A stretch of DNA of 64,000 nucleotides from contig NZ_CP089507.1 of assembly GCF_021233355.1 (NCBI RefSeq), positions 1,116,001-1,180,000 on the forward strand, read 5' to 3'. The position numbers and the translations under genes were made by a program. Origin of the DNA: Luteimonas fraxinea. GTDB lineage: Bacteria > Pseudomonadota > Gammaproteobacteria > Xanthomonadales > Xanthomonadaceae. Under the pieces are notes generated by a model. It had not been told where the DNA came from. It did no database searches and was given only the letters and a program-made list of their open reading frames with translations. Each line of letters begins with the position of its first letter. Position 1 is the first letter of the stretch. Of the stretch, positions 1 through 64,000 are shown piece after piece.

Positions 1-3000
1 GTCCGCATCGACGCGTGCGTTGCCGCCGATCGCGGTGTCGTTGGGGCCGTGGGCATACGCGTTGCCGCCGACAGCGACACCGTTCTGGCCGTTGGCCGCG
101 GCATTCGAACCGACCGCGACCGCATTCGTACCCGCCCCGACACTCGCGTCATCGGTGCCGGTGCCGTCACCGCCGACCGCGACGCGATCGTTGGTGCCGT
201 CGCCGGCTTCGATCACCGTCTCGACCGCGCCGACGCGCTGCTTCAGCTGGGTAATTTCGGTGTTGAGTGCACCGAAGGTCGCCTCGATGCCGGCGTAGTT
301 GCTGCCCTGGATCGAGTAGCTGGGCGTCGAGATCGTCCCGAACGCCGTGTCCACCATCGAACCGCCGCCCAGTGCGTCCGCAACACTCTGCAGGCCGGCA
401 TTGAGGCTTTCGCCAGCGCCGTCGGAGATCCGACGGAGCTGGGCCAGGTTCACCGCATCGGTATCTTCGGTACCTTCCGCCACGTTGACGATCTGGCGCT
501 CGCTTCCGCTCGCACCCACCGACACCGTGTTGGCGCGATCCGCCACGGCGCCTTGACCCAGCGCCACGCTGTTGTCCGCGCTGGCGACTGCGGTCTGGCC
601 GACTGCAGTGCTGTTGAGGCCCGAGGCTGCAGCCTGGCGACCCAGCGCCGTGCTGTTGTCGCCGGTGGCGGCCGCCTGGTTGCCGACTGCCGTGGACAGT
701 GCGCCCGTGGCATCCGAATCCCAGCCGATCGCAGTCGCACCGCGACCGCTGGAGATCGCAAGCGCGCCGATCGCCGTCGAATGGAAGCCAGACGCGTTGG
801 CCGCCTGACCGAACGCTGCCGATTCTTCATCGCTGGCCGATGCGCCTTGGCCGACCGCCGTCGTCCGCAGCGCGGACGCCGTCGCCGCGCGACCCAGTGC
901 CGTGCTGTTCTCGCCGGTGGCAGAGGCGGAATTGCCCAACGCGGTGGACAGCGCGCCGGATGCCGTCGAATCCCAACCGATCGCGGTCGCGCCGCGACCG
1001 CTGGACTCGGCCAGCGCGCCGATCGCTGTCGAATGGAAGCCCGATGCATTGGCCGCCTGGCCGAATGCCGCAGCCTCCTCATCGCTTGCGGATGCGCCCT
1101 GGCCCACGGCCGTCGAACGAACTCCGGTGGCACTGGAATTCGCACCGACCGCGACCGTGTTCTCTGCGGACGCTTCCGCCAGTTCACCCGCGGCAACCGA
1201 ATTCACACCGCTTGCGGTTGCGCCGACACCCACGTCACCTTCGGCAGGGCTCGCAGCAAAGTAGCGGTTGCCTTCAGCGTCTACGCCCGCGATCGCGCCT
1301 TGCAGCTGATCGAGGTTGACCGCATCGGTTCCTTCCGTCGCAGTTCCGACATTGGTGATCTGACGCTCATTGCCGGCGCTGCCGACCGACACGCTGTCGG
1401 CACGATCTGCCAACGAACCCGCGCCCAGCGCCACGCTGTTGCCGGCGAAGCTCCGGGCCCCGACACCGACCGCAGTGCCGTTCTGCGCCAGCACGATGCT
1501 GTTGCTGCCGACGCTGGTCGCGCCGACGGCGACCGCGTTGACGTTGTAGCCGACCGCCGTCGCATCGTCCTGCGGCGCGAACGCCTGGCTGCCGAGTGCG
1601 GTGGCGCGGTTGCCACTCGCCACCGCGTTGTAACCGAACGCTGAAGCGAACTGCGCGCCATTCGCGTCGAAGATGTTCAACGCGCTCGCACCCGAACCAA
1701 ATGCGGAACCCGTGGCGCCAGCGCGGCTGAAGTAGCCCACCGTGGTGCCGTCCGTCCCACGCGACTCGGCGAACTCGCCGATGGCCACCGAACGTGCACC
1801 GGCCGCACCACTCAGATGGCCGATCGCCACGCTCGCCGCGCCGGTCGCAGATGCACCGGCGCCGACCGCGACACTGTTCGCGCCACTTGCGACGGCGTCG
1901 TCGCTGCCGTCCTGCGCACCATCCGCCTGGAAATATCGCGCGTTGCCTGCCACCGCATCACTGACTTCGGTGAGCTGATCCAGATTGACCGCATCGGTGC
2001 CCACCGTACCGGCTGCGACATTGGTGATCTGACGCTCGTCGCCCACATCGCCTACCGACACCGTGTTCGCACGATTGGTGAACGCGTTGGCACCAATCGC
2101 GACGCTGTTGGCCGCAGTCGCATAGGCGCTCAGGCCGAGCGCCATCGAGTTCACGCCAGTTGCATACGAATCGCGACCCACCGCGGTGGCGCCGATGGCC
2201 GTGGCCCATGCGAACTGACCCACTGCCGTGGTGTTGTCCGCTGTCGCCCACGCCGTGCCGCCGAGAGCGGTGCTGTTGAGATTGGTCGCACGCGACGCCG
2301 TGCCCAAGGCCACGCTGCTCGCGCCACTGGCAGTCGACGTGTTGCCCACCGCCGTTGCATTCGTGCCGCTCGCCGTTGCCTGGATACCGACTGCCGTGGT
2401 CCGCGTGTTCGATGCAGTCGCGCTGTAACCCAATGCCGTTGCGAAATCACCGCTGGCGGTGCTGAAGCCGCCGTTGGCCGTCGACGCCAGACCGCTCGCG
2501 GTGCTGGTGTAACCCGTTGCCGTCGACTGCGTATTGGTTGCCGAAGCGCGTGCCCCGGTCGCGGTGGCGTACGCACCGGACGCAGTCGCGCCCGCGCCGA
2601 AGGCCGACGCGCCATCCGCATTGGCGGTGGTCTGCACGGTCACGGTCGCACCCTGTGCATCGACGAACTCCAGCGTGCCGCCGACCGCGGTCGCAGAGTT
2701 GGCCGTTGCGGAGGCGCCGTAACCCGATGCCGTCGCGAACTGGCCATCCGCCTGCGCACCAGCGCCATACGCCGACGCGCCCAGACCGAAGGCATTGGCG
2801 CCTTCACCGGATGCAGTTGCGAAATCGCCTTCGGCGTAGGCACCGACATCACCATCGGGGTCGCCCGTGCCGGTGGCCGCAAAGTACTTGTTGTACTGCG
2901 TGGCCTCTTCCAGCTGATCGACATTGACCGCATCGGTGCCCTGTGTGCCCGCGGCCACGTTGGTGATCTGGCGCTCTGCACCGGACTCACCGACCGACAC

Positions 3001-6000
3001 GCTGTTCGCGCGATCCGCGACGGATCCGGCACCCAGTGCGACGCTGTTCTCGGCGCTGGCATATGCGCCGTAGCCGAACGCCGACGCGTCGTCGGCCTCC
3101 GCCCAGGACGCCGCACCTACCGCGGTCGAGTTCTCACCATCGGCGCTGCTGATCCAGCCCAGTGCGGTGGCGTAATCACTGGTAGCCCAGGCACCGGAAC
3201 CGAAGGCGGACGCGCCTTCGCCGGACGCACGGACCGGGATGAATCCGAAGGCCGTACCGCCCACTGCGACGCTTTCCAGACCAGTCGCTTCGCTGTACTC
3301 GCCGACGGCAACGCTGCTGACGCCCGAGGCCCGTGCGGCGATACCGACTGCAGTGGCGTAATCGGCGCCCGCTTCGGCACCGTAACCGAGCGCAGTCGCG
3401 CCGAAGCCTGAAGCAGCGGAATAGCTGCCGTACGCCGATGCCGCATTCTCGGAGGCATTACTGCGGAAACCGGTCGCCGTCGCCTGCTGACCCGACGCTG
3501 CGGCTTCGGTGCCCACGGCCGAGGCATAGGCGCCGGTCGCCTGCGCGCTGCTGCCGATGGCCGCCGCGCCAATTTCACTGGCATACGCCGAGCTGCCGAC
3601 CGCGACGCTCAACTCACCGGCGGCTTCGCTGTACGAACCCATTGCCAGCGCGTTGGTCGTGCTGGCCAGCGCGTTGAAGCCGACGGCGGTGGCGTAGTCG
3701 GCCTGCGCCATGGCACCACTGCCCAGCGCCGATGCGCCCTCACCGAACGCATCGCTCGACGCACCGATGGCCGTTGTGTAGTCGCCATCGGCGTAGGCGT
3801 TCGAGCCTGCAGCCGTGGCGTCTTCGCCGTTGACCAGCGCCTCGCCGTCACCGCTTGCGCGGAAGTATTGGTTGTAGGCCGTGGCGTCTGCCAGCTGACC
3901 GACGTTCACCGCATCCGTCGTCTCCGTACCGGCGGCGACATTGGTGATCTGACGTTCGTTGCCTGCCGAACCCACCGACACGCTGTCGTCCCGATCCGCA
4001 ACCGAATCCGCGCCCAGCGCCACGCTGTTCACCGCGGACGCCTCGGCAAAGTTGCCAAGCGCCGTGCTGTTCTCGCCCGATGCAACCGCCGCACCGCCGA
4101 GTGCGGTAGCGAAGTCGCCGGATGCCTCTGCGGCCGCGATGCCGAAGAATGCACCACCCACTGCAACGCTGTTGTAACCGGATGCGGTCGCTGCCTGACC
4201 GACCGCGGTGCTGTACAGACCGGACGCCGTGCTGTCCGCACCCAATGCCACGCTGCTGGTGCCGGACGCGGTGCTGGCATTGCCGAACGCCGAGCTGTTG
4301 GCACCGGTCGCGGCCGCATTGCCACCCACGGCCGTCGCGTAGATACCGGATGCTTCCGCGCGGAAGCCGAAGGCTGCGGCTTCCTCGGCACTGGCGATGC
4401 TCTCTGCACCGACTGCGGTAGCGACTTCGCCGGACGCATCGGCGAAGAATCCGACCGCCATCGCTTCGACGCCAGACGCTTCCGCCAACGCGCCGCTGGC
4501 CAGCGCACCGTCGCCACTGGCGACCGCACCGGCGCCGGTCGCGGTCGACAGTTCGCCGCTCGCCAGACTCTCGGCGCCCAAGGCGACGGCGTACTCACCG
4601 TTGGCCTCGGCCGTTGCGCCGATCGCGATCGCATTGGCCGCCGATGCGGTGGCGTTAAAGCCGATCGCGGTAGCGAGATCGGCGCCCGCGAACGCACCGC
4701 TGCCGAATGCGGAAGCACCATCACCTAGTGCATTGCTGGCATCGCCGGCCGCGGTCGCGTTGAGGCCGTCAGCGAAGGCGCCGACATCGTCCGCCGCATC
4801 TGCGTTGTTGCCGGTCGCCGCGAAGTACTTGTTGTACTGCGTAGCCGTTTCCAGCTGATCCAAATTCACCGCATCGGTGCCCTCTGTGCCAGCGGCGACA
4901 CTGGTGATCTGACGCTCGCTGCCGACATCACCGACTGACACGGTATTCGCCCGCGTCGCGGTGGAGTTGGCGCCCAACGCAACGCTGTTCACACCACGCG
5001 CGGTGGAGTAGTAGCCCAGCGCGAGGCTGTCGGCGCCGCTGGCCCAGGACTCGCTGCCGATCGCGGTGGCATTGGTACCTGCTGCATAGGCGAAGTAGCC
5101 GACCGTCGTACTGCCGTCGCCTTCTGCGGCGCTGAGGGTGCCAAGTGCCGTGCTGTTGTTGCCCGACGCCACGGTGCCCGCACCAAACGCTGCAGCGTTG
5201 TCACCCGACGCGGAGGTCGACACCAGGAGGCCAAAGCCGGGGATCAGATCGGCAGGTCCGCCAACAGCGACGCTACTGGCGCCGCTGGCGGTCGCCTGCG
5301 AGCCGATCGCCGTCGCGAAATCGGCAGATGCCGTCGACACGGCACCCAATGCCAACGACTGATCGCCGATCGCGCTAGCACCTACGCCGACTGCCGCCGA
5401 AGCAAAGCCCGATGCGTCCGCACTCGCGCCGACAGCCGTCGCGGCCACGCCTGCGCTGGTCGCTGATGTCTCGACAGGTGCGCCACCGAGCCTCAGCAGA
5501 GGATTGCCGTCTTCGTCGACCGCATTGCCGCCGATCGCGACGCTGGCAGGCCCATCGGCCTGCGCGCCAGCACCGAGCGCTGCACTGTTCTGACCGAATG
5601 CAGTCGCGTTGAAACCGACCGCGGTCGAGTTCGTCGACTGCGCGGTCGCGCCGCTGCCGAAGGCCGAAGCCCCATCGGCATTGGCGCTGCTGGAAGCACC
5701 GATTGCGGTGCTGTAGTCACCTTCGGCGTAAGCATCCGAGCCGGATGCCGTGGAATCCGTACCCAGCGCGTATGCCTCGCCCTCGCCTGTTGCGCGGAAG
5801 TACTTGCTGTTGGCGGTTGCCTCATCCAACTGACCTAGATTCACCGCGTCCGTCGCTTCAGTACCGGCCGCGACGTTGGTGATCTGGCGTTCGTTGTCGA
5901 CGCTGCCGACCGACACGCTGTTCTCGCGATCCGCGATCGAATCCGCGCCAAGTGCGACGCTGTTCACCGCGGACGCCTCGGCGAAGTTGCCGAGTGCCGT

Positions 6001-9000
6001 GCTGTTCTCACCCGATGCAACCGCAGCACCGCCGAGTGCGGTAGCAAAGTCGCCGGATGCCTCCGCAGCCGCGAGGCCGAAGAACGCACCACCCACCGCC
6101 ACGCTGTTGTAACCGGTCGCCGTCGCCGAAGCCCCGACCGCCGTGCTGTATTCACCCGATGCGTTGCTGTCTGCACCCAATGCAACACTGCTCGAACCGG
6201 AGGCCGCGCTCGCGTTGCCGAATGCCGAGCTGTTGAGGCCGGACGCCGCCGCGCCACCACCAACTGCCGTGGCGTAGTCGTCGGTGGCCTGTGCGCCGTA
6301 CCCAAACGCTGCCGACTCGGCACCGCTCGCGGCACTCTCGGCGCCGACCGATGTCGCGGTCTCGCCGGTCGCGGCAGCCGCATACCCCACAGCGACCGAC
6401 TCGATGCTGCTCGCTTCGGACAGGCCGCCCACGGCGACGCTGCCTTCGCCGCTCGCGCTGGAGTTCATGCCGATTGCGGTGGATGCCGCTTCGATCGCGA
6501 AGGCGCCACTGCCGAATGCCGATGCCCCGTCAGCGCCTGCGTACGCACTTTCGCCCGCTGCCGTGGCGTACTCGCCATCGGCTGCAGCGGCGTTGTCGTT
6601 GTCGACGCCACCGGTCGCGGTGAAGTACTTGCTGGTTTCTTCCGCGACGTCGGCCAGGGCGTCCAGCTGCGCCAGATTCACTGCGTCGGTCGCCTGTGTA
6701 CCCGCGGCGACGTTGACGATCTGACGTTGATTGGTCGCCGTACCCACCGACACGGTGTTCGCCCGGTTGGCGAGCGCATTAGCGCCGAGGGCTACGCTGT
6801 TAGCCGCTGACGCATAAGCACCCAGTCCGAGCGCAGTCGCACTTACGCCCGTTGCATAGGAGTCCTGACCCAGCGCAGTCGTGCCCGCACCGGTCGCCCA
6901 TGCAAATTCACCGACCGCAGTCGCGTTGGCACCGGTCGCCCAGGCGAACTCGCCAAGCGCCGTCGCGTTCGCCGCAGTTGCACGCGAACCGCTACCGACT
7001 GCAGTCGCGTAGAGGCCCGTTGCACTGGCACCCGCACCGACCGCCACGCTGTTCGCGCCGGTCGCCGCACTTTCCGTACCGACCGCGGTAGAGAAATCGC
7101 CCGTTGCATTAGCCACCGCACCGAAGGCCGACGCCTGCGCGCCGGTTGCAGCCGCACCCACACCTGCCGCCGTCGAGGCGAAGCCAGAAGCGTCGGCGCT
7201 CGCGCCCAACGCGGTGCCGCCTACACCCGCGCTCGCTGCGCCGGTTTCGATCGGGTTGCCATCGGCATCAATCAGCAGCGGATTGCCGTTCTCATCAACA
7301 GCCTGACCGCCGACTGCGACGCTTCCTGCGCCGTCCGCCTGCGCCAAGGCGCCAAGCGCGACGCTGTTCTGGCCTTGCGCGGAGGCGTTGTAACCAACCG
7401 CCGTCGCGTAGTCGGCCTGCGCGGCCGCGCCGCTGCCGATTGCCGAAGCACCGACGCCGTAGGCGTCGCTTGATGCACCCAAGGCGGTGCTGTAATCACC
7501 ATCTGCAAACGCATTTGAGCCGACTGCCGTGGCGTCATCGCCGGACGCGAACGCCTGGCCGTCACCCGTCGCCTGCACGTAGTCGAGCTGTGCCGTCGCA
7601 TCTTCCAACTGCCCCAAATTCACCGCATCGGTGATCTCGGTACCGTCGGCCACATTCGTGATCTGACGCTCACCGCCGGCCGAACCGACCGACACGCTGT
7701 TCTCGCGGTCCGCGACCGAGAACGCGCCGATGGCGACGCTGCCGGCTGCCGAAGCCTCGGCGAACAGACCCAGTGCCACGCTTTCGTCGCCCGAGGCGAC
7801 CGCGACCGTACCGATCGCCGTGCTGAAGTCACCCGACGCGCCGCTGTCGGCACCGACGGCCAGACCGAGCACACCCGATGCGCTGCTTGCGTTGCCGACC
7901 GCTGTGCTGTTGAAGCCACTGGCATCGGCGTTGGCACCGATGGCGGTCGTGAAATCGCCACCTGCCGATGCACCCAGACCAAATGCCGCGCCCTGCGAAC
8001 CCGCCGCGTTGCTTTCCGCGCCAATCGCAGTCGCACCCTCGCCCGACGCATCAGCTGCATAGCCGACGGCCGTCGCTTCAGCGCCCGAGGCATCGGCGAG
8101 CGCGCCTGTGGACACACTGCCGTCACCGGACGCGGACGCACCTGCACCCGCCGCAACGGCGTTGTCACCCGTGGCACTGGCGTCGTCGACACCCGTCGCC
8201 TGGAAATGACGCACCGAGGCTTCTGCTGCGTCTGCTACCGCGTCGAGCTGCGCCAGGTTCACGGCATCACTCGCCTGCGTACCCGCGGCCACATTCGTGA
8301 TCTGGCGCTGGGCATCCGCGGTGCCGACCGAAACGGTATTCGCACGATCGGCAACCGAGTTGTGGCCGAGCGCCACGCTGCCGTTGGCGCTGGCGACCGC
8401 ACCGCGACCCAGCGCGGTCGAACGCACCGCCTCGGCGCTGGCCGAGGTGCCGAGCGCGACCGAACCGTCGCCGGACGCGGTGCTGTTGGTACCGACGGCA
8501 GTCGATACGCCGCCGAGCGCCTGGCTGCCGCGACCGAGTGCGACAGCGGAGCTGCCGCCTGCAATCGCAGCGGTGCCGATCGCGGTCGAGTTGAGGCCCG
8601 ATGCATTCGAGAGCGCGCCGAAGGCGGCCGCATTGGTGTCGACCGCATTGGCGCCGCGACCGACCGCCGAGCTGTTGGTGGCCGTGGCGTTGCTGCCGGT
8701 GCCCAGAGCGGTGGTGTTGGTTTCCGATGCAGTGCTGTTGACGCCGACCGCTGCGGCATTGGCGCCGCTGGCCGTGGCGTTGCGACCGAGCGCGGTCGAG
8801 GCGTTACCGGTCGACTGGGCGTTGTTGCCGACCGCCGTGGCGTTGTCGCCGGTGGCATTGGCGCGGGCGCCAACTGCCGTAGCGCGCAGACCGCTGGCGA
8901 TGGCGGCACGGCCGAATGCGGTCGATGCAGCGCCGGTTGCCTGCGCGCCCACACCGCACGCCGTGCTGTCCGCCCCGACGGCCGTGCCGATCGGATTTCC

Positions 9001-9207
9001 ATTGGCGTCACAAACGGCTTGCGCCAGGGCCATGGGTGAGGCCATGCCGAACAGCATCAGGCTCAGGGCGATTGCAAGCGGCGAACGGCCGTGCGCAGCG
9101 GCGCCACCGCCGTCACATGCGCCAGCGCTGTCGCTGGATGCCAGCTCGGAGGCGACCACCACCTGGCCCAGCGACTTGTTCCATACCTTGCGATAGATGC
9201 GATTCAT
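1..9207 (-). CDS. Giant YadA-like trimeric autotransporter adhesin, C-terminus outside window
   Basis: The frame is open from the ATG at 9207 to base 1 (3069 codons) with no stop, so the stalk end and membrane anchor lie outside the window. The start has a GAGGGG ribosome site. Residues 1-25 (MNRIYRKVWNKSLGQ...) match the extended signal peptide region of type V secretion proteins. A hydrophobic stretch at about 43-60 and an ALAQA cleavage site follow. The rest is head repeats of about 14 residues (AVG/ALG.. plus A(T/S)G/ASG..), as in YadA-type beta-roll heads, broken by ten necks with RQITNVA and DAVN..QL signatures. It should form a homotrimeric surface fibre for attachment or biofilm. No stalk coiled coil or anchor is visible here. 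Family call is confident; target and total size are unknown. Confidence 0.93.
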   Translation of the reverse strand, partial: MNRIYRKVWNKSLGQVVVASELASSDSAGACDGGGAAAHGRSPLAIALSLMLFGMASPMALAQAVCDANGNPIGTAVGADSTACGVGAQATGAASTAFGRAAIASGLRATAVGARANATGDNATAVGNNAQSTGNASTALGRNATASGANAAAVGVNSTASETNTTALGTGSNATATNSSAVGRGANAVDTNAAAFGALSNASGLNSTAIGTAAIAGGSSAVALGRGSQALGGVSTAVGTNSTASGDGSVALGTSASAEAVRSTALGRGAVASANGSVALGHNSVADRANTVSVGTADAQRQITNVAAGTQASDAVNLAQLDAVADAAEASVRHFQATGVDDASATGDNAVAAGAGASASGDGSVSTGALADASGAEATAVGYAADASGEGATAIGAESNAAGSQGAAFGLGASAGGDFTTAIGANADASGFNSTAVGNASSASGVLGLAVGADSGASGDFSTAIGTVAVASGDESVALGLFAEASAAGSVAIGAFSVADRENSVSVGSAGGERQITNVADGTEITDAVNLGQLEDATAQLDYVQATGDGQAFASGDDATAVGSNAFADGDYSTALGASSDAYGVGASAIGSGAAAQADYATAVGYNASAQGQNSVALGALAQADGAGSVAVGGQAVDENGNPLLIDADGNPIETGAASAGVGGTALGASADASGFASTAAGVGAAATGAQASAFGAVANATGDFSTAVGTESAATGANSVAVGAGASATGLYATAVGSGSRATAANATALGEFAWATGANATAVGEFAWATGAGTTALGQDSYATGVSATALGLGAYASAANSVALGANALANRANTVSVGTATNQRQIVNVAAGTQATDAVNLAQLDALADVAEETSKYFTATGGVDNDNAAAADGEYATAAGESAYAGADGASAFGSGAFAIEAASTAIGMNSSASGEGSVAVGGLSEASSIESVAVGYAAAATGETATSVGAESAASGAESAAFGYGAQATDDYATAVGGGAAASGLNSSAFGNASAASGSSSVALGADSNASGEYSTAVGASATATGYNSVAVGGAFFGLAAAEASGDFATALGGAAVASGENSTALGNFAEASAVNSVALGADSIADRENSVSVGSVDNERQITNVAAGTEATDAVNLGQLDEATANSKYFRATGEGEAYALGTDSTASGSDAYAEGDYSTAIGASSSANADGASAFGSGATAQSTNSTAVGFNATAFGQNSAALGAGAQADGPASVAIGGNAVDEDGNPLLRLGGAPVETSATSAGVAATAVGASADASGFASAAVGVGASAIGDQSLALGAVSTASADFATAIGSQATASGASSVAVGGPADLIPGFGLLVSTSASGDNAAAFGAGTVASGNNSTALGTLSAAEGDGSTTVGYFAYAAGTNATAIGSESWASGADSLALGYYSTARGVNSVALGANSTATRANTVSVGDVGSERQITSVAAGTEGTDAVNLDQLETATQYNKYFAATGNNADAADDVGAFADGLNATAAGDASNALGDGASAFGSGAFAGADLATAIGFNATASAANAIAIGATAEANGEYAVALGAESLASGELSTATGAGAVASGDGALASGALAEASGVEAMAVGFFADASGEVATAVGAESIASAEEAAAFGFRAEASGIYATAVGGNAAATGANSSAFGNASTASGTSSVALGADSTASGLYSTAVGQAATASGYNSVAVGGAFFGIAAAEASGDFATALGGAAVASGENSTALGNFAEASAVNSVALGADSVADRDDSVSVGSAGNERQITNVAAGTETTDAVNVGQLADATAYNQYFRASGDGEALVNGEDATAAGSNAYADGDYTTAIGASSDAFGEGASALGSGAMAQADYATAVGFNALASTTNALAMGSYSEAAGELSVAVGSSAYASEIGAAAIGSSAQATGAYASAVGTEAAASGQQATATGFRSNASENAASAYGSYSAASGFGATALGYGAEAGADYATAVGIAARASGVSSVAVGEYSEATGLESVAVGGTAFGFIPVRASGEGASAFGSGAWATSDYATALGWISSADGENSTAVGAASWAEADDASAFGYGAYASAENSVALGAGSVADRANSVSVGESGAERQITNVAAGTQGTDAVNVDQLEEATQYNKYFAATGTGDPDGDVGAYAEGDFATASGEGANAFGLGASAYGAGAQADGQFATASGYGASATANSATAVGGTLEFVDAQGATVTVQTTANADGASAFGAGATASGAYATATGARASATNTQSTATGYTSTASGLASTANGGFSTASGDFATALGYSATASNTRTTAVGIQATASGTNATAVGNTSTASGASSVALGTASRATNLNSTALGGTAWATADNTTAVGQFAWATAIGATAVGRDSYATGVNSMALGLSAYATAANSVAIGANAFTNRANTVSVGDVGDERQITNVAAGTVGTDAVNLDQLTEVSDAVAGNARYFQADGAQDGSDDAVASGANSVAVGAGASATGAASVAIGHLSGAAGARSVAIGEFAESRGTDGTTVGYFSRAGATGSAFGSGASALNIFDANGAQFASAFGYNAVASGNRATALGSQAFAPQDDATAVGYNVNAVAVGATSVGSNSIVLAQNGTAVGVGARSFAGNSVALGAGSLADRADSVSVGSAGNERQITNVGTATEGTDAVNLDQLQGAIAGVDAEGNRYFAASPAEGDVGVGATASGVNSVAAGELAEASAENTVAVGANSSATGVRSTAVGQGASASDEEAAAFGQAANASGFHSTAIGALAESSGRGATAIGWDSTASGALSTALGNSASATGENSTALGRAATASALRTTAVGQGASASDEESAAFGQAANASGFHSTAIGALAISSGRGATAIGWDSDATGALSTAVGNQAAATGDNSTALGRQAAASGLNSTAVGQTAVASADNSVALGQGAVADRANTVSVGASGSERQIVNVAEGTEDTDAVNLAQLRRISDGAGESLNAGLQSVADALGGGSMVDTAFGTISTPSYSIQGSNYAGIEATFGALNTEITQLKQRVGAVETVIEAGDGTNDRVAVGGDGTGTDDASVGAGTNAVAVGSNAAANGQNGVAVGGNAYAHGPNDTAIGGNARVDAD
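630..1133 (-). repeat. 252-bp tandem duplication in adhesin head
   Basis: 630-881 and 882-1133 are adjacent near-copies offset by exactly 252 bp, i.e. 84 codons or six 14-residue head repeats. Shared blocks include GTGGACAG (692 and 944) and AATGGAAGCC (780 and 1032). The offset keeps frame and beta-roll register, as expected from recombination between repeats. Confidence 0.8.
3960..6235 (-). repeat. Paired near-identical head blocks 1,935 bp apart
   Basis: About 340 bp at 3960-4300 and at 5895-6235 are highly similar, offset 1,935 bp (645 codons). Both encode the rare GGAFFG..AAEASGD insert, which departs from the plain 14-residue repeat. The offset contains two neck-to-neck units, so the duplicated unit may have been a two-module block. 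Confidence 0.7.
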
Positions 9208-9249
9208 TTCGAGCCCCTCGAAGTGCTTGGTTTGATTGGAATTTCGGCG

Positions 9250-9289
9250 AAAAAAAAGCCGCAGCGTCGTCGAGCGACCGCTGCGGCTT
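9250..9289 (-). terminator. Intrinsic terminator in the adhesin leader
   Basis: An 11-bp perfect stem (AAGCCGCAGCG with CGCTGCGGCTT, 12-nt loop) is followed on the minus strand by eight Ts. It ends 43 nt before the adhesin ATG. That gap is too short for a complete promoter plus leader, so the hairpin is either inside the adhesin leader (attenuator) or ends a transcript coming from upstream. Confidence 0.75.
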
Positions 9290-9653
9290 CCGGGTGTCTC
9301 AGGCGTTGGCCGTTCCGTACTCCGGAAGCGGCTCTGCAGCGCGGGAACGCGCTACATGAAGGCGGGATGTACGCAACTTGAATCTTCCCCAAACGCCAAA
9401 CTGTGACCCGATACTCCTCCCGGGCAATCCGTGCCGTCAAGCACTGCGAAGCAGATTCGACAGTCCGAACTCGAATATGCCTTGTCCCGAGTCACTTACG
9501 CCTGTATCGAATATTCCAGATTCAATTCAATCTGCATCGTATTGATTTTATTCAACGAAGGCTATTCAGGCCGAGGCTCCAGAGCGTCAGAAAATTCTGA
9601 TAAAACCGCGCCACGGTGGGCTTGCAGGCGCTCAGGGACCTTCAAATGCAGAT
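9290..9653 (-). promoter_or_regulatory. Probable adhesin promoter/leader region
   Basis: No gene is supported in this interval. An AT-richer patch lies at about 9500-9560. A TTGACG hexamer on the minus strand (9440-9435) is followed 17-18 bp later by GAGTAT, a weak sigma-70-like pair. A promoter is needed somewhere here, because purL ends in its own terminator hairpins; the exact site is not resolved. Confidence 0.3.
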
Positions 9654-9719
9654 CGGGCCGGGAGACGTTTGCGTCTCCCGGCCCGACCGGTTTTTGCGAA
9701 AAGTGACGCAGTGCGTCAC
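9654..9719 (-). terminator. purL 3' hairpins
   Basis: Two inverted repeats follow the purL stop. Nearest is GTGACGC/GCGTCAC (9703-9719, 3-nt loop), followed on the minus strand by TTTT. The second is a 14-bp perfect stem (CGGGCCGGGAGACG at 9654-9667 with its complement at 9672-9685, 4-nt loop). Its only T-run lies on the plus strand, so it may act mainly as a stabilising hairpin. Confidence 0.65.
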
Positions 9720-9720
9720 G

Positions 9721-12700
9721 TCATCCGAGATGCCGCCTCGCGTTCCGGAACATCCGTAACCACGGGCTGTCTTCCGGCCAGTCGGCCGGCGCCCAGCTGA
9801 GGTTGGCCGTGCGCGGTGTGCGCTCGGGATGCGGCATCAGGATCGTTGCCCTGCCATCCGTCGAGGCCAAGCCTGCGATGGCGTCCTGGGAGCCGTTCGG
9901 ATTCGCCGGGTAGCTCATGGCCTGTCCGTTGCCATCGACATAGCGCAAAGCCACGGTCGCTGCGATCCGGTCGGCATCGTCGTCGAACTGCACGCGACCT
10001 TCGCCATGGGCGATCGCCACCGGAATCCGAGAACCGGCCATGCCGGTGAAGAACAGCGACGGCGATTCTTCGACTTCGAGCAGGCCGAAGCGCGCCTCGA
10101 ACTGTTCGCTGCGATTGCGCAGCAGGCGCGGCCAGTGCTGGGCGCCGGGGATGATCGGCTTGAGCTGCGACAGCATCTGGCAGCCGTTGCAGACACCGAG
10201 CGAGAACGTGTCGCTGCGGGCGAAGAAGCGTTCGAACGCCGCACGCAGTTCGGCGGTCTCCAGGACCGACGTCGCCCAGCCGCGGCCCGCGCCAAGCACG
10301 TCGCCGTAGCTGAAGCCGCCGCAGGCCACGAGGCCCTGCATCGTCGCCAGATCCACCCGGCCGGCGATCAGGTCGCTCATGTGCACGTCGATCGCGGTGA
10401 AGCCCGCGCGGTCGAACGCGGACGCCATTTCGATCTGGCCGTTGACGCCCTGCTCGCGCAGCACCGCGACCTTCGGTCGTGCGCCGGTCGAGATGTACGG
10501 CGCGGCGACGTCTTCCGACGGATCGAAGGTCAGCACCGGACGCATCGCAGGCGCATCGAAGCGCCGCGCGCTTGCGCGTTCTTCTTCGGCGCATTCCGGG
10601 TTGTCGCGCAATGCCTGCATCGCATGGGTGACCGACCACCAGGCGTCGAACAGCGTCTCCCACTTCCACTCGGCCAGCACGTCCTCGCCGTCGAGCACGC
10701 GGATCGCATTCGCGGTCGTCGGACGGGCGATGCGCTGGGCGCACTCGATCAGGCCGTGACGTGCGACGAGATCGGCGAACTCAGCGCGGTCCTCTGCGGA
10801 GATCTGCACCACCGCGCCCAGTTCTTCGGAGAACAGCGTGCGCAGCGCGTCGCGGTTGCGGTCGTCGCCCCAGCCTTCGAGATCGATGTCGAGGCCGACA
10901 TGCGCGGTGAACGCCATTTCGCAGAGCGCGGCGAACGCGCCGCCGTCGGAGCGGTCGTGATAGGCCATCAGCAGACCAGCCTCACGCGCTTCGCAGATCA
11001 GCTCGAAGAATGCTTTCAGGCGCTCGGGTTCGTCGACGTCTGGAACCGCGCCGCCGAAGCCTTCGAAACACTGCGACAGCACCGAACCACCGAGACGCTG
11101 CTTGCCGGCGCCCAGGCCGATCAGCCACAGCTCGGTGTCGGACTCGCGGCTGAGCAACGGCGTCAGCTGCGTGCGCACGTCGGGCACCGGCGCGAACGCG
11201 GTGACCACCAGCGAGACCGGCGAGACGACCTTGTGCGCAGCGCCGTCGGCCTGCCACTGCGCCTGCATCGACAGCGAATCCTTGCCGACCGGAATCGACA
11301 GGTCGATCTCGGGGCACAATTCCATCGCGACCGCATGCACGGCATCGAACAGGCGCGCGTCTTCGCCAGCGTGTCCGGCGGCAGCCATCCAGTTCGCCGA
11401 CAGCTTGACCCGGTGCAGGGTCTCGACCGGCACGGCGCACAGATTGGTGATCGCCTCGCCTACGGCCATGCGCGCCGCGGCGGCGGAGTCGATCAGCGCC
11501 AGCGGGCTGCGTTCGCCGATCGCCATCGCCTCGCCGGTGAACCCGTCGAAACCGGACAGCGTGATCGCGCAATCGGCGACCGGCAGCTGCCACGGGCCGA
11601 CCATCTGGTCGCGCGCGGTCAGGCCGCCGACGCTGCGGTCGCCGATCGTGACCAGGAATGACTTCGACGCGACCGTCGGATGCGCGAGCACGCGCAGACC
11701 GGCTTCGTGCAGGTCGACGGCGCGGCTGTTGAGCGCCGGCCAGCGATGCGGCGTGGTGCGCGCGGTATCGCGATGCATCTTCGGCGGCTTGCCAAACAGC
11801 ACGTCCATCGGCAGATCGATCGGCCAGTCACGACCGCTGCCGATCGTCTCCAGCGTCGCGCCATGGCCGACCGTCAGATGTTCTTCGGCCGTCGCCACGC
11901 CGACGATCGCGACCGGGCAGCGCTCGCGCGCACAGATCGCTTCGAATTCCTCGACGCGGTCCTGCGGAATGCCGAGCACGTAACGTTCCTGCGATTCGTT
12001 GCACCACAGCTGCATCGGCGACAGCGACGGATCGTCGCTGGGCACGCGATCGAGATCGATGACGCCGCCTACGCTGGAGTCGTGCAGCAGCTCGGGGATC
12101 GCGTTCGACAGACCACCCGCGCCCACGTCGTGGAACCACAGGATCGGGTTGCGGTCACCCAGCGCCACGCAGCGGTCGATGACTTCCTGTACGCGACGCT
12201 CCATCTCCGGGTTGTCGCGCTGCACGGAGGCGAAGTCGAGATCCTCTGCGCTTTCGCCCGAAGCGACCGAACTCGCCGCGCCGCCGCCCAGGCCGATCAG
12301 CATCGCCGGACCGCCTAGCACGACGACAGCGTCGCCGGCCGACAGCGTCTTCTTCTCGACCATCGCGCGATCGATGGCGCCGAGGCCGCCGGCCAGCATG
12401 ATCGGCTTGTCGTAGCCGCGCACCAGACCGTCGTCGCCTTCGGGCAGTTCGAAACTGCGGAAGTAGCCGAGCAGGTTCGGGCGGCCGAACTCGTTGTTGA
12501 ACGCGGCGCCGCCGAGCGGGCCGTCGAGCATGATTTCGAGCGCAGGCGCCATGCGCGGATTCAGCGCGCGGGGCGCCTCCCACGGCTGCGGCAGCGTCGG
12601 AATGCGCAGGTGCGAGACCGAGAACCCGGTCAGGCCGGCCTTGGGCTTGCCGCCGCGGCCGGTCGCACCTTCGTCGCGGATTTCGCCGCCGGCACCGGTG

Positions 12701-13623
12701 GCCGCGCCCGCGAACGGCGAGATCGCGGTCGGATGGTTGTGGGTCTCGACCTTGATGCAGAACGCGCTGTCGATCAGCGGTTCGCTGCGGTATTCGAACG
12801 ACACCGGATCGGGCCGGAAGCGACGCGCCGGATAGCCTTCGACGACCGCGGCGTTGTCGCTGTAGGCCGACAGCGTGTGTTCGGGCGTGGTCGCGTGCGT
12901 GTGGCGGATCATGCCGAACAGCGATTGCGCGCGGCCGTTGCGCTGCATGTCCTCGCCGTCGATGGTCCACGACGCGTTGAAGATCTTGTGCCGGCAATGC
13001 TCGGAGTTCGCCTGCGCGAACATCATCAGCTCGACGTCGGCGGGATCGCGGCCCAGCGCGCCGAAGCGCTCGCGCAGGTAGGCGATCTCGTCGTCGGCCA
13101 GCGCCAGGCCGAGGCGACGGTTGGCGGCGTCGAGATCATCGAGCGCGATGCGTTCGAGCGCGCCGCGGGCGGGCGCCGCGAACAGCGCGTCGGCGGCGTC
13201 CACGTCGCCCAGCAGCGACTGCGTCATCGGGTCGTGCAGCAACTTCGAGACCGCTGCCTGCGTAGCCGCATCGCCCGGCCAGCCGCGCAGATCCAGCCGC
13301 AGGCCGCGTTCGACCCGATGCACCGGCAGGCCGGCGCCGCGCAGCAGCTCGGTCGACTTGCTGGCCCACGGCGAAATCGTGCCCAGCCGCGGCGAGACGT
13401 AGCGCGAGACCGCGCCATCGACGCGCGCCGGTGCGGAACCGGCATCGACCTCGAGGATGCGTCGCAGCGTGGCATCGTCGGGCGACTGCCCGGCCTCGGC
13501 TTCGACGAAGTAGACATGCCAGGCACCGGCGACGGAAAGCGCGGGCGACACCGACTGCAGACGTGCTTCAAGCCGTTCGCGGCGGAACAGCGACAGGGCC
13601 TGCTGGCCCTCGAGGACGATCAT
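9721..13623 (-). CDS. purL: Phosphoribosylformylglycinamidine synthase, large single-chain type
   Basis: Catalyses the fourth step of purine synthesis: FGAR + glutamine + ATP to FGAM. The 1300 residues match the proteobacterial single-chain enzyme. N-terminal PurS-like and linker regions come first. The first synthetase half carries [12 protein letters not shown] and a GATGRGG loop, followed by a second AIRS-like half. A C-terminal class I glutamine amidotransferase has nucleophile Cys1145 (GVCNGCQML) and His1265/Glu1267 (MPHPER). A TACAAT hexamer on the minus strand about 30 nt before the start could be a -10. It is cytosolic, and dsbC lies 88 bp upstream on the same strand. Identity is essentially certain. 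Confidence 0.98.
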
Positions 13624-13711
13624 GTCCGGGGAAACCGTATTTCAGGGCCGGCCATTGTAGCCAATGGCCGCGCCCGCTGCCCCCACCGCGCGCGTGCGCG
13701 GGGGTCTTCGC

Positions 13712-14521
13712 TCAGCGACTGCCGCCAGCGGCCTCGCCATCGAGACGCTGCAGCGCTTCGAGCAGCTGGTCCGGCGGCATGTAGCCCGGCATCTGGGTGC
13801 CGTCGGCAGCGATGATCATCGGCGTACCGGTGAGGCCGGCGCGCTGGCCGAGTGCGTAATGCGAGGCGACCGGGTTCTCGCAGGCCTTGGAATCGACACG
13901 ACGGCCGGCCTTGGCATCGGTGAGCGCTTTCTTGCGGTCGGCTGCGCACCAGACCGATTCCATCAGGCGGAAATCGTCGCTGCCGGGGCCCATGCGCGGG
14001 TACGCCAGGTACTCGATCGCGATGCCGCGCTTGTTGTACTCGGCGATTTCCTCGTGCAGACGACGGCAGTAGCCGCACTCGACGTCGGTGAAGACCGACA
14101 CCGTGTACTTCGGATTGGCCGGCGCGAAGATGATGCGCTGGTCTTCCGGCACTTCTGACAACAGGCGCTGGCGCAGCTTCGACAAGCCGGCCTGGCTCAG
14201 ATCACGCTTCTCGCGCGCATCGAACAGGCTGCCCTGCAGCACGTAGCGGCCGTCGTTGCTGACGTAGAGCACCTGCCCGGAGACCACGACTTCCTGAAAG
14301 CCCGGCAGCGGCGCATCGGACACGCTTTCGATCGACACGCGGGGATTGATCGACAGGATCGCGTCGCGTGCCTCGGCAGCGGGCGAACCGGCCGGCGCTT
14401 CGATCGCGGCTGGTGCCGGCGTCGCGGGCGTCGCTGCTGCGGCGGCGTCGGGCGCACCCGGGCTCTGGGCACAGGCGGACAGGCTGAAGGCGCCAAGCAG
14501 CGCGAACACGTATCGCTTCAT
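13712..14521 (-). CDS. dsbC: DsbC-family thiol:disulfide isomerase, predicted lipoprotein
   Basis: 269 residues from the ATG at 14521. This start is preferred because it begins a signal sequence with lipobox LSAC (Cys17); a longer open frame upstream has no such features. An Ala/Pro-rich linker (20-50) precedes a DsbC dimerisation-like segment (about 50-110). The thioredoxin fold carries FTDVECGYCRRL with catalytic Cys149 and Cys152; CGYC is the DsbC active-site tetrapeptide. It should reshuffle wrong disulfides in the periplasm and be kept reduced by DsbD, whose candidate gene is at 45055. The lipobox is unusual compared with soluble E. coli DsbC. DsbG is the alternative, but the motif favours DsbC. 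Confidence 0.9.
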   Translation of the reverse strand: MKRYVFALLGAFSLSACAQSPGAPDAAAAATPATPAPAAIEAPAGSPAAEARDAILSINPRVSIESVSDAPLPGFQEVVVSGQVLYVSNDGRYVLQGSLFDAREKRDLSQAGLSKLRQRLLSEVPEDQRIIFAPANPKYTVSVFTDVECGYCRRLHEEIAEYNKRGIAIEYLAYPRMGPGSDDFRLMESVWCAADRKKALTDAKAGRRVDSKACENPVASHYALGQRAGLTGTPMIIAADGTQMPGYMPPDQLLEALQRLDGEAAGGSR

Positions 14522-14726
14522 CGAATCTGACGACCAACAGCGGGGGCGATCCCGGGGGCGGCCATTCTGGCATGAAGGGATGGGGCGGGCTCCGGGTGCC
14601 TTGGAGCGGGGCTGGGGGCGTTCATGGTGGGGCTCGGGTGGTGGCTTGGTGGGCCAGGCTTGGCGATGGAAGCCCCGGTTTGGCGCGCTCGAACGCGCAG
14701 CGACGTGGAGTCGTTCTGCTTCGTAG

Positions 14727-14753
14727 GATGGGTTGAGCGAAGCGAAACCCATC
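14727..14753. repeat. GATGGGTT/AACCCATC palindromic element
   Basis: GATGGGTT (14727-14734) and AACCCATC (14746-14753) flank GAGCGAAGCGA. From memory this looks like an extragenic palindrome found in many gammaproteobacterial genomes. It lies in the 710-bp gap between dsbC and xerD, where no gene is supported. Confidence 0.5.
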
Positions 14754-14791
14754 GCTCGCGGTTCGCGTGGAGGGTTCACTGCGATCTGCTG

Positions 14792-15050
14792 CCCTCACCC
14801 CAACCCCTCTCCCGGGGGAGAGGGGCTCAATCCCGAAGCTTCGACGGATCACACGTCCAATCAAGCGGCGCTAGGTTTGATCGATGCATTCGGTCTATGC
14901 GGCGGGCCCCCTCCGGGCGGATCACATTCAACAAGCGGCGCGCGCATAGCGCAGTGATCGACGCGAACGAACCAGCGTATTGCTAGCGCACATTGAATCC
15001 GCACCTCTCCCTCCGGGAAAGGTCGACGCGCGTAGCGCGTCGGGTGAGGG
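14792..15050. repeat. Inverted pair of CCCTCACCC...CTCTCCC elements
   Basis: 14792-14826 reads CCCTCACCC, then CTCTCCC-GGGGGAGAGGGGC. 15001-15050 is the same motif family in the opposite orientation, with an extra GACGCGCTACGCGCGTC hairpin. Two inverted REP-like units this close suggest a REPIN-type mobile doublet. Confidence 0.5.
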
Positions 15051-15161
15051 CTGGCGGGAAAACTCATTAGCCGCAGGAAGCGCTGACCCGGCGATGCATG
15101 CGGGATGTCCAACGTATCCGCGCGGGCTTGATCGAACTGCTGTCGGCCCTTCGCTTCGTCG

Positions 15162-15234
15162 CCCGTCCGGCCCGGCGAAGCACGCCGGGCGTTCGCGGTC
15201 GTGCGAGCCGATGGCTCGCAAACACGACCGCTCA
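15162..15234 (-). repeat. Structured stop-codon element, copy A (xerD 3' end)
   Basis: The minus-strand element starts with the xerD stop TGA. A bulged hairpin follows: outer helix CGGTCGTG/CACGACCG, inner helix CGAGCC/GGCTCG, 3-nt loop. Next comes a constant block of about 34 bp (15162-15195) containing GCCCGGCG-TGCTT-CGCCGGGC. The constant block recurs at 17084-17117, with the first hairpin altered but refolded. Confidence 0.65.
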
Positions 15235-16218
15235 CCCCCTCGGATGATGCGTGGCGTGCAGCCGCTTGAGCTGTTCGCGCGCCACCAGCGTGTAGATCTG
15301 CGTCGTCGACAGCGAGCTGTGGCCGAGCAGCATCTGCAGCGCGCGCAGATCGGCGCCGTGGTTGAGCAGATGGGTGGCGAAGCTGTGGCGCAGGCCGTGC
15401 GGGCTGATGCGGGCGGGGTCGATGCCGGCCGCGGCGGCGTGGCGCTTCACCAGCACCCAGAACTGTTGCCGACTCATCGCCGTGCGGCGCGCCGTCAGGA
15501 ACAACGGCGTATCACCGGCAGCATCGCGCGCCAGGCTCTTGCCGCCGGCAAGCGTCGGACGTGCTTCATCGAGATAGCGCTGCAGCCAGTGCTGCGCTTC
15601 CTCGCCCAGCGGCACGAGGCGCGTGCGCTCGCCCTTGCCGGTCACGCGTAATGCGCCCTGGCGCAGGTTGACGCCGTTCGCCGGCAGGTCGACCAGTTCG
15701 CTGACGCGCAGGCCACATGCGTACATCAGCTCCAGCATCGTGCGATCGCGCAGGCCGTCGACGCTGGTGGTGTCGGGCACGCCGAGCAGCGCGTCGATCT
15801 CGGACTCGCCGAGCGCCTTCGGCAGCGAGCGCGGCAGCTTCGGCGGATCGAGCAGCGCAGTGGGATCGTCGACGCGTCCGTGCCGGCGCTGGCGATGCGC
15901 AAAAAACGCGCGCAGCGCGGACAGCAGGCGTGCATTGCTGCGCGGCGACCAGCCGTGCCGCGTGCGCCAGGCGAGATGTTCGAACAAGGCGACACGATCG
16001 GCGTGCGCAATCCCGCCATCGCGTCCGTCGCGCCAGCGCGCGAGCCCTTCGAGATCGCGCCGGTACGCGGCCGCGGTCTGGTTCGCGATGCCGTGCTCGG
16101 CCCAGAACGCATCGAGAAAGCCCTCGATATCGCGGCGATCCTCGTCGCGCAACGGCGGCAATGCGACCGCGAGCGCGCGGCGTTCTGCAGGTGTCGTCGT
16201 GGTGCTGCGGCTGGACAT
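15232..16218 (-). CDS. xerD: Tyrosine recombinase XerD
   Basis: A 328-residue site-specific recombinase of the XerC/XerD pair that resolves chromosome dimers at dif with FtsK. The N-terminal core-binding domain spans about 28-115. The catalytic residues are visible: Arg171 (ACGLRVSEL), Lys195 (TGKGERTR), His274-x-x-Arg277 (HGLRHSF), His300 (LLGHSS) and nucleophile Tyr309 (TTQIYT). The N-terminus is about 20-30 residues longer than in typical XerD. The neighbouring dsbC matches the xerD-dsbC order of other gammaproteobacteria and supports XerD over XerC. The stop codon starts a structured repeat. The RDD-family gene is divergent, 43 bp away. Confidence 0.93.
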   Translation of the reverse strand: MSSRSTTTTPAERRALAVALPPLRDEDRRDIEGFLDAFWAEHGIANQTAAAYRRDLEGLARWRDGRDGGIAHADRVALFEHLAWRTRHGWSPRSNARLLSALRAFFAHRQRRHGRVDDPTALLDPPKLPRSLPKALGESEIDALLGVPDTTSVDGLRDRTMLELMYACGLRVSELVDLPANGVNLRQGALRVTGKGERTRLVPLGEEAQHWLQRYLDEARPTLAGGKSLARDAAGDTPLFLTARRTAMSRQQFWVLVKRHAAAAGIDPARISPHGLRHSFATHLLNHGADLRALQMLLGHSSLSTTQIYTLVAREQLKRLHATHHPRG

Positions 16219-16261
16219 CGACGACAGCTTAGACGCTCGACGCTGCGGCTATGCTTTGCCG

Positions 16262-16750
16262 ATGTCCGACACCTCGATGCCGCCCGTCATCCCGCCCCGC
16301 CCCTGGATCGGCTGGCGCCTGTTGGCGATGGTCTACGACCTGTGGCCGGCGCTGGCTTTGTGGCTGCTGCTGTCGGCGGCATTCACTGCGGCCTTTACCT
16401 TTCTCGGCCACCACGATGCGCACGAGAACATCGCGCCGCTGAGTGGACTGCAGCTCGCATTGTGGGCGGCGTGCTGGCTGGTGACCGGTCTGTATGCCGT
16501 CATCAGCTGGCGCAATGGCGGACAGACGCTCGGCATGCGGCCGTGGCGTTTGCGTGTGCGCGCAATGGACGGCGGACGGGCATCGACGCGGGCGTTGTGG
16601 GTGCGCTTCGGTGTGGCGACGGTGTCGCTGCTGGCCGGCGGCTTGGGCTTCTGGTGGGCGTGGGTCGATCGTGAGCGGCTGACCTGGCATGACCGGGCGA
16701 GTCGGACGCGGGTGGTGCGGGAGGCGAAGCGGGGATTGCAGGGCAATTGA
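16262..16750 (+). CDS. RDD-family inner membrane protein
   Basis: 162 residues from the ATG at 16262. The open frame extends further upstream, but that part is antisense to xerD and has no membrane features. The RDD hallmark is visible near the N-terminus (PRPWIGWRLLAMVYDLWP, Arg and Asp), with hydrophobic segments at about 18-42, 60-80 and 115-135 and a conserved-looking GGQTLGMRPWRLRV loop. RDD proteins are small membrane proteins, some linked to Na+/H+ exchange, but the function of this one is unknown. It faces xerD head to head. Confidence 0.85.
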   Translation: MSDTSMPPVIPPRPWIGWRLLAMVYDLWPALALWLLLSAAFTAAFTFLGHHDAHENIAPLSGLQLALWAACWLVTGLYAVISWRNGGQTLGMRPWRLRVRAMDGGRASTRALWVRFGVATVSLLAGGLGFWWAWVDRERLTWHDRASRTRVVREAKRGLQGN

Positions 16751-16802
16751 TTCGTCACGCCCGTATCGCACCCGGACACAACGCCGGCTTGGCGCCTGAA
16801 CT

Positions 16803-16971
16803 CGTCATCCCGGCGGAGGCCGGGATCCAGAGACTTGGACTCGTTTGACGGTTCTCTCTGCGCTTTCACTGCAGAAGCGAGATCGCTCTTTCAGCAGCCG
16901 ATTGACTGAGTACCCGATACGCGGATCGCGCCGAGCCCAGTCACTGGATCCCGGCCTGCGCCGGGATGACG
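16803..16971. repeat. REPIN: inverted pair of 28-bp REP sequences
   Basis: 16803-16830 (CGTCATCCCGGC.. to ..GGGATCCAG) and 16944-16971 are reverse complements of each other with one mismatch in 28. Each has an internal CCGGC/GCCGG hairpin, and they are 113 bp apart. This is the layout of a REP doublet mobilised by a RAYT transposase. It fills most of the 405-bp gap between the convergent RDD gene and lptG, where no gene is supported. Confidence 0.75.
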
Positions 16972-17083
16972 GCGTTCGGGTTGGCCGCAACAGCCGTCCG
17001 CCGTCGAGCCTCGTCCGGCCTCGCGACGCATTCGGCACCGCGCGCGCCGCACGTTGATGTCTTTTTGACGAGTCGTTCCAGCT

Positions 17084-17158
17084 CCCGTCCGGCCCGGCGA
17101 AGCACGCCGGGCGTTCGGCGCACCCGCGCGGCAGTGCCGCGCGAACGGGTGCGCCTCA
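17084..17158 (-). repeat. Structured stop-codon element, copy B (lptG 3' end)
   Basis: Starts at the lptG stop TGA. Outer helix GGCGCACCCG/CGGGTGCGCC and inner helix GCGCGGC/GCCGCGC (3-nt loop) are followed by the same constant block as at 15162-15195. The helices are unrelated in sequence to copy A, but the architecture, including the one-sided bulge, is the same. Confidence 0.65.
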
Positions 17159-18265
17159 CCCACTCCGGCGTCGGAAGAGGCTCCACGAAATGATCAGCAT
17201 CACCACAGGCGGTACGAGATACGCCAGGCGGTAATCGATGCGGTACACGGCGGCGAGTTTCACGATCTGCGTCTGACCCAGCCAGAAGCCGAGCGCGAAG
17301 ACGACGCCGATGAAGAGGCGCTTGCCTGCGTTGCCGCTGCGCAAGGAGCCGAATGCGAACGGGATCGCAGCCAGACACAGCGCGAGCACGTTGAGCGGAT
17401 AGAACCACTTGCCCCAGTAATGCTCTTCGAACTCGCTGGCATCGAGCTGGTTGCGGTGCCGGTACTCGATGCCCGCGCGCAGTTCGCTTGCCGGCATGTA
17501 GCGCGGGCGCCAGATGTTGCTGGCGCTGGCGGCCAGCGTGGTCGCGTCGAGTTGCGAATCCCAGTGTTCTTCCAGCGCTTCGGTACGCGTCACCGCGCGC
17601 GGTTCGAACCAGGTGCGCTGCACGTTGCGCAGCAGCCAGCCGTCGACGCCGTGCTCGGCGGTCTTGGCGTGCGCCACCGATTCCAGCCGCCCGTCGCTGG
17701 CGAATTCGAACAGGCGCACGTCCTGCAGCTGGATGCGCGCGCCTGCCCCATCGCTGATCTCGGTGCCGTTCTGCGCATTGAGGAACGTATCGCCCTCGCG
17801 CGCCCACAGGCCCGAATAGCGGCCCACGATCATGTCGCTCGAGCGCGCAGCCGACTTCATGCTGTCGGCGCTGCGCTGGGCCATCGGGCCGAGCGTTTCG
17901 CCGTTGATCACCATCACCGCCGTCATCAACAGCAGCGGCAGCGCGACCGACACGCTCAATCGAGTGCGCGACAGGCCCACGGCGCGCATCGCAATCAGTT
18001 CCGAGGTCGCCGCCAGCTGCCCCAGGCCCATCAGCGAGCCGATGACCGCCGCGGTCGGGAACATCACATAGGCGCGGCGTGGCAGCGTCTGCAGGATGTA
18101 GGTGATCGCGCCGAAATAGGTGTAGTCGCCCTGCCCGACGGCGCCGATCTCGTTGACGCCGGCCATCAGCGCGTCGAGACCGACCAGCACCACCCAGGTC
18201 GCCAGCACCATCACGGTGACGACCTTGGCGACATACAGATCATGGATACGCAGCAAAGGCCTCAT
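17156..18265 (-). CDS. lptG: LPS export permease LptG
   Basis: 369 residues. The ATG at 18265 overlaps the lptF stop (ATGA), which decides the start and implies translational coupling. LptG and LptF form the inner-membrane part of the LptB2FG transporter that extracts LPS and passes it to LptC. The YjgP/YjgQ architecture is visible: membrane segments near 10-35 and 55-85, a periplasmic beta-jellyroll at about 120-260, and membrane segments in the last 100 residues. It is second in the lptF-lptG operon, divergent from pepA. Confidence 0.95.
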   Translation of the reverse strand: MRPLLRIHDLYVAKVVTVMVLATWVVLVGLDALMAGVNEIGAVGQGDYTYFGAITYILQTLPRRAYVMFPTAAVIGSLMGLGQLAATSELIAMRAVGLSRTRLSVSVALPLLLMTAVMVINGETLGPMAQRSADSMKSAARSSDMIVGRYSGLWAREGDTFLNAQNGTEISDGAGARIQLQDVRLFEFASDGRLESVAHAKTAEHGVDGWLLRNVQRTWFEPRAVTRTEALEEHWDSQLDATTLAASASNIWRPRYMPASELRAGIEYRHRNQLDASEFEEHYWGKWFYPLNVLALCLAAIPFAFGSLRSGNAGKRLFIGVVFALGFWLGQTQIVKLAAVYRIDYRLAYLVPPVVMLIISWSLFRRRSG

Positions 18266-19347
18266 TTCGCGCGCCTCCATTTGGGCGCAGTCACCCGGCC
18301 ATCGGTGAAATACATCCAGGCCGCAAAGCCGAGCAGCGGCAGCACCAGCCACCACAGGCCCAGCAGTACCGGAATGCGCCCTTCGGCGACCCAGTCCTTG
18401 CCGAGCATCATCAGATTCATGCCCATCACATAAGCGAGGAAGCCGGTCATCATCCGGCCGTAGCGCGCCTGACGCGGCGGGCTGCGCGCCAGCGGCACGG
18501 CCAGCAGCGCGAACGCCAGCGTCAGCAGCACCGGGGCAAGGCGGTAGTGCAGCTCGGCATGGGCTTCGGGGCGCGCATCGCCGAACAGCGAGAGCGTCGG
18601 CTGCAGCTCCGGATCATCGCCATCGGCGCGCGATTCGACCGCCGGCAGGCGCAGCTCGTTGCTGGCGTAGCGCATCAGCCGGTAGTCGAGACCGGCATCG
18701 AGCGGGCCTTCAACGCGGAAGCCTTCATCGAGACGCAGGAAACGCTCGGTGCCGTCGATGCTCAGCGCGCCAGTCAGCGAGGTGGTGACATCCATGCGCC
18801 CTTCGTCCTGCCGATAAACGAACACGCGGCCGAGCTTGCTGCCGTCGTCGGACATCGCATTGACGTAGACCACGCCGCCACCGCCGGGGAACTCAACGAA
18901 GCGGCCGGCCTCAAGACCGGTCACCAGCAGGCTGCGCTGACCGGCCTCGATCATCTGCTGCGAATAGTCGCGTGCCCACGGGCCCAGCCACAGCGAACAG
19001 GCGCCGATCACCAGCAGCATCGGTCCCACCACCAGCGACAGCGGCCGCAGCAGGCGGCGCGGGCCGATACCGACCGAGGTCAGCACCGGCATTTCCGAAT
19101 CCCGGTACAACCGACCGAAGCCCAGCATCAGCCCGAGCATCAGGCCCAGCGGCAGGATCAGCGGCATATAACTGATGACCGACAGGCCCAGCTGGGCCAG
19201 CATCAGCTTGGCCGGCACCCGGCCGCGGGCGATGTCGCTCAGTACGTCCGCGAACACGCCGCCCAGGCTCACGATCAGCAGCACCACGAGGGCGGCGAAC
19301 GTGGACTGGGCCAACTCGCGGGACAGGTATCGGTCGAGCTTCGACAT
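18262..19347 (-). CDS. lptF: LPS export permease LptF
   Basis: 361 residues from MSKLDRYLSRELAQS, a typical LptF start with an amphipathic helix before the first membrane segment. The in-frame extension upstream to 19464 is low complexity and reaches into the pepA promoter. Membrane segments lie at about 14-36 and 53-75, a periplasmic domain at about 115-260, and three hydrophobic segments near the C-terminus. It is the partner of LptG in LPS extraction, first gene of the operon, and divergent from pepA with 134 bp between starts, the arrangement seen in many gammaproteobacteria. Confidence 0.94.
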   Translation of the reverse strand: MSKLDRYLSRELAQSTFAALVVLLIVSLGGVFADVLSDIARGRVPAKLMLAQLGLSVISYMPLILPLGLMLGLMLGFGRLYRDSEMPVLTSVGIGPRRLLRPLSLVVGPMLLVIGACSLWLGPWARDYSQQMIEAGQRSLLVTGLEAGRFVEFPGGGGVVYVNAMSDDGSKLGRVFVYRQDEGRMDVTTSLTGALSIDGTERFLRLDEGFRVEGPLDAGLDYRLMRYASNELRLPAVESRADGDDPELQPTLSLFGDARPEAHAELHYRLAPVLLTLAFALLAVPLARSPPRQARYGRMMTGFLAYVMGMNLMMLGKDWVAEGRIPVLLGLWWLVLPLLGFAAWMYFTDGRVTAPKWRRAK

Positions 19348-19481
19348 CGTGTGTGGGGGCTTTGCTTTAGACTTGGGGGTTCGTCCAGCCGCGCCACCAC
19401 GGCGCTTCTGCAGCGGCAAGCCTGACTGGGCGCCGCGCGCTGGACCGTGAAGTGTACCGATCACCCCATGGAATCTGGTTG

Positions 19482-20960
19482 ATGACCCTCGAATTCACCC
19501 TGAACCAAGCGCCCCCCGCCACCCTGTCCAGCGATTGCCTCGTCATTGGCGTCTTCGCGGACGGCCCGCTGGCCGGCGCCGCCGCCGCGATCGACACCGC
19601 CAGTGGCGGTCGTCTGTCTGCCCTCGCCACCCGTGGCGATCTGTCCGGCAAGGCCGGTCGTACCAGCCTGCTGCACGATCTGCCGGGCGTCACCGCGCCG
19701 CGCGTGCTGGCGATCGGTCTGGGCGAGCGCGCCAAGTTCGGCGTGCCGCAGTACCTCAAGGCGGTCGCCGATGCGGTGCGTGCGCTGCGCGACGGCAACA
19801 GCACGAGCGCTGCGATCGCGCTGGCCGATCTCGACGTTGCCGGCCGCGACGCCGCGTGGAAGATCCGCCAGGCCGTGGTCGCCGCCGACCACGCCGCGTA
19901 CCGCTACGTGGCCACGCTGGGCGCCAAGAACAAGAAGCGCGAGCCCGACACGCTGACCGCGATCTCGATCGTCGGCGACGACGCCGATGCGCTGGCGCAG
20001 GGCAAGGCGATCGCTGCCGGCGTGAAGTTCGCCCGCGAGCTCGGCAACCTGCCGCCGAACATCTGCAATCCGGCTTATCTCGGTGAGCAGGCGCAGACCT
20101 TCGCGTCGCGCTTCGACAAGGCCTCGTGCGAAGTCCTCGACGAGACGCAGATGGAAGCGCTGGGCATGGGTTCGCTGCTCGCCGTGGCGCGCGGTTCGGC
20201 CAACCGTCCGCGCCTGGTCGTGCTGAGCTGGAAGAACGGCGGCGACGCCAAGCCCTTCGTGCTGGTCGGCAAGGGAATCACGTTCGATACCGGCGGCGTC
20301 AACCTCAAGACGCAGGGCGGCATTGAGGAAATGAAGTTCGACATGTGCGGCGCGGCGACGGTCATGGGCACGTTCGTGTCCGCGGTCGGTCTCGATCTGC
20401 CGATCAACCTGCACGTGATCGTGCCGGCGGTGGAGAACGGCATCGACGGCGACGCGTATCGCCCGTCGGACGTCATCACCAGCATGTCGGGCAAGACCAT
20501 CGAAGTCGGCAACACCGACGCCGAAGGCCGCCTGATCCTGTGCGACGCGCTGACCTACGCCGAGCGTTTCGAGCCGGCCGCACTGGTCGACGTCGCCACA
20601 CTGACCGGCGCCTGCATGATCGCGCTCGGCACGCAGGCCACCGGCCTGATGAGCAAGCACGACGATCTGGCCGCCGAGCTGCTTGCTGCCGGCGAGCACG
20701 TGTTCGACCGCGCCTGGCGTCTGCCGCTGTGGGACGAATACCAGTCGATGCTCGATTCCAACTTCGCCGACGTCTACAACATCGGCGGACGCTGGGGCGG
20801 CGCGATCACCGCGGGCTGCTTCCTGTCGCGCTTCACCGAAGGCCAGCGCTGGGCGCATCTCGACATCGCCGGCAGTGCCAGCGGCAGCGGCAAGATGGCC
20901 TACGCCACCGGCCGCCCGGTCGGCCTGCTGAGCCAGTGGCTCATGGACCAGGTCGACTGA
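19482..20960 (+). CDS. pepA: Cytosol aminopeptidase (leucyl aminopeptidase, M17)
   Basis: 492 residues. The ATG at 19482 (MTLEFTLNQ) is preferred over an in-frame ATG ten codons earlier because it matches the usual start of the family. The N-terminal macro-like domain spans about 1-165. The C-terminal M17 catalytic domain has the metal-binding [10 protein letters not shown] (about 262-271) and the signature NTDAEGRL (about 344-351), which holds two Mn/Zn ions. Hexameric cytosolic enzyme that removes N-terminal residues; PepA of E. coli also assists Xer recombination, and xerD is nearby. Followed closely by holC and valS on the same strand. Confidence 0.96.
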
Positions 20961-21027
20961 CCGGTCCGGGCCTTGCGGGGACGCGGCATCGCGCCGCGTC
21001 CCCGGTTCCGGCCCGACCGCCACTGCC

Positions 21028-21453
21028 ATGGCCCGCGCCGACTTCTACCTGATCGCCAAGCCGCGCTTCCGCGAGGAACCGCTGCGTCTGGTGTGCGAAC
21101 TGGTCCGCAAATCCTATGCGGCCGAACTGTGGACGCTGATCCTCGCCCGCGACGCCGAACAGGCCGAAGCGCTCGACGATCTGCTGTGGGACATGGGCGA
21201 AGACGCCTACATCCCGCACCAGATCGCCGGCATGGACGAGGAGGACGACGAAACACCCGTCCTCATCGCCACGCCCGATTTCGACGCGCCGATGCGCGCG
21301 CTGGTCATCAATCTGCGCGACGAAGTGGCGCCGCCGGGTTTCGAGCGCGTGCTCGAAGTGGTGCCGGCCGACGACTCGGCCCGCGAACCGCTGCGCGAGC
21401 GCTGGAAGCAGTACAAGGCCGCCGGCCTCGATCTCGCCAAGCACGATATGTGA
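21028..21453 (+). CDS. holC: DNA polymerase III chi subunit
   Basis: 141 residues. HolC (chi) binds psi and SSB and links the clamp loader to single-stranded DNA. The sequence starts MARADFYLIAKPRF and carries the family-type core LVRKSYAAELWTLILARD and the segment DDLLWDMGEDAYIPHQIA. Position between pepA and valS is the conserved location of holC in gammaproteobacteria and supports the call more than any single motif. Confidence 0.93.
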   Translation: MARADFYLIAKPRFREEPLRLVCELVRKSYAAELWTLILARDAEQAEALDDLLWDMGEDAYIPHQIAGMDEEDDETPVLIATPDFDAPMRALVINLRDEVAPPGFERVLEVVPADDSAREPLRERWKQYKAAGLDLAKHDM

Positions 21454-21464
21454 GACGCGGTAAC

Positions 21465-21556
21465 GGGTGATTGGCGATTGGTGATTCGAAAGAGCACTGG
21501 GCCGATCGCTTGATGCCGCTTCGCGTTTCCAATCCCGAATTACGAATCACCCATCA
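21465..21556. repeat. Imperfect inverted element between holC and valS
   Basis: GGGTGATTGGCGATTGGTGA (21465 onward) and the AATCCCGAATTACGAATCAC region ending at 21556 form an imperfect inverted repeat (GTGATTCG/CGAATCAC at its core) around a short loop. It resembles GATTGG-type extragenic repeats of xanthomonads. The composition is AT-richer than its surroundings and nothing in it is coding. Confidence 0.45.
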
Positions 21557-21567
21557 CGGCCCTCCCC

Positions 21568-24438
21568 ATGTCCCTCGCCCAAAGCTACGACCCCGGCACC
21601 TTCGAAGCCCGCCTGTACGCGGAATGGGAGAAGAGCGGCGTCTTCCAGCCGCAGGGCGATGGCCCGGCGTACACGATCCTGCTGCCGCCGCCGAACGTCA
21701 CGGGCACGCTGCACATGGGCCACGCGTTCCAGCACACGCTGCAGGACGCGCTGATCCGCTACCACCGCATGCTGGGGCATCGCACGTTGTGGCAGATGGG
21801 CACCGACCACGCCGGCATCGCGACAGAGATGGTGGTCTCGCGCAATCTCGCGCTTGAAGGCAAGGGCGAAACCCGCGACTCGCTGGGCCGCGACGGTTTC
21901 ATCGAGAAGGTGTGGGAGTGGAAGGGGCAGTCCGGCGACACGATCGAGCGCCAGATGCGTCGCCTCGGCGCGTCGGGTGACTGGTCGCGCAAGACCTTCA
22001 CGATGGATCCGCTGCCCTCGCAGGCAGTCGTCGAAGCCTTCGTGCGTCTGCACGAGGAAGGCCTGATCTATCGCGGCCAGCGCCTGGTCAACTGGGATCC
22101 GGTGCTCAAGACCGCGATCTCGGATCTCGAAGTCGTCAGCGAGGAAGAAGACGGTTCGCTGTGGTCGATCCGCTATCCGCTTGCCGATGGCGCGAGCTAC
22201 GAACACGTCGAAGTCGATGCCGACGGCGTCGAGACGCTGCGCGAGACGCGCGACTATCTCGTCGTCGCGACGACGCGTCCGGAAACCATGCTCGGCGACA
22301 CCGCGGCGATGGTGCACCCGGACGACGCGCGCTACGCGCATCTGATCGGCCAATCGGTCGTGTTGCCTTTGACCGGTCGCCGGGTCCCGGTGATCGGCGA
22401 CGGCTACGTCGACCGCGCGTTCGGCACCGGCGTGGTCAAGGTCACGCCCGCGCACGACTTCAACGATTACCAGGTCGGCCAGCGCCACGACCTGCCGATG
22501 ATCAACCTGTTCACGCCGGACGCCGCGGTCAACGAGAACGCGCCCGAGGAGTACCGGGGCCTCGATCGCTTCGATGCGCGCAAGGTCGTGCTCGCCGATC
22601 TCGAAGCCGGCGGTTTCCTCGTGGAAACGAAGCCGCACAAGCTGCAGGTCCCGCGCGGCGATCGCACCGGCCAGGTCATCGAGCCCTACCTGACCGACCA
22701 GTGGTTCGTCGCGATGGAAGGCTTCGCCAAGCGCGGCATGGAGCTCGTCGAAAGCGGAGAAGTGAAGTTCGTCCCGCCGAACTGGACCAGCACCTATCGC
22801 CACTGGATGGAGAACATCCAGGACTGGTGCATCAGCCGCCAGCTGTGGTGGGGCCACCGCATTCCGGCGTGGTACGACGCTGACGGAAAGGCCTACGTCG
22901 GCCGCGACGAGGCCGAAGCGCGTGCGCGCAACGGGCTCGGCGCCGAGGTCGTGCTGACCCAGGACACCGACGTGCTCGAGACCTGGTTCTCGTCGGGTCT
23001 GTGGCCGATCAACACGATGGGCTGGCCGGACGAGACGGCGATGGCCGAGCGCGGCTTCGAGCACTTCGTGCCGTCGAGCGTGCTGGTCACCGGTTTCGAC
23101 ATCATCTTCTTCTGGGTCGCCCGGATGATCATGCTGACCGATCACCTGACCGGCCAGGTGCCGTTCCGCGATGTCTACATGACCGGCCTGGTGCGCGACC
23201 GCGACGGCCAGAAGATGTCGAAGTCGAAGGGCAACGTGCTCGATCCGCTGGACATCATCGACGGCATCACCATCGAAGACCTGGTCGCCAAGCGCACCAC
23301 CGGGCTGATGAAGCCCAAGGACGCGCCGAAGATCGAGAAGGCGACGCGCAAGGAATTTCCGGACGGCATCATCGCCCACGGCGCCGACCCGCTGCGCTTC
23401 ACGATGGCCGCGCTGGCCGGCCCGGGCCGCGACATCAAGTTCGATCTCGGCCGCGCCGAGGGCTACAAGAATTTCTGCAACAAGCTGTGGAACGCAACGC
23501 GTTTCGTGCTGATGAACACCGAAGGCTTCAGCGCCGAGGGTGCGCCCGAGCCGACGACCGACGCCGAGAAGTGGATCCTCGCGCGTCTGGCGACGACCGC
23601 CGACGAGGCACGCGCGCACTTCACCAGCTACCGCTTCGATTTGCTCGCGCAGACGCTGTACGAATTCGCCTGGAACGACTTCTGTGACTGGTTCGTCGAA
23701 CTCGCCAAACCGGCGCTGCTCGGCACCGTGCATGGAAGCACAAGTGCCGCTGAAGGCAGGACGCCGGAAGCGGCCGATGACGCGGCCGCCGCGAACAGCA
23801 CCCGGCACACGCTGCTGCACGTGCTCGAATCGCTGCTGCGTCTGCTGCACCCGCTGATTCCGTTCGTCACCGAAGAGCTGTGGCGCCAGGTCGCACCGCG
23901 CGTCGGCATCGCGGACGCGACGATTTCGCTGCGGCCCTACCCGGCGCCCGACGGCGAGCTGATCGCGCGCTGCGCACAGGCCACGACCGACGTCGAATGG
24001 CTCAAGCAGATGGTCACCGCGCTGCGCCGCGTGCGCAGCGAGCTGGGCGTGTCGCCGGGCAAGCAGGTGCCGTTGCTGGTGCAGGCCGGTAGCGACGCCT
24101 CACGCGCGCGTCTGCAGCGCTTCGACTCGCAGCTGAAGTTCCTCAACCGCCTCGAACGTATCGATGCTGTCGACGGCGATCCGCCGCCGGCCGCAACCGG
24201 CCTGGTCGGTGACGTGAAGTTGCTCGTGCCGCTGGAAGGTCTGGTCGATCTGGACGCCGAGCGCGCGCGCCTGGACAAGGAAATCGCCCGCGTGCTGTCG
24301 GAGAAGGACAAGAGCGCCGCGAAGATCGCGAAGTTCAGCGACAAGGTGCCGGCGGCCGTCGTCGACCAGGAGCGTCAGCGCCTCGTCGACTGGACCGCGC
24401 AGCACGACGCTCTCGCCGCGCAGCGCGCGCGGCTCTGA
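21568..24438 (+). CDS. valS: Valyl-tRNA synthetase
   Basis: A 956-residue class I synthetase that charges tRNA-Val. The HIGH-type motif is HMGH (49-52) in [12 protein letters not shown]. The CP1 editing domain (about 190-400) should remove Thr mischarged onto tRNA-Val. KMSKS lies at 549-553 ([14 protein letters not shown]), then the anticodon-binding helical domain, and last a C-terminal coiled coil rich in Leu, Lys and Glu (from about 890), a ValS hallmark. A short Ala/Glu-rich insertion near 728-745 ([19 protein letters not shown]) is a lineage-specific loop. It is downstream of pepA-holC, with a repeat element of about 90 bp in the 114-bp gap. Confidence 0.98.
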
Positions 24439-24564
24439 GGCATGACGCCGGCGCGCGCACGCGCCGGCGTTCGACCGCTGCACACGTACGCGTGCAGCGC
24501 GCGTCCTGACGAAGCGTTACCGGGTGGCCGCCTACAATCGGCCACCCCCACGCACGTCGATCAC

Positions 24565-25878
24565 ATGCCCAGTTCCGATCGCATTCCCCATGTCGTCATC
24601 GTCGGCGGCGGTTTCGCCGGCCTCTGGGCCACGCGTGCGCTGGCGCGCGATCCGGTGCGCATCACCCTCGTCGATCGCGGCAACCATCATCTGTTCCAGC
24701 CGCTGCTCTACCAGGTGGCGACCGCGGGCCTGTCGGCGCCGGACATCGCCGCGCCGCTGCGCCACATCCTGCGCAGCCAGGACAACGTCGAGGTGCGGCT
24801 GGCCGAGGTGCAGGGCATCGACACCGCCGCGAAAACGCTCGCGCTCGCCGACGGCACCAGCCTCGGCTTCGACACGCTGGTACTCGCTGCCGGCGCCACC
24901 CATGCCTACTTCGGCAACGATCACTGGGCCGCGCATGCGCCGGGCCTGAAAACGCTCGACGACGCGTTGCTGCTGCGGCGCAAGTTGCTGCTCGCCTTCG
25001 AGCGCGCCGAGGCCGAAACCGATCCCGAGAAGCGCGCCGCGTGGCTCAGCTTCGCTGTCGTCGGCGGTGGCCCGACCGGCGTCGAGCTCGCCGGCACACT
25101 GGCGGAGATCGCGCGGCACACGCTGCGCAGCGAGTTCCGCAACATCGATCCGGCCCTGGCGAAAGTGCGCCTGGTCGAAGCCGGGCCGCGGGTGCTGTCG
25201 TCGTTCCCGGACGATCTTTCGGAGAAGGCGCGTCGCCAGCTGCAGAAACTCGGTGTCGAGGTGCAGACCGGCACGCCGGTCGCCGACATCGATGCCGACG
25301 GCTACCGCCTCGGCGACCAGCGCGTCGCCGCGAAGACGGTGATCTGGGCCGCGGGCGTGGCAGCGTCGCCGCTCGGCGCCCTGCTAGATGCGCCGCGCGA
25401 CCGCGCCGGCCGCGTGCAGGTCGAACCCGATCTGCGTGTGCCGGGCCATCCGGACATCTATGTCGCCGGCGACCTCGCCGCGATCCAGAGCGCAGGCCAG
25501 CCCGTGCCGGGCGTCGCGCCGGCCGCCAAGCAGATGGGGCGGCACGTCGCGACCAGCATCCGCGCGCGCCTGCGCGGGCAGGCGACGACGCCGTTCGCCT
25601 ACCGCGACTTCGGCAACCTGGCCACGATCGGGCGCATGGCCGCAGTCGTCCACTTCGGTCGGCTAAAACTGTCCGGCGCACTCGCCTGGTGGTTCTGGCT
25701 GATCGCCCACGTGTTCTTCCTGATCGGCTTCCGCAACCGCGTGGTCGTGCTGCTCAACTGGACCATGGCGTACTGGAGCTACCAGCGCGCGGCGCGGATC
25801 ATCTTCGGCCCGCCCCTCGATGCCGAACCGGTCACCAAGCCGACGAGCGAAGAGCCCGACGCACCGCGCATCGGCTAG
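24565..25878 (+). CDS. ndh: Type II NADH:quinone oxidoreductase
   Basis: 437 residues from the ATG at 24565 (MPSSDRIPHVVIVGGG). An upstream in-frame ATG at 24442 is rejected as it lies 3 bp after valS and precedes a likely -10 (TACAAT at about 24534). FAD-binding motif VIVGGGFAGLWA at about 12-23; NADH-binding motif VVGGGPTGVELAGTLAE in the middle; family segment VAGDLAAIQ where FAD is closed in. A hydrophobic C-terminal part (WWFWLIAHVFFLIGF) should anchor it to the inner membrane. It transfers electrons from NADH to quinone without pumping protons. Very confident for family; the exact paralogue symbol is less certain. Confidence 0.9.
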   Translation: MPSSDRIPHVVIVGGGFAGLWATRALARDPVRITLVDRGNHHLFQPLLYQVATAGLSAPDIAAPLRHILRSQDNVEVRLAEVQGIDTAAKTLALADGTSLGFDTLVLAAGATHAYFGNDHWAAHAPGLKTLDDALLLRRKLLLAFERAEAETDPEKRAAWLSFAVVGGGPTGVELAGTLAEIARHTLRSEFRNIDPALAKVRLVEAGPRVLSSFPDDLSEKARRQLQKLGVEVQTGTPVADIDADGYRLGDQRVAAKTVIWAAGVAASPLGALLDAPRDRAGRVQVEPDLRVPGHPDIYVAGDLAAIQSAGQPVPGVAPAAKQMGRHVATSIRARLRGQATTPFAYRDFGNLATIGRMAAVVHFGRLKLSGALAWWFWLIAHVFFLIGFRNRVVVLLNWTMAYWSYQRAARIIFGPPLDAEPVTKPTSEEPDAPRIG

Positions 25879-25954
25879 CATGGCCGCGCGCCCACCCAAG
25901 CCGGATCTGCAGCCAGGCTGAGTCGCTCCCCCCACACGTTCCGGCGTTCCGCGC

Positions 25955-26764
25955 ATGCTCGAAATCTCGACCCACAACTTCTGGATCGCGCTCGCGGTCA
26001 CCACCGCGGCTGGCCTCGCCACAGGCCTCGGCAGCCTGCTGGTGCTGTTCTCCAAGCAGCCGAACGCGCGCCTGCTGTCGTTCGGCCTGGCCTTCGCCGC
26101 CGGCGCGATGGTCTACGTGTCGCTGACCGAGATCCTCGACAAGTCGATCCTCGCCTTCACCAACGCCTACGGTCCGCAGCTCGGCTTCACCTGGGGCACG
26201 CTGTCGTTCCTCGGCGGCGTGCTCTTCATCGTCACCATCGACCGGCTGGTGCCCAACCCGCACGAGCGTCTGGAAGTCGACGATCCCTACTTCCGCGAGC
26301 ACAACACCAGCTACATCAAGCGCGTCGGCCTGCTGACCGCCGTCGCGATCACCGCGCACAACTTTCCCGAAGGTCTGGCGACGTTCTTCGCGACGCTCGA
26401 GAATCCGGGCGTCGGCATGCCACTCGCCTTTGCGATCGCGATCCACAACATTCCCGAAGGCATCGCGATCGCGGTGCCGGTGTACTTCGCCACCAACAAC
26501 AAGCTCTACGCCTTCCTCGCCTGCCTGCTGTCGGGCCTGGCCGAACCCATCGGCGCGCTCATCGGCTATGCCGTGCTGCGCCCCTTCCTGTCCGAACCGG
26601 TGTTCGGCGTCGTGTTCGGCCTGATCGCCGGCGTCATGGTCTTCCTCGCCCTCGACGAACTGCTGCCCGCGGCCAAGCGCTACGCCAAGGGTCACGAAAC
26701 GGTGTACGGCCTGGTCTCGGGCATGGCCGCGCTGGCGATCAGCCTGGTGCTGTTCAAGTGGTGA
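25955..26764 (+). CDS. zupT: ZIP-family divalent metal transporter ZupT
   Basis: A 269-residue inner membrane permease for zinc and other divalent cations. Eight hydrophobic segments can be counted. The two metal-site signatures sit in membrane helices IV and V: HNFPEGLATF and HNIPEGIAIAVPV, matching ZupT. A histidine/aspartate-containing loop (PNPHERLEVDDPYFREHNTS) follows the third helix. It follows ndh by 76 bp on the same strand, possibly with its own promoter. No Zur-like operator was recognised. Confidence 0.93.
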   Translation: MLEISTHNFWIALAVTTAAGLATGLGSLLVLFSKQPNARLLSFGLAFAAGAMVYVSLTEILDKSILAFTNAYGPQLGFTWGTLSFLGGVLFIVTIDRLVPNPHERLEVDDPYFREHNTSYIKRVGLLTAVAITAHNFPEGLATFFATLENPGVGMPLAFAIAIHNIPEGIAIAVPVYFATNNKLYAFLACLLSGLAEPIGALIGYAVLRPFLSEPVFGVVFGLIAGVMVFLALDELLPAAKRYAKGHETVYGLVSGMAALAISLVLFKW

Positions 26765-26773
26765 CCGATCCGG

Positions 26774-27424
26774 TCATCGCGTGGTTACGCTGGCGCTGAC
26801 AATATGATCGCGGCGCAGGACTAGGACGCCCTTCTGCATCAGATAGGCGCAAGCTGAGTCATCGCAGACGATCAATGGCCCCACGCGAACGCTCGCACCG
26901 TTGTCCAAACGCAACGCCGCTCTAGAAACGCCATCGAAGTTCGCGATGACACTCTCGGCACGTGATTTCCCAAGCTTCTCGGCGCCGGCCAGAGCCAGCA
27001 GAACTGCTCCGAAGGCGATCGATACTGCTGGTAGTACGGTCGCGATTCTATCCAGCGTGTTCAACGCAGGGATCTTCAGCGAACGATGGCGCTTTCTGGG
27101 AACCTGCCTCGATGCACGGATGCTTGCGATTCGCCTCGCCCGCCATCTGATCTGAATCCGCGCCATTTTTCCGATCACGAGCCACAGGATCAGCAAGACT
27201 AGACCGGCATACAGGACTGCGATTCCCCACAAGAGGTATTTAGCACCTCCTGTCAGTCCCGCATGAAAGCCGAAGAACATCAGCGCTTCGCCGCTCTTCT
27301 GAAACTGCTCGGCGCTCAACCCGAAGGTCGCCAAGTAGCTCTGCCGGTAATAGTGGCCGCCTGCATAGAGCAGTCCTGTGCCAAGCGTCAGGACCACCGC
27401 AGCGTCCAGCCATTTCGATCTCAT
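26774..27424 (-). CDS. Orphan membrane protein, unknown function
   Basis: 216 residues behind a near-perfect ribosome site (AAGGAGGT, 4-nt spacing), which makes it a convincing gene. Hydrophobic segments lie at about 5-25, 60-82 and 130-150. A strongly basic loop (RWRARRIASIRASRQVPRKRHRS) separates the second and third. The C-terminal soluble tail of about 60 residues contains two cysteines and the segment VGPLIVCDDSACAYLMQKG. I do not recognise the family. Codon use is visibly AT-richer than the neighbours, suggesting recent acquisition. It sits directly after the rpoH terminator with only 34 bp between, so it may be read through from rpoH. Confidence 0.8.
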   Translation of the reverse strand: MRSKWLDAAVVLTLGTGLLYAGGHYYRQSYLATFGLSAEQFQKSGEALMFFGFHAGLTGGAKYLLWGIAVLYAGLVLLILWLVIGKMARIQIRWRARRIASIRASRQVPRKRHRSLKIPALNTLDRIATVLPAVSIAFGAVLLALAGAEKLGKSRAESVIANFDGVSRAALRLDNGASVRVGPLIVCDDSACAYLMQKGVLVLRRDHIVSASVTTR

Positions 27425-27458
27425 GCCTACCTCCTTGTAAGAACTAGAGATTCAAACA

Positions 27459-27486
27459 GAAACGGCCCGCTTGCGCGGGCCGTTTC
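27459..27486 (-). terminator. rpoH terminator
   Basis: A 12-bp perfect stem (GAAACGGCCCGC/GCGGGCCGTTTC, 4-nt loop) starts 23 nt after the rpoH stop, with TTTCTGTTTG on the minus strand. The interrupted T-tract suggests incomplete termination. Confidence 0.75.
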
Positions 27487-27509
27487 ACATGTCGCATTCG
27501 AGCCGAAGA

Positions 27510-28388
<879 letters not shown>

Positions 28389-28399
28389 GGGGAGGGATG

Positions 28400-28426
28400 T
28401 TAGCAGTCGATACCTATGACTGCTAA
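28400..28426 (-). promoter_or_regulatory. CIRCE-like operator upstream of rpoH
   Basis: TTAGCAGTC, a 9-bp spacer, then GACTGCTAA: a perfect 9-bp inverted repeat. It differs from consensus CIRCE (TTAGCACTC-N9-GAGTGCTAA) by one symmetric C/G change and keeps the exact 9-bp spacing. It ends 11 nt before the ATG, the usual position for an HrcA operator. Confidence 0.7.
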
Positions 28427-28442
28427 GACGCACAGGAGTTCC
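28415..28442 (-). promoter_or_regulatory. Possible sigma-E-type promoter of rpoH
   Basis: On the minus strand GGAACT (28442-28437) is followed after 16 bp by GTCATA (28420-28415), resembling ECF/RpoE promoters (GGAACTT, then GTC/TCTGA). The -10 would overlap the CIRCE-like operator. E. coli rpoH also has an RpoE-dependent promoter. The match is short. Confidence 0.35.
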
Positions 28443-28586
28443 CGAGTGTTCCATTCACAGAACGAATTCGGAAATTTCGTTGACTCATACTCACGTTCGG
28501 GACTATCACTGCTCCCGGCCGTCACTGTGCATCCTGGAATCGAGTCTGCGGCGCCGCCCGGCAACCTCGCATGAAAACCATCGCAT

Positions 28587-31364
28587 TCAGGTCCAACCCG
28601 CAGCGCAACGGATCGTCTCGCGTGCGGATTCCAGCTCGGGCGTCTCGACCACGATCCGGGTCCGGCGGTCGAGCGTGCAGTCCAGCCCGAGTTCCAGCAG
28701 CGTGGCGTGAGCCGCCCGCAGCCCGGCGCTGGTGCCCGCATCGAGCAGGCCTTCTGCACCCGCCGCTTCCAGCAGCAGCGGCGTCGCGCGCGGCGCGAGC
28801 AAGGCAGGCCGCGTCGCCGCCTCGCGCAGCACCAGCCACTGCAGCAGGAATTCCAGATCGACCAGACCGCCCGCGCCCTGCTTCAGATCGAAACGGTCGC
28901 CTGCGCTGCGGTCCAGCTCGGCGCGCATGCGCCGGCGCATCGACAGCACGTCCTCGTGCAGCTTCGCCGGATCGCGCGGGGTCGCCAGGATGTCGCGGCG
29001 CACGTCTTCGAACGCGGCAGCCATATCGTCATGCCCGGCCACGAAGCGCGCGCGCACCAGCGCCTGGTGTTCCCAGGTCCAGGCCCGCTCGCGCTGGTAT
29101 TCGGCGTAGCTGGCCAGCGACGAGACCAGCAGCCCCTTGCCGCCGTCCGGGCGCAGGCGCACGTCGACGTCGTAAAGACGGCCGCCGCCGGTGACGGTGC
29201 CCAGCAGCGCGACGATCTTCTGCCCCAGCCGCGCGGCCCAGCGCTGTGCATCGAGCGGACGCGCGCCGGTGGATTGCGCATCGGCGGGCGCGTCGTAAAG
29301 GAATACAAGGTCGAGATCGGAACCGAAGCCGAGTTCTTCGCCGCCGAGGCTGCCGTAGCCGATCACCGCGAACCGCGCGTCAGGCAGCGCGCCATGCGTG
29401 GATTCGAGATCGCGCATCGCCAGCGCCAGCACGGTGTCGACCACCGCGTCGGCCAGCCACGCGAGCTGGCGTGTGGCGTCCTGTCCGGACTGGCGCCCAT
29501 CGAGCGTCGCGAGCGCGATGCGGAAGCTCAGCTGCTGGCGGGTCTCGTTGAGATCCAGCAGGCCGGCTTCGAGATCCGGCTGCCGCAACGCGCGCGCGCA
29601 GGCCTGGGCCATCTCGCCACGCTGCAGCAGCGGTCCTTCATCGCGCGTGTCGAGCAGTTCGTCGAGGAGCAACGGATGCGCGGCGAGCCGTTCGGCGAGA
29701 AACGCGCTGCGCGTGACCACATCGACCAGACGCGCCAGCGCCGCCGGGCGTTCGTCGAGCAGGGCCAGATAACTCGCGCGCCGCAGGATGTTGTGAAGCA
29801 ATGCGAGCAGCCGGCGGATCGCCTGCAGCGGACGGTCCGCGGGCGCGGACGCCTGCAGCAGTACCGGCATGAGCCTGTCCAGTCGCGTGCGCGCGCTGTC
29901 GGACAGATCGCGCACGCTCGGGGAACGCGCGAAATCGCGCATCGCCGCGTCGACTTCAGTGCTGTCATTGAAACCCGTGGCTTCGAGCACCGCGCGCTCG
30001 CCGCCCTCGGGCAGCGCACGCCAGTAGCCAGCGAGATCGTCATCCGTCTCGACCGCCCGCTGCTGGCTACGCACGGCAAACAGCGCATCGAACTCCTGCG
30101 CGACCGACGCGCGCACAGCGCGCAGTGCATCGACGAGCGCGTCCCAGTCGGCATATCCGATTCCGCGCGCGATCCGCAGACGGTCCAGCGGATCGGCAGG
30201 CAACATGTGCGTCTGCGCATCGCGAAGCATCTGCAGCCGGTTCTCCAACTGGCGCAGGAATCGATACGCGCGTTGCAGCAACGCCAGCGTCTCCGCATCG
30301 ATCTGCGCATGCGCGTGCAAGGCCTCGAGCGTCGGCAACAGACGCCGGTCGCGCAGCGCCGGCTCGCGGCCGCCGCGGATCAGCTGCAAGGCCTGGGCGA
30401 GAAATTCGATTTCGCGGATGCCGCCATCGCCGCGCTTGATGTCGTCGGATAATTCCTTGCGCGCGACCTCGGCCGCGATCATCGCCTTCATCTGCCGCAG
30501 GCCGTCGAGCGCGCCGTAGTCGAGATAGCGGCGGTAGATGAAAGGCCGCAGCTGCGACAGGAACCGCTCGCCGGCCTGGATGTCGCCGGCAACGGGCCGC
30601 GCCTTCTGCCAGGCATAGCGTTCCCAGTCGCGGCCCTCGTGCTGGAAGTACTGCTCCATCGCCGCGAAGCTCAGCGCGATACGGCCGGCACTGCCGAACG
30701 GACGCAGCCGCAGATCGACGCGATGGCTGAAACCGTCGGCGGTGTTCTCGTCGAGCAGCTTCGCGAGCTGCTGGCCCAGCCGGGTGAAGTAGTCCTCGGC
30801 AGCGAGTGCGCGCGCGCCATCACTCTCGCCCGCGGTCGCGAAGCCGTAGATCAGATCGATGTCGGAACTGAAATTGAGTTCGCCGCCGCCGAGCTTGCCG
30901 AGGCCGAACACGACCAGACGCACGACATTCCCGTCGGCATCGCGCACCTGGCCGTAGCGCTGGGCGAACTCCGCTTCCAGCGCGTCGAGCGCGAGCGTCA
31001 GGCAGGTTTCCGCCAGCGCCGTGCTGCCAGCCAGCGTGGCGTCGACATCGTCGAGACCGTGCACGTCACGCCACACCAGTCGCGCCGAACACGCGGTGCG
31101 ATAGCGACGCAGCAACGCCGGCCATTCGCTGCGGTTGCCGGCGTCGAGTGCGGGTGGCGCGATGCCGTGTTGCGCGCTGTCTTTCAGGAGTTGCGCGAGC
31201 GCGTCCGGCTGACGCTGCAAGACGTCGAGCGCGAAATCGCTGGCGAGCGCGACCGGGCGGATGCGCGCGATGGCATCGGCATCGTTGCGGGTGGTATCCG
31301 GCAGTCGCGCGATCAGGCGGTCGATCTGGGCGTCGAGTTCGGGCGGCAACGGGGCGTCAGGCAT
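28587..31364 (-). CDS. glnE: Bifunctional glutamine synthetase adenylyltransferase/deadenylase
   Basis: 925 residues, the usual GlnE size. It adds and removes AMP on a tyrosine of glutamine synthetase in response to PII and glutamine. Two nucleotidyltransferase domains are visible. The N-terminal one, with [11 protein letters not shown] near 167, should deadenylylate. The C-terminal one, with [13 protein letters not shown] near 681, should adenylylate. Between them lie helical regulatory segments including a [16 protein letters not shown] stretch. Neither active site looks damaged (both keep the DxD pair). It lies 198 bp upstream of rpoH on the same strand. Confidence 0.96.
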
Positions 31365-31441
31365 CCGCGGATTGTCGCATCGCGATGCGGGTATCGCGCC
31401 CGGACGCGTGGCGTTGCGGCATGCCCTGCAGAAACGTCAGG

Positions 31442-31478
31442 CAAAAAAAAGCCCGCGACCGGTAAACCGGTTGCGGGC
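31442..31478 (-). terminator. Terminator of the oxidoreductase/glycosyltransferase operon
   Basis: A 13-position stem with one mismatch (GCCCGCGACCGGT/ACCGGTTGCGGGC) is followed on the minus strand by eight Ts. It lies between the PYROXD2-like gene and glnE and separates the two transcription units. Confidence 0.85.
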
Positions 31479-31569
31479 CTTGCTCCCTCCCCCACGTCGG
31501 GTGCAGGGCGATAGTGAAAGAGTCGTTACCGCTTTGCACGCTGCATTGCAAAACGATACCGGCGGGTTC

Positions 31570-31642
31570 AAAAAATCGCCTGGAGCGATTTTTGACGTCG
31601 CGGAGCGACGGCCCAGCGGGTGGCTGCCATGGATGGCGGCCA
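31570..31642. repeat. Three consecutive hairpins downstream of the PYROXD2-like gene
   Basis: In 73 bp: AAAAATCGC/GCGATTTTT (9 bp, 5-nt loop), CGTCGC/GCGACG (6 bp, loop GGA) and TGGCTGCCAT/ATGGCGGCCA (10 positions, one mismatch, 2-nt loop). They lie in the 296-bp gap between the gene at 31661 and glnE, where no gene is supported. It could be a dispersed structured repeat or 3' UTR element. Confidence 0.5.
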
Positions 31643-31660
31643 CAAAAAACCCTCGCCTGT

Positions 31661-33289
31661 TCAGGGTCTTGGGCCGCGCCGCAAGTCGCGCAGGATCTCG
31701 CGCGCGGCGTTGCGCCCTGGGAGTCCGGTGACGCCGCCACCCGGGTGCGAGCCGGAGCCACAGAGGTATAGGCCGCCCAGCGCACCGCGATAGTTCCCCT
31801 GCCCGAGCAGCGGCCGTGCGCTGAACAACTGGTCCGGGCCCAGCGCGCCGTGGAAGATGTCGCCGCCGATGAGGCCGAGCCGGCGTTCCAGATCGAAAGG
31901 CGTCAGCGCGTCATAGCCGAGCACGCTGCGCGCGAAGTTCGGCGCCTGCGCATCCACCGTGTCGATCATCAGTTGCGCGACGGTGTCGCGGTGCGCGTCC
32001 CAGCCGCCGTCGGCGTCCTCGATCACCGGATTGACGTGCTGGCAGAACAGGCTGGCGACGTGCTGGCCGGGCGGCGCGAGGCTGTCGTCGAGCGTCGACG
32101 AGATCACCAGTTCCACGACCGGCGCGCGCGCCCAGCCGGGATTGTGTTCGCGCGATTTCGCATCGAAGTACGCGCGCTCGAAATAGCCGAGCGAATCGCC
32201 GATCAGGATGCCGCTCTGATGATGCGGCTGCAGCGTCGTGCCCGGTGCTGCGCGGAAATCCGGCAGTTCCGACAGGGCGACATTCATTCGGAACGTTCCG
32301 GATCCGCAGCGGTAGCGGCGGATGCGCGCGGTGGTGTCCTCGTCGAGATGTTCGGGTGCGACCAGACGCGTGTAGAGCAGCTTCGGATTGAGGTTGGACG
32401 CCACCACGCCCGCGCGCAGTGTGCGTCCGTCGACGAGTGCGACGCCGACCGCGCGACCGTTCTCGACCAGCACCTGCGCCACGTCCGCATCGGTATCGAT
32501 CACCACGCCACGCGCGCGGCACTCGGTCGCGATCGCATCGCTGATTGCGCCCATGCCACCGATCGCGTGACCCCAGACGCCGCTCTTGCCGTTGACCTCG
32601 CCGAACACGTGATGCAGCAGCACGTAGGCCGAGCCTGGCGTGTAGGGACTGGCGAAATTGCCGACAATCGAATCCCAGCCCAGCGCGGCCTTCAGCGGTT
32701 CGCATTCGAACCAGTCGTCGAGCAGTTCGCCGGCGGATTTGGAGAACAGATCGAGCAGGTCGCGGCGGCCGCGCATGTCCAGCGATTTCAGCTGCCGCGC
32801 GACGGTCAGCGAGTTGAGCCAGTCGGCGAGTACGAAGCGGTCGCTGACGTTAGGCGGCGTCGCATGCATCAGCGCACGCAGCACGACGACCACGCGATCG
32901 AGCATCGCGTAATACTCGGGCAGACGCGCCGCATCGCGCGGCGACCAGCGCGCGAGTTCAGCGGCGCCGTCGGGTCCGCCCAGACGGAATGCACGACCGT
33001 CGGGCAGCGGCAGGAAATTCGAGTACGGCCGCTCGACCACGCGCAGGCCGTGCTGCGCCAGCCGCAGGTCCGCGATCACCTTCGGATTGAGCAGGCTGAC
33101 GGTGTAGCTCGCCAGCGAGTTGCGGAAGCCCGGATGGAATTCTTCGGTGACGGCCGCGCCACCGACGACGCCGCGACGTTCCAGTACGCGCACGCGCAAG
33201 CCCGCGCCCGCGAGATACGCCGCGCAGACCAGTCCGTTGTGGCCGCCGCCGACGACCAGCACATCGCAGTCGTCGCGGCGGGCGCTCAT
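31661..33289 (-). CDS. PYROXD2-like FAD-dependent oxidoreductase (phytoene dehydrogenase superfamily)
   Basis: 542 residues. The ATG at 33289 overlaps the stop of the upstream glycosyltransferase (ATGA), fixing the start and implying coupling. The N-terminal dinucleotide fold is DVLVVGGGHNGLVCAAYLAGAG, then an FAD-contacting GGAAVTEEFHPGF, and a C-terminal FAD-closing CGSGSHPGGGVTGLPGRNAA. This pattern fits the PYROXD2/phytoene-desaturase-like group; many members are not carotenoid enzymes, and no other crt gene is nearby. Substrate unknown. Pairing with a MurG-like enzyme hints at a lipid or isoprenoid-linked substrate, which is only inference. Confidence 0.85.
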   Translation of the reverse strand: MSARRDDCDVLVVGGGHNGLVCAAYLAGAGLRVRVLERRGVVGGAAVTEEFHPGFRNSLASYTVSLLNPKVIADLRLAQHGLRVVERPYSNFLPLPDGRAFRLGGPDGAAELARWSPRDAARLPEYYAMLDRVVVVLRALMHATPPNVSDRFVLADWLNSLTVARQLKSLDMRGRRDLLDLFSKSAGELLDDWFECEPLKAALGWDSIVGNFASPYTPGSAYVLLHHVFGEVNGKSGVWGHAIGGMGAISDAIATECRARGVVIDTDADVAQVLVENGRAVGVALVDGRTLRAGVVASNLNPKLLYTRLVAPEHLDEDTTARIRRYRCGSGTFRMNVALSELPDFRAAPGTTLQPHHQSGILIGDSLGYFERAYFDAKSREHNPGWARAPVVELVISSTLDDSLAPPGQHVASLFCQHVNPVIEDADGGWDAHRDTVAQLMIDTVDAQAPNFARSVLGYDALTPFDLERRLGLIGGDIFHGALGPDQLFSARPLLGQGNYRGALGGLYLCGSGSHPGGGVTGLPGRNAAREILRDLRRGPRP

Positions 33290-34404
33290 GCGTGCCGGGC
33301 CAGCGTGGACTGCACGAGATCGGCCAGCGTCGACGCGGCCTGCGGTCGACCGAGCGCCGCCGAGGCGCGCGCGGCATCGGGCAGGACGGTCGGCGATGCG
33401 AAGGCGTCTGCGAGCAACTTCGACAGATGCTCGGGCGTGAGTTCGGATTCGGGCACACACCAGCCGATGCCGGCCGCGGCCAGCGTTTCGGCGTTGCGGC
33501 GCTGCTCGTCGCGCGAGCCGCCGGCGGGAATCGGGACCAGCACCGCCGGACGGCCGACGGTGAGCAGATCGGCAGCCGTGGTCGCGCCGGCGCGGGTGAT
33601 CACCAGATGCGCATCGCGCAGGCGTGCGCCCATGTCGTCGAAGAACGGCCGCACGGTCGCGTCGATGCCGGCGTCGCGCAGCGTGCGTTCGATCTGGTCG
33701 GTCGCATCACCCTTGTATTGCAGCGAGACCTGCAGACGTTGGCGGATCGATCCGGGCAGTTGCAGCAGAGCCGGCGGCACGACGTCACCGAACACGCGCG
33801 CGCTCTGGCTGCCGCCGACGACGAGCAGGCGCAGCGGTGCAGCCGCATCGAGCAATGGATAGTCGCCGCGCGCATCGAGGATCGCCTGGCGCACGGGATT
33901 ACCGGTGTCGACGATGCGCGCGGCGTCGAAGCCGTCGAGACCGGCGGTGTCCGGGAACGACGTCGCCACGCCATCGGCGAAGCGCAGCAGTTTGCGGTTG
34001 GCCATGCTCAGGCGCGCGCCCTGCTCGTGCAGCAGCAGCGGCAGCGCGCGGCTCCTGGCCGCCAACGCTGGCGCGAAGCTCGGATAGCCACCAAACCCGA
34101 CCAGCAGACGCACGCCGCGACGGCGCATGTCGGCGCGTGCCTGCGCCGTCGCGCGCAGGATCGTCAGGCCGGCCGCCAGCTTGCCCGACAGCCCACCTTC
34201 AAGGCTGCGTGCCGGCAGCACCACGTGGTCGAGCCCGGCGAGCGCCTGCGTGTACGCAGCGCCGCGGCGCTCGGTGTAGATCACCACCGGATGTCCGCGG
34301 CGCTGCAGTTCACGCGCCAGCGCCTCGGCCGGAAACAGATGCCCGCCGGTGCCGCCAGCGGCGCAGGCGATGGTGGGAAGCGATGCGGGAGACACGTGCG
34401 ACAT
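33286..34404 (-). CDS. MurG-like UDP-sugar glycosyltransferase (orphan)
   Basis: 372 residues of GT28/GT-B fold. The N-terminal acceptor-side loop is GGTGGHLFPAEALA (17-30). LLHEQGARLSMANR is MurG-like, the central glycine motif is VVGGSQSAR, and the donor-binding part is RAGATTAADLLTVGRPAVLVPIP. These match MurG, which adds GlcNAc to lipid I. But the gene is not in a division and cell-wall (dcw) cluster: no mur, fts or ddl gene is near. The sequence style reminds me of alphaproteobacterial MurG. It could be a laterally acquired second MurG or a relative with another lipid acceptor. Start at MSHVSPASL (34404); the frame stays open upstream without family features. Confidence 0.8.
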   Translation of the reverse strand: MSHVSPASLPTIACAAGGTGGHLFPAEALARELQRRGHPVVIYTERRGAAYTQALAGLDHVVLPARSLEGGLSGKLAAGLTILRATAQARADMRRRGVRLLVGFGGYPSFAPALAARSRALPLLLHEQGARLSMANRKLLRFADGVATSFPDTAGLDGFDAARIVDTGNPVRQAILDARGDYPLLDAAAPLRLLVVGGSQSARVFGDVVPPALLQLPGSIRQRLQVSLQYKGDATDQIERTLRDAGIDATVRPFFDDMGARLRDAHLVITRAGATTAADLLTVGRPAVLVPIPAGGSRDEQRRNAETLAAAGIGWCVPESELTPEHLSKLLADAFASPTVLPDAARASAALGRPQAASTLADLVQSTLARHA

Positions 34405-34478
34405 GGACAACCTGGGGGAACACGACAGCGCACGACTATAGCCAGTGCGCCCGGCGCGTTCACGCCCGCGCGTGGCGC

Positions 34479-35204
34479 TCAGTCGTCCAGCGTGCGGGTC
34501 ATGAAGGTGCTGAAGGGATCGTCGATGTAATCGCCGAACGGACCGCAGGGCGCGAAGCCTTGGCGCGCGTACAGCACATGCGCCGGGGCGAACGCGGCGG
34601 CGGTACCGGTCTCCAGGCTCAGCCGCTGCCAGCCCTGCGCGCGCGCCGTGGCCATCAGGTGCGCGAGCATTGCTGATGCGACGCCCTGGCGGAGGTGCGC
34701 GGCGTCGGTGCGCATCGATTTGAGTTCGCCATGCCCGTTGCCGAGATCCTTCAGCGCGCCGCAGCCGGCCAGCGCATCGCCGCGCCAGGCACCCCAGAAC
34801 GACACGCCCGGCGCGCGCAGCCCGGACAGATCCAGCGCGTGGATGCTTTCGGGCGGCGAGTGCAAGGCCATCGCGTCGAGGTGCGCCTGCAGCAACCCGA
34901 TGACGCGTGGATCGTCGAGGCCGCCGGCGCGGATATCCAGCGTCGACTCGGGCGCCTGCAGCCAGGCCAGCTTGCGCGCACGCGGCTGGCGCTTGAGTTG
35001 CCATTCGGCGCGCGAGGCGCTGGCGCGATCGGGATAGCCGCGACTGGCGAGGATGCGCACCGGCGGGTTGCCGCGCGTGTATTTCGCGCCGCGCCCTGCC
35101 GCGTGGGCCTTGAACCGCGCGTCGAGATCATTGGTGATGCCGGCATACCAGCTGCCGTTGCGGCATTCGAGCAGGTACAGGTGCCAGGGCGACGGTGCGG
35201 TCAT
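34479..35204 (-). CDS. GIY-YIG nuclease domain fused to GNAT acetyltransferase
   Basis: 241 residues in one unbroken frame. Residues 8-85 form a UPF0213/YhbQ-type GIY-YIG domain: [27 protein letters not shown] carries the Y-x(n)-YAGIT core and a following Arg. Residues about 90-241 form a GNAT acetyltransferase: [17 protein letters not shown], then [24 protein letters not shown] (acetyl-CoA loop, here RQGVAS) and LYARQGF. The two domains are usually separate proteins. The nuclease part may act on DNA; the acetylation substrate is unknown. Located 74 bp upstream of the MurG-like gene on the same strand. Confidence 0.85.
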
Positions 35205-35235
35205 CGCACCGATTATCCATACGCGCGCGGCGCTG

Positions 35236-36450
35236 TCAGCGGTCCAGACGATCGAAGGAAAACAGGGCCGCCAGCGGATGTTTGCGCCGCTCGATCAGCG
35301 CCCGCAGCAGGCCGGCGCCCAGCATCGAATAGGTGATGCCGTTGCCGCCATAGGCCATCGCGAAATGCACGCGCTTGCCCGTCGCGGCGTGCGGGCCGAA
35401 GAACGGCAGGCCGTCTTCGGTTTCGGCGAAGGTGCCGGCCCAGGAGAACGTGGGCGTCAGGTCGAGATCCGGGCGTATCTTCGCGATCTGTTTCATCAGC
35501 ACGCGCGCCTTCTTCTCCACGCGCGCGTCGCGCCTTGCGGGCACGTCGACATCGTCGTCCTCGCCGCCGATCAGCAGGCGCCGGTCGCCGGTGGTTCGCA
35601 TGTAGAGATAGGGCCGCGCGGTTTCCCAGACCAGGGTGTGGGTGAGCGGACCGAGCTGGGCTTCGGAGATCGGATCGGTGACGAAGGCATAGCTGCTGCG
35701 GTTGCGCGCGACCTGCTTCGGCAGCCAGTGCTGGCTGGCGTAGCCGGCAGCGATCACGACGTGGCGGGCGCGGATGCGCGCGCCGTTGTCGGTAGTCGCG
35801 ACGACATCGCGCGGACGCGCATCGAGCCGCAGGATCGCGGTGCGGTCGAACACCTGCGCGCCACGCTTCACCAGTCGCGCGAGCAGCCGTGACGCGAAGC
35901 GGTAGGGATCGACCTGCGCAGCCTGCTTGCTGCGCAGCGCAGCGGGCGCGTCGATCATGTATTCGGCCTTCAGCGGTTCCGATTCCAGATACTCGATGTC
36001 GAAGCCGTGGCGTCGACGCGCGTCGTATTCCTCGCGCAGGCTGGCGACGTCGCGCCTGCGGCTGGCGTAGTACAGGCTGTCGGCGCGTTCGAAATCCACA
36101 TCGCGCAGGCCGCGTGCGACCTCGCCCAGCATGTCGATCGACTCGCCGCAGGCGCGATACGCCATTGCGGCATCGTCCTCGCCGTAGCGCTTGGCCAGAT
36201 CCACCAGATGGGTGTCGATCTCGTACTGCAGCAGCGCGGTGCTCGCGGCCGTGCTGCCCCAGGCGATGTCGCGCTGCTCGACGACGACGACCGAATTTCC
36301 GTGCGTGGCGAGTTCGTCGGCGATCAACGCGCCGGTGATGCCGCCGCCGATGACCAGCACGTCGCAGGCCACGTCGGCTTCAAGCCGCGGGAACGCGTGC
36401 ATCAGACCGTTGCGCACGGCCCAGAAGGGGTAACCGCTCTTGAGGTCCAT
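35236..36450 (-). CDS. DAO-family FAD-dependent oxidoreductase
   Basis: 404 residues. The FAD-binding motif [22 protein letters not shown] (about 30-51) is followed by [24 protein letters not shown], typical of D-amino-acid oxidase-like enzymes (glycine oxidase, GlpD, MnmC-like). A C-terminal FAD contact is [20 protein letters not shown]. It likely oxidises an amine or hydroxy substrate; nothing identifies which. It lies 31 bp downstream of nothing coding on its own side and ends 31 bp before the GIY-YIG/GNAT gene, so co-transcription is plausible. Divergent from the HI0933-family gene. Confidence 0.85.
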
Positions 36451-36576
36451 GCGCGCGCATCGGCTGGGAGGTGCGACAGCCTAGGCACGCGTGCGTGAAT
36501 ACGTCGACGACGGCCTCCGACGACAGCCGCGACCGGCGACCGCTAGACTGCGCGCCCCTGCCCGACCCGTGCTGCG

Positions 36577-37794
36577 ATGTCCGTTGTTCCTGCCCCCGCC
36601 TCCACCGCCCTGCCGTCCACCGAGTGGGACGTCATCGTGCTGGGCGCCGGCGCGGCCGGCCTGATGGCGGCGATCGCGGCCGGCCAGCGCGGGCGCCGCG
36701 TGCTGGTGGTCGACCACGCGAACAAGGTCGGCAAGAAGATCCTGATGTCGGGCGGCGGCCACTGCAATTTCACCAACACCGGCACCACGCCGGCCCAGTA
36801 CCTCTCGGACAACCCGCACTTCTGCAAGTCCGCGCTGGCACGCTACACGCCGCAGGATTTCATCGAGCTGGTCGACCGCCACGGCATCGCCTGGCACGAG
36901 AAAGAGCTGGGCCAGCTGTTCTGCGATGGCTCCTCGAAGCAGATCGTGCAGTTGCTGCTCGACGAGGCCGACGCCGTCGGCGTGCAGCTGCGCACGCACT
37001 GCACGGTGCAGTTGCCGCGACGCGTCGACGACGGCTACGTGATCGACACCGCAGCCGGGCGACTGCGCTGCGCCTCGCTGATCGTCGCGACCGGCGGCCT
37101 GTCGATTCCGAGCATGGGCGCTAGCGGCTTCGGCTACGACCTCGCGCGCGGCTTCGGCCACACGCTGGTGCCGACGCGCGCGGGCCTGGTGCCGCTGACG
37201 CTCAGTGGCAAACACCAGGAACGACTGGACGAACTCTCCGGCGTCGCACTCGATGTCGAAGCCGGCTGCAACGGCGCGTTCTTCCGCAACCGCATGTTGG
37301 TCACGCACCGCGGCATCAGCGGCCCTGCGATCCTGCAGATCTCGTCCTACTGGCAACCCGGCGACGATCTGCGTCTGGACCTGCTGCCTGGCCGCGATGC
37401 GCTGGCGTGGCTGCAGACGCAGCAGGCCGAGCGCCCCGGCACCGAACTGAAGAACGTGCTGGCCGAACTGATGCCACGCCGGTTCGCGCAGCGCTTGTGC
37501 GAGATCTGGCTGCCGAACCGGCCAATGAAGCAGTTCACCCCGCCGCAGCTGCAGGACGCCGCCGCGCTGCTGCAGGCCTGGCCGCTGGTCGCCAGCGGCA
37601 CCGAGGGCTACCGCACAGCTGAGGTCACGCTTGGCGGCGTGGATACCGGCGGCGTGTCGTCGCGCACGATGGAATCACAGCACGCGCCCGGGCTGTACTT
37701 CATCGGCGAAGTGCTCGACGTCACCGGATGGCTCGGCGGCTACAACTTCCAGTGGGCCTGGGCCTCGGGCATGGCGGCGGGCAGCGCGGCCTAG
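36577..37794 (+). CDS. HI0933/BaiN-family flavoprotein
   Basis: 405 residues. Family hallmarks are clear: VIVLGAGAAGLMAAIAAGQRG at the N-terminus, NKVGKKILMSGGGHCNFTNT, the C-terminal part TLGGVDTGGVSSRTMES and the FAD closure GEVLDVTGWLGGYNFQWAWASG. Members are NAD(P)/FAD-dependent; most have no known substrate, and one homologue (BaiN) acts in bile acid dehydroxylation. Probably cytosolic. Single-gene unit, convergent with aroG. Confidence 0.9.
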   Translation: MSVVPAPASTALPSTEWDVIVLGAGAAGLMAAIAAGQRGRRVLVVDHANKVGKKILMSGGGHCNFTNTGTTPAQYLSDNPHFCKSALARYTPQDFIELVDRHGIAWHEKELGQLFCDGSSKQIVQLLLDEADAVGVQLRTHCTVQLPRRVDDGYVIDTAAGRLRCASLIVATGGLSIPSMGASGFGYDLARGFGHTLVPTRAGLVPLTLSGKHQERLDELSGVALDVEAGCNGAFFRNRMLVTHRGISGPAILQISSYWQPGDDLRLDLLPGRDALAWLQTQQAERPGTELKNVLAELMPRRFAQRLCEIWLPNRPMKQFTPPQLQDAAALLQAWPLVASGTEGYRTAEVTLGGVDTGGVSSRTMESQHAPGLYFIGEVLDVTGWLGGYNFQWAWASGMAAGSAA

Positions 37795-37807
37795 CTTTTC
37801 TGCAGGC

Positions 37808-38881
37808 TCAGGCCGCCTGCGAATCCGCCGGCGCGCGGCGCGTCCGCACCGCATCCGCGAGACGGTCGAGCGTGCGCACCGTCGTGCCCCAGTCGATGCA
37901 GCCGTCGGTGATGCTCTGGCCGTAGACCAGCGGCGCGCCCGGCACCAGCGCCTGCTTGCCTGCAACGAGATGGCTTTCGATCATCGCGCCGACGATGCGG
38001 CGCTCGCCGCTTTCGAGCTGACGCGCGATGTCACCGATGACCTTCGGCTGGTTGTCGGCATTCTTGCTGCTGTTGGCGTGGCTGGCATCGATCATCAACG
38101 CCGCGCGCAGACCCTGCGCCTGCAGCACGCCCGATGCAGACTCGACGTGCGCCGCGTCGTAGTTGGGCACCGCGCCGCCGCGCAGGATCACGTGGCAATC
38201 CAGATTGCCGGACGTCGAGGCCACCGCGCAGCGCCCGTCCTTGCCGACGGCGAGGAAATGGTGCGGATGCGAGGCCGCGCCGACCGCATCCACCGCAATG
38301 CGCACGTCGCCGCCGGTGCCGTTCTTGAAGCCGACCGGACACGACAACCCCGACGCCATCTCGCGATGCACCTGGCTCTCGGTCGTGCGCGCACCGATCG
38401 CGCCCCAGGCCACCAGATCGGCGATGTATTGCGGGCTGATGATGTCGAGGAATTCGACACCAGCCGGCAGGCCCAGCGCATTGACCTCGCGCAGCAGCCC
38501 GCGCGCCAGACGAAGGCCTTTGTCGATGTGGAAGCTGCCGTCGAGATCGGGATCGTTGATCAGACCCTTCCAGCCGATCGTCGTGCGCGGCTTCTCGAAG
38601 TACACGCGCATCACCAGTTCCAGCGCGTCGCCATGCGTGTCGCGCAGCGCGCGCAGGCGGTGCGCGTACTCCATCGCCGCGACCGGGTCGTGGATCGAGC
38701 ACGGGCCGACGATGACGATCAAGCGGTCGTCCTCGCCGTGCAGGATCGCGTGGCAGGCCGCGCGGGCGTCGGCGACGGTCGTCGACATCGCGTCACTGCA
38801 GGGCAGTTCGGCGAGCAGCGTGGCGGGCGGGGTCAGCGGTTGCAGGTCGCGGATGCGGAGGTCGTCGGTGTGCGGGGGCAT
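37808..38881 (-). CDS. aroG: 3-deoxy-7-phosphoheptulonate (DAHP) synthase, class I
   Basis: 357 residues from MPPHTDDLRIRD. Condenses phosphoenolpyruvate and erythrose 4-phosphate, the committed step to chorismate and Phe/Tyr/Trp. Class I AroF/G/H motifs are visible: VGPCSIHDP (PEP site), MRVYFEKPRTTIGWKG, DIISPQYIADLVAWGAIGARTTESQ, FKNGTGG and the metal-binding DASHANSSKN and GQSITDGCI. Which amino acid feeds back on it cannot be read. The 165 bp upstream hold an aromatic-rich leader peptide and a terminator, so transcription attenuation is likely. Another shikimate gene, aroQ, lies at 48172. Confidence 0.95.
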   Translation of the reverse strand: MPPHTDDLRIRDLQPLTPPATLLAELPCSDAMSTTVADARAACHAILHGEDDRLIVIVGPCSIHDPVAAMEYAHRLRALRDTHGDALELVMRVYFEKPRTTIGWKGLINDPDLDGSFHIDKGLRLARGLLREVNALGLPAGVEFLDIISPQYIADLVAWGAIGARTTESQVHREMASGLSCPVGFKNGTGGDVRIAVDAVGAASHPHHFLAVGKDGRCAVASTSGNLDCHVILRGGAVPNYDAAHVESASGVLQAQGLRAALMIDASHANSSKNADNQPKVIGDIARQLESGERRIVGAMIESHLVAGKQALVPGAPLVYGQSITDGCIDWGTTVRTLDRLADAVRTRRAPADSQAA

Positions 38882-38910
38882 GGTCGATCTCGGAAACGGA
38901 AGGCTGGAAA

Positions 38911-38941
38911 CGAAAAAAGCCGCCAGGGTCTCTGGCGGCTT
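38911..38941 (-). terminator. Terminator hairpin (attenuator) ahead of aroG
   Basis: A 10-bp perfect stem (AAGCCGCCAG/CTGGCGGCTT, 5-nt loop) is followed on the minus strand by a six-T run, 30 nt before the aroG ATG. It lies after a leader peptide gene and before the structural gene. Its 5' arm contains GCCGCC, which can also pair with GGCGGC in the leader (38988-38993). Confidence 0.85.
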
Positions 38942-38965
38942 CCGGGACATACGTGCGACCTGGTG

Positions 38966-39046
38966 TCAGGGCGCGCGCCGACCGTCCGCCGCCTGTGGCG
39001 TCGGAAACGCATACCAATAGAAATAGCTGGCGGGGCGCGAGGTCAT
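38966..39046 (-). CDS. aroG leader peptide
   Basis: A 26-residue open frame with SYFYWYAF at residues 7-14: three Tyr, two Phe and one Trp in eight codons. Such clustering of the end-product amino acids of the pathway is the signature of an attenuation leader. The frame ends 25 nt before the terminator stem. When charged aromatic tRNAs are short, stalling at codons 8-14 would free GGCGGC (38988-38993) to pair with the terminator arm and prevent termination. No good Shine-Dalgarno is seen, so the exact start is less certain than the codon run. Confidence 0.8.
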   Translation of the reverse strand: MTSRPASYFYWYAFPTPQAADGRRAP

Positions 39047-39116
39047 GGCGCCATTGATAACACGGCGCTCCGCGCGGTGCGACGGTTGCAGTCGCGACCA
39101 TCGCGACCCGCCGCCT

Positions 39117-41309
39117 TCACTCGGGCAGCAGCGGCGGCCGGGATTCGTACCAGTCGCGCGCACCGGCGATGTGCAGCTTGCGGTCGCCGCCCTGCAGCTC
39201 GACGCCCATGCCGAGCACACCCCAGCGCGCATACAGATCCCCGTTCGGCGTGCCGTCGGCGATGCGCAAGCGCGCCTGCATGTCGATGCGGTCGTTGCTG
39301 GCCTGCACGCGATCGAACACCAGCTCGTTGCCGCGCAGACGCAGGTCGCCGGTCGCGTGCGCTTCGCCCGAATCGATCAGATTGCCGATCCAGCGCGGGA
39401 ACACACTGCGCTCGGCGAACAGGCCCAGCAGCACGCTGACATCACGCATGTCGACGCGACCGCGGCCGGTGACTTCGAAGGGTTCGCGCCAGTCCAGCGT
39501 GCCGTTTTCAAGTGCGAGCTTTGCCCACCACGGCGCATCGTCGCCACCGGAGCCGTCGAGCCGCACACCGTCGAGACGCAGCGCCATCGCATCGATCTTG
39601 TAACGCCGTCCGACGCGCTGCATGCGCGACAGGCGGCTGTCGAGATCGACGTTGCCCGACAGTTGCGACGGCCCCAGCGCGACGCGCACATCCTGACCGC
39701 GCACGCGCATGCGCCCGCCGATCATCTCGCCACCGTTGTCGAGACGGATGTCGCCGCTGGCATGGCCGCTGCCGCCAACCAGACGTGCACTGTCGCCGGG
39801 CAGATAGCGGTTGTAGGTGCGCAGGTCCGGCACCTGCGCATCGTCGAAGCGCAGGCGCGCATCGAGACGTTCGTGGAACTCGGCCAGCGCGCCGGTGGAA
39901 CTCAGATCCAGCCGCAGATCGCGGCCGCGCAGATCGATCCGGTCCGGCGCTGATTCGGGCGCGAGCGTGAAGCGGTCAAGCACGATGCCGATCGTCGTGC
40001 GCTGACCGGCCTGGGCGTCGTCGCGCATCCGCATGCGGGCGTGCGCATTGCCGCTGAAACGGTTGTCGAGCACGCGCGCGGTCAGCGCTGCATGGTCGAG
40101 ATCGATGCGGCTGCCGGGCTGCAGTTGCCCCTCGTGCAGGCGCACGTCGGCGTCGAGATCGGCGCGGCCGTCGAACGCCAGCCAGTCGACGTCGCGCAGG
40201 ATCACGTCGATCCAGCGCAGCGGCACTGCCGGCCATTGCGTCTCGACCGTGCCGCCCAGCGCGCGCACCGGTCGCAACCAGTCGTCCGGGCCGATACGGC
40301 GATCCGCAACACGCAGGTCGGCACGCAGCCACGGCGTGCCCGACGCCGGCGCCGGCACGCGCGCGGCGACGAGGATCGCGTCGGACGATGTGCGCAAGGC
40401 CACGCCCAGCGGGTGTCGCAGCGGCGTGCCGTCGGCCGCGCTGGAATACACCGGCGCCGACCAGTCGAGCTGGCTGCCCGGCATCAGCACGCCGCGCTCC
40501 AGGGTCAGATCGGCGCGCAGATGACCCACAAAACCGGATGTGCCGATCGGCAGGGCGTCGTCGTTGCGCGCGACCAGATCGATGCCCGGCGCCGGACCAT
40601 CGACGCGCATGTGCGCATCGAGCAGCACCAGCTTCTCCTCTCCCTGCGCCTGCTCGCGGATGTGCGCGGGAATCGCGATCTCGAACTCGAGCATGCCCTC
40701 GCGCAGCACCGTCACGTCGCTGATCTGAAGGGTCGCGTCCGGCATCGTCAGCGTGGACGGACCGACTTCCATCGCGCCGCCCTGCAGCGTCTTTTCGAAT
40801 TCGAAGCGCGCCTCGCCGTGACCGGTCACACGCGCGTCGTAGAAATCCAGCCGCAGCAGGCTCGGCGTGGTGATCGCGGCGAAGCGGATCGTCCACGGCG
40901 ACTTGCCGGGACGCACCGTCGTCGGCAGATCGTGCGGCGTGCGCGCGACGTGCACCGACACGTTCTGCGCGCGGATTCTGCCGAATGTGATCTCGCGTCC
41001 GAGCAGCGGCAGAATCCGGATGCGCCCGTTGGCGCGCGGGCTGGCGATCGTCCACAGGTTCGTGCGCGCATGGCCGCCCATGACGATGCCACGCGCGTGG
41101 ATGTGCCCTGGATACAGGCTCATCGCCCAGTCCCAGCGCGCATGGAAACGCTCGGGCTTGCGGTTGATCACGCCGTCGCCGAACGCGCTGTTGAGGAACA
41201 CGTTGGCTGCGACGAGATACAGCAGATACAGCGCGCACGCGACGATAGCCGCGCGGCGCAGGCCGCTGCGGTGCACGCGCCACCACGGATCGGGAGAGTT
41301 CGCCAGCAT
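39117..41309 (-). CDS. AsmA/TamB-like large envelope protein (tentative)
   Basis: 730 residues. One N-terminal membrane segment (about 19-38, AAIVACALYLLYLVAANVF) is followed by about 690 predicted periplasmic residues. The latter are made of repeating beta-type phrases (FDGRADLDADVRLHEGQL, RLDNGGEMIGGRMRVRG, DLRLRGNELVFDRVQASNDRIDMQARL), as in AsmA-like proteins that bridge the envelope and move phospholipids. No single AsmA signature is clear, so a family-specific DUF is possible. Not in an evident operon: the aroG leader starts 70 bp downstream and the gene upstream is doubtful. Confidence 0.75.
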   Translation of the reverse strand: MLANSPDPWWRVHRSGLRRAAIVACALYLLYLVAANVFLNSAFGDGVINRKPERFHARWDWAMSLYPGHIHARGIVMGGHARTNLWTIASPRANGRIRILPLLGREITFGRIRAQNVSVHVARTPHDLPTTVRPGKSPWTIRFAAITTPSLLRLDFYDARVTGHGEARFEFEKTLQGGAMEVGPSTLTMPDATLQISDVTVLREGMLEFEIAIPAHIREQAQGEEKLVLLDAHMRVDGPAPGIDLVARNDDALPIGTSGFVGHLRADLTLERGVLMPGSQLDWSAPVYSSAADGTPLRHPLGVALRTSSDAILVAARVPAPASGTPWLRADLRVADRRIGPDDWLRPVRALGGTVETQWPAVPLRWIDVILRDVDWLAFDGRADLDADVRLHEGQLQPGSRIDLDHAALTARVLDNRFSGNAHARMRMRDDAQAGQRTTIGIVLDRFTLAPESAPDRIDLRGRDLRLDLSSTGALAEFHERLDARLRFDDAQVPDLRTYNRYLPGDSARLVGGSGHASGDIRLDNGGEMIGGRMRVRGQDVRVALGPSQLSGNVDLDSRLSRMQRVGRRYKIDAMALRLDGVRLDGSGGDDAPWWAKLALENGTLDWREPFEVTGRGRVDMRDVSVLLGLFAERSVFPRWIGNLIDSGEAHATGDLRLRGNELVFDRVQASNDRIDMQARLRIADGTPNGDLYARWGVLGMGVELQGGDRKLHIAGARDWYESRPPLLPE

Positions 41310-41817
41310 CGCTGAAGCATGAGCGAGTGGCAGTGACGATTGCCTGCACGCACACCGCTACCGCGCGCACGCTGCGGACGCGATGCGCGTCAGGATCAAC
41401 GCTGCGAAGGGACGCGCTGAACCGGCCTGCTCAAAACGCGCCAGTCACCCGCGCACGATGCGCGACACGCGCCAGCCGCCGTGGCTGCGGAAGCGTCCGC
41501 TGTTGCCGGTCAGCGCGTAGCGCATTCCGACCCACACCGCGATCGGCCATGCGCATTGCCAGGCGCGCGCCTTGCCGATGGCCTTGCGGAAATCGTGCAT
41601 GCGTCCGTTGCTCACGCGCGCACCCCGTGCATCGCGCCAGTGCGCGTCGTCCCTGTCTGCCACATCGTCCAGTCCCTGTTCCGAAAGAATCCGCGCCGCG
41701 ATCGTGCCGGTATGCCACCCCGCGCACCCGCCCTGCCATCTCACCATAAGGTGATACACGTCACATTACAGGATCCAGCGATCCGGGCGCCCGGGAATCA
41801 CGAGAACGTCCAGACGG
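41310..41817. other. Gap between the groEL terminator and the AsmA-like gene
   Basis: About 500 bp with at most one doubtful small gene (41445-41747, minus). No repeat, tRNA or clear operator was found. A TGTAAT hexamer on the minus strand near 41765 could be a -10 for the small frame or for the AsmA-like gene. Confidence 0.4.
41445..41747 (-). CDS. Possible small protein, unknown
   Basis: A 100-residue frame from ATG 41747 (MVRWQGGCAGW); a GTG four codons earlier is possible. It has a Trp-rich, weakly hydrophobic part (AWQCAWPIAVWVGMRYALTG) and a basic C-terminus. No family recognised and no clear ribosome site. It is the best candidate in an otherwise empty interval but could be a chance frame. 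Confidence 0.3.
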   Translation of the reverse strand: MVRWQGGCAGWHTGTIAARILSEQGLDDVADRDDAHWRDARGARVSNGRMHDFRKAIGKARAWQCAWPIAVWVGMRYALTGNSGRFRSHGGWRVSRIVRG

Positions 41818-41847
41818 AAAAAAACCCCGCCTCGCGGCGGGGTTTTT
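41818..41847 (-). terminator. groEL terminator
   Basis: A 12-bp stem (AAAAACCCCGCC/GGCGGGGTTTTT, 4-nt loop) with T-runs on both strands, 29 nt after the groEL stop. Confidence 0.9.
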
Positions 41848-41875
41848 CGTCAACGGTGCAGCGGATGGGGCTGGA

Positions 41876-43528
<1,653 letters not shown>

Positions 43529-43612
43529 TCAGAAATGAAAGGGGATTGAAGGGCGGGCGGTGCCCGCCGGGTCGATCGCGGGATCGCGCGGACGCGGTGC
43601 GTCCGCTGCGGA

Positions 43613-43903
43613 TCAGCCGACGATCGCGAGGACGTCGTCTTCCTTGACGATCTTGTATTCGATGCCGTCGGCCTTGTAGGCGCTGCCGGCGTACTGACCG
43701 TAGATCACGATGTCGCCGACCTTGATCTTCGGCGCGCGCACGCTGCCGTTGTCCAGGGCCTTGCCTTCGCCGACGGCGACGACTTCACCCTTGGTGGGCT
43801 TTTCCTTGGCGTTGTCCGGAATCAGGATGCCGCCGGCGCTCTTCTCTTCGGCCTCGACAGGCTTGACCACGATGCGGTCGTAAAGCGGCTTCAGGTTGCT
43901 CAT
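43613..43903 (-). CDS. groS: Co-chaperonin GroES (10 kDa)
   Basis: 96 residues from [15 protein letters not shown], the standard GroES start. Mobile loop [19 protein letters not shown]-terminal [14 protein letters not shown]. Caps GroEL. First gene of groSL. Its 5' region has a degenerate CIRCE operator 46 nt upstream of the ATG and a heat-shock promoter candidate 116 nt upstream, so both HrcA and RpoH probably act here. Confidence 0.98.
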
Positions 43904-43945
43904 TACAGCCTCGCTAAGTAATTGATTGGAAAGAAATCGGTCGCC

Positions 43946-43976
43946 AATTCTAGCACTCGCATAGGGCGACTGCCAG
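43946..43976 (-). promoter_or_regulatory. Degenerate CIRCE operator (and TAGAAT -10) of groSL
   Basis: On the plus strand CTAGCACTC, 9-bp spacer, GACTGCCAG: 8/9 and 6/9 matches to the CIRCE arms with the exact spacing. A minus-strand TAGAAT (43951-43946) overlapping its edge could be a vegetative -10. Confidence 0.6.
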
Positions 43977-44018
43977 AAACCGCGGCGCACGCACCCGGTA
44001 GAACCAGGACGGGACCGG

Positions 44019-44046
44019 AGATGGGCACGGGGAAACGGAATGCAAG
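44019..44046 (-). promoter_or_regulatory. Sigma-32-type promoter candidate of groSL
   Basis: On the minus strand CTTGCAT (44046-44040), then a 13-bp spacer, then GCCCATCT (44026-44019), close to the heat-shock consensus CTTGAAA and CCCCATNT. It is about 116 nt before groES. Confidence 0.6.
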
Positions 44047-44226
44047 GGCGGGCGTGAAAAATTTCCGTCCGCTGGTGCGCGCGCGGTCGCCAGGACGGCA
44101 GACACGCGGACACATCGCGACCGCCGACCGACCCGCAGGCCGGCGGCGCTTGAGGTGCAGAGGTGTATAGACGTCGCCGCCTGATCGGACGCAAGCCGGG
44201 ATCAGGCGAGCGGTGTCAGTCCGCCG

Positions 44227-44712
44227 TCAGCGGAAGCGCCACGCCGCGAGCAGCATCGTCTCGCCGTCGTTCGGCTGCTTAATGCTGGCGTTGGAGATGT
44301 GCCGGGCCAGCAGCGAGAAGCGCTCCCAGCGCCAGCCGACCGTGCTGACGAACTGCGGATTGCCCGACAGCGCACTGGTGCGCCCGGCCTGCACGCCGAC
44401 ACCGAAACCGGCGACGAACCCGTTGTTGCGCTCGTAGCGGGCACCGCCATGGAACACGCCAGCGTCTTCGGACAGATCGAACCGCGTGTTGTCGCGGCCA
44501 CGCACGTAGACCGCGCCGACATCCCAGCGCAGCACACCGTTTTGCGTGCGGCGCCATTCCGGCAGCCAGGCCACGCTGGCGACGAAGGTGGTTTCGTTTT
44601 CGCGGGTCGCGGACGCACCGATGCCGATATCGACAGGGGCGCTCTGGGCGGCGGCGGGAAATGCAGCGCAAGCCAGAACGGCTGCGGCAAGGAAAGAGAT
44701 GATCGGGCGCAT
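44227..44712 (-). CDS. pagL: PagL-family lipid A 3-O-deacylase
   Basis: 161 residues with a signal peptide (cleavage after AAAQ at about 23), then alternating strands of a small outer-membrane barrel ending in Phe-Arg (AAWRFR). The PagL active-site signature is ARHISNASIKQPNDGE: His138 and Ser140, with Glu151 as the likely third member. PagL removes the 3-O acyl chain of lipid A in the outer membrane and alters immune recognition and permeability. TATAAT-containing promoter DNA lies about 50 bp upstream. Divergent from dsbD. The symbol is by family; no genetic context confirms it. Confidence 0.82.
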   Translation of the reverse strand: MRPIISFLAAAVLACAAFPAAAQSAPVDIGIGASATRENETTFVASVAWLPEWRRTQNGVLRWDVGAVYVRGRDNTRFDLSEDAGVFHGGARYERNNGFVAGFGVGVQAGRTSALSGNPQFVSTVGWRWERFSLLARHISNASIKQPNDGETMLLAAWRFR

Positions 44713-44759
44713 CGAACTCTGTGGGAATCGCCAGGCGATTCGGCTGGTCTGGGGAAGAT

Positions 44760-44787
44760 CAGTAATTATACCGACCGGTTCAGTAAT
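44760..44787 (-). promoter_or_regulatory. pagL promoter with flanking direct repeats
   Basis: CAGTAAT (44760-44766) and CAGTAAT (44781-44787) flank TATACCGACCGGTT. On the minus strand this gives GGTATAATTACTG with a TATAAT -10 just after ACCGGTCGG. Repeats around a -10 suggest a binding site for a regulator, identity unknown. The rest of the 342-bp gap to dsbD shows no gene. Confidence 0.45.
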
Positions 44788-45054
44788 GCGTGCGACATCT
44801 TTCTCCCACTGGCGGGATGCTGCGTCCGCACGGCGGCGCGTCAGCGTGGAGGCGGACGCGTGGAGACGCCGTGCAGGGCGCTGGGGGCTCGATCTGCTTC
44901 AGTCCCCTGCCAAGACGCCGCCCGCAGGAAACCGACCGCAGGGCGTGCGTGCAATCGAGACCGCCGATGCGGTCACGCCGACACCCTCCGCGGGAGGGGT
45001 GGGCGCTGAACCTGCGTTCGGGCATCGGCCGTGACGGCCTGCGATACTGCCGCG

Positions 45055-47472
45055 ATGCGTGCGCCCTCCTCCGATGTCATATCCGGCCGCGATCGCCGGC
45101 CCAGCTCCTTCGCCGTGTGGCTGATGGCCTGCATGCTGCTGTTCGCCGGCCTGCCGGCCTGGGCGCAGGGCATCGGTTTCGACGATGTGTTGCCGGTCGA
45201 TGAAGCGTTGAAGGTCTCGGCCGAGGCGGTGGCGCCGGACCGGATCGAGATCCGCTGGGCCATCGCCGACGGCTATTACCTGTATCGCCATCGCATGGGC
45301 GCGCGGGTCGAACGCGGCTTCAAGACCAATCCGCTGCAGTTGCCGTCCGGCCGCAAGCACACCGACGAATTCTTCGGCGAAGTCGAGACCTATCGCGGCC
45401 GGGTCACCGGCGTGCTGACCGGCGCGGCGGCCGACGGCGTCGACACGATGCAGGTCGAAGTGAAATACCAGGGCTGCGCGGATGCGGGCATCTGCTATCC
45501 GCCGCAGACGCGCATGCTGCAGGTCGCGTTGCCGCGTGGCGCTGCGGGTGCTGCGCACGCGCCAGCCGCGAGCGATTCGGGCTTCGCCGCCTTCGGCCAG
45601 GCGCTCGGCGGCAACGGCGCCGGCCGCGCTCCTACGCTCACCGGTGCGAACGATGCGCTGCCACCAGAGCGCGCGTTCGCGTTCGAGGCCATCGCGGGCG
45701 ACGGCGACACCATCCTGCTGCGCTTCACCCCGGCCAAGGGCTATTACCTCTATCGCGACCGCAACCGCTTCGAGGTCCGCGGCGCCGAGGGCATCCGCGC
45801 CGGCGCACCGCGCTGGCCGGCCGGACAGGCGCATCACGACGCGCACTTCGGCGACGTCACCGTCTATTTCGACCAGGTCGACGTGCCGCTGCCGCTGGTG
45901 CGCACGACGGCCGAGGCCGCACAGGTCGAGGTCGTTGCGACATTCCAGGGCTGCCAGGACGAGGGCATCTGCTATCCGCCGATGACCCGCACCGTGCGCG
46001 TCGCTTTGCCGGCGGGCCGTGCTCAGACGGTGGCCGAAGCCGCGGCTGCGTTGGCGGGCGCCGCATCGACTGGCGACGCCGTTACGACGGACGCGACTGC
46101 CGATACGGACGACACCTCAACGCTCGAAAGCCCGTCGCCTGTCGCGACCGGCGACACCGACGCGTCGAGCGGACCGACTCCCGATGCCGACACCCCCGAC
46201 GCCAGCGCCGACAACGCATCGCGCACGCGCCCGCCTGGCGCCGACTCGATCGGCCTGTTCGCCGCCCTCGGCCTGGCGCTGCTCGGCGGCGTGCTGTTGA
46301 ACCTGATGCCCTGCGTGCTGCCGATCCTGTCGCTGAAGGTGCTGGGCATTGCGAAGAGTGGCGGCAGCCGCGCGGCCGCACGCTCGCATGCGCTCTGGTA
46401 CACGGCCGGCGTGCTGGTCGCGTTCGCGCTGGTCGGCCTGCTCGCGATCGCCCTGCGCGCCGCGGGCCAGGCAATGGGCTGGGGCTTCCAGTTGCAGCAA
46501 CCGTGGTTCGTCGCGGCGCTCGCCTATCTGATGTTCGCGGTCGGTCTGAGCCTGTCGGGCGTCTTCAGCCTCGGCGGGCGCATCGGCAACGTCGGCCACG
46601 CGCTGGCGGGACGCACCGGCCCGGTCGGCGACTTCTTCACCGGCGTGCTGGCCTGCGTGGTCGCCAGCCCCTGCATCGCGCCCTTCATGGGCGGCGCGCT
46701 CGCCTACGCGTTCACCGCGTCGACGCCGATGGCGCTGGCGGTGTTCCTGATGCTGGGCCTGGGACTCGCCCTGCCGTTCCTGCTGATCGGTCTGGTGCCC
46801 GCGTTGGCCGATCGCCTGCCGAAGCCCGGCGCGTGGATGGAAACGCTGAAGCAGGTGCTGGCATTCCCGATGTATCTGACCGCGCTGTGGCTGGCGTGGG
46901 TGCTCGGCAAGCAGCGCGGCGTCGATGCGATGGCGCTGCTGGTCGGCGGCATGACCGTGCTCGCGCTGGCGCTGTGGTGGTTCGAACGTCGCCGCTGGAC
47001 CGGCCATGTGCTGCATCGCGGACTCGCGTTGGCGCTCGCACTGGTAGCCTTGCTGCCGGTGATCGCTGTCGGACGGCTCACGACGCCGGCGACGGCGAAC
47101 ACCGCTGCCAGCGAAAGCGGCACGCACGTCGCCTACTCCGCGCAGCGCCTGGCCGCCTTGCGCGCCGCCGGCACGCCGGTGTTCGTCAACATGACCGCCG
47201 ACTGGTGCGTGACCTGCAAGGCCAACGAGCGCCGGGTGCTGTCAGGCGCCACGTTCAAGACCGCGATGGCCGATGCCGGCGCGACCTACATGGTCGGCGA
47301 CTGGACCAACGTGGATCCGGAAATCGGCGCCTTCCTCGAGGCGCATGGCGCGGTTGGCGTACCTCTGTATGTGGTGTATCCGGCTGGCGGCGGTGATGGT
47401 GTGGTGCTGCCTGCGCTGCTCAGCGACGCGATCATCGTCGACGCGCTCGGGCGCACGGGTCCGGCGCAATGA
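45055..47472 (+). CDS. dsbD: Thiol:disulfide interchange protein DsbD with duplicated N-terminal domain
   Basis: 805 residues from the ATG at 45055; a GTG at 45031 is possible. It passes electrons from cytosolic thioredoxin to periplasmic DsbC-type and TlpA-like proteins. Signal peptide to AWAQG (about 38). Two tandem nDsbD-like domains follow: Cys141/Cys147 in YQGCADAGICYPP and Cys300/Cys306 in FQGCQDEGICYPP. An acidic Thr/Asp/Ser linker (about 335-400) leads to eight membrane segments with NLMPCVLPILSLK and ASPCIAPFMGG cysteines. The C-terminal thioredoxin domain has Cys718/Cys721 (DWCVTCK). A second N-terminal domain is an addition to the E. coli plan. Overlaps tlpA by ATGA. Confidence 0.95.
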   Translation: MRAPSSDVISGRDRRPSSFAVWLMACMLLFAGLPAWAQGIGFDDVLPVDEALKVSAEAVAPDRIEIRWAIADGYYLYRHRMGARVERGFKTNPLQLPSGRKHTDEFFGEVETYRGRVTGVLTGAAADGVDTMQVEVKYQGCADAGICYPPQTRMLQVALPRGAAGAAHAPAASDSGFAAFGQALGGNGAGRAPTLTGANDALPPERAFAFEAIAGDGDTILLRFTPAKGYYLYRDRNRFEVRGAEGIRAGAPRWPAGQAHHDAHFGDVTVYFDQVDVPLPLVRTTAEAAQVEVVATFQGCQDEGICYPPMTRTVRVALPAGRAQTVAEAAAALAGAASTGDAVTTDATADTDDTSTLESPSPVATGDTDASSGPTPDADTPDASADNASRTRPPGADSIGLFAALGLALLGGVLLNLMPCVLPILSLKVLGIAKSGGSRAAARSHALWYTAGVLVAFALVGLLAIALRAAGQAMGWGFQLQQPWFVAALAYLMFAVGLSLSGVFSLGGRIGNVGHALAGRTGPVGDFFTGVLACVVASPCIAPFMGGALAYAFTASTPMALAVFLMLGLGLALPFLLIGLVPALADRLPKPGAWMETLKQVLAFPMYLTALWLAWVLGKQRGVDAMALLVGGMTVLALALWWFERRRWTGHVLHRGLALALALVALLPVIAVGRLTTPATANTAASESGTHVAYSAQRLAALRAAGTPVFVNMTADWCVTCKANERRVLSGATFKTAMADAGATYMVGDWTNVDPEIGAFLEAHGAVGVPLYVVYPAGGGDGVVLPALLSDAIIVDALGRTGPAQ

Positions 47473-48068
47473 AGGTCGGCCCGCTGACGGTCGTCGCGAT
47501 CGCGGTCGTCGCCGGCGGTCTCGGTGTGCTCGCCAGCCTGTTCGTCGGCGGTCCGGGACCGCTGCTCGGGACCGAGGCCGGGCAACGTCTGTATGCCGAC
47601 ACGCTCAGCGCCACCGCGCCTGCGCCGCCCGAAGGCGTGACCGTCGCGCGCCGCGGCGATGTCATCGCGCCGTTCGACATCGCCGGCCTCGACGGACCGA
47701 CGCTGCAGATGCCGAACGCTTATGCGGGTCGTCCGGTGCTGGTGAACCTGTGGGCCAGCTGGTGCGGGCCCTGCATCGAGGAAATGCCCGAGCTGGACCG
47801 CTTCGCCCGCGAACAGGGCGGCACCGGCGTGCAGGTATTGGGCATTGCACTCGACGACGCCGAGGCCGTGCGGGCATTCCTCGAGCGGATTCCGGTGAAC
47901 TACGCCATCGCCCTGAATGCGCCCGGACCGGCCGACGCCGGCGTGCGCCTGGGCAATCCGCGCGGCGTACTGCCGTACACCGTGCTGCTGTCGCCGGACG
48001 GGCGGATGCTCAAGCAACGGATCGGTCCCTTTGCCCATGGCGAGATCGACGACTGGGTCGCGCCCTGA
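47469..48068 (+). CDS. TlpA/ResA-like membrane-anchored thioredoxin
   Basis: 199 residues; its ATG overlaps the dsbD stop (ATGA), so the two are coupled. A single N-terminal membrane anchor (about 7-28) presents a periplasmic thioredoxin domain with [11 protein letters not shown] (Cys99, Cys102) and a cis-proline region VLPYTVLL. Such proteins reduce specific periplasmic partners, for example in cytochrome c assembly, with electrons from DsbD. The partner here is not identifiable. Confidence 0.9.
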
Positions 48069-48085
48069 CCGCAGAAATTCAAACG

Positions 48086-48108
48086 GACGTTTAAAATCGT
48101 CAAACGTC
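48086..48108. promoter_or_regulatory. Inverted repeat in the AT-rich aroQ promoter region
   Basis: GACGTTT (48086-48092) and AAACGTC (48102-48108) are separated by 9 bp in an AT-rich island that contains TTTAAAAT. It lies 64 bp before aroQ and is a candidate operator for the aroQ-accB-accC unit. Confidence 0.4.
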
Positions 48109-48171
48109 TGCGAACTGGACACCATCGGGGACATCCCGCAGACTTCGCGCACCCGCCGCACCCCGTCCCCG

Positions 48172-48615
48172 ATGGCCTCGATCCTCGTCCTGCACGGTCC
48201 CAACCTCAACCTGCTCGGCACCCGCGAGCCGGAGGTCTATGGGCACGCGACGCTGGCCGACATCGACGCCGCGCTGCAGACGACCGCGCAGGCCGCCGGC
48301 CATACGCTGCAGAGCCTGCAATCGAACGCCGAGCACGTGCTGGTCGACCGCGTACAGGCCGCCCGCAGCGACGGCACCGCGCTGATCCTGCTCAACCCGG
48401 CCGCGTTCACCCACACCTCGGTGGCCCTGCGCGACGCACTGGCCGCGGTCGCCCTGCCGTTCTACGAGATCCACCTGTCGAACCCGCACCGCCGCGAGCC
48501 GTTCCGGCACACCAGTTACTTCAGTGACCTCGCCATCGGCGTGGTCTGCGGCTTCGGCGCCGACAGCTACCGCTACGCGCTCGACGCCGCGATCGCCCGG
48601 CTGCGCGCCGGCTGA
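48172..48615 (+). CDS. aroQ: Type II 3-dehydroquinate dehydratase
   Basis: 147 residues from [21 protein letters not shown]. It converts 3-dehydroquinate to 3-dehydroshikimate in the shikimate pathway as a dodecamer. The catalytic Tyr is in [22 protein letters not shown] and [20 protein letters not shown] hold substrate-binding Asn, His and Arg. It is followed by accB and accC, an order common in gammaproteobacteria. Confidence 0.96.
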
Positions 48616-48684
48616 CACCCGACCCGAATCCATCCCGTTCCGTATTCGCGCGGTTGCGCGACCCACGCAAAGAGAGAGGCCCGC

Positions 48685-49164
48685 ATGGACCTGAGAAAGA
48701 TCAAGAAGCTCATCGACCTGCTCGAAGAGTCCAACCTGACCGAGATCGAGATCAAGGAAGGCGAAGAGTCCGTGCGCCTGTCGCGCAACGCGGCTGCCGC
48801 GCCGGTGATGTATGCCCCCGCGCCGGCCGCTGCCGCGCCGCGCGCCGCCGAGCCGGTGATGCCGATGAGCTCGCCGGTCGACGCCGCCACCGGCGGCACG
48901 CCGAAGGCCGCAGGCGACGATCTGCCCGCCGGCGTGGTGACCAAGTCGCCGATGGTGGGCACGTATTACGCCTCGCCCGCACCGGACAAGCCGTCGTTCG
49001 TCTCGGTCGGCCAGCAGGTCAAGGTCGGCGACACGCTGGGCATCATCGAAGCGATGAAGATGTTCAACCCGATCGAGGCCGAGACCTCGGGCACGGTCGT
49101 CGCGATCCTGTGCGAGAGCGGCCAGCCGGTCGAATTCGACCAGCCGCTGTTCGTGATCGGCTGA
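48685..49164 (+). CDS. accB: Biotin carboxyl carrier protein of acetyl-CoA carboxylase
   Basis: 159 residues. N-terminal helix-rich part ([20 protein letters not shown]), an Ala/Pro-rich linker (about 35-75), and a C-terminal biotinyl domain with EAMKM; Lys125 should carry biotin. It has a GAGAGAGG ribosome site. AccB shuttles CO2 between AccC and carboxyltransferase AccAD, the first step of fatty acid synthesis. Ten bp ahead of accC. Confidence 0.97.
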
Positions 49165-49174
49165 GGCCGCCGCG

Positions 49175-50542
<1,368 letters not shown>

Positions 50543-50581
50543 TTCGGCGTCCGGGCGTCGCGTCAGCGACGTCCGGCGGCT

Positions 50582-51100
50582 TCAACCTTCGCGGTCGGGA
50601 AATGCGCGGCGCAAGGCCGCGTCCAGACGGATCGGGCGCGCCCAGCGGTCGAAACTCGACACCAGTCCGCGGCGCACACGGGTGAACGTCTCGGTGCCGC
50701 GGCCCGCGTCCAGTTTTGCCAGCACCTCGCTCCAGCCGCCGGCCGGATCGAGCCGCCATTCGCCGACGATTTCCCGGCACGTCCGCCCCAGCGCACGCGC
50801 CGTCGCGCAGGCCAGATAGACATCCGCCGGCCGCGCGCCGGCATCCAGCAGCTCGGTCACGAACACACGCGGCGCGCCCTGGTAGCGCACCAGCTCATCG
50901 ATGAAGGCGCCGCGATAGCGACCGGCGTAGGTGTTGACGTCGGCCAGCCAGGTATCGAGCCACTCGTCACCGCTCGCCGCCGACCAGACCGCGATTGCAG
51001 GCGCTGCCTCCGCGGCCGGCGCGTCGGCAGCGTCCTGCGCCATCGCCGGCAGCGCGCTGCCGGTCAGCAGCACGGCGATCAGGACGGAACGGATGGGCAT
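50582..51100 (-). CDS. Exported protein of unknown function
   Basis: 172 residues from MPIRSVLIAVLLTGSALPAMAQD, a clear signal peptide cleaved after AMAQ. The start at 51100 is chosen because upstream in-frame sequence is unrelated. The mature part has two cysteines (YLACATARALGRTCREI) that may form a disulfide. It has a Trp-rich segment (WSAASGDEWLDTWLADV) and a basic C-terminus. I do not recognise the family. Convergent with accC. Confidence 0.7.
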   Translation of the reverse strand: MPIRSVLIAVLLTGSALPAMAQDAADAPAAEAAPAIAVWSAASGDEWLDTWLADVNTYAGRYRGAFIDELVRYQGAPRVFVTELLDAGARPADVYLACATARALGRTCREIVGEWRLDPAGGWSEVLAKLDAGRGTETFTRVRRGLVSSFDRWARPIRLDAALRRAFPDREG

Positions 51101-51242
51101 CGCATGGTTCCTCGACTGGCCGGACGATCGCGCCGCGCGCGTTGTCCGGCATGGGTGCCGCCGCACGCCGCGTCGACCGCGACGTGCCTGCGACACGCGG
51201 TGAACGACGATACCCCACGCCCGCAATCCAAGGACAGCCGCT

Positions 51243-51434
51243 ATGGCCACTTCCCGCCCGCAAGACCGCTCGACCCGTCTGTGGCGCTGGGGCATCGGGA
51301 TCGGCGTGGTCATCGTGCTGCTGGGCGTCTGGTGGCTGGCGCTGGACCGCGTCGCCGCACGGATCGGACTCGACGCCGAAAACACGATGCGCGAACTGCC
51401 GCGCAACGAGGACAACCGCCTGCTGGCGGACTGA
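51243..51434 (+). CDS. Small single-pass membrane protein
   Basis: 63 residues with a plausible ribosome site (AAGGACA). One membrane segment at about 16-36 (GIGIGVVIVLLGVWWLAL), basic residues on the N-terminal side and an acidic C-terminal tail (ENTMRELPRNEDNRLLAD), which suggests a cytoplasmic N-terminus. Function unknown. It stands between two minus-strand genes for exported proteins. Confidence 0.65.
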   Translation: MATSRPQDRSTRLWRWGIGIGVVIVLLGVWWLALDRVAARIGLDAENTMRELPRNEDNRLLAD

Positions 51435-51473
51435 TTCGAGTTCGATACGCGCCGGCGAGCCGGCGCAACGACT

Positions 51474-51917
51474 TCAGCGCGCGGCGATGACCAGCGTGCC
51501 CGGGCGTCCGCCCTGCTGCCACCAGTCGCCGGTGCCGGTTACGCGCAGCGCGATCGCGCCCTTGCGCATCGCCAGATCGTTGCCGACCTGGCCGTTGGCG
51601 ACATAGGCGCCGATCACGTCGCGCGGGTCCTCCACGCCACTGAAGCTCGCCGCGCCTGCGTCGATGCGCAGCGCGTCGCCGCCGTGGGCCTTGACGCTGA
51701 CCCGTACCGGCAACGTGCGCCCGTCGGCGCAGCGGAGTTCGCCGCTGCCGCGCGCGGTGCGGTGATGCATCGACCAGTTCCCGGCGGTGAATGCCAGTTC
51801 GCAGGTCATCGGCTCGGACGCGATGCCGCTTGCGGGCACGCCTGCAAACAGCACGCATGCGGACAGGACCGCAGCGAGCGGACGGTGAAATGGACGGGTG
51901 CGGAGATGGCAGCGCAT
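51474..51917 (-). CDS. Exported protein of unknown function
   Basis: 147 residues. Arg-rich N-terminus (MRCHLRTRPFHRP) and hydrophobic core (LAAVLSACVLFAGVPASGIAS) form a signal peptide. The mature domain (about 110 residues) looks all-beta, with a possible disulfide between the Cys in MTCELAF and the one in ELRCADG. No family recognised. Confidence 0.65.
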   Translation of the reverse strand: MRCHLRTRPFHRPLAAVLSACVLFAGVPASGIASEPMTCELAFTAGNWSMHHRTARGSGELRCADGRTLPVRVSVKAHGGDALRIDAGAASFSGVEDPRDVIGAYVANGQVGNDLAMRKGAIALRVTGTGDWWQQGGRPGTLVIAAR

Positions 51918-52020
51918 GGGCCAACGCTAGCAGAAGGTCCGGACAGACACACGCCGCAGTCGATGACTGCGGCGTGGCGGATGGCTGAATGCGATGGGCT
52001 GCCGCGACGCGGCGCCGGGC

Positions 52021-52443
52021 TCAGCGCCAGCGGCGATCGCGCGACCGGTCTTCGCGCGGATCGTAGTACTGCACGGTGCAGCGGCCACGACGGTCGCAGG
52101 TCTCGCGACGCACCTGCTGCTGGTTGCGCCAGCCGTGCGCGGGCGCGTGGCGCGGCGGGCCATTGCGGTAATGACGCGCGTTGTAGCGCGGGTCGTGACG
52201 CGGCGCGTTGCGGTAATACACCGGGCGGCCGCGGTTGTCGTAGGACACGCGCAGCTGGTTGTCGTAGTCGCCGCGGTAATACGGCTGGTTGCCGCGCAGC
52301 ACCACGTCGGCGACATCGACGATGACCTGCACCAGGTCGTCGTTGGACTGGGCGTGCGCCGGCGCCGGCGCAAGTGCGGCGGCCGACAGGCCTGCAGCGA
52401 GCAGGCCGGGCGCGAGCCATCGGGTCAGGGTGTTGGGGATCAT
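52021..52443 (-). CDS. Exported Tyr/Arg/Asn-rich protein
   Basis: 140 residues. The start at 52443 has a GGAGAGA ribosome site; upstream in-frame ATGs lack one. Signal peptide to APAHAQ. The mature part is rich in Tyr, Arg and Asn (VYYRNAPRHDPRYNARHYRN), contains a short CDRRGRC loop and ends in Arg-Arg-Trp-Arg. It might bind anionic surface polymers, but that is a guess. A 12-bp palindrome lies 129 bp upstream. Confidence 0.65.
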   Translation of the reverse strand: MIPNTLTRWLAPGLLAAGLSAAALAPAPAHAQSNDDLVQVIVDVADVVLRGNQPYYRGDYDNQLRVSYDNRGRPVYYRNAPRHDPRYNARHYRNGPPRHAPAHGWRNQQQVRRETCDRRGRCTVQYYDPREDRSRDRRWR

Positions 52444-52571
52444 GGCGTCTCTCCAGTGGGCCGCCACCGCAGCGGCCATGGATCCAACATGGCGCCCCGG
52501 GAATGAACAGGCATGCAATTTCGCTGCGTACGGCACCGGAAACGCGGACGCGTAAATAAACGATTCAAACT

Positions 52572-52583
52572 GTAAACGTTTAC
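52572..52583. promoter_or_regulatory. GTAAACGTTTAC palindrome, LacI-type operator candidate
   Basis: A perfect 12-bp palindrome centred on CG within TTCAAACTGTAAACGTTTAC, the layout of LacI/PurR/GalR-family operators. It is in the AT-richest part of the 183-bp gap between the HAD gene and the Tyr-rich exported protein. Confidence 0.45.
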
Positions 52584-52626
52584 CGACGATGGAAGCGTTT
52601 ACGCCGCGGTTGCGCGACCTTGCCGA

Positions 52627-53364
52627 TCAATCCTCGCGAGAGGCCGATGCGCGCGCGGCGAGCATCGCGACCGCGTCGGGCAACGCATCGGGGTCGGCGA
52701 CCACGCACATCCGCGCATCGAGCGCCGCGTCGATCTTCGCTTCCGTTTCATGCGCCCAGGTCGTGCGATACGGCATGTGCACGCCCCAGCCACCGAGTGC
52801 GAGCACCGGTGCGATATCCGAGCGCAGCGAATTGCCGATCATCAGGAACTGGCCCGCATCGATGTCGAACTCGGCGAGCAGACGCGTATAGGTCGGCGGA
52901 TCCTTCTCGCTGACGATCTCGATGCGCCGGAACAGATCCGACAGACCCGAGTCGCGCACCTTGGCTTCCTGATGGAACAGGTCGCCCTTGGTGATCAATA
53001 CCACTTCGAAATCCGCGGCCACGGCTTCGACCGCCTTGCGGATGCCGGGCAGCAGCTCCACCGGATGCCGCAGCAGTCCCTTGGCCATCTCGACGATGCG
53101 ATGCAGATCGAGCGCGGCGATCCGGCCACCGGTGATCTGCGTCGCCGATTCGATCATCGACAGCGTCATGCCTTTCACGCCGTAGCCGAACACCTCGATG
53201 TTGGCGGTCTCGACCGCGTACAGCGCATCGAGCACGCGCACATCGGCGAGGTCGACATAGCGGCCGACGATGCGCTCGAATTCGGCCTGGGCATCGTCGA
53301 AATAATCCTGGCTGCGCCAGAGCGTGTCGTCGGCATCGAAGCCGATCATGCGGATTCCGGTCAT
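52627..53364 (-). CDS. HAD-superfamily hydrolase (YjjG-like)
   Basis: 245 residues from MTGIRMIGFDADDTLW; the catalytic pair is Asp10 and Asp12 (DADDT). A helical cap domain spans about 20-100. Motif II is VVLITKGD; a later Lys-containing SEKDPP fits motif III; motif IV is LMIGNSLRSDIAPVLALG. The YjjG-type dimension suggests a phosphatase acting on small phosphorylated metabolites. Substrate unknown. Confidence 0.88.
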   Translation of the reverse strand: MTGIRMIGFDADDTLWRSQDYFDDAQAEFERIVGRYVDLADVRVLDALYAVETANIEVFGYGVKGMTLSMIESATQITGGRIAALDLHRIVEMAKGLLRHPVELLPGIRKAVEAVAADFEVVLITKGDLFHQEAKVRDSGLSDLFRRIEIVSEKDPPTYTRLLAEFDIDAGQFLMIGNSLRSDIAPVLALGGWGVHMPYRTTWAHETEAKIDAALDARMCVVADPDALPDAVAMLAARASASRED

Positions 53365-53412
53365 GCGCCAATTATGCGCTGCCCGCGTGACACGTCGCCG
53401 CGACGCGCACAC

Positions 53413-53438
53413 AAAAAAGGGCGGCCCGAAGGCCGCCC
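53413..53438 (-). terminator. Terminator of the EF-hand gene
   Basis: An 8-bp perfect stem (GGGCGGCC/GGCCGCCC, loop CGAA) followed by six Ts on the minus strand, 48 nt after the stop. Confidence 0.85.
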
Positions 53439-53486
53439 CTTGGCGCGTGATCACGTCACGTCGATCACGTCATAGGCGTGCCGGCA

Positions 53487-53861
53487 TCACTCTTCGGCAG
53501 CGCCCGCACCTGCAGCCTGACGGTTCACGAAGTCGCGATATTCTTCCGGCGTGATGAAGCCATCGCCGTCGGCATCGACTTCACTGAAGACCTGCGCGAG
53601 GCCTTCGAGGCCCGCCGCTTCGGCCTGGCTCAACTTGCCGTCACCGTCGGTATCGAGATCCGCCCAGGTCACCTGGCCCTGCTGGGCCTGCGGCGCTTCG
53701 GCCGTGGCGTCCTGCGCATAGTCCTGCGTGGTGGTCGCCGCATCGGTGGTCGGCGGCGCTTGCGTGGTGGAAGAGGTCGGATCCTGCGCGAACGCCATCG
53801 GCATGGCCAGGGCAACACCCAGGGCGATCATCGCGGTCAGCGGCTTGCGTGCATTCTTCAT
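53487..53861 (-). CDS. Exported EF-hand calcium-binding protein
   Basis: 124 residues; ribosome site GGAGAAGA. Signal peptide to AFAQD (about 25), then a Thr/Gln/Ala-rich linker (about 28-62) and two EF-hand loops with the acidic pattern intact: DTDGDGKLSQAE (70-81) and DADGDGFITPEE (96-107). It probably binds calcium in the periplasm or outside. Partner unknown. The 385-bp region upstream has no supported gene. Confidence 0.85.
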   Translation of the reverse strand: MKNARKPLTAMIALGVALAMPMAFAQDPTSSTTQAPPTTDAATTTQDYAQDATAEAPQAQQGQVTWADLDTDGDGKLSQAEAAGLEGLAQVFSEVDADGDGFITPEEYRDFVNRQAAGAGAAEE

Positions 53862-54246
53862 GAGCGTCTTCTCCGTATTTCAAAACTTGGGTTTGTTGCG
53901 CGGGGTGGTGAGTCGTCCTCGTCGTGGATACCGCACGGGACCCACCTTGCAAGCGCGCGAATGAATGGACCGGACGTCACGATCGCCGCCGCTTACGAAC
54001 GCTTAACCACATCGCGTGCCGCACGCTCTAGGCGGTCCGTTCATGACGCGTGATTGCGTGCGGGCGAAGCGCTTCATGACGGTGATGCATTGGACGATGC
54101 GCAGACGCGCCGTGATCGACAGCGCGCAGAGAAATCGCTGAATCGAACACAACGTTTACGAGCCGATGTTCGACGGTACGTCAAACGGTCTCCACGAACC
54201 GGTATGCGACACTCGGGTTTACCCCGATTGCGCCCTGGAGATACGC
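53862..54246. other. Intergenic region between the EF-hand and sugar dehydrogenase genes
   Basis: Divergent promoter space. On the minus strand TTTTGAAATACGG lies before the EF-hand ribosome site. On the plus strand only weak AT-rich patches near 54140-54190 are seen. No RNA gene or repeat recognised. Confidence 0.4.
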
Positions 54247-55443
54247 ATGACACGCACGCGACCCCTCGTTCTGACCACCCTCGCCGCTTCGCTGTTGTGG
54301 CTCTCGGGCTGCGACGGCAATGCCGCCAACGGCACCGCGACGCAGGACGCGGCAGCGCCGCAGGCAGCGACTTCCGACGCGACCGCAGCGCCCGCCGCCG
54401 ATGCGATTGAAGGCCTGCCGTTCGCGAGCACCGCGATCGCCAGCTTCAACGAACCGTGGGCGATCGGCTTCCTGCCCGACGGCAGCGTGCTGATCACCGA
54501 GAAGAGCGGCGTGCTCAAGCACGTGACGCTGCCCGGCGGCGAAGCGCGCGAGATTTCCGGTGTACCGGCCGTCGCCAACGCGGGCCAGGGCGGCTTGGGC
54601 GACATCAAGCCGCATCCGCAGTTCGCGGAGAACGGCATCGTCTACCTGAGCTATGCGGAAGACGGCGAAGGCGGTCGCGGCGCGGCGGTCGCACGTGCGC
54701 GTCTGGATCTCGACGCCGGCGCGCTGCAGGACGTCTCGGTGATCTGGCGCCAGGTGCCCAAGGTCGACGGCAATGGCCATTACGGCCATCGCATCGCGTT
54801 CGATGGCGACGGCAAGCTGTTGATCTCCTCCGGCGAGCGGCAGAAGTTCGATCCCTCGCAGAGCATGCAGTCCAACCTCGGCAAGATCGTGCGCCTCAAC
54901 GACGACGGCAGCGTGCCGGACGACAACCCGTTCGCCGGCAAAGGCGAAGTCGCGTCGCAGGTCTGGTCGCTCGGCCATCGCAATCCGCTCGGTCTCGCGT
55001 TCGACACGCAGGGCCGCTTGTGGAACAGCGAGATGGGCCCGGCCGGCGGCGACGAACTCAACCTCGTCAAGCGTGGCGCGAACTACGGTTATCCGACCGT
55101 CTCCAACGGCGACCACTACGACGGCCGTCCGATTCCCGACCACGACACGCGTCCTGAATTCGAGAAGCCGGCGATCACCTGGACGCCGGTGATCTCGCCG
55201 TCGAGCCTCGCGTTCTACAGCGGCACGCTGTTCCCGGAATGGGCCGGCAACGCCTTCATCGGCGGCCTGTCGGGCCAGACGCTGGTGCGCATCGAGATCG
55301 ACGGCGACAGCGCGCGCGAGGCCGAGCGCTTCGCGATGGGCGGCCGCATCCGCGATGTCGCGCAGGGCCCGGATGGCGCGCTGTACGTGATCGAGGACGG
55401 CAAGGACGGCCGCCTGATCCGGCTGGCACCGCGCGAGGGCTGA
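54247..55443 (+). CDS. PQQ-dependent aldose sugar dehydrogenase, lipoprotein
   Basis: 398 residues. The ATG at 54247 is chosen because it starts a lipoprotein signal (LLWLSGC, Cys22). A Thr/Ala-rich linker leads to a six-bladed propeller of the soluble glucose dehydrogenase/YliI type. Visible family blocks: [72 protein letters not shown] and [21 protein letters not shown]. It should oxidise aldoses at C1 in the periplasm with PQQ and Ca2+. No PQQ synthesis genes are in the window. Confidence 0.92.
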
Positions 55444-55462
55444 TCGCCCACGCGTCGCATCG

Positions 55463-55489
55463 AAGGCCGCGGGGAACCGCGGCCTTTTT
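55463..55489 (+). terminator. Terminator of the sugar dehydrogenase gene
   Basis: A 10-bp stem (AAGGCCGCGG/CCGCGGCCTT, loop GGAA) running into a T-tract, 20 nt after the stop. Confidence 0.9.
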
Positions 55490-55502
55490 CGTTCCGGGGG
55501 TT

Positions 55503-56276
55503 TCAGATTTCCGGTCGTTCGATCGGGTTGCCCAGCGCCGCGCGATACCGCACGTACAGCGCCTCCACCTTGTCGATGTAGGCGCGCGTTTCCGCATACG
55601 GCGGTACGCCATCGAACCGCGTGACGGTGCCGATGCCGGCGTTGTAGGCCGCGAGCGCGAGCGTGCGGTCGCCGTTGTAGCGGCGCAGCAGACCACGCAG
55701 ATGCCGCGCGCCGGCGCGTATCGATTCGGCCGGTGCATCCGGATCCACGACGCCGTAATCGGCAATGACATCCGGCATCAGCTGCATCACTCCGCGCGCG
55801 CCTTTCGGCGAGACCGCCGTGGCGTCGAAGCCGCTTTCGGCGTGGGCGATCGCGCGCAGCCACGCCTCGTCGAGTCCATAGGTCTTCGCGTTCGCCGCGA
55901 ACAGCGCCGAGTGCGGTTTGAGCTGCGGCGCGCCGACATTGCCCAGGCCTTCGTGTGCGGGTTCGCCGGGCGGCGTCTGCGCGGTGAAGCGCAGGTACTC
56001 GCGCGAACCCGGCAGCCGGCGCGTGCCGTAGACCATCACGCCGTCCTGCTCGCGCTCGTACAGCACGCCGCTGAAGACGCCCATCGAGCCCCACAGATTC
56101 GGCGTTTGCACCGCGTCGTCGGCGATCTCGCGGGCCTCGCATTTCGAGCCCGGCTCGGGCGCGGTCGACAGGCTCACGGTGCCGCCCTTGACGCAGCGCC
56201 ACACGGTGCGCGCTTCGACCGGCGCGGCGGCCACGAGTGCGGCGGCGAGCACGATGGCCGACCACCGGTGCGACAT
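55503..56276 (-). CDS. Lytic transglycosylase (SLT domain)
   Basis: 257 residues from [10 protein letters not shown]; an ATG six codons upstream is possible. Signal peptide to VEAR (about 22). The N-terminal half has two cysteines (WRCVKGG and SKCEAR) and no clear domain. The SLT domain has catalytic Glu147 (AIAHAESGF), then [13 protein letters not shown] and ALAAYNAG. It cuts peptidoglycan glycan strands with 1,6-anhydro ring formation, used for wall remodelling or assembly of envelope machines. Divergent from apt. Confidence 0.9.
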
Positions 56277-56399
56277 GGGCTGGAACTGGGGCATGACGGC
56301 ACCGGAAGCGGGTCGCGGCTGTATACGCCGCGTGGCGTGCACATTGTGTCGGAACGCGTGTGCGGCCATGATCGTCGCCCGCCGAACGAGCCCTCCCCG

Positions 56400-56918
56400 A
56401 TGCCGCACTGGTCGTCGCTGATCCGGGAAATCCCGGACTTTCCCAAACCCGGCATCGTGTTCAAGGACATCACGCCGGTCCTCTCCGATGCACGCGGCTT
56501 CGCCGATGCGATCGATGCGATGGCCGCGCCATGGCGCGACGCGGTGCCCGATGCCTTCATCGGCATCGAATCGCGCGGCTTCATCTTTGCGGCCGCGCTC
56601 GCGCATGCACTGGGCGCGGGCTTCGTGCCGGTGCGCAAGCCGGGCAAGCTGCCGGCGCGTACGCTGGCGCACGACTACGCACTCGAATACGGCAGCGACC
56701 GGCTGGAAATGCACGCCGATGCCTTGCCGCCCGGCGCGCGCGTGGTGCTGGTCGACGACGTGCTCGCCACCGGCGGCACGCTGCGCGCGGCGTTGTCACT
56801 GGCGCGGCAGCAGGGGGCGACGGTCGTCGGCGCCGCCGTACTCGTCGAACTGCCCGAGCTCGACGGCCGCGCACGCTGGGACAGCGACGCGCCGCTGCAC
56901 GTCGCGCTGCAGGGCTGA
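56400..56918 (+). CDS. apt: Adenine phosphoribosyltransferase
   Basis: 172 residues from [26 protein letters not shown], the standard APT beginning; the frame continues upstream but without homology. PRPP-binding motif [13 protein letters not shown] near 120; [18 protein letters not shown] and the flexible loop RKPGKLP are typical. It salvages adenine to AMP. Confidence 0.96.
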
Positions 56919-56978
56919 CTTCCCGGCGCGCTGACGCGTGCGCAGGCAGGCTGCCGGCAGATCCGTCCGGAGCCTGAA

Positions 56979-57458
56979 ATGCGCATCGAACATCTGGTCC
57001 TCGGCCCAAACGACTGGGTGCCGAACAATCCATCGATCGCGGTGCGCGTGTATCGCGGCATGCGCTCAGCTGATGGCCATGTGCCCGATGCGCCGGCTTT
57101 CGAGCGCGTGTTCGCGTCGCACGACTGGCCGCCGGACTGGCGCGGCGGCGTCTACGACTATCACCATTACCATTCGACCGCGCACGAAGTGCTGGGCGTG
57201 CACGCCTGTCGCGCGCGACTGGAAATCGGTGGACCCGGCGGCAGTGTCATCACGCTCGAAGCAGGCGACGCACTGCTGTTGCCGGTCGGCACCGGCCATC
57301 GCTGTATCGATGCCGACGACGCGTTCCGCGTGGTCGGCGCCTATCCCGAGGGACAGGACTGGGATCTGCAGCGCGACGCGCCGGATGCGGCGACACGCGC
57401 GCGCATCCATGCGCTGCCGGCGCCGCCGCGCGATCCCGTCGACGGCGCGCCGTTCTAG
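56979..57458 (+). CDS. Cupin-domain protein
   Basis: 159 residues. The cupin core runs from YHHYHSTAHEVLGVHACRARLEI (metal ligand His residues and Glu) to LEAGDALLLPVGTGHRCI (second motif with Gly, Pro and His). C-terminal tail DPVDGAPF. Such YjlB-like cupins bind metal, but the reaction is unknown. Located 60 bp after apt, same strand. Confidence 0.85.
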   Translation: MRIEHLVLGPNDWVPNNPSIAVRVYRGMRSADGHVPDAPAFERVFASHDWPPDWRGGVYDYHHYHSTAHEVLGVHACRARLEIGGPGGSVITLEAGDALLLPVGTGHRCIDADDAFRVVGAYPEGQDWDLQRDAPDAATRARIHALPAPPRDPVDGAPF

Positions 57459-57467
57459 CGCGTTGCG

Positions 57468-57914
57468 TCAGGGCGTTGCAGGCGCTGGCGGTGCACCGCG
57501 CTTGGCCTGCTCCAGCAGCGCCGCGAAACGCGCCTGCCGCAGCTGGTCGCCGAGCGTTGTGCACTGCGGACCGACCGGCCGCGACGCGAGCTGCGTGCGC
57601 ATCGTGCCGGCGACCTGGTCGAACTGCGCATCGACGGCCTGCACAGTCGCGGCGAATTCGGGCGAATCCGGCTTGGTGCCCTTCGCGGCGACATAGTCGG
57701 GATTGTTGAGACGGAACTGGGTCACGCCGGTGTCGAGCGCCTGCGCGCCGGCCGGATCCTTGGCACAGAACTCACGGAACACTTCGATCTGGCGATCGAA
57801 GACATGCGCGCCCATGTAGGCGGCCTGCGCGTCGGTGGGCGGGGCCTGGGCGAAGGCGGGGGCGCCGACGGCGGCGAGGGACAGCGCGAGACAGGCGGTG
57901 CGCAGGTTCGGCAT
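57468..57914 (-). CDS. Exported helical protein of unknown function
   Basis: 148 residues from MPNLRTACLALSLAAVGAPAFAQAP, a signal peptide. The mature domain is predicted helical with two cysteines (FREFCAKDP and GPQCTTLG), which could pair. No family recognised. Convergent with the cupin gene. Confidence 0.65.
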   Translation of the reverse strand: MPNLRTACLALSLAAVGAPAFAQAPPTDAQAAYMGAHVFDRQIEVFREFCAKDPAGAQALDTGVTQFRLNNPDYVAAKGTKPDSPEFAATVQAVDAQFDQVAGTMRTQLASRPVGPQCTTLGDQLRQARFAALLEQAKRGAPPAPATP

Positions 57915-57975
57915 GGTGGACTCCGGAACAGATTGGGGGAAGCGCGGACGATAGCGCTGCGATGTGAGATTTCCG

Positions 57976-58692
57976 TCAGTCCTCGTCGACGTCCCCGTCA
58001 GGGTCGAAATCGTCGTCCGTCTCGTCGGGCGCGTCCGGCGGTGCGGGTTCGAGCAGGGTGTAATCGTCGACATCGCGGCTGCGGATCCGCTTCGAGACGG
58101 GATAGGCCTCGAGTTCCGGCTGCGGCGTGCCGGCGATCCGCGTGGGATCGGGCGCGGGATCGGACAGCCAGGCGAAGAGCTTCGAGGCCGGCAGAAACAG
58201 CGGACCGTCGGGCGACAGCGGCCGCGGAATCGCGGTGTTCGGCATCGTCAGCAACGCGAACGAGGCCAGCGGTGGCAGCTCGCGCTCCCACAGATCCCAG
58301 ACGCCGGCTGCGAACAGCAGTTCTCCACTTCGCGCCTGGATGAAATGCGGCACGGGCCGTGCGCCGCTGCGATCCCACTTGTAATAGCCGTTCATCGGCA
58401 CGACGCACCGCCGCGATGCCCACGGCCTGGCATAGATGCGGCTCGTCGGTGCGCGATTGAGGCGCGCGGTGATGGTGCTGTACGCGGTCTCCGGCAGCTT
58501 CGACCAGCGCGGCACCAGCCCCCAGCGCAGGGTATCCACCGCCACTTCGCCGTCGTGCATCAACAGCACGCGCGCATCGCCGTTGGAGGCGATGTTGTAG
58601 CGCGGAGGCGCGTCTGACAGCGCGACTCCTATATCGGCAGACAGCGCGCCCGGCACGGCATCGGCCGCGATGGCCTGCACGAACCTACGCAT
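57976..58692 (-). CDS. SRAP (YedK/HMCES)-like protein without apparent catalytic residues
   Basis: 238 residues. SRAP features are clear: RYNIASNGDARVL, DTLRWGLVPRWSK, ITARLNRAP..RIYARPWASRRCVVPMNGYYKW, and FAAGVWDLWERE. But the N-terminus reads MRRFVQ where active SRAP proteins start MCGRF, so the Cys2 that forms the crosslink with abasic DNA is missing, and no upstream in-frame start restores it. The usual GFYEW reads GYYKW, and the region of the conserved His (HDRMP type) reads PRPLSPDGPLFL. The acidic C-terminus (DETDDDFDPDGDVDED) is unusual. A catalytically inactive paralogue is likely; DNA binding may remain. Confidence 0.82.
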   Translation of the reverse strand: MRRFVQAIAADAVPGALSADIGVALSDAPPRYNIASNGDARVLLMHDGEVAVDTLRWGLVPRWSKLPETAYSTITARLNRAPTSRIYARPWASRRCVVPMNGYYKWDRSGARPVPHFIQARSGELLFAAGVWDLWERELPPLASFALLTMPNTAIPRPLSPDGPLFLPASKLFAWLSDPAPDPTRIAGTPQPELEAYPVSKRIRSRDVDDYTLLEPAPPDAPDETDDDFDPDGDVDED

Positions 58693-58837
58693 CGGCGGAC
58701 TCTGGATAAACGATGTGGCGCACGCGTTGCGACATGCGAACAGCCTGCGACGCGACGCGTGAAGCAGGCGCGGATTTCACGTGTGCATGGCGCGGTCGCG
58801 GCCACGGTAGCCGCACTACCCGCACCGAGACGACGCC

Positions 58838-59038
58838 ATGCAGATGCCGAATCCTTCGCAACCCCCGACGCCGCCCGATGACGTGCCCGGCAGCATTCCG
58901 CATCCGATGCACGATCCGATGCCGGACCAGCCGGTCGATCCGCCACTGCCGACGCCCGGCGATCCGGAGCGGGATCCGCAACCGATGCAGGACCCGCCCG
59001 CACCGAACCAGCCGCAGGATCCGCCGCAGCAATACTGA
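58838..59038 (+). CDS. Proline/aspartate-rich small protein
   Basis: 66 residues, about one third proline with many Asp, Met and Gln residues (for example DPMPDQPVDPPLPTPGDPER). It has no signal peptide or membrane segment and is probably disordered. Similar small Pro-rich proteins occur in xanthomonads as far as I recall; function unknown. The ribosome site is weak. Confidence 0.5.
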   Translation: MQMPNPSQPPTPPDDVPGSIPHPMHDPMPDQPVDPPLPTPGDPERDPQPMQDPPAPNQPQDPPQQY

Positions 59039-59186
59039 GTGCGCAGGTCAACGTCAGCACTGCGCGCGGACGCGCGTGTCGCTGTGAATCCGCGTTGATT
59101 GGACGCGCCGCAGGCACATCAGTGCAACGTCCGCAGGAATCGCGCGGCCATGACCCGATCTGCGCCATGCGCGGATGGCATGCGCT

Positions 59187-59456
59187 CTAGAGCGCGATGG
59201 TCGAAACGGTGGTGTCGCAGCTCAACTTCGCGGTCTTCGATGCAGCGGGCGCATACGTGCGCTCGTGCTCGTAACCGCCATCGGCCCCGAAGACGCGCAC
59301 GGTCGCGCCACGCGCAACGATCAAGGGATTTGCGGCGAGCATCTCGAATGCGGACGAATGCGTGGCGTGGTGCGAAGGTGCGGCGTCGCCGGCAGCGGCG
59401 AGTTCCCAGTCGAAGGTGGCGGCGTTATGCCGCAGGGTGAAGCTGAAGGGAGGCAT
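59187..59456 (-). CDS. Small protein of unknown function
   Basis: 89 residues from MPPFSFTLRHNAATFDWEL; the frame also stays open to ATGs at 59528 and 59651, through a run of alternating GC (59558-59573) encoding Ala-Arg repeats, and I cannot choose with certainty. It contains FEMLAANPLIVARGATVRVFGADGGYEHERTY, possibly a small beta domain. No family recognised. Divergent from the DUF421 gene. Confidence 0.5.
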   Translation of the reverse strand: MPPFSFTLRHNAATFDWELAAAGDAAPSHHATHSSAFEMLAANPLIVARGATVRVFGADGGYEHERTYAPAASKTAKLSCDTTVSTIAL

Positions 59457-59675
59457 TGCAGGGTGTCCATCGACGGTGAGGAGGCCGCCGGGCACACCAC
59501 CATCCTCACACGTCTCGCATGACGACATCGTGTGTGGCGACTCACTTCCACCTTGCTGCGCGCGCGCGCGCGCCGGGTTTTCCAACCCGGGTCGTGCCGG
59601 AACTCCGCATTCACTGACGCGCCACATCGGCTGCGCGATAAGCCGGGACACCGGCGCCGCCGGCGGAGACGCCTC

Positions 59676-60182
59676 ATGAGTGGTGCATTCGACAGTCTGT
59701 TTTCGCTGAGCATGCCGTGGTGGGAATTCGTGCTGCGCGCGGTCGTCGTGTACGTGGTGGTGCTGGTGCTGATGCGCCTGACCGGCAAGCGCACGGTCGG
59801 CCAGCTGACGCCGTTCGATCTGCTGGTCGTCGTGCTGCTGGGCAATGCGGTGCAGAACTCGCTGATCGGCGAAGACAGTTCACTACTCGGCGGTCTGATT
59901 CTCGCAGCGACGCTGCTCGGGCTGAACTCACTGGTCGGCAGACTGTCGGCGCACAGCCGCCGCTTCGACCGGTTCATCGAGGGCGTGCCGGTGATTCTGG
60001 CGCGTCGCGGCGAGGTGTTTCGCGAACAACTCACGCGCCAGGCCATCAGCGAGCAGGATTTCGCGATCGCACGCCGCGCCGCAGGATACGCGACGCTCAG
60101 CGAGATCGAACTGGCGGTGCTCGAGACCTCGGGCGAGATCACCTTCATCCCGCGCAAGGACGGTCCGCGCGCCGCGGAATGA
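59676..60182 (+). CDS. DUF421/YetF-family membrane protein
   Basis: 168 residues. Hydrophobic segments at about 17-35, 40-55 and 62-85 contain [32 protein letters not shown], the DUF421 hallmark. The C-terminal soluble domain, [26 protein letters not shown].., is the YetF-type extension. Function unknown; probably inner membrane with a cytosolic domain. Confidence 0.9.
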
Positions 60183-60228
60183 GCGGTCATTCGCGCGCGA
60201 ACCACGCGACTGCGCGCACGCTGTACGC

Positions 60229-60837
60229 ATGCGTCCCCTGCCCCGTCGTTTCTACGCCCGCGATGCGGATGTCGTCGCGCCCGAACTGCTCAACAAAGTG
60301 CTGGTTACCGCCGATGGGCGCCGCGCACGCATCGTCGAGGTCGAAGCCTATTGCGGCGGCGACGATCCCGCAGCGCACTCGTTCCGTGGGCCGACGCCGC
60401 GCAATGCGGTGATGTTCGGCGCGGCCGGGCATCTGTATGTCTACTTCATCTATGGCATGCACTGGGCGATCAATGCGGTCTGCGGACAGCGGTCCGGGCA
60501 TGGAGTACTGATTCGCGCGGTCGAGCCGCTCGCGGGCCTGGACACCATGGCCGAGGCGCGGCGTACGACGACGCCGACATTGCTCGCATCAGGGCCAGGA
60601 CGACTGGCGCCGTCACTGGGCGTGACACGCGAGGATGGCGGTCTCGACATCACCCAGCGCACGTCGCGCATCTGGATCGGCGATGACGGCACGCCGCCGC
60701 CACAGCCACCTTTGGTCACGACCCGCATCGGCATCCGCCATGCGATCGATGCACCCTGGCGATTCTGTGTGCCAGGCAGTCCCCATGTGTCACGACATCG
60801 CGGACCACCCAAGGCCCGACTTACGCGGCTGCGCTAG
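60229..60837 (+). CDS. 3-methyladenine DNA glycosylase (AAG/MPG family)
   Basis: 202 residues. AAG fold motifs: [41 protein letters not shown] (catalytic Glu in VEVEAY), [21 protein letters not shown] (DNA-inserting Tyr region) and the C-terminal [23 protein letters not shown]. It removes alkylated purines to start base excision repair. It overlaps the convergent thioredoxin gene by 3 bp at the shared stop region. Confidence 0.94.
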
Positions 60838-61157
60838 TCCAGCGCGCGCAGCGCTTCGGTGACGGCGGCTGCATCCGTCGGACGCACGACGCGTGCGAGT
60901 TCTACGCCATCGCGCATCACGATCAGTGTGGGCCACAGCTTCACCGAGAAGCTGCGGCCGAGCGGACGGCCCTTGCCGTCCTCGATCTTAAGGTGTTCGA
61001 CGGGATCGCGACCGGCGAGCGCAGACGCGATCGCCGGTCGCGCGGCCTGACAATGGCCGCACCATTCGGTCCCGAATTCGATCACCAGCGGCCCACGCAT
61101 CGCGTCGACCTCATCGCGCATCGGTGCCGCTTCGCGATAGCCGCTGGTGGCCGTCAT
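60834..61157 (-). CDS. Thioredoxin-like protein
   Basis: 107 residues without a signal peptide. The active site is [13 protein letters not shown] (Cys33, Cys36), a PDI-like CGHC rather than the CGPC of thioredoxin 1. Cis-proline in [14 protein letters not shown]. Probably a cytosolic reductant. Start at [10 protein letters not shown] (61157) directly follows the stop of the upstream host-attachment gene, so the two may be co-transcribed. Confidence 0.88.
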
Positions 61158-61555
61158 CAGGACAGCGAACGCTGGATGTCTTCGAGCGGCGCGTTGGTCA
61201 GATCCTTGGCGAGATCGCCGACCAGACGCTGCTGGGTTTCCTTGTGCAGCAGCGGACGCACGCGGCCCAGCGTCTTCGCATCGGCGATCAGCACCAGATG
61301 CGCGTACTTGTTCTTCAGCGCGCCATCGTTGAGGCCCTTGGCCAGCTGCTTGGCAAACGTGGCCTCGTCGAGCTGCGAGGCGCTGGATTCCGACGGCATC
61401 GAACCGGACGGACCTTCGTCATCGAGGTTCATGCCTTCCAGCAGTGCTTCCTGCTTCAGGGCCAGGTTGCGCTCGTCACCGGTGTTACTGAACACGCGGG
61501 CCGAGCCGCCATCCGCCACTACGATCAGGGCACTCTTCGGAATCTTCATCGTCAT
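61157..61555 (-). CDS. Host-attachment protein family (PF10116-like)
   Basis: 132 residues. The start at 61555 is chosen for its spacing from a GTGGAGG ribosome site; ATGs at 61558 and 61549 are possible. The domain opens KIPKSALIVVADGGSARVFSN and ends HKETQQRLVGDLAKDLTN, as in the family annotated as required for attachment to host cells; the fold is related to archaeal/eukaryotic release-factor-like domains. Biochemical role unclear. Confidence 0.82.
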   Translation of the reverse strand: MTMKIPKSALIVVADGGSARVFSNTGDERNLALKQEALLEGMNLDDEGPSGSMPSESSASQLDEATFAKQLAKGLNDGALKNKYAHLVLIADAKTLGRVRPLLHKETQQRLVGDLAKDLTNAPLEDIQRSLS

Positions 61556-61710
61556 CATCGCCTCCACTTTTCATTGGTCTGCGCCGCGATACGGCGAATG
61601 CCAGCGTAGGCAGGCAAATGTGAGCGGCGCGGCATGGGGGCGTTCGCAACACAGCGCTGCGTTCAGGACGACAGGCCGGCCATGCCTGTTATGTAATAAT
61701 CTAACGATTG

Positions 61711-62895
61711 ATGGTTCCCGGTTCCGCTGTGTCTGCCAACGCTCTGCCCGCGGCGCCGACGGCCCGCCTGTCGTCGATTGATCTGCTCCGCGGCACCGTG
61801 ATGGTGCTGATGCTGCTCGACCACGTCCGCGAAACCTTCTTCCTGCACGTGCAGATGGGCGATCCGGTCGATGTGGCCACGGCCTCACCCGCATTGTTCT
61901 TCACCCGCCTGCTGGCGCATCTGTGCGCGCCGGTGTTCGTGTTCCTGACCGGCCTGTCGGCCTGGCTGTACGCGAGCCGCCAGCCGGATGGCCGCCGCGC
62001 GGCCTCGGCCTTCCTGTTCAAGCGCGGCCTGTTTCTCGTCGTGCTCGAACTGACCCTGGTCAATTTCGCGTGGACCTTCGAACTTCCGCCGCAGACGCTG
62101 TACCTGCAGGTGATCTGGGCGATCGGGCTGAGCATGTTGGCGCTCTCGGCGCTGCTGTGGCTGCCACGCGCAGCCTTGATCGCACTGGCGGTGGCAATCA
62201 TCGCCGGCCACAACCTGCTCGATGGCGTGCGCCTGGCCGCAGACCATCCGTTGCACGCCCTGTGGGCGGTGCTGCACCAGCGTGACTGGCTGCAGTTCGG
62301 CGATGCACTGCGTGCGCGCACGTCATATCCGCTGCTGCCGTGGATCGGCGTCATCGCGCTGGGCTGGGCGGCCGGCCCGTGGTTCGCACGCGAGGCCCCG
62401 GCATCGCGCCGGCATGCGCTGCTGCTCTGGAGCGGGCTCGGTGCGCTTGGCGGCTTCCTGATGCTGCGCATGGCGAACGTCTACGGCGACGCGGCCTGGA
62501 CGCTGCAGGCCGACACCACGCGCACGCTGATGGCGTTCTTCAATGTGACCAAGTACCCGCCGTCGCTGCAGTTCGTGCTGCTCACACTCGGCGTCGGCCT
62601 GTTGCTGCTGCGGCTGTACGAGTCGCCCGCACTGGCGCGTCGCCTGCAGCCGCTGTCCGCGCTGGGCGCCGCGCCGATGTTCTTCTATCTGCTGCACCTG
62701 TATGTGCTGAAGCTGCTGTACCTGGCCGCGGTGGCACTGTGGGGCACCAACCAGGGCGCGGTGTTCGGCTTCGACAGCGTGGCGACGCTGGTGGCGATCT
62801 CGATCGCACTGGCGCTGCTGCTGCAGCCGCCGACCGCGGCCTTCGCGCGGCTCAAGGCACGCCGACGCGACGTCGCGTGGCTGCGTTACCTCTGA
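61711..62895 (+). CDS. Heparan-alpha-glucosaminide acetyltransferase-like membrane protein (DUF1624)
   Basis: 394 residues with about ten hydrophobic segments. The N-terminal signature RLSSIDLLRGTVMVLMLLDHVRETFF and LCAPVFVFLTGLSAWLYA mark the DUF1624/HGSNAT-type family of membrane acyltransferases; the conserved-looking HVR histidine is a likely functional residue. Substrate unknown, possibly an envelope sugar. The short leader contains an AT-rich TAATAAT 14 nt before the ATG. Confidence 0.88.
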   Translation: MVPGSAVSANALPAAPTARLSSIDLLRGTVMVLMLLDHVRETFFLHVQMGDPVDVATASPALFFTRLLAHLCAPVFVFLTGLSAWLYASRQPDGRRAASAFLFKRGLFLVVLELTLVNFAWTFELPPQTLYLQVIWAIGLSMLALSALLWLPRAALIALAVAIIAGHNLLDGVRLAADHPLHALWAVLHQRDWLQFGDALRARTSYPLLPWIGVIALGWAAGPWFAREAPASRRHALLLWSGLGALGGFLMLRMANVYGDAAWTLQADTTRTLMAFFNVTKYPPSLQFVLLTLGVGLLLLRLYESPALARRLQPLSALGAAPMFFYLLHLYVLKLLYLAAVALWGTNQGAVFGFDSVATLVAISIALALLLQPPTAAFARLKARRRDVAWLRYL

Positions 62896-62929
62896 CGTTC
62901 AAACATCCAGCATTGTCGCACCGGAACGC

Positions 62930-63505
62930 TCAGCGCCAGGGCTGACGGCCTTCGGTCCACGATTCGCCGCGGATGCGGCCGGATGGATACGGGCCGTGGA
63001 TGTCGTTGAAGCCCGCGCCGAAACCGTCGAAGTAACCGCCGGCGCCGTAGCCACCATAACCGCCATAGCCACCGTAGGGACCGAAACCGCGGCCGTAGTA
63101 GCCGGGCCCATCGAACTGGGCCACGCGCAGGTTGAGCTGCATCGTGTTGATGTTGCCGGCGTCGCTGACGGTTTCCTTGCACAGGCTGAGGTCGGCGGCA
63201 TTGAAGTTGCTGTTGCCGCCGCGCGAGGAATAGCCGATGCCGGTGGTGACACTGCCGGTGACCGTGCGTTCGCTACCGTCGGGCCCGGTCGGACAGCCGC
63301 CGCGACGCACCAGTTCGTCGCCGTAGCGGCCGCGATACTCGGGCGTGTCGGTGCGCGGACCGGTGTATTCACCGCCGCCGAATGCCGCTTCGCCGGTGAA
63401 CATCGGCTGCGACGGCAGGCTCAGGTCGACGCGATCATCCTCCGCCGCGTGCGCCATGAAGGGCGTGGCGAGCAGGGAAATCCACAACACTGACGTGATC
63501 CGCAT
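62930..63505 (-). CDS. Exported Gly/Tyr-rich protein
   Basis: 191 residues from MRITSVLWISLLATPFMAHAAED, with a signal peptide to AHAA. The first part has a DRVDLSLPSQPMF strand. The mature middle has two cysteines (RRGGCPTG and LSLCKETV), and the C-terminal half has Gly-Tyr repeats (GPYGGYGGYGGYGAGGYFDG). Such tails are flexible and may mediate surface contacts. I do not recognise the family. Confidence 0.7.
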   Translation of the reverse strand: MRITSVLWISLLATPFMAHAAEDDRVDLSLPSQPMFTGEAAFGGGEYTGPRTDTPEYRGRYGDELVRRGGCPTGPDGSERTVTGSVTTGIGYSSRGGNSNFNAADLSLCKETVSDAGNINTMQLNLRVAQFDGPGYYGRGFGPYGGYGGYGGYGAGGYFDGFGAGFNDIHGPYPSGRIRGESWTEGRQPWR

Positions 63506-63593
63506 GGCGAGGCCTGTTCCGGTTTCGTGGGCGGGCAGCGTCGGCCCGGAGTTCGACGCTAGCACTGCGCGCTTGAATCGGTGCTGGCTGCGC

Positions 63594-64000
63594 TCAGGCC
63601 AATGCGGCCGCGTCGACGATACGGCATCCGGGCGCGGCGGCCAGTGCGTGCTCGACAAGGGCGGCGGCGATGCGCGATGCGGGGCTGATGCGCCAGCGCT
63701 TCGGCAACACCGGACCCAGCGCACCGAGCATGACCGCGGCGGCGCGTTCGGCAGGCCGCGCTTCGCTGGGATCGCCGCCGATGAGACCCGGACGCACGAG
63801 CGTCAGCGACGGCCAGCCCTGCGCCTGCAACGCGATTTCCAGCTCGCCCTTGACCCGGTTGTAGAAGAACCGCGACTGCGCATCGGCGCCCATCGCCGAG
63901 GTCAGTGCGAACGCCTGCGCACCATAACGCCTCGCGAGCGCGGCGGTCGCCAGCGGGTAGTCGTGATCGACACGGCGGAAGGCCTCGCGCGAGCCAGCCA
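63594..64000 (-). CDS. NAD(P)-binding oxidoreductase (HTATIP2-like), partial
   Basis: Only the C-terminal 135 residues are in the window; the frame is open at the right edge. VDHDYPLATAALARRYGAQAFALTSAMGADAQSRFFYNRVKGELE contains the atypical SDR active-site Tyr and Lys (YNRVK). It continues with LTLVRPGLIGGDPSE. It probably belongs to the NAD-dependent epimerase/dehydratase (YwnB/HTATIP2) group. Substrate not inferable. Confidence 0.85.
   Translation of the reverse strand, partial: AGSREAFRRVDHDYPLATAALARRYGAQAFALTSAMGADAQSRFFYNRVKGELEIALQAQGWPSLTLVRPGLIGGDPSEARPAERAAAVMLGALGPVLPKRWRISPASRIAAALVEHALAAAPGCRIVDAAALA

Follow-up and report, generated by a model that had tools for sequence, protein, structure and literature searches.

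In Escherichia coli, the entry enzymes of aromatic amino acid synthesis are regulated by TyrR, TrpR and feedback. What could control this step in Luteimonas fraxinea is the question raised by its aroG locus, where a short frame rich in aromatic codons and a terminator-like hairpin stand before a DAHP synthase gene. Here, we have analyzed a 64-kb stretch of the L. fraxinea genome (the window, to which all positions refer unless a contig is given) and compared the locus with those of other bacteria. The gene that would be controlled, aroG, lies at 37808..38881 on the minus strand and encodes a type I DAHP synthase of 357 aa (TIGR00034, 505.5 bits with a cut-off of 173.2; PF00793 also matches). 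The AroG equivalog model was the best match yet remained below its cut-off (517.8 vs 568), whereas the AroH subfamily model passed its own cut-off for the same 357-aa protein (481.7 vs 463); thus, the letter G in 'aroG' is a convention. An alternative start at 38950 (380 aa) is possible and would place the terminator within the gene; relatives share the start at 38881 (357 aa), not 38950.

The sequence-only reading had described a 26-codon frame with the stretch SYFYWYAF (six aromatic codons in eight), followed by a perfect 10-bp hairpin and six Ts between this leader and the DAHP synthase gene. On re-reading, the frame, MTSRPASYFYWYAFPTPQAADGRRAP, proved exact in its coordinates (39046-38966; like the other parts of the element, on the minus strand), and the hairpin was found again, with a gap of 31 nt between the T run and the aroG ATG (38881). 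The sensor codons, Tyr Phe Tyr Trp Tyr Ala Phe, occupy 39005..39025 and are marked out by their pN/pS (see below). The terminator reads AAGCCGCCAG-AGACC-CTGGCGGCTTTTTT, in which region 3 (5' arm AAGCCGCCAG, 38932..38941) and region 4 (3' arm CTGGCGGCTT, 38917..38926), both identified by sequence and terminator covariation, enclose the loop AGACC, and the six Ts (38913..38918) share two positions with the 10-bp stem. Region 2, CAGGCGGC (38988..38995), lies within the leader ORF and is the putative antiterminator strand on the grounds of conservation, pairing and modelled folding; its GGCGGC (38993-38988) is indeed complementary to GCCGCC of the terminator 5' arm, as had been claimed. A possible second antiterminator helix would join GGAC (38984..38987) to GTCC (38945..38948). 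Region 1 (approximately 39029..39039) can pair with region 2 to form a protector hairpin, with support at the level of groups of loci. A near-perfect G+C hairpin with A and T runs at its flanks, terminator-like in both directions, was also noticed at 41820-41847, just past the 3' end of a groEL-like ORF (41876-43516, minus strand).

Upstream of the leader, an extended -10 element (TGTTATCAA, 39054..39062) ends 7 nt 5' of the leader ATG, with a -35-like hexamer (TCGCAC, 39077..39082) 17 nt from it. The -35 was weakly conserved among Lysobacterales. On the other hand, TGnTA[T/C] was present upstream of 33 of 35 Lysobacterales leaders, always ending 6-9 nt before the ATG (8 nt in 16 leaders, 7 nt in 14, 9 nt in 2 and 6 nt in 1); of 1750 shuffles, 19 had it at this place. 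Because the extended -10 ends 7-8 nt before the ATG in most Lysobacterales, their aroG leader message is probably leaderless, and the L. fraxinea leader is predicted to be so. In the Burkholderiaceae group a -10-like site was found ~40 nt upstream of the leader; leaderless starts are therefore not general. According to the accessible text of PMC4842269, leaderless mRNAs of B. japonicum are preceded by the same TGnTA motif, and that of PMC10117765 and PMC7298713 describes trpL of S. meliloti as leaderless.

The occurrence of the element was examined by using a strict detector, which accepts an ORF of 8-45 codons with at least four F/Y/W in eight residues and, no more than 80 nt further on, a G+C hairpin with at least four Ts. 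On both strands of the window, it found one site, the aroG leader. An AroG protein was present in 26 of 120 related genomes, L. fraxinea included. Type I aroG is patchy among these relatives, the 26 genomes comprising L. fraxinea and 16 others of the genus. Of 27 loci collected, L029 was left out, being the second copy of a genome and sharing its upstream sequence with L026. Conservation of the aromatic cluster and the hairpin, against which the sequence-only reading could be checked, was found at all 26 Lysobacterales loci; 25 were accepted by the strict detector and the other, L007, has a hairpin with an interrupted T run. A covariance model built from the 26 leaders (R1) scored 136.5 bits at the aroG site of L. 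fraxinea and 19.5 bits at the next match off this site, and the element occurs once in this genome. Among 200 genomes of the order, 102 had an R1 match at E<=0.01, and 42 had a full-length match of at least 66 bits, one per genome (nine belonging to the training set). All 30 of these 42 whose locus was fetched adjoined aroG, just upstream of it. A weak full-length match (33.8 bits) was seen in another family of the order (G097:C36:27341-27469).

In a wider set, 56 of 80 named loci, which were the best matches to the Lysobacterales AroG alignment ranked by similarity, passed the strict detector. These included loci of Lysobacteraceae (4/4), Rhodanobacteraceae (3/3), Burkholderiaceae (14/16), Oxalobacteraceae (11/12), Nitrobacteraceae (6/6), Devosiaceae (4/4), Phyllobacteriaceae (3/3), Caulobacteraceae (2/2) and Rhizobiaceae (1/1), as well as 8 of 14 loci without a family (2/2 alpha, 4/5 beta, 0/2 gamma, 2/4 unplaced and 0/1 Anaerolineae). 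Caulobacter radicis and several Bradyrhizobium were among the bacteria in which the element was seen. None of the six loci of Enterobacteriaceae, Erwiniaceae and Pectobacteriaceae and not the single one of Vibrionaceae passed, these being the best AroG matches rather than aroF-tyrA; nor did those of Ferrovaceae (0/2), Zoogloeaceae (0/2), Rhodocyclaceae (0/1), Paracoccaceae (0/1), Halieaceae (0/1) and Thiohalobacteraceae (0/1). In a sample of the phylum, AroG was present in 218 of 396 genomes, from which 90 loci were taken (the 30 best matches, five of them repeating earlier loci, and 60 hand-picked over families). Forty-three of the 90 passed, in 11 of 32 families sampled; such pass counts are not prevalence figures because the loci were not sampled at random and some clear leaders escape the detector (in group f16, four of nine). 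Dinucleotide shuffles of the 90 upstream regions gave no hit in 900. On a FastTree tree of 131 AroG proteins, with L007 scored present by hand, leader presence required 11 changes compared with 24.1 for shuffled labels (0/500 as low). Leader presence is clustered on this tree, where gain and loss are inseparable. Judged from these comparisons, the attenuator is most likely present before DAHP synthase in many alpha-, beta- and gammaproteobacteria.

Covariation of the two alternative pairings, which had been suggested as a check, gave a divided answer: the terminator covaries within the family, the antiterminator core is invariant there, and covariation across families is moderate. In the Lysobacterales alignment, 99.2% of terminator cells were paired and three pairs had changed on both sides. 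For the 2:3 antiterminator, no covariation was found inside Lysobacterales; as its core never varies, covariation cannot test it there. It should be noted that the U-A pair of the antiterminator was broken in 15 of 23 Lysobacterales sequences, which counts against it. Nevertheless, the proposed pairing of region 2 with the terminator 5' arm persists well outside the family: of 114 unique leader ORFs, 103 have an exact GGCGG (11% in shuffles). Across families, and by shuffles that ignore the relatedness of loci, three of six flanking pairs were in excess (-1:+5, 41 of 66 paired against a shuffled mean of 34.4; +5:-1, 29 vs 24.7, p 0.0065; -2:+6, 46 vs 42.0, p 0.048), with no excess for the other three. 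In addition, all five Rhizobium-like loci (L074, L140, L144, L148 and L152) have AGCGG in the leader and CCGCT in the arm, A-U replacing G-C, and their terminator 3' arm retains GGCGG; since they form one lineage, they represent one paired-change event at most. The second helix (GGA~UCC) was stronger than in all 50 shuffles and modest in comparison with swaps (3/200 as low). Of seven groups, Alpha, Burkholderiaceae and Lysobacterales had a 1:2 pairing stronger than in any of 50 shuffles; it was marginal in Oxalobacteraceae (4/50 shuffles), and three small groups showed no excess. The groups, which served also for spacing and folding, were defined from patterns in the peptides, so that a few MAG loci (for example L035 and L105) may be in the wrong one. 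When leaders and arms were swapped between lineages, native combinations were better (-23.6 vs -21.7) and, on average, 34% of foreign leaders paired better than the native one, indicating that lineage-specific co-adaptation is weak overall.

The distance from the last aromatic codon to GGCGG had group medians of 12-20 nt (14 nt in Lysobacterales). With an assumed ribosome footprint of 15 nt before to 12 nt after the first base of the A-site codon, we computed the probability of the 2:3 pairing, P(2:3), for the transcript up to the terminator loop, that is, before region 4 emerges. For the L. fraxinea leader, predicted P(2:3) was 0.88-0.99 with the ribosome on Y8-Y12 and F14 (0.92 at F14) and 0.06 on P15. 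A sharp fall was also obtained in five other examples, at the end of the cluster in L059 and L178 and one to three aromatic codons before it in L017, L024 and L046; against the model, F15 of L017 and F12, Y13 and Y15 of L024 lie past the modelled edge. Group means for six groups were 0.75-0.97 on aromatic codons vs 0.00-0.10 nearer the stop (a six-codon window ending four codons before it). With AGCGG as the anchor, the five Rhizobium-like loci gave 0.51-1.00 with the ribosome on codons 11-14 (F Y S/W Y) and 0.00-0.03 at codon 15 and beyond, L140 also giving 0.60-0.89 on codons 2-10. The switch looked especially clean in four of these five, and P(2:3) was 0.00 without a ribosome and at the stop in all five.

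Some folding results stand against the model. First, once the ribosome reached the stop codon, P(2:3) rose again, to 0.46 in L. fraxinea and to group means of 0.30-0.93 over the same six groups, Rhizobium-like loci excepted. In the model, region 2 is then partly free, which would work against termination unless release or timing prevents it. Second, P(2:3) was 0.87 for L. fraxinea without a ribosome. This preference for the antiterminator differs from the textbook default of trp. Finally, equilibrium folding of the full transcript favored the terminator at every ribosome position in five of six examples, L. fraxinea included (the exception being Bradyrhizobium L046 for some ribosome positions as far as W10), and thus the switch must be kinetic.

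The aroG element is very probably a ribosome-mediated transcription attenuator, as had been proposed. The leader is short and rich in codons for end products of the pathway, an intrinsic terminator separates it from aroG at 26 of 26 loci, sequence and prediction point to a conserved antiterminator exclusive with this terminator, and the sensor codons are so spaced that a stalled ribosome is predicted, with the assumed footprint, to leave the antiterminator strand free. RNA polymerase would start at or beside the leader ATG, and a ribosome would load on the leaderless message. When charged Tyr, Phe or Trp tRNA is short, the ribosome would wait on the aromatic codons, leaving region 2 (CAGGCGGC) free to pair with nascent region 3 (GCCGCCAG); the 2:3 pairing would block the terminator, and aroG would be transcribed. 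When the three amino acids are plentiful, the ribosome would cover region 2, region 3 would pair with region 4, and transcription would end ~130 nt after its start. What we infer from the sequence is where transcription starts, that the ribosome stalls, that transcripts terminate and that each of the three amino acids is sensed.

It is also conceivable, if rather unlikely, that only one or two amino acids matter to the attenuator, Tyr and Phe being the best candidates and Trp incidental. Tyr and Phe occur without Trp in 24 of the 114 unique leaders, including 10 of 13 in the Oxalobacteraceae group, and the L. fraxinea leader has a single Trp codon against three Tyr and two Phe codons. However, F, W and Y all stand upstream of region 2 in each of the 35 Lysobacterales leaders, and the modelled switch treats every aromatic codon of the L. 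fraxinea leader alike.

Further evidence came from the selection acting on the leader (uncorrected pN/pS for 12 Lysobacter-type loci, or for 25 Lysobacterales, that is, the 26 minus the frameshifted L016). In the former, pN/pS of the aromatic stretch was 0.23 with pS of 0.58, whereas that of the region-2 stretch was 0.51 with pS of only 0.18; values were 1.9 before the aromatic cluster and 1.2 at the C-terminal end. The ordering was unchanged in the 25 Lysobacterales, in which the aromatic stretch had a value of 0.28. Thus, the aromatic codons appear to be kept as amino acids and the next stretch as RNA. The start of GGCGG fell in the three frames 90, 7 and 6 times. Nine of the 13 off-frame cases were unambiguous (L016, L055, L084, L089 and five of f16), L037 has a second GGCGG in the common frame, and the remaining three are Rhizobium-like loci with AGCGG as the element. 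PLAEEG, PGGREA and LRRR are alternative readings of nearly identical bases, and in L016 a frame shift alters the end of the peptide and leaves the GGCGG element intact. A synonymous-recoding test gave no significant result for the L. fraxinea leader alone (p 0.115) and p<=0.05 for 43 of the 114 leaders, which counts against the model. The parts, their spacing, their conservation and this pattern of selection are direct observations from sequence and comparison.

The same pattern bears on what the leader could do besides attenuation. A function in trans is conceivable for the terminated leader RNA or its peptide, as reported for rnTrpL/peTrpL of Sinorhizobium meliloti, and the architecture is alike in that a leaderless short ORF is released as attenuated RNA, according to the accessible text of PMC7298713 and PMC10117765; neither the residues preceding the aromatic cluster nor those at the C terminus show conservation at the protein level, and we regard trans action as doubtful. 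We give still less credence to an arrest peptide of the TnaC type, in which the nascent peptide would bind a free amino acid and stall the ribosome by its sequence: a conserved short aromatic-rich peptide does precede an aromatic pathway gene, but the aromatic residues come in a different order from lineage to lineage (FYFWYYGF, FYRWYW, SYWYARF and YAWFYGF) and the segments on either side, with pN/pS above 1, are unconstrained, which makes this very improbable. Least credible of all is an ordinary terminator of the upstream gene combined with a fortuitous ORF, since, even though a same-strand 730-aa ORF ending at 39117 could use the terminator, a conserved promoter-like site separates that gene from the leader, leader and region 2 recur across classes, and the shuffles gave no hit in 900.

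A T-box, a riboswitch or another Rfam family was rejected because no covariance model fitted the element. In the search of 36000-42000 at E<=5, the sole match over it was Scr5676, on the other strand (19.9 bits with a gathering score of 56), and none reached the gathering score in 20 relatives. No Pfam or NCBIfam family was found at E<=1 for the leaders of L. fraxinea, L017, L019 and L046.

The L. fraxinea genome also contains pheA, trpE and a class II DAHP synthase gene (C1:840507-841811, L237; PF01474, 646.6 bits). Upstream of these three genes, with regions counted from the first possible start codon, the detector found no leader with terminator even at three aromatic residues. A low-threshold ORF with two Trp and two Phe, MPAWSLVWFLLLAAVALFAGLRTRR, was seen upstream of the class II gene, and a Trp-rich leader-like ORF (WRWWR; MHASALPHFRLLDAGWRWWRTASV...) upstream of trpE (C1:2619124 region, L239); neither had a terminator by the detector.

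The trp, pheA and ilv leaders of enterobacteria are attenuators, and ilv is controlled by several amino acids. Like them, the aroG element stands ahead of a biosynthetic gene of the pathway and combines end-product codons in a leader with an intrinsic terminator and an antiterminator that overlaps it. Unlike them, it targets DAHP synthase, the common branch point, its leader holds codons of three aromatic amino acids, its antiterminator strand falls within the leader ORF, and in Lysobacterales its message is probably leaderless. The sensing of three amino acids by one leader had been called unusual; this is less so in kind because the ilv leaders of E. coli sense several branched-chain amino acids.

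According to the accessible text of PMC7298713 and PMC10117765, trpL/rnTrpL of S. meliloti is likewise ribosome-mediated with an ORF starting at the first base of the transcript, but it uses Trp codons, lies upstream of trpE(G) and encodes a 14-aa peptide. The uORFC-13-1 motif before Acholeplasma aroF, as described in the accessible text of PMC8632094, is also a candidate uORF attenuator with a terminator before a DAHP synthase gene; it differs, by that description only, in comprising 24 sequences from Acholeplasma and environmental DNA with at least one Phe codon. Attenuation before a type I DAHP synthase gene has been proposed for E. coli aroF (PMC2659441, PMC8632094) and is listed for Vibrio aroF-tyrA (PMC1173090), in the accessible parts of these sources, which differ in concerning the tyr operon of enterobacteria and vibrios. 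Nothing on an aroG leader element was found in the accessible text of PMC2965389, PMC5343134, PMC4603805, PMC3039613, PMC4842269 and PMC4117421; the last describes 94 newly found small ORFs of Caulobacter, several of which look like leader peptides, and the aroG leader could be among those in its tables.

In the literature searched, we found no description of the element; supplementary tables and older subscription papers could hold a prediction. Panina 2001, Vitreschak 2004 and Merino and Yanofsky 2005 are said to deal with proteobacterial attenuation and could include one. As judged from these comparisons, the aroG attenuator appears to be new and widespread, and the mechanism itself, ribosome-mediated attenuation, is known.

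A broader proposal, which we put forward tentatively and somewhat short of an even chance, is that an old, leaderless three-amino-acid attenuator is a main control of DAHP synthase across much of the alpha-, beta- and gammaproteobacteria, RNA doing there what the TyrR/TrpR proteins do in enterobacteria, and that the leader RNA, once released, or its peptide may have a function in trans as well. For the attenuator itself, the finding would mean that RNA-based control of the entry step of aromatic synthesis can be read from the sequence in Xanthomonas, Burkholderia, Bradyrhizobium and others, across three classes, and that codons and RNA pairing share the same nucleotides in one short element.
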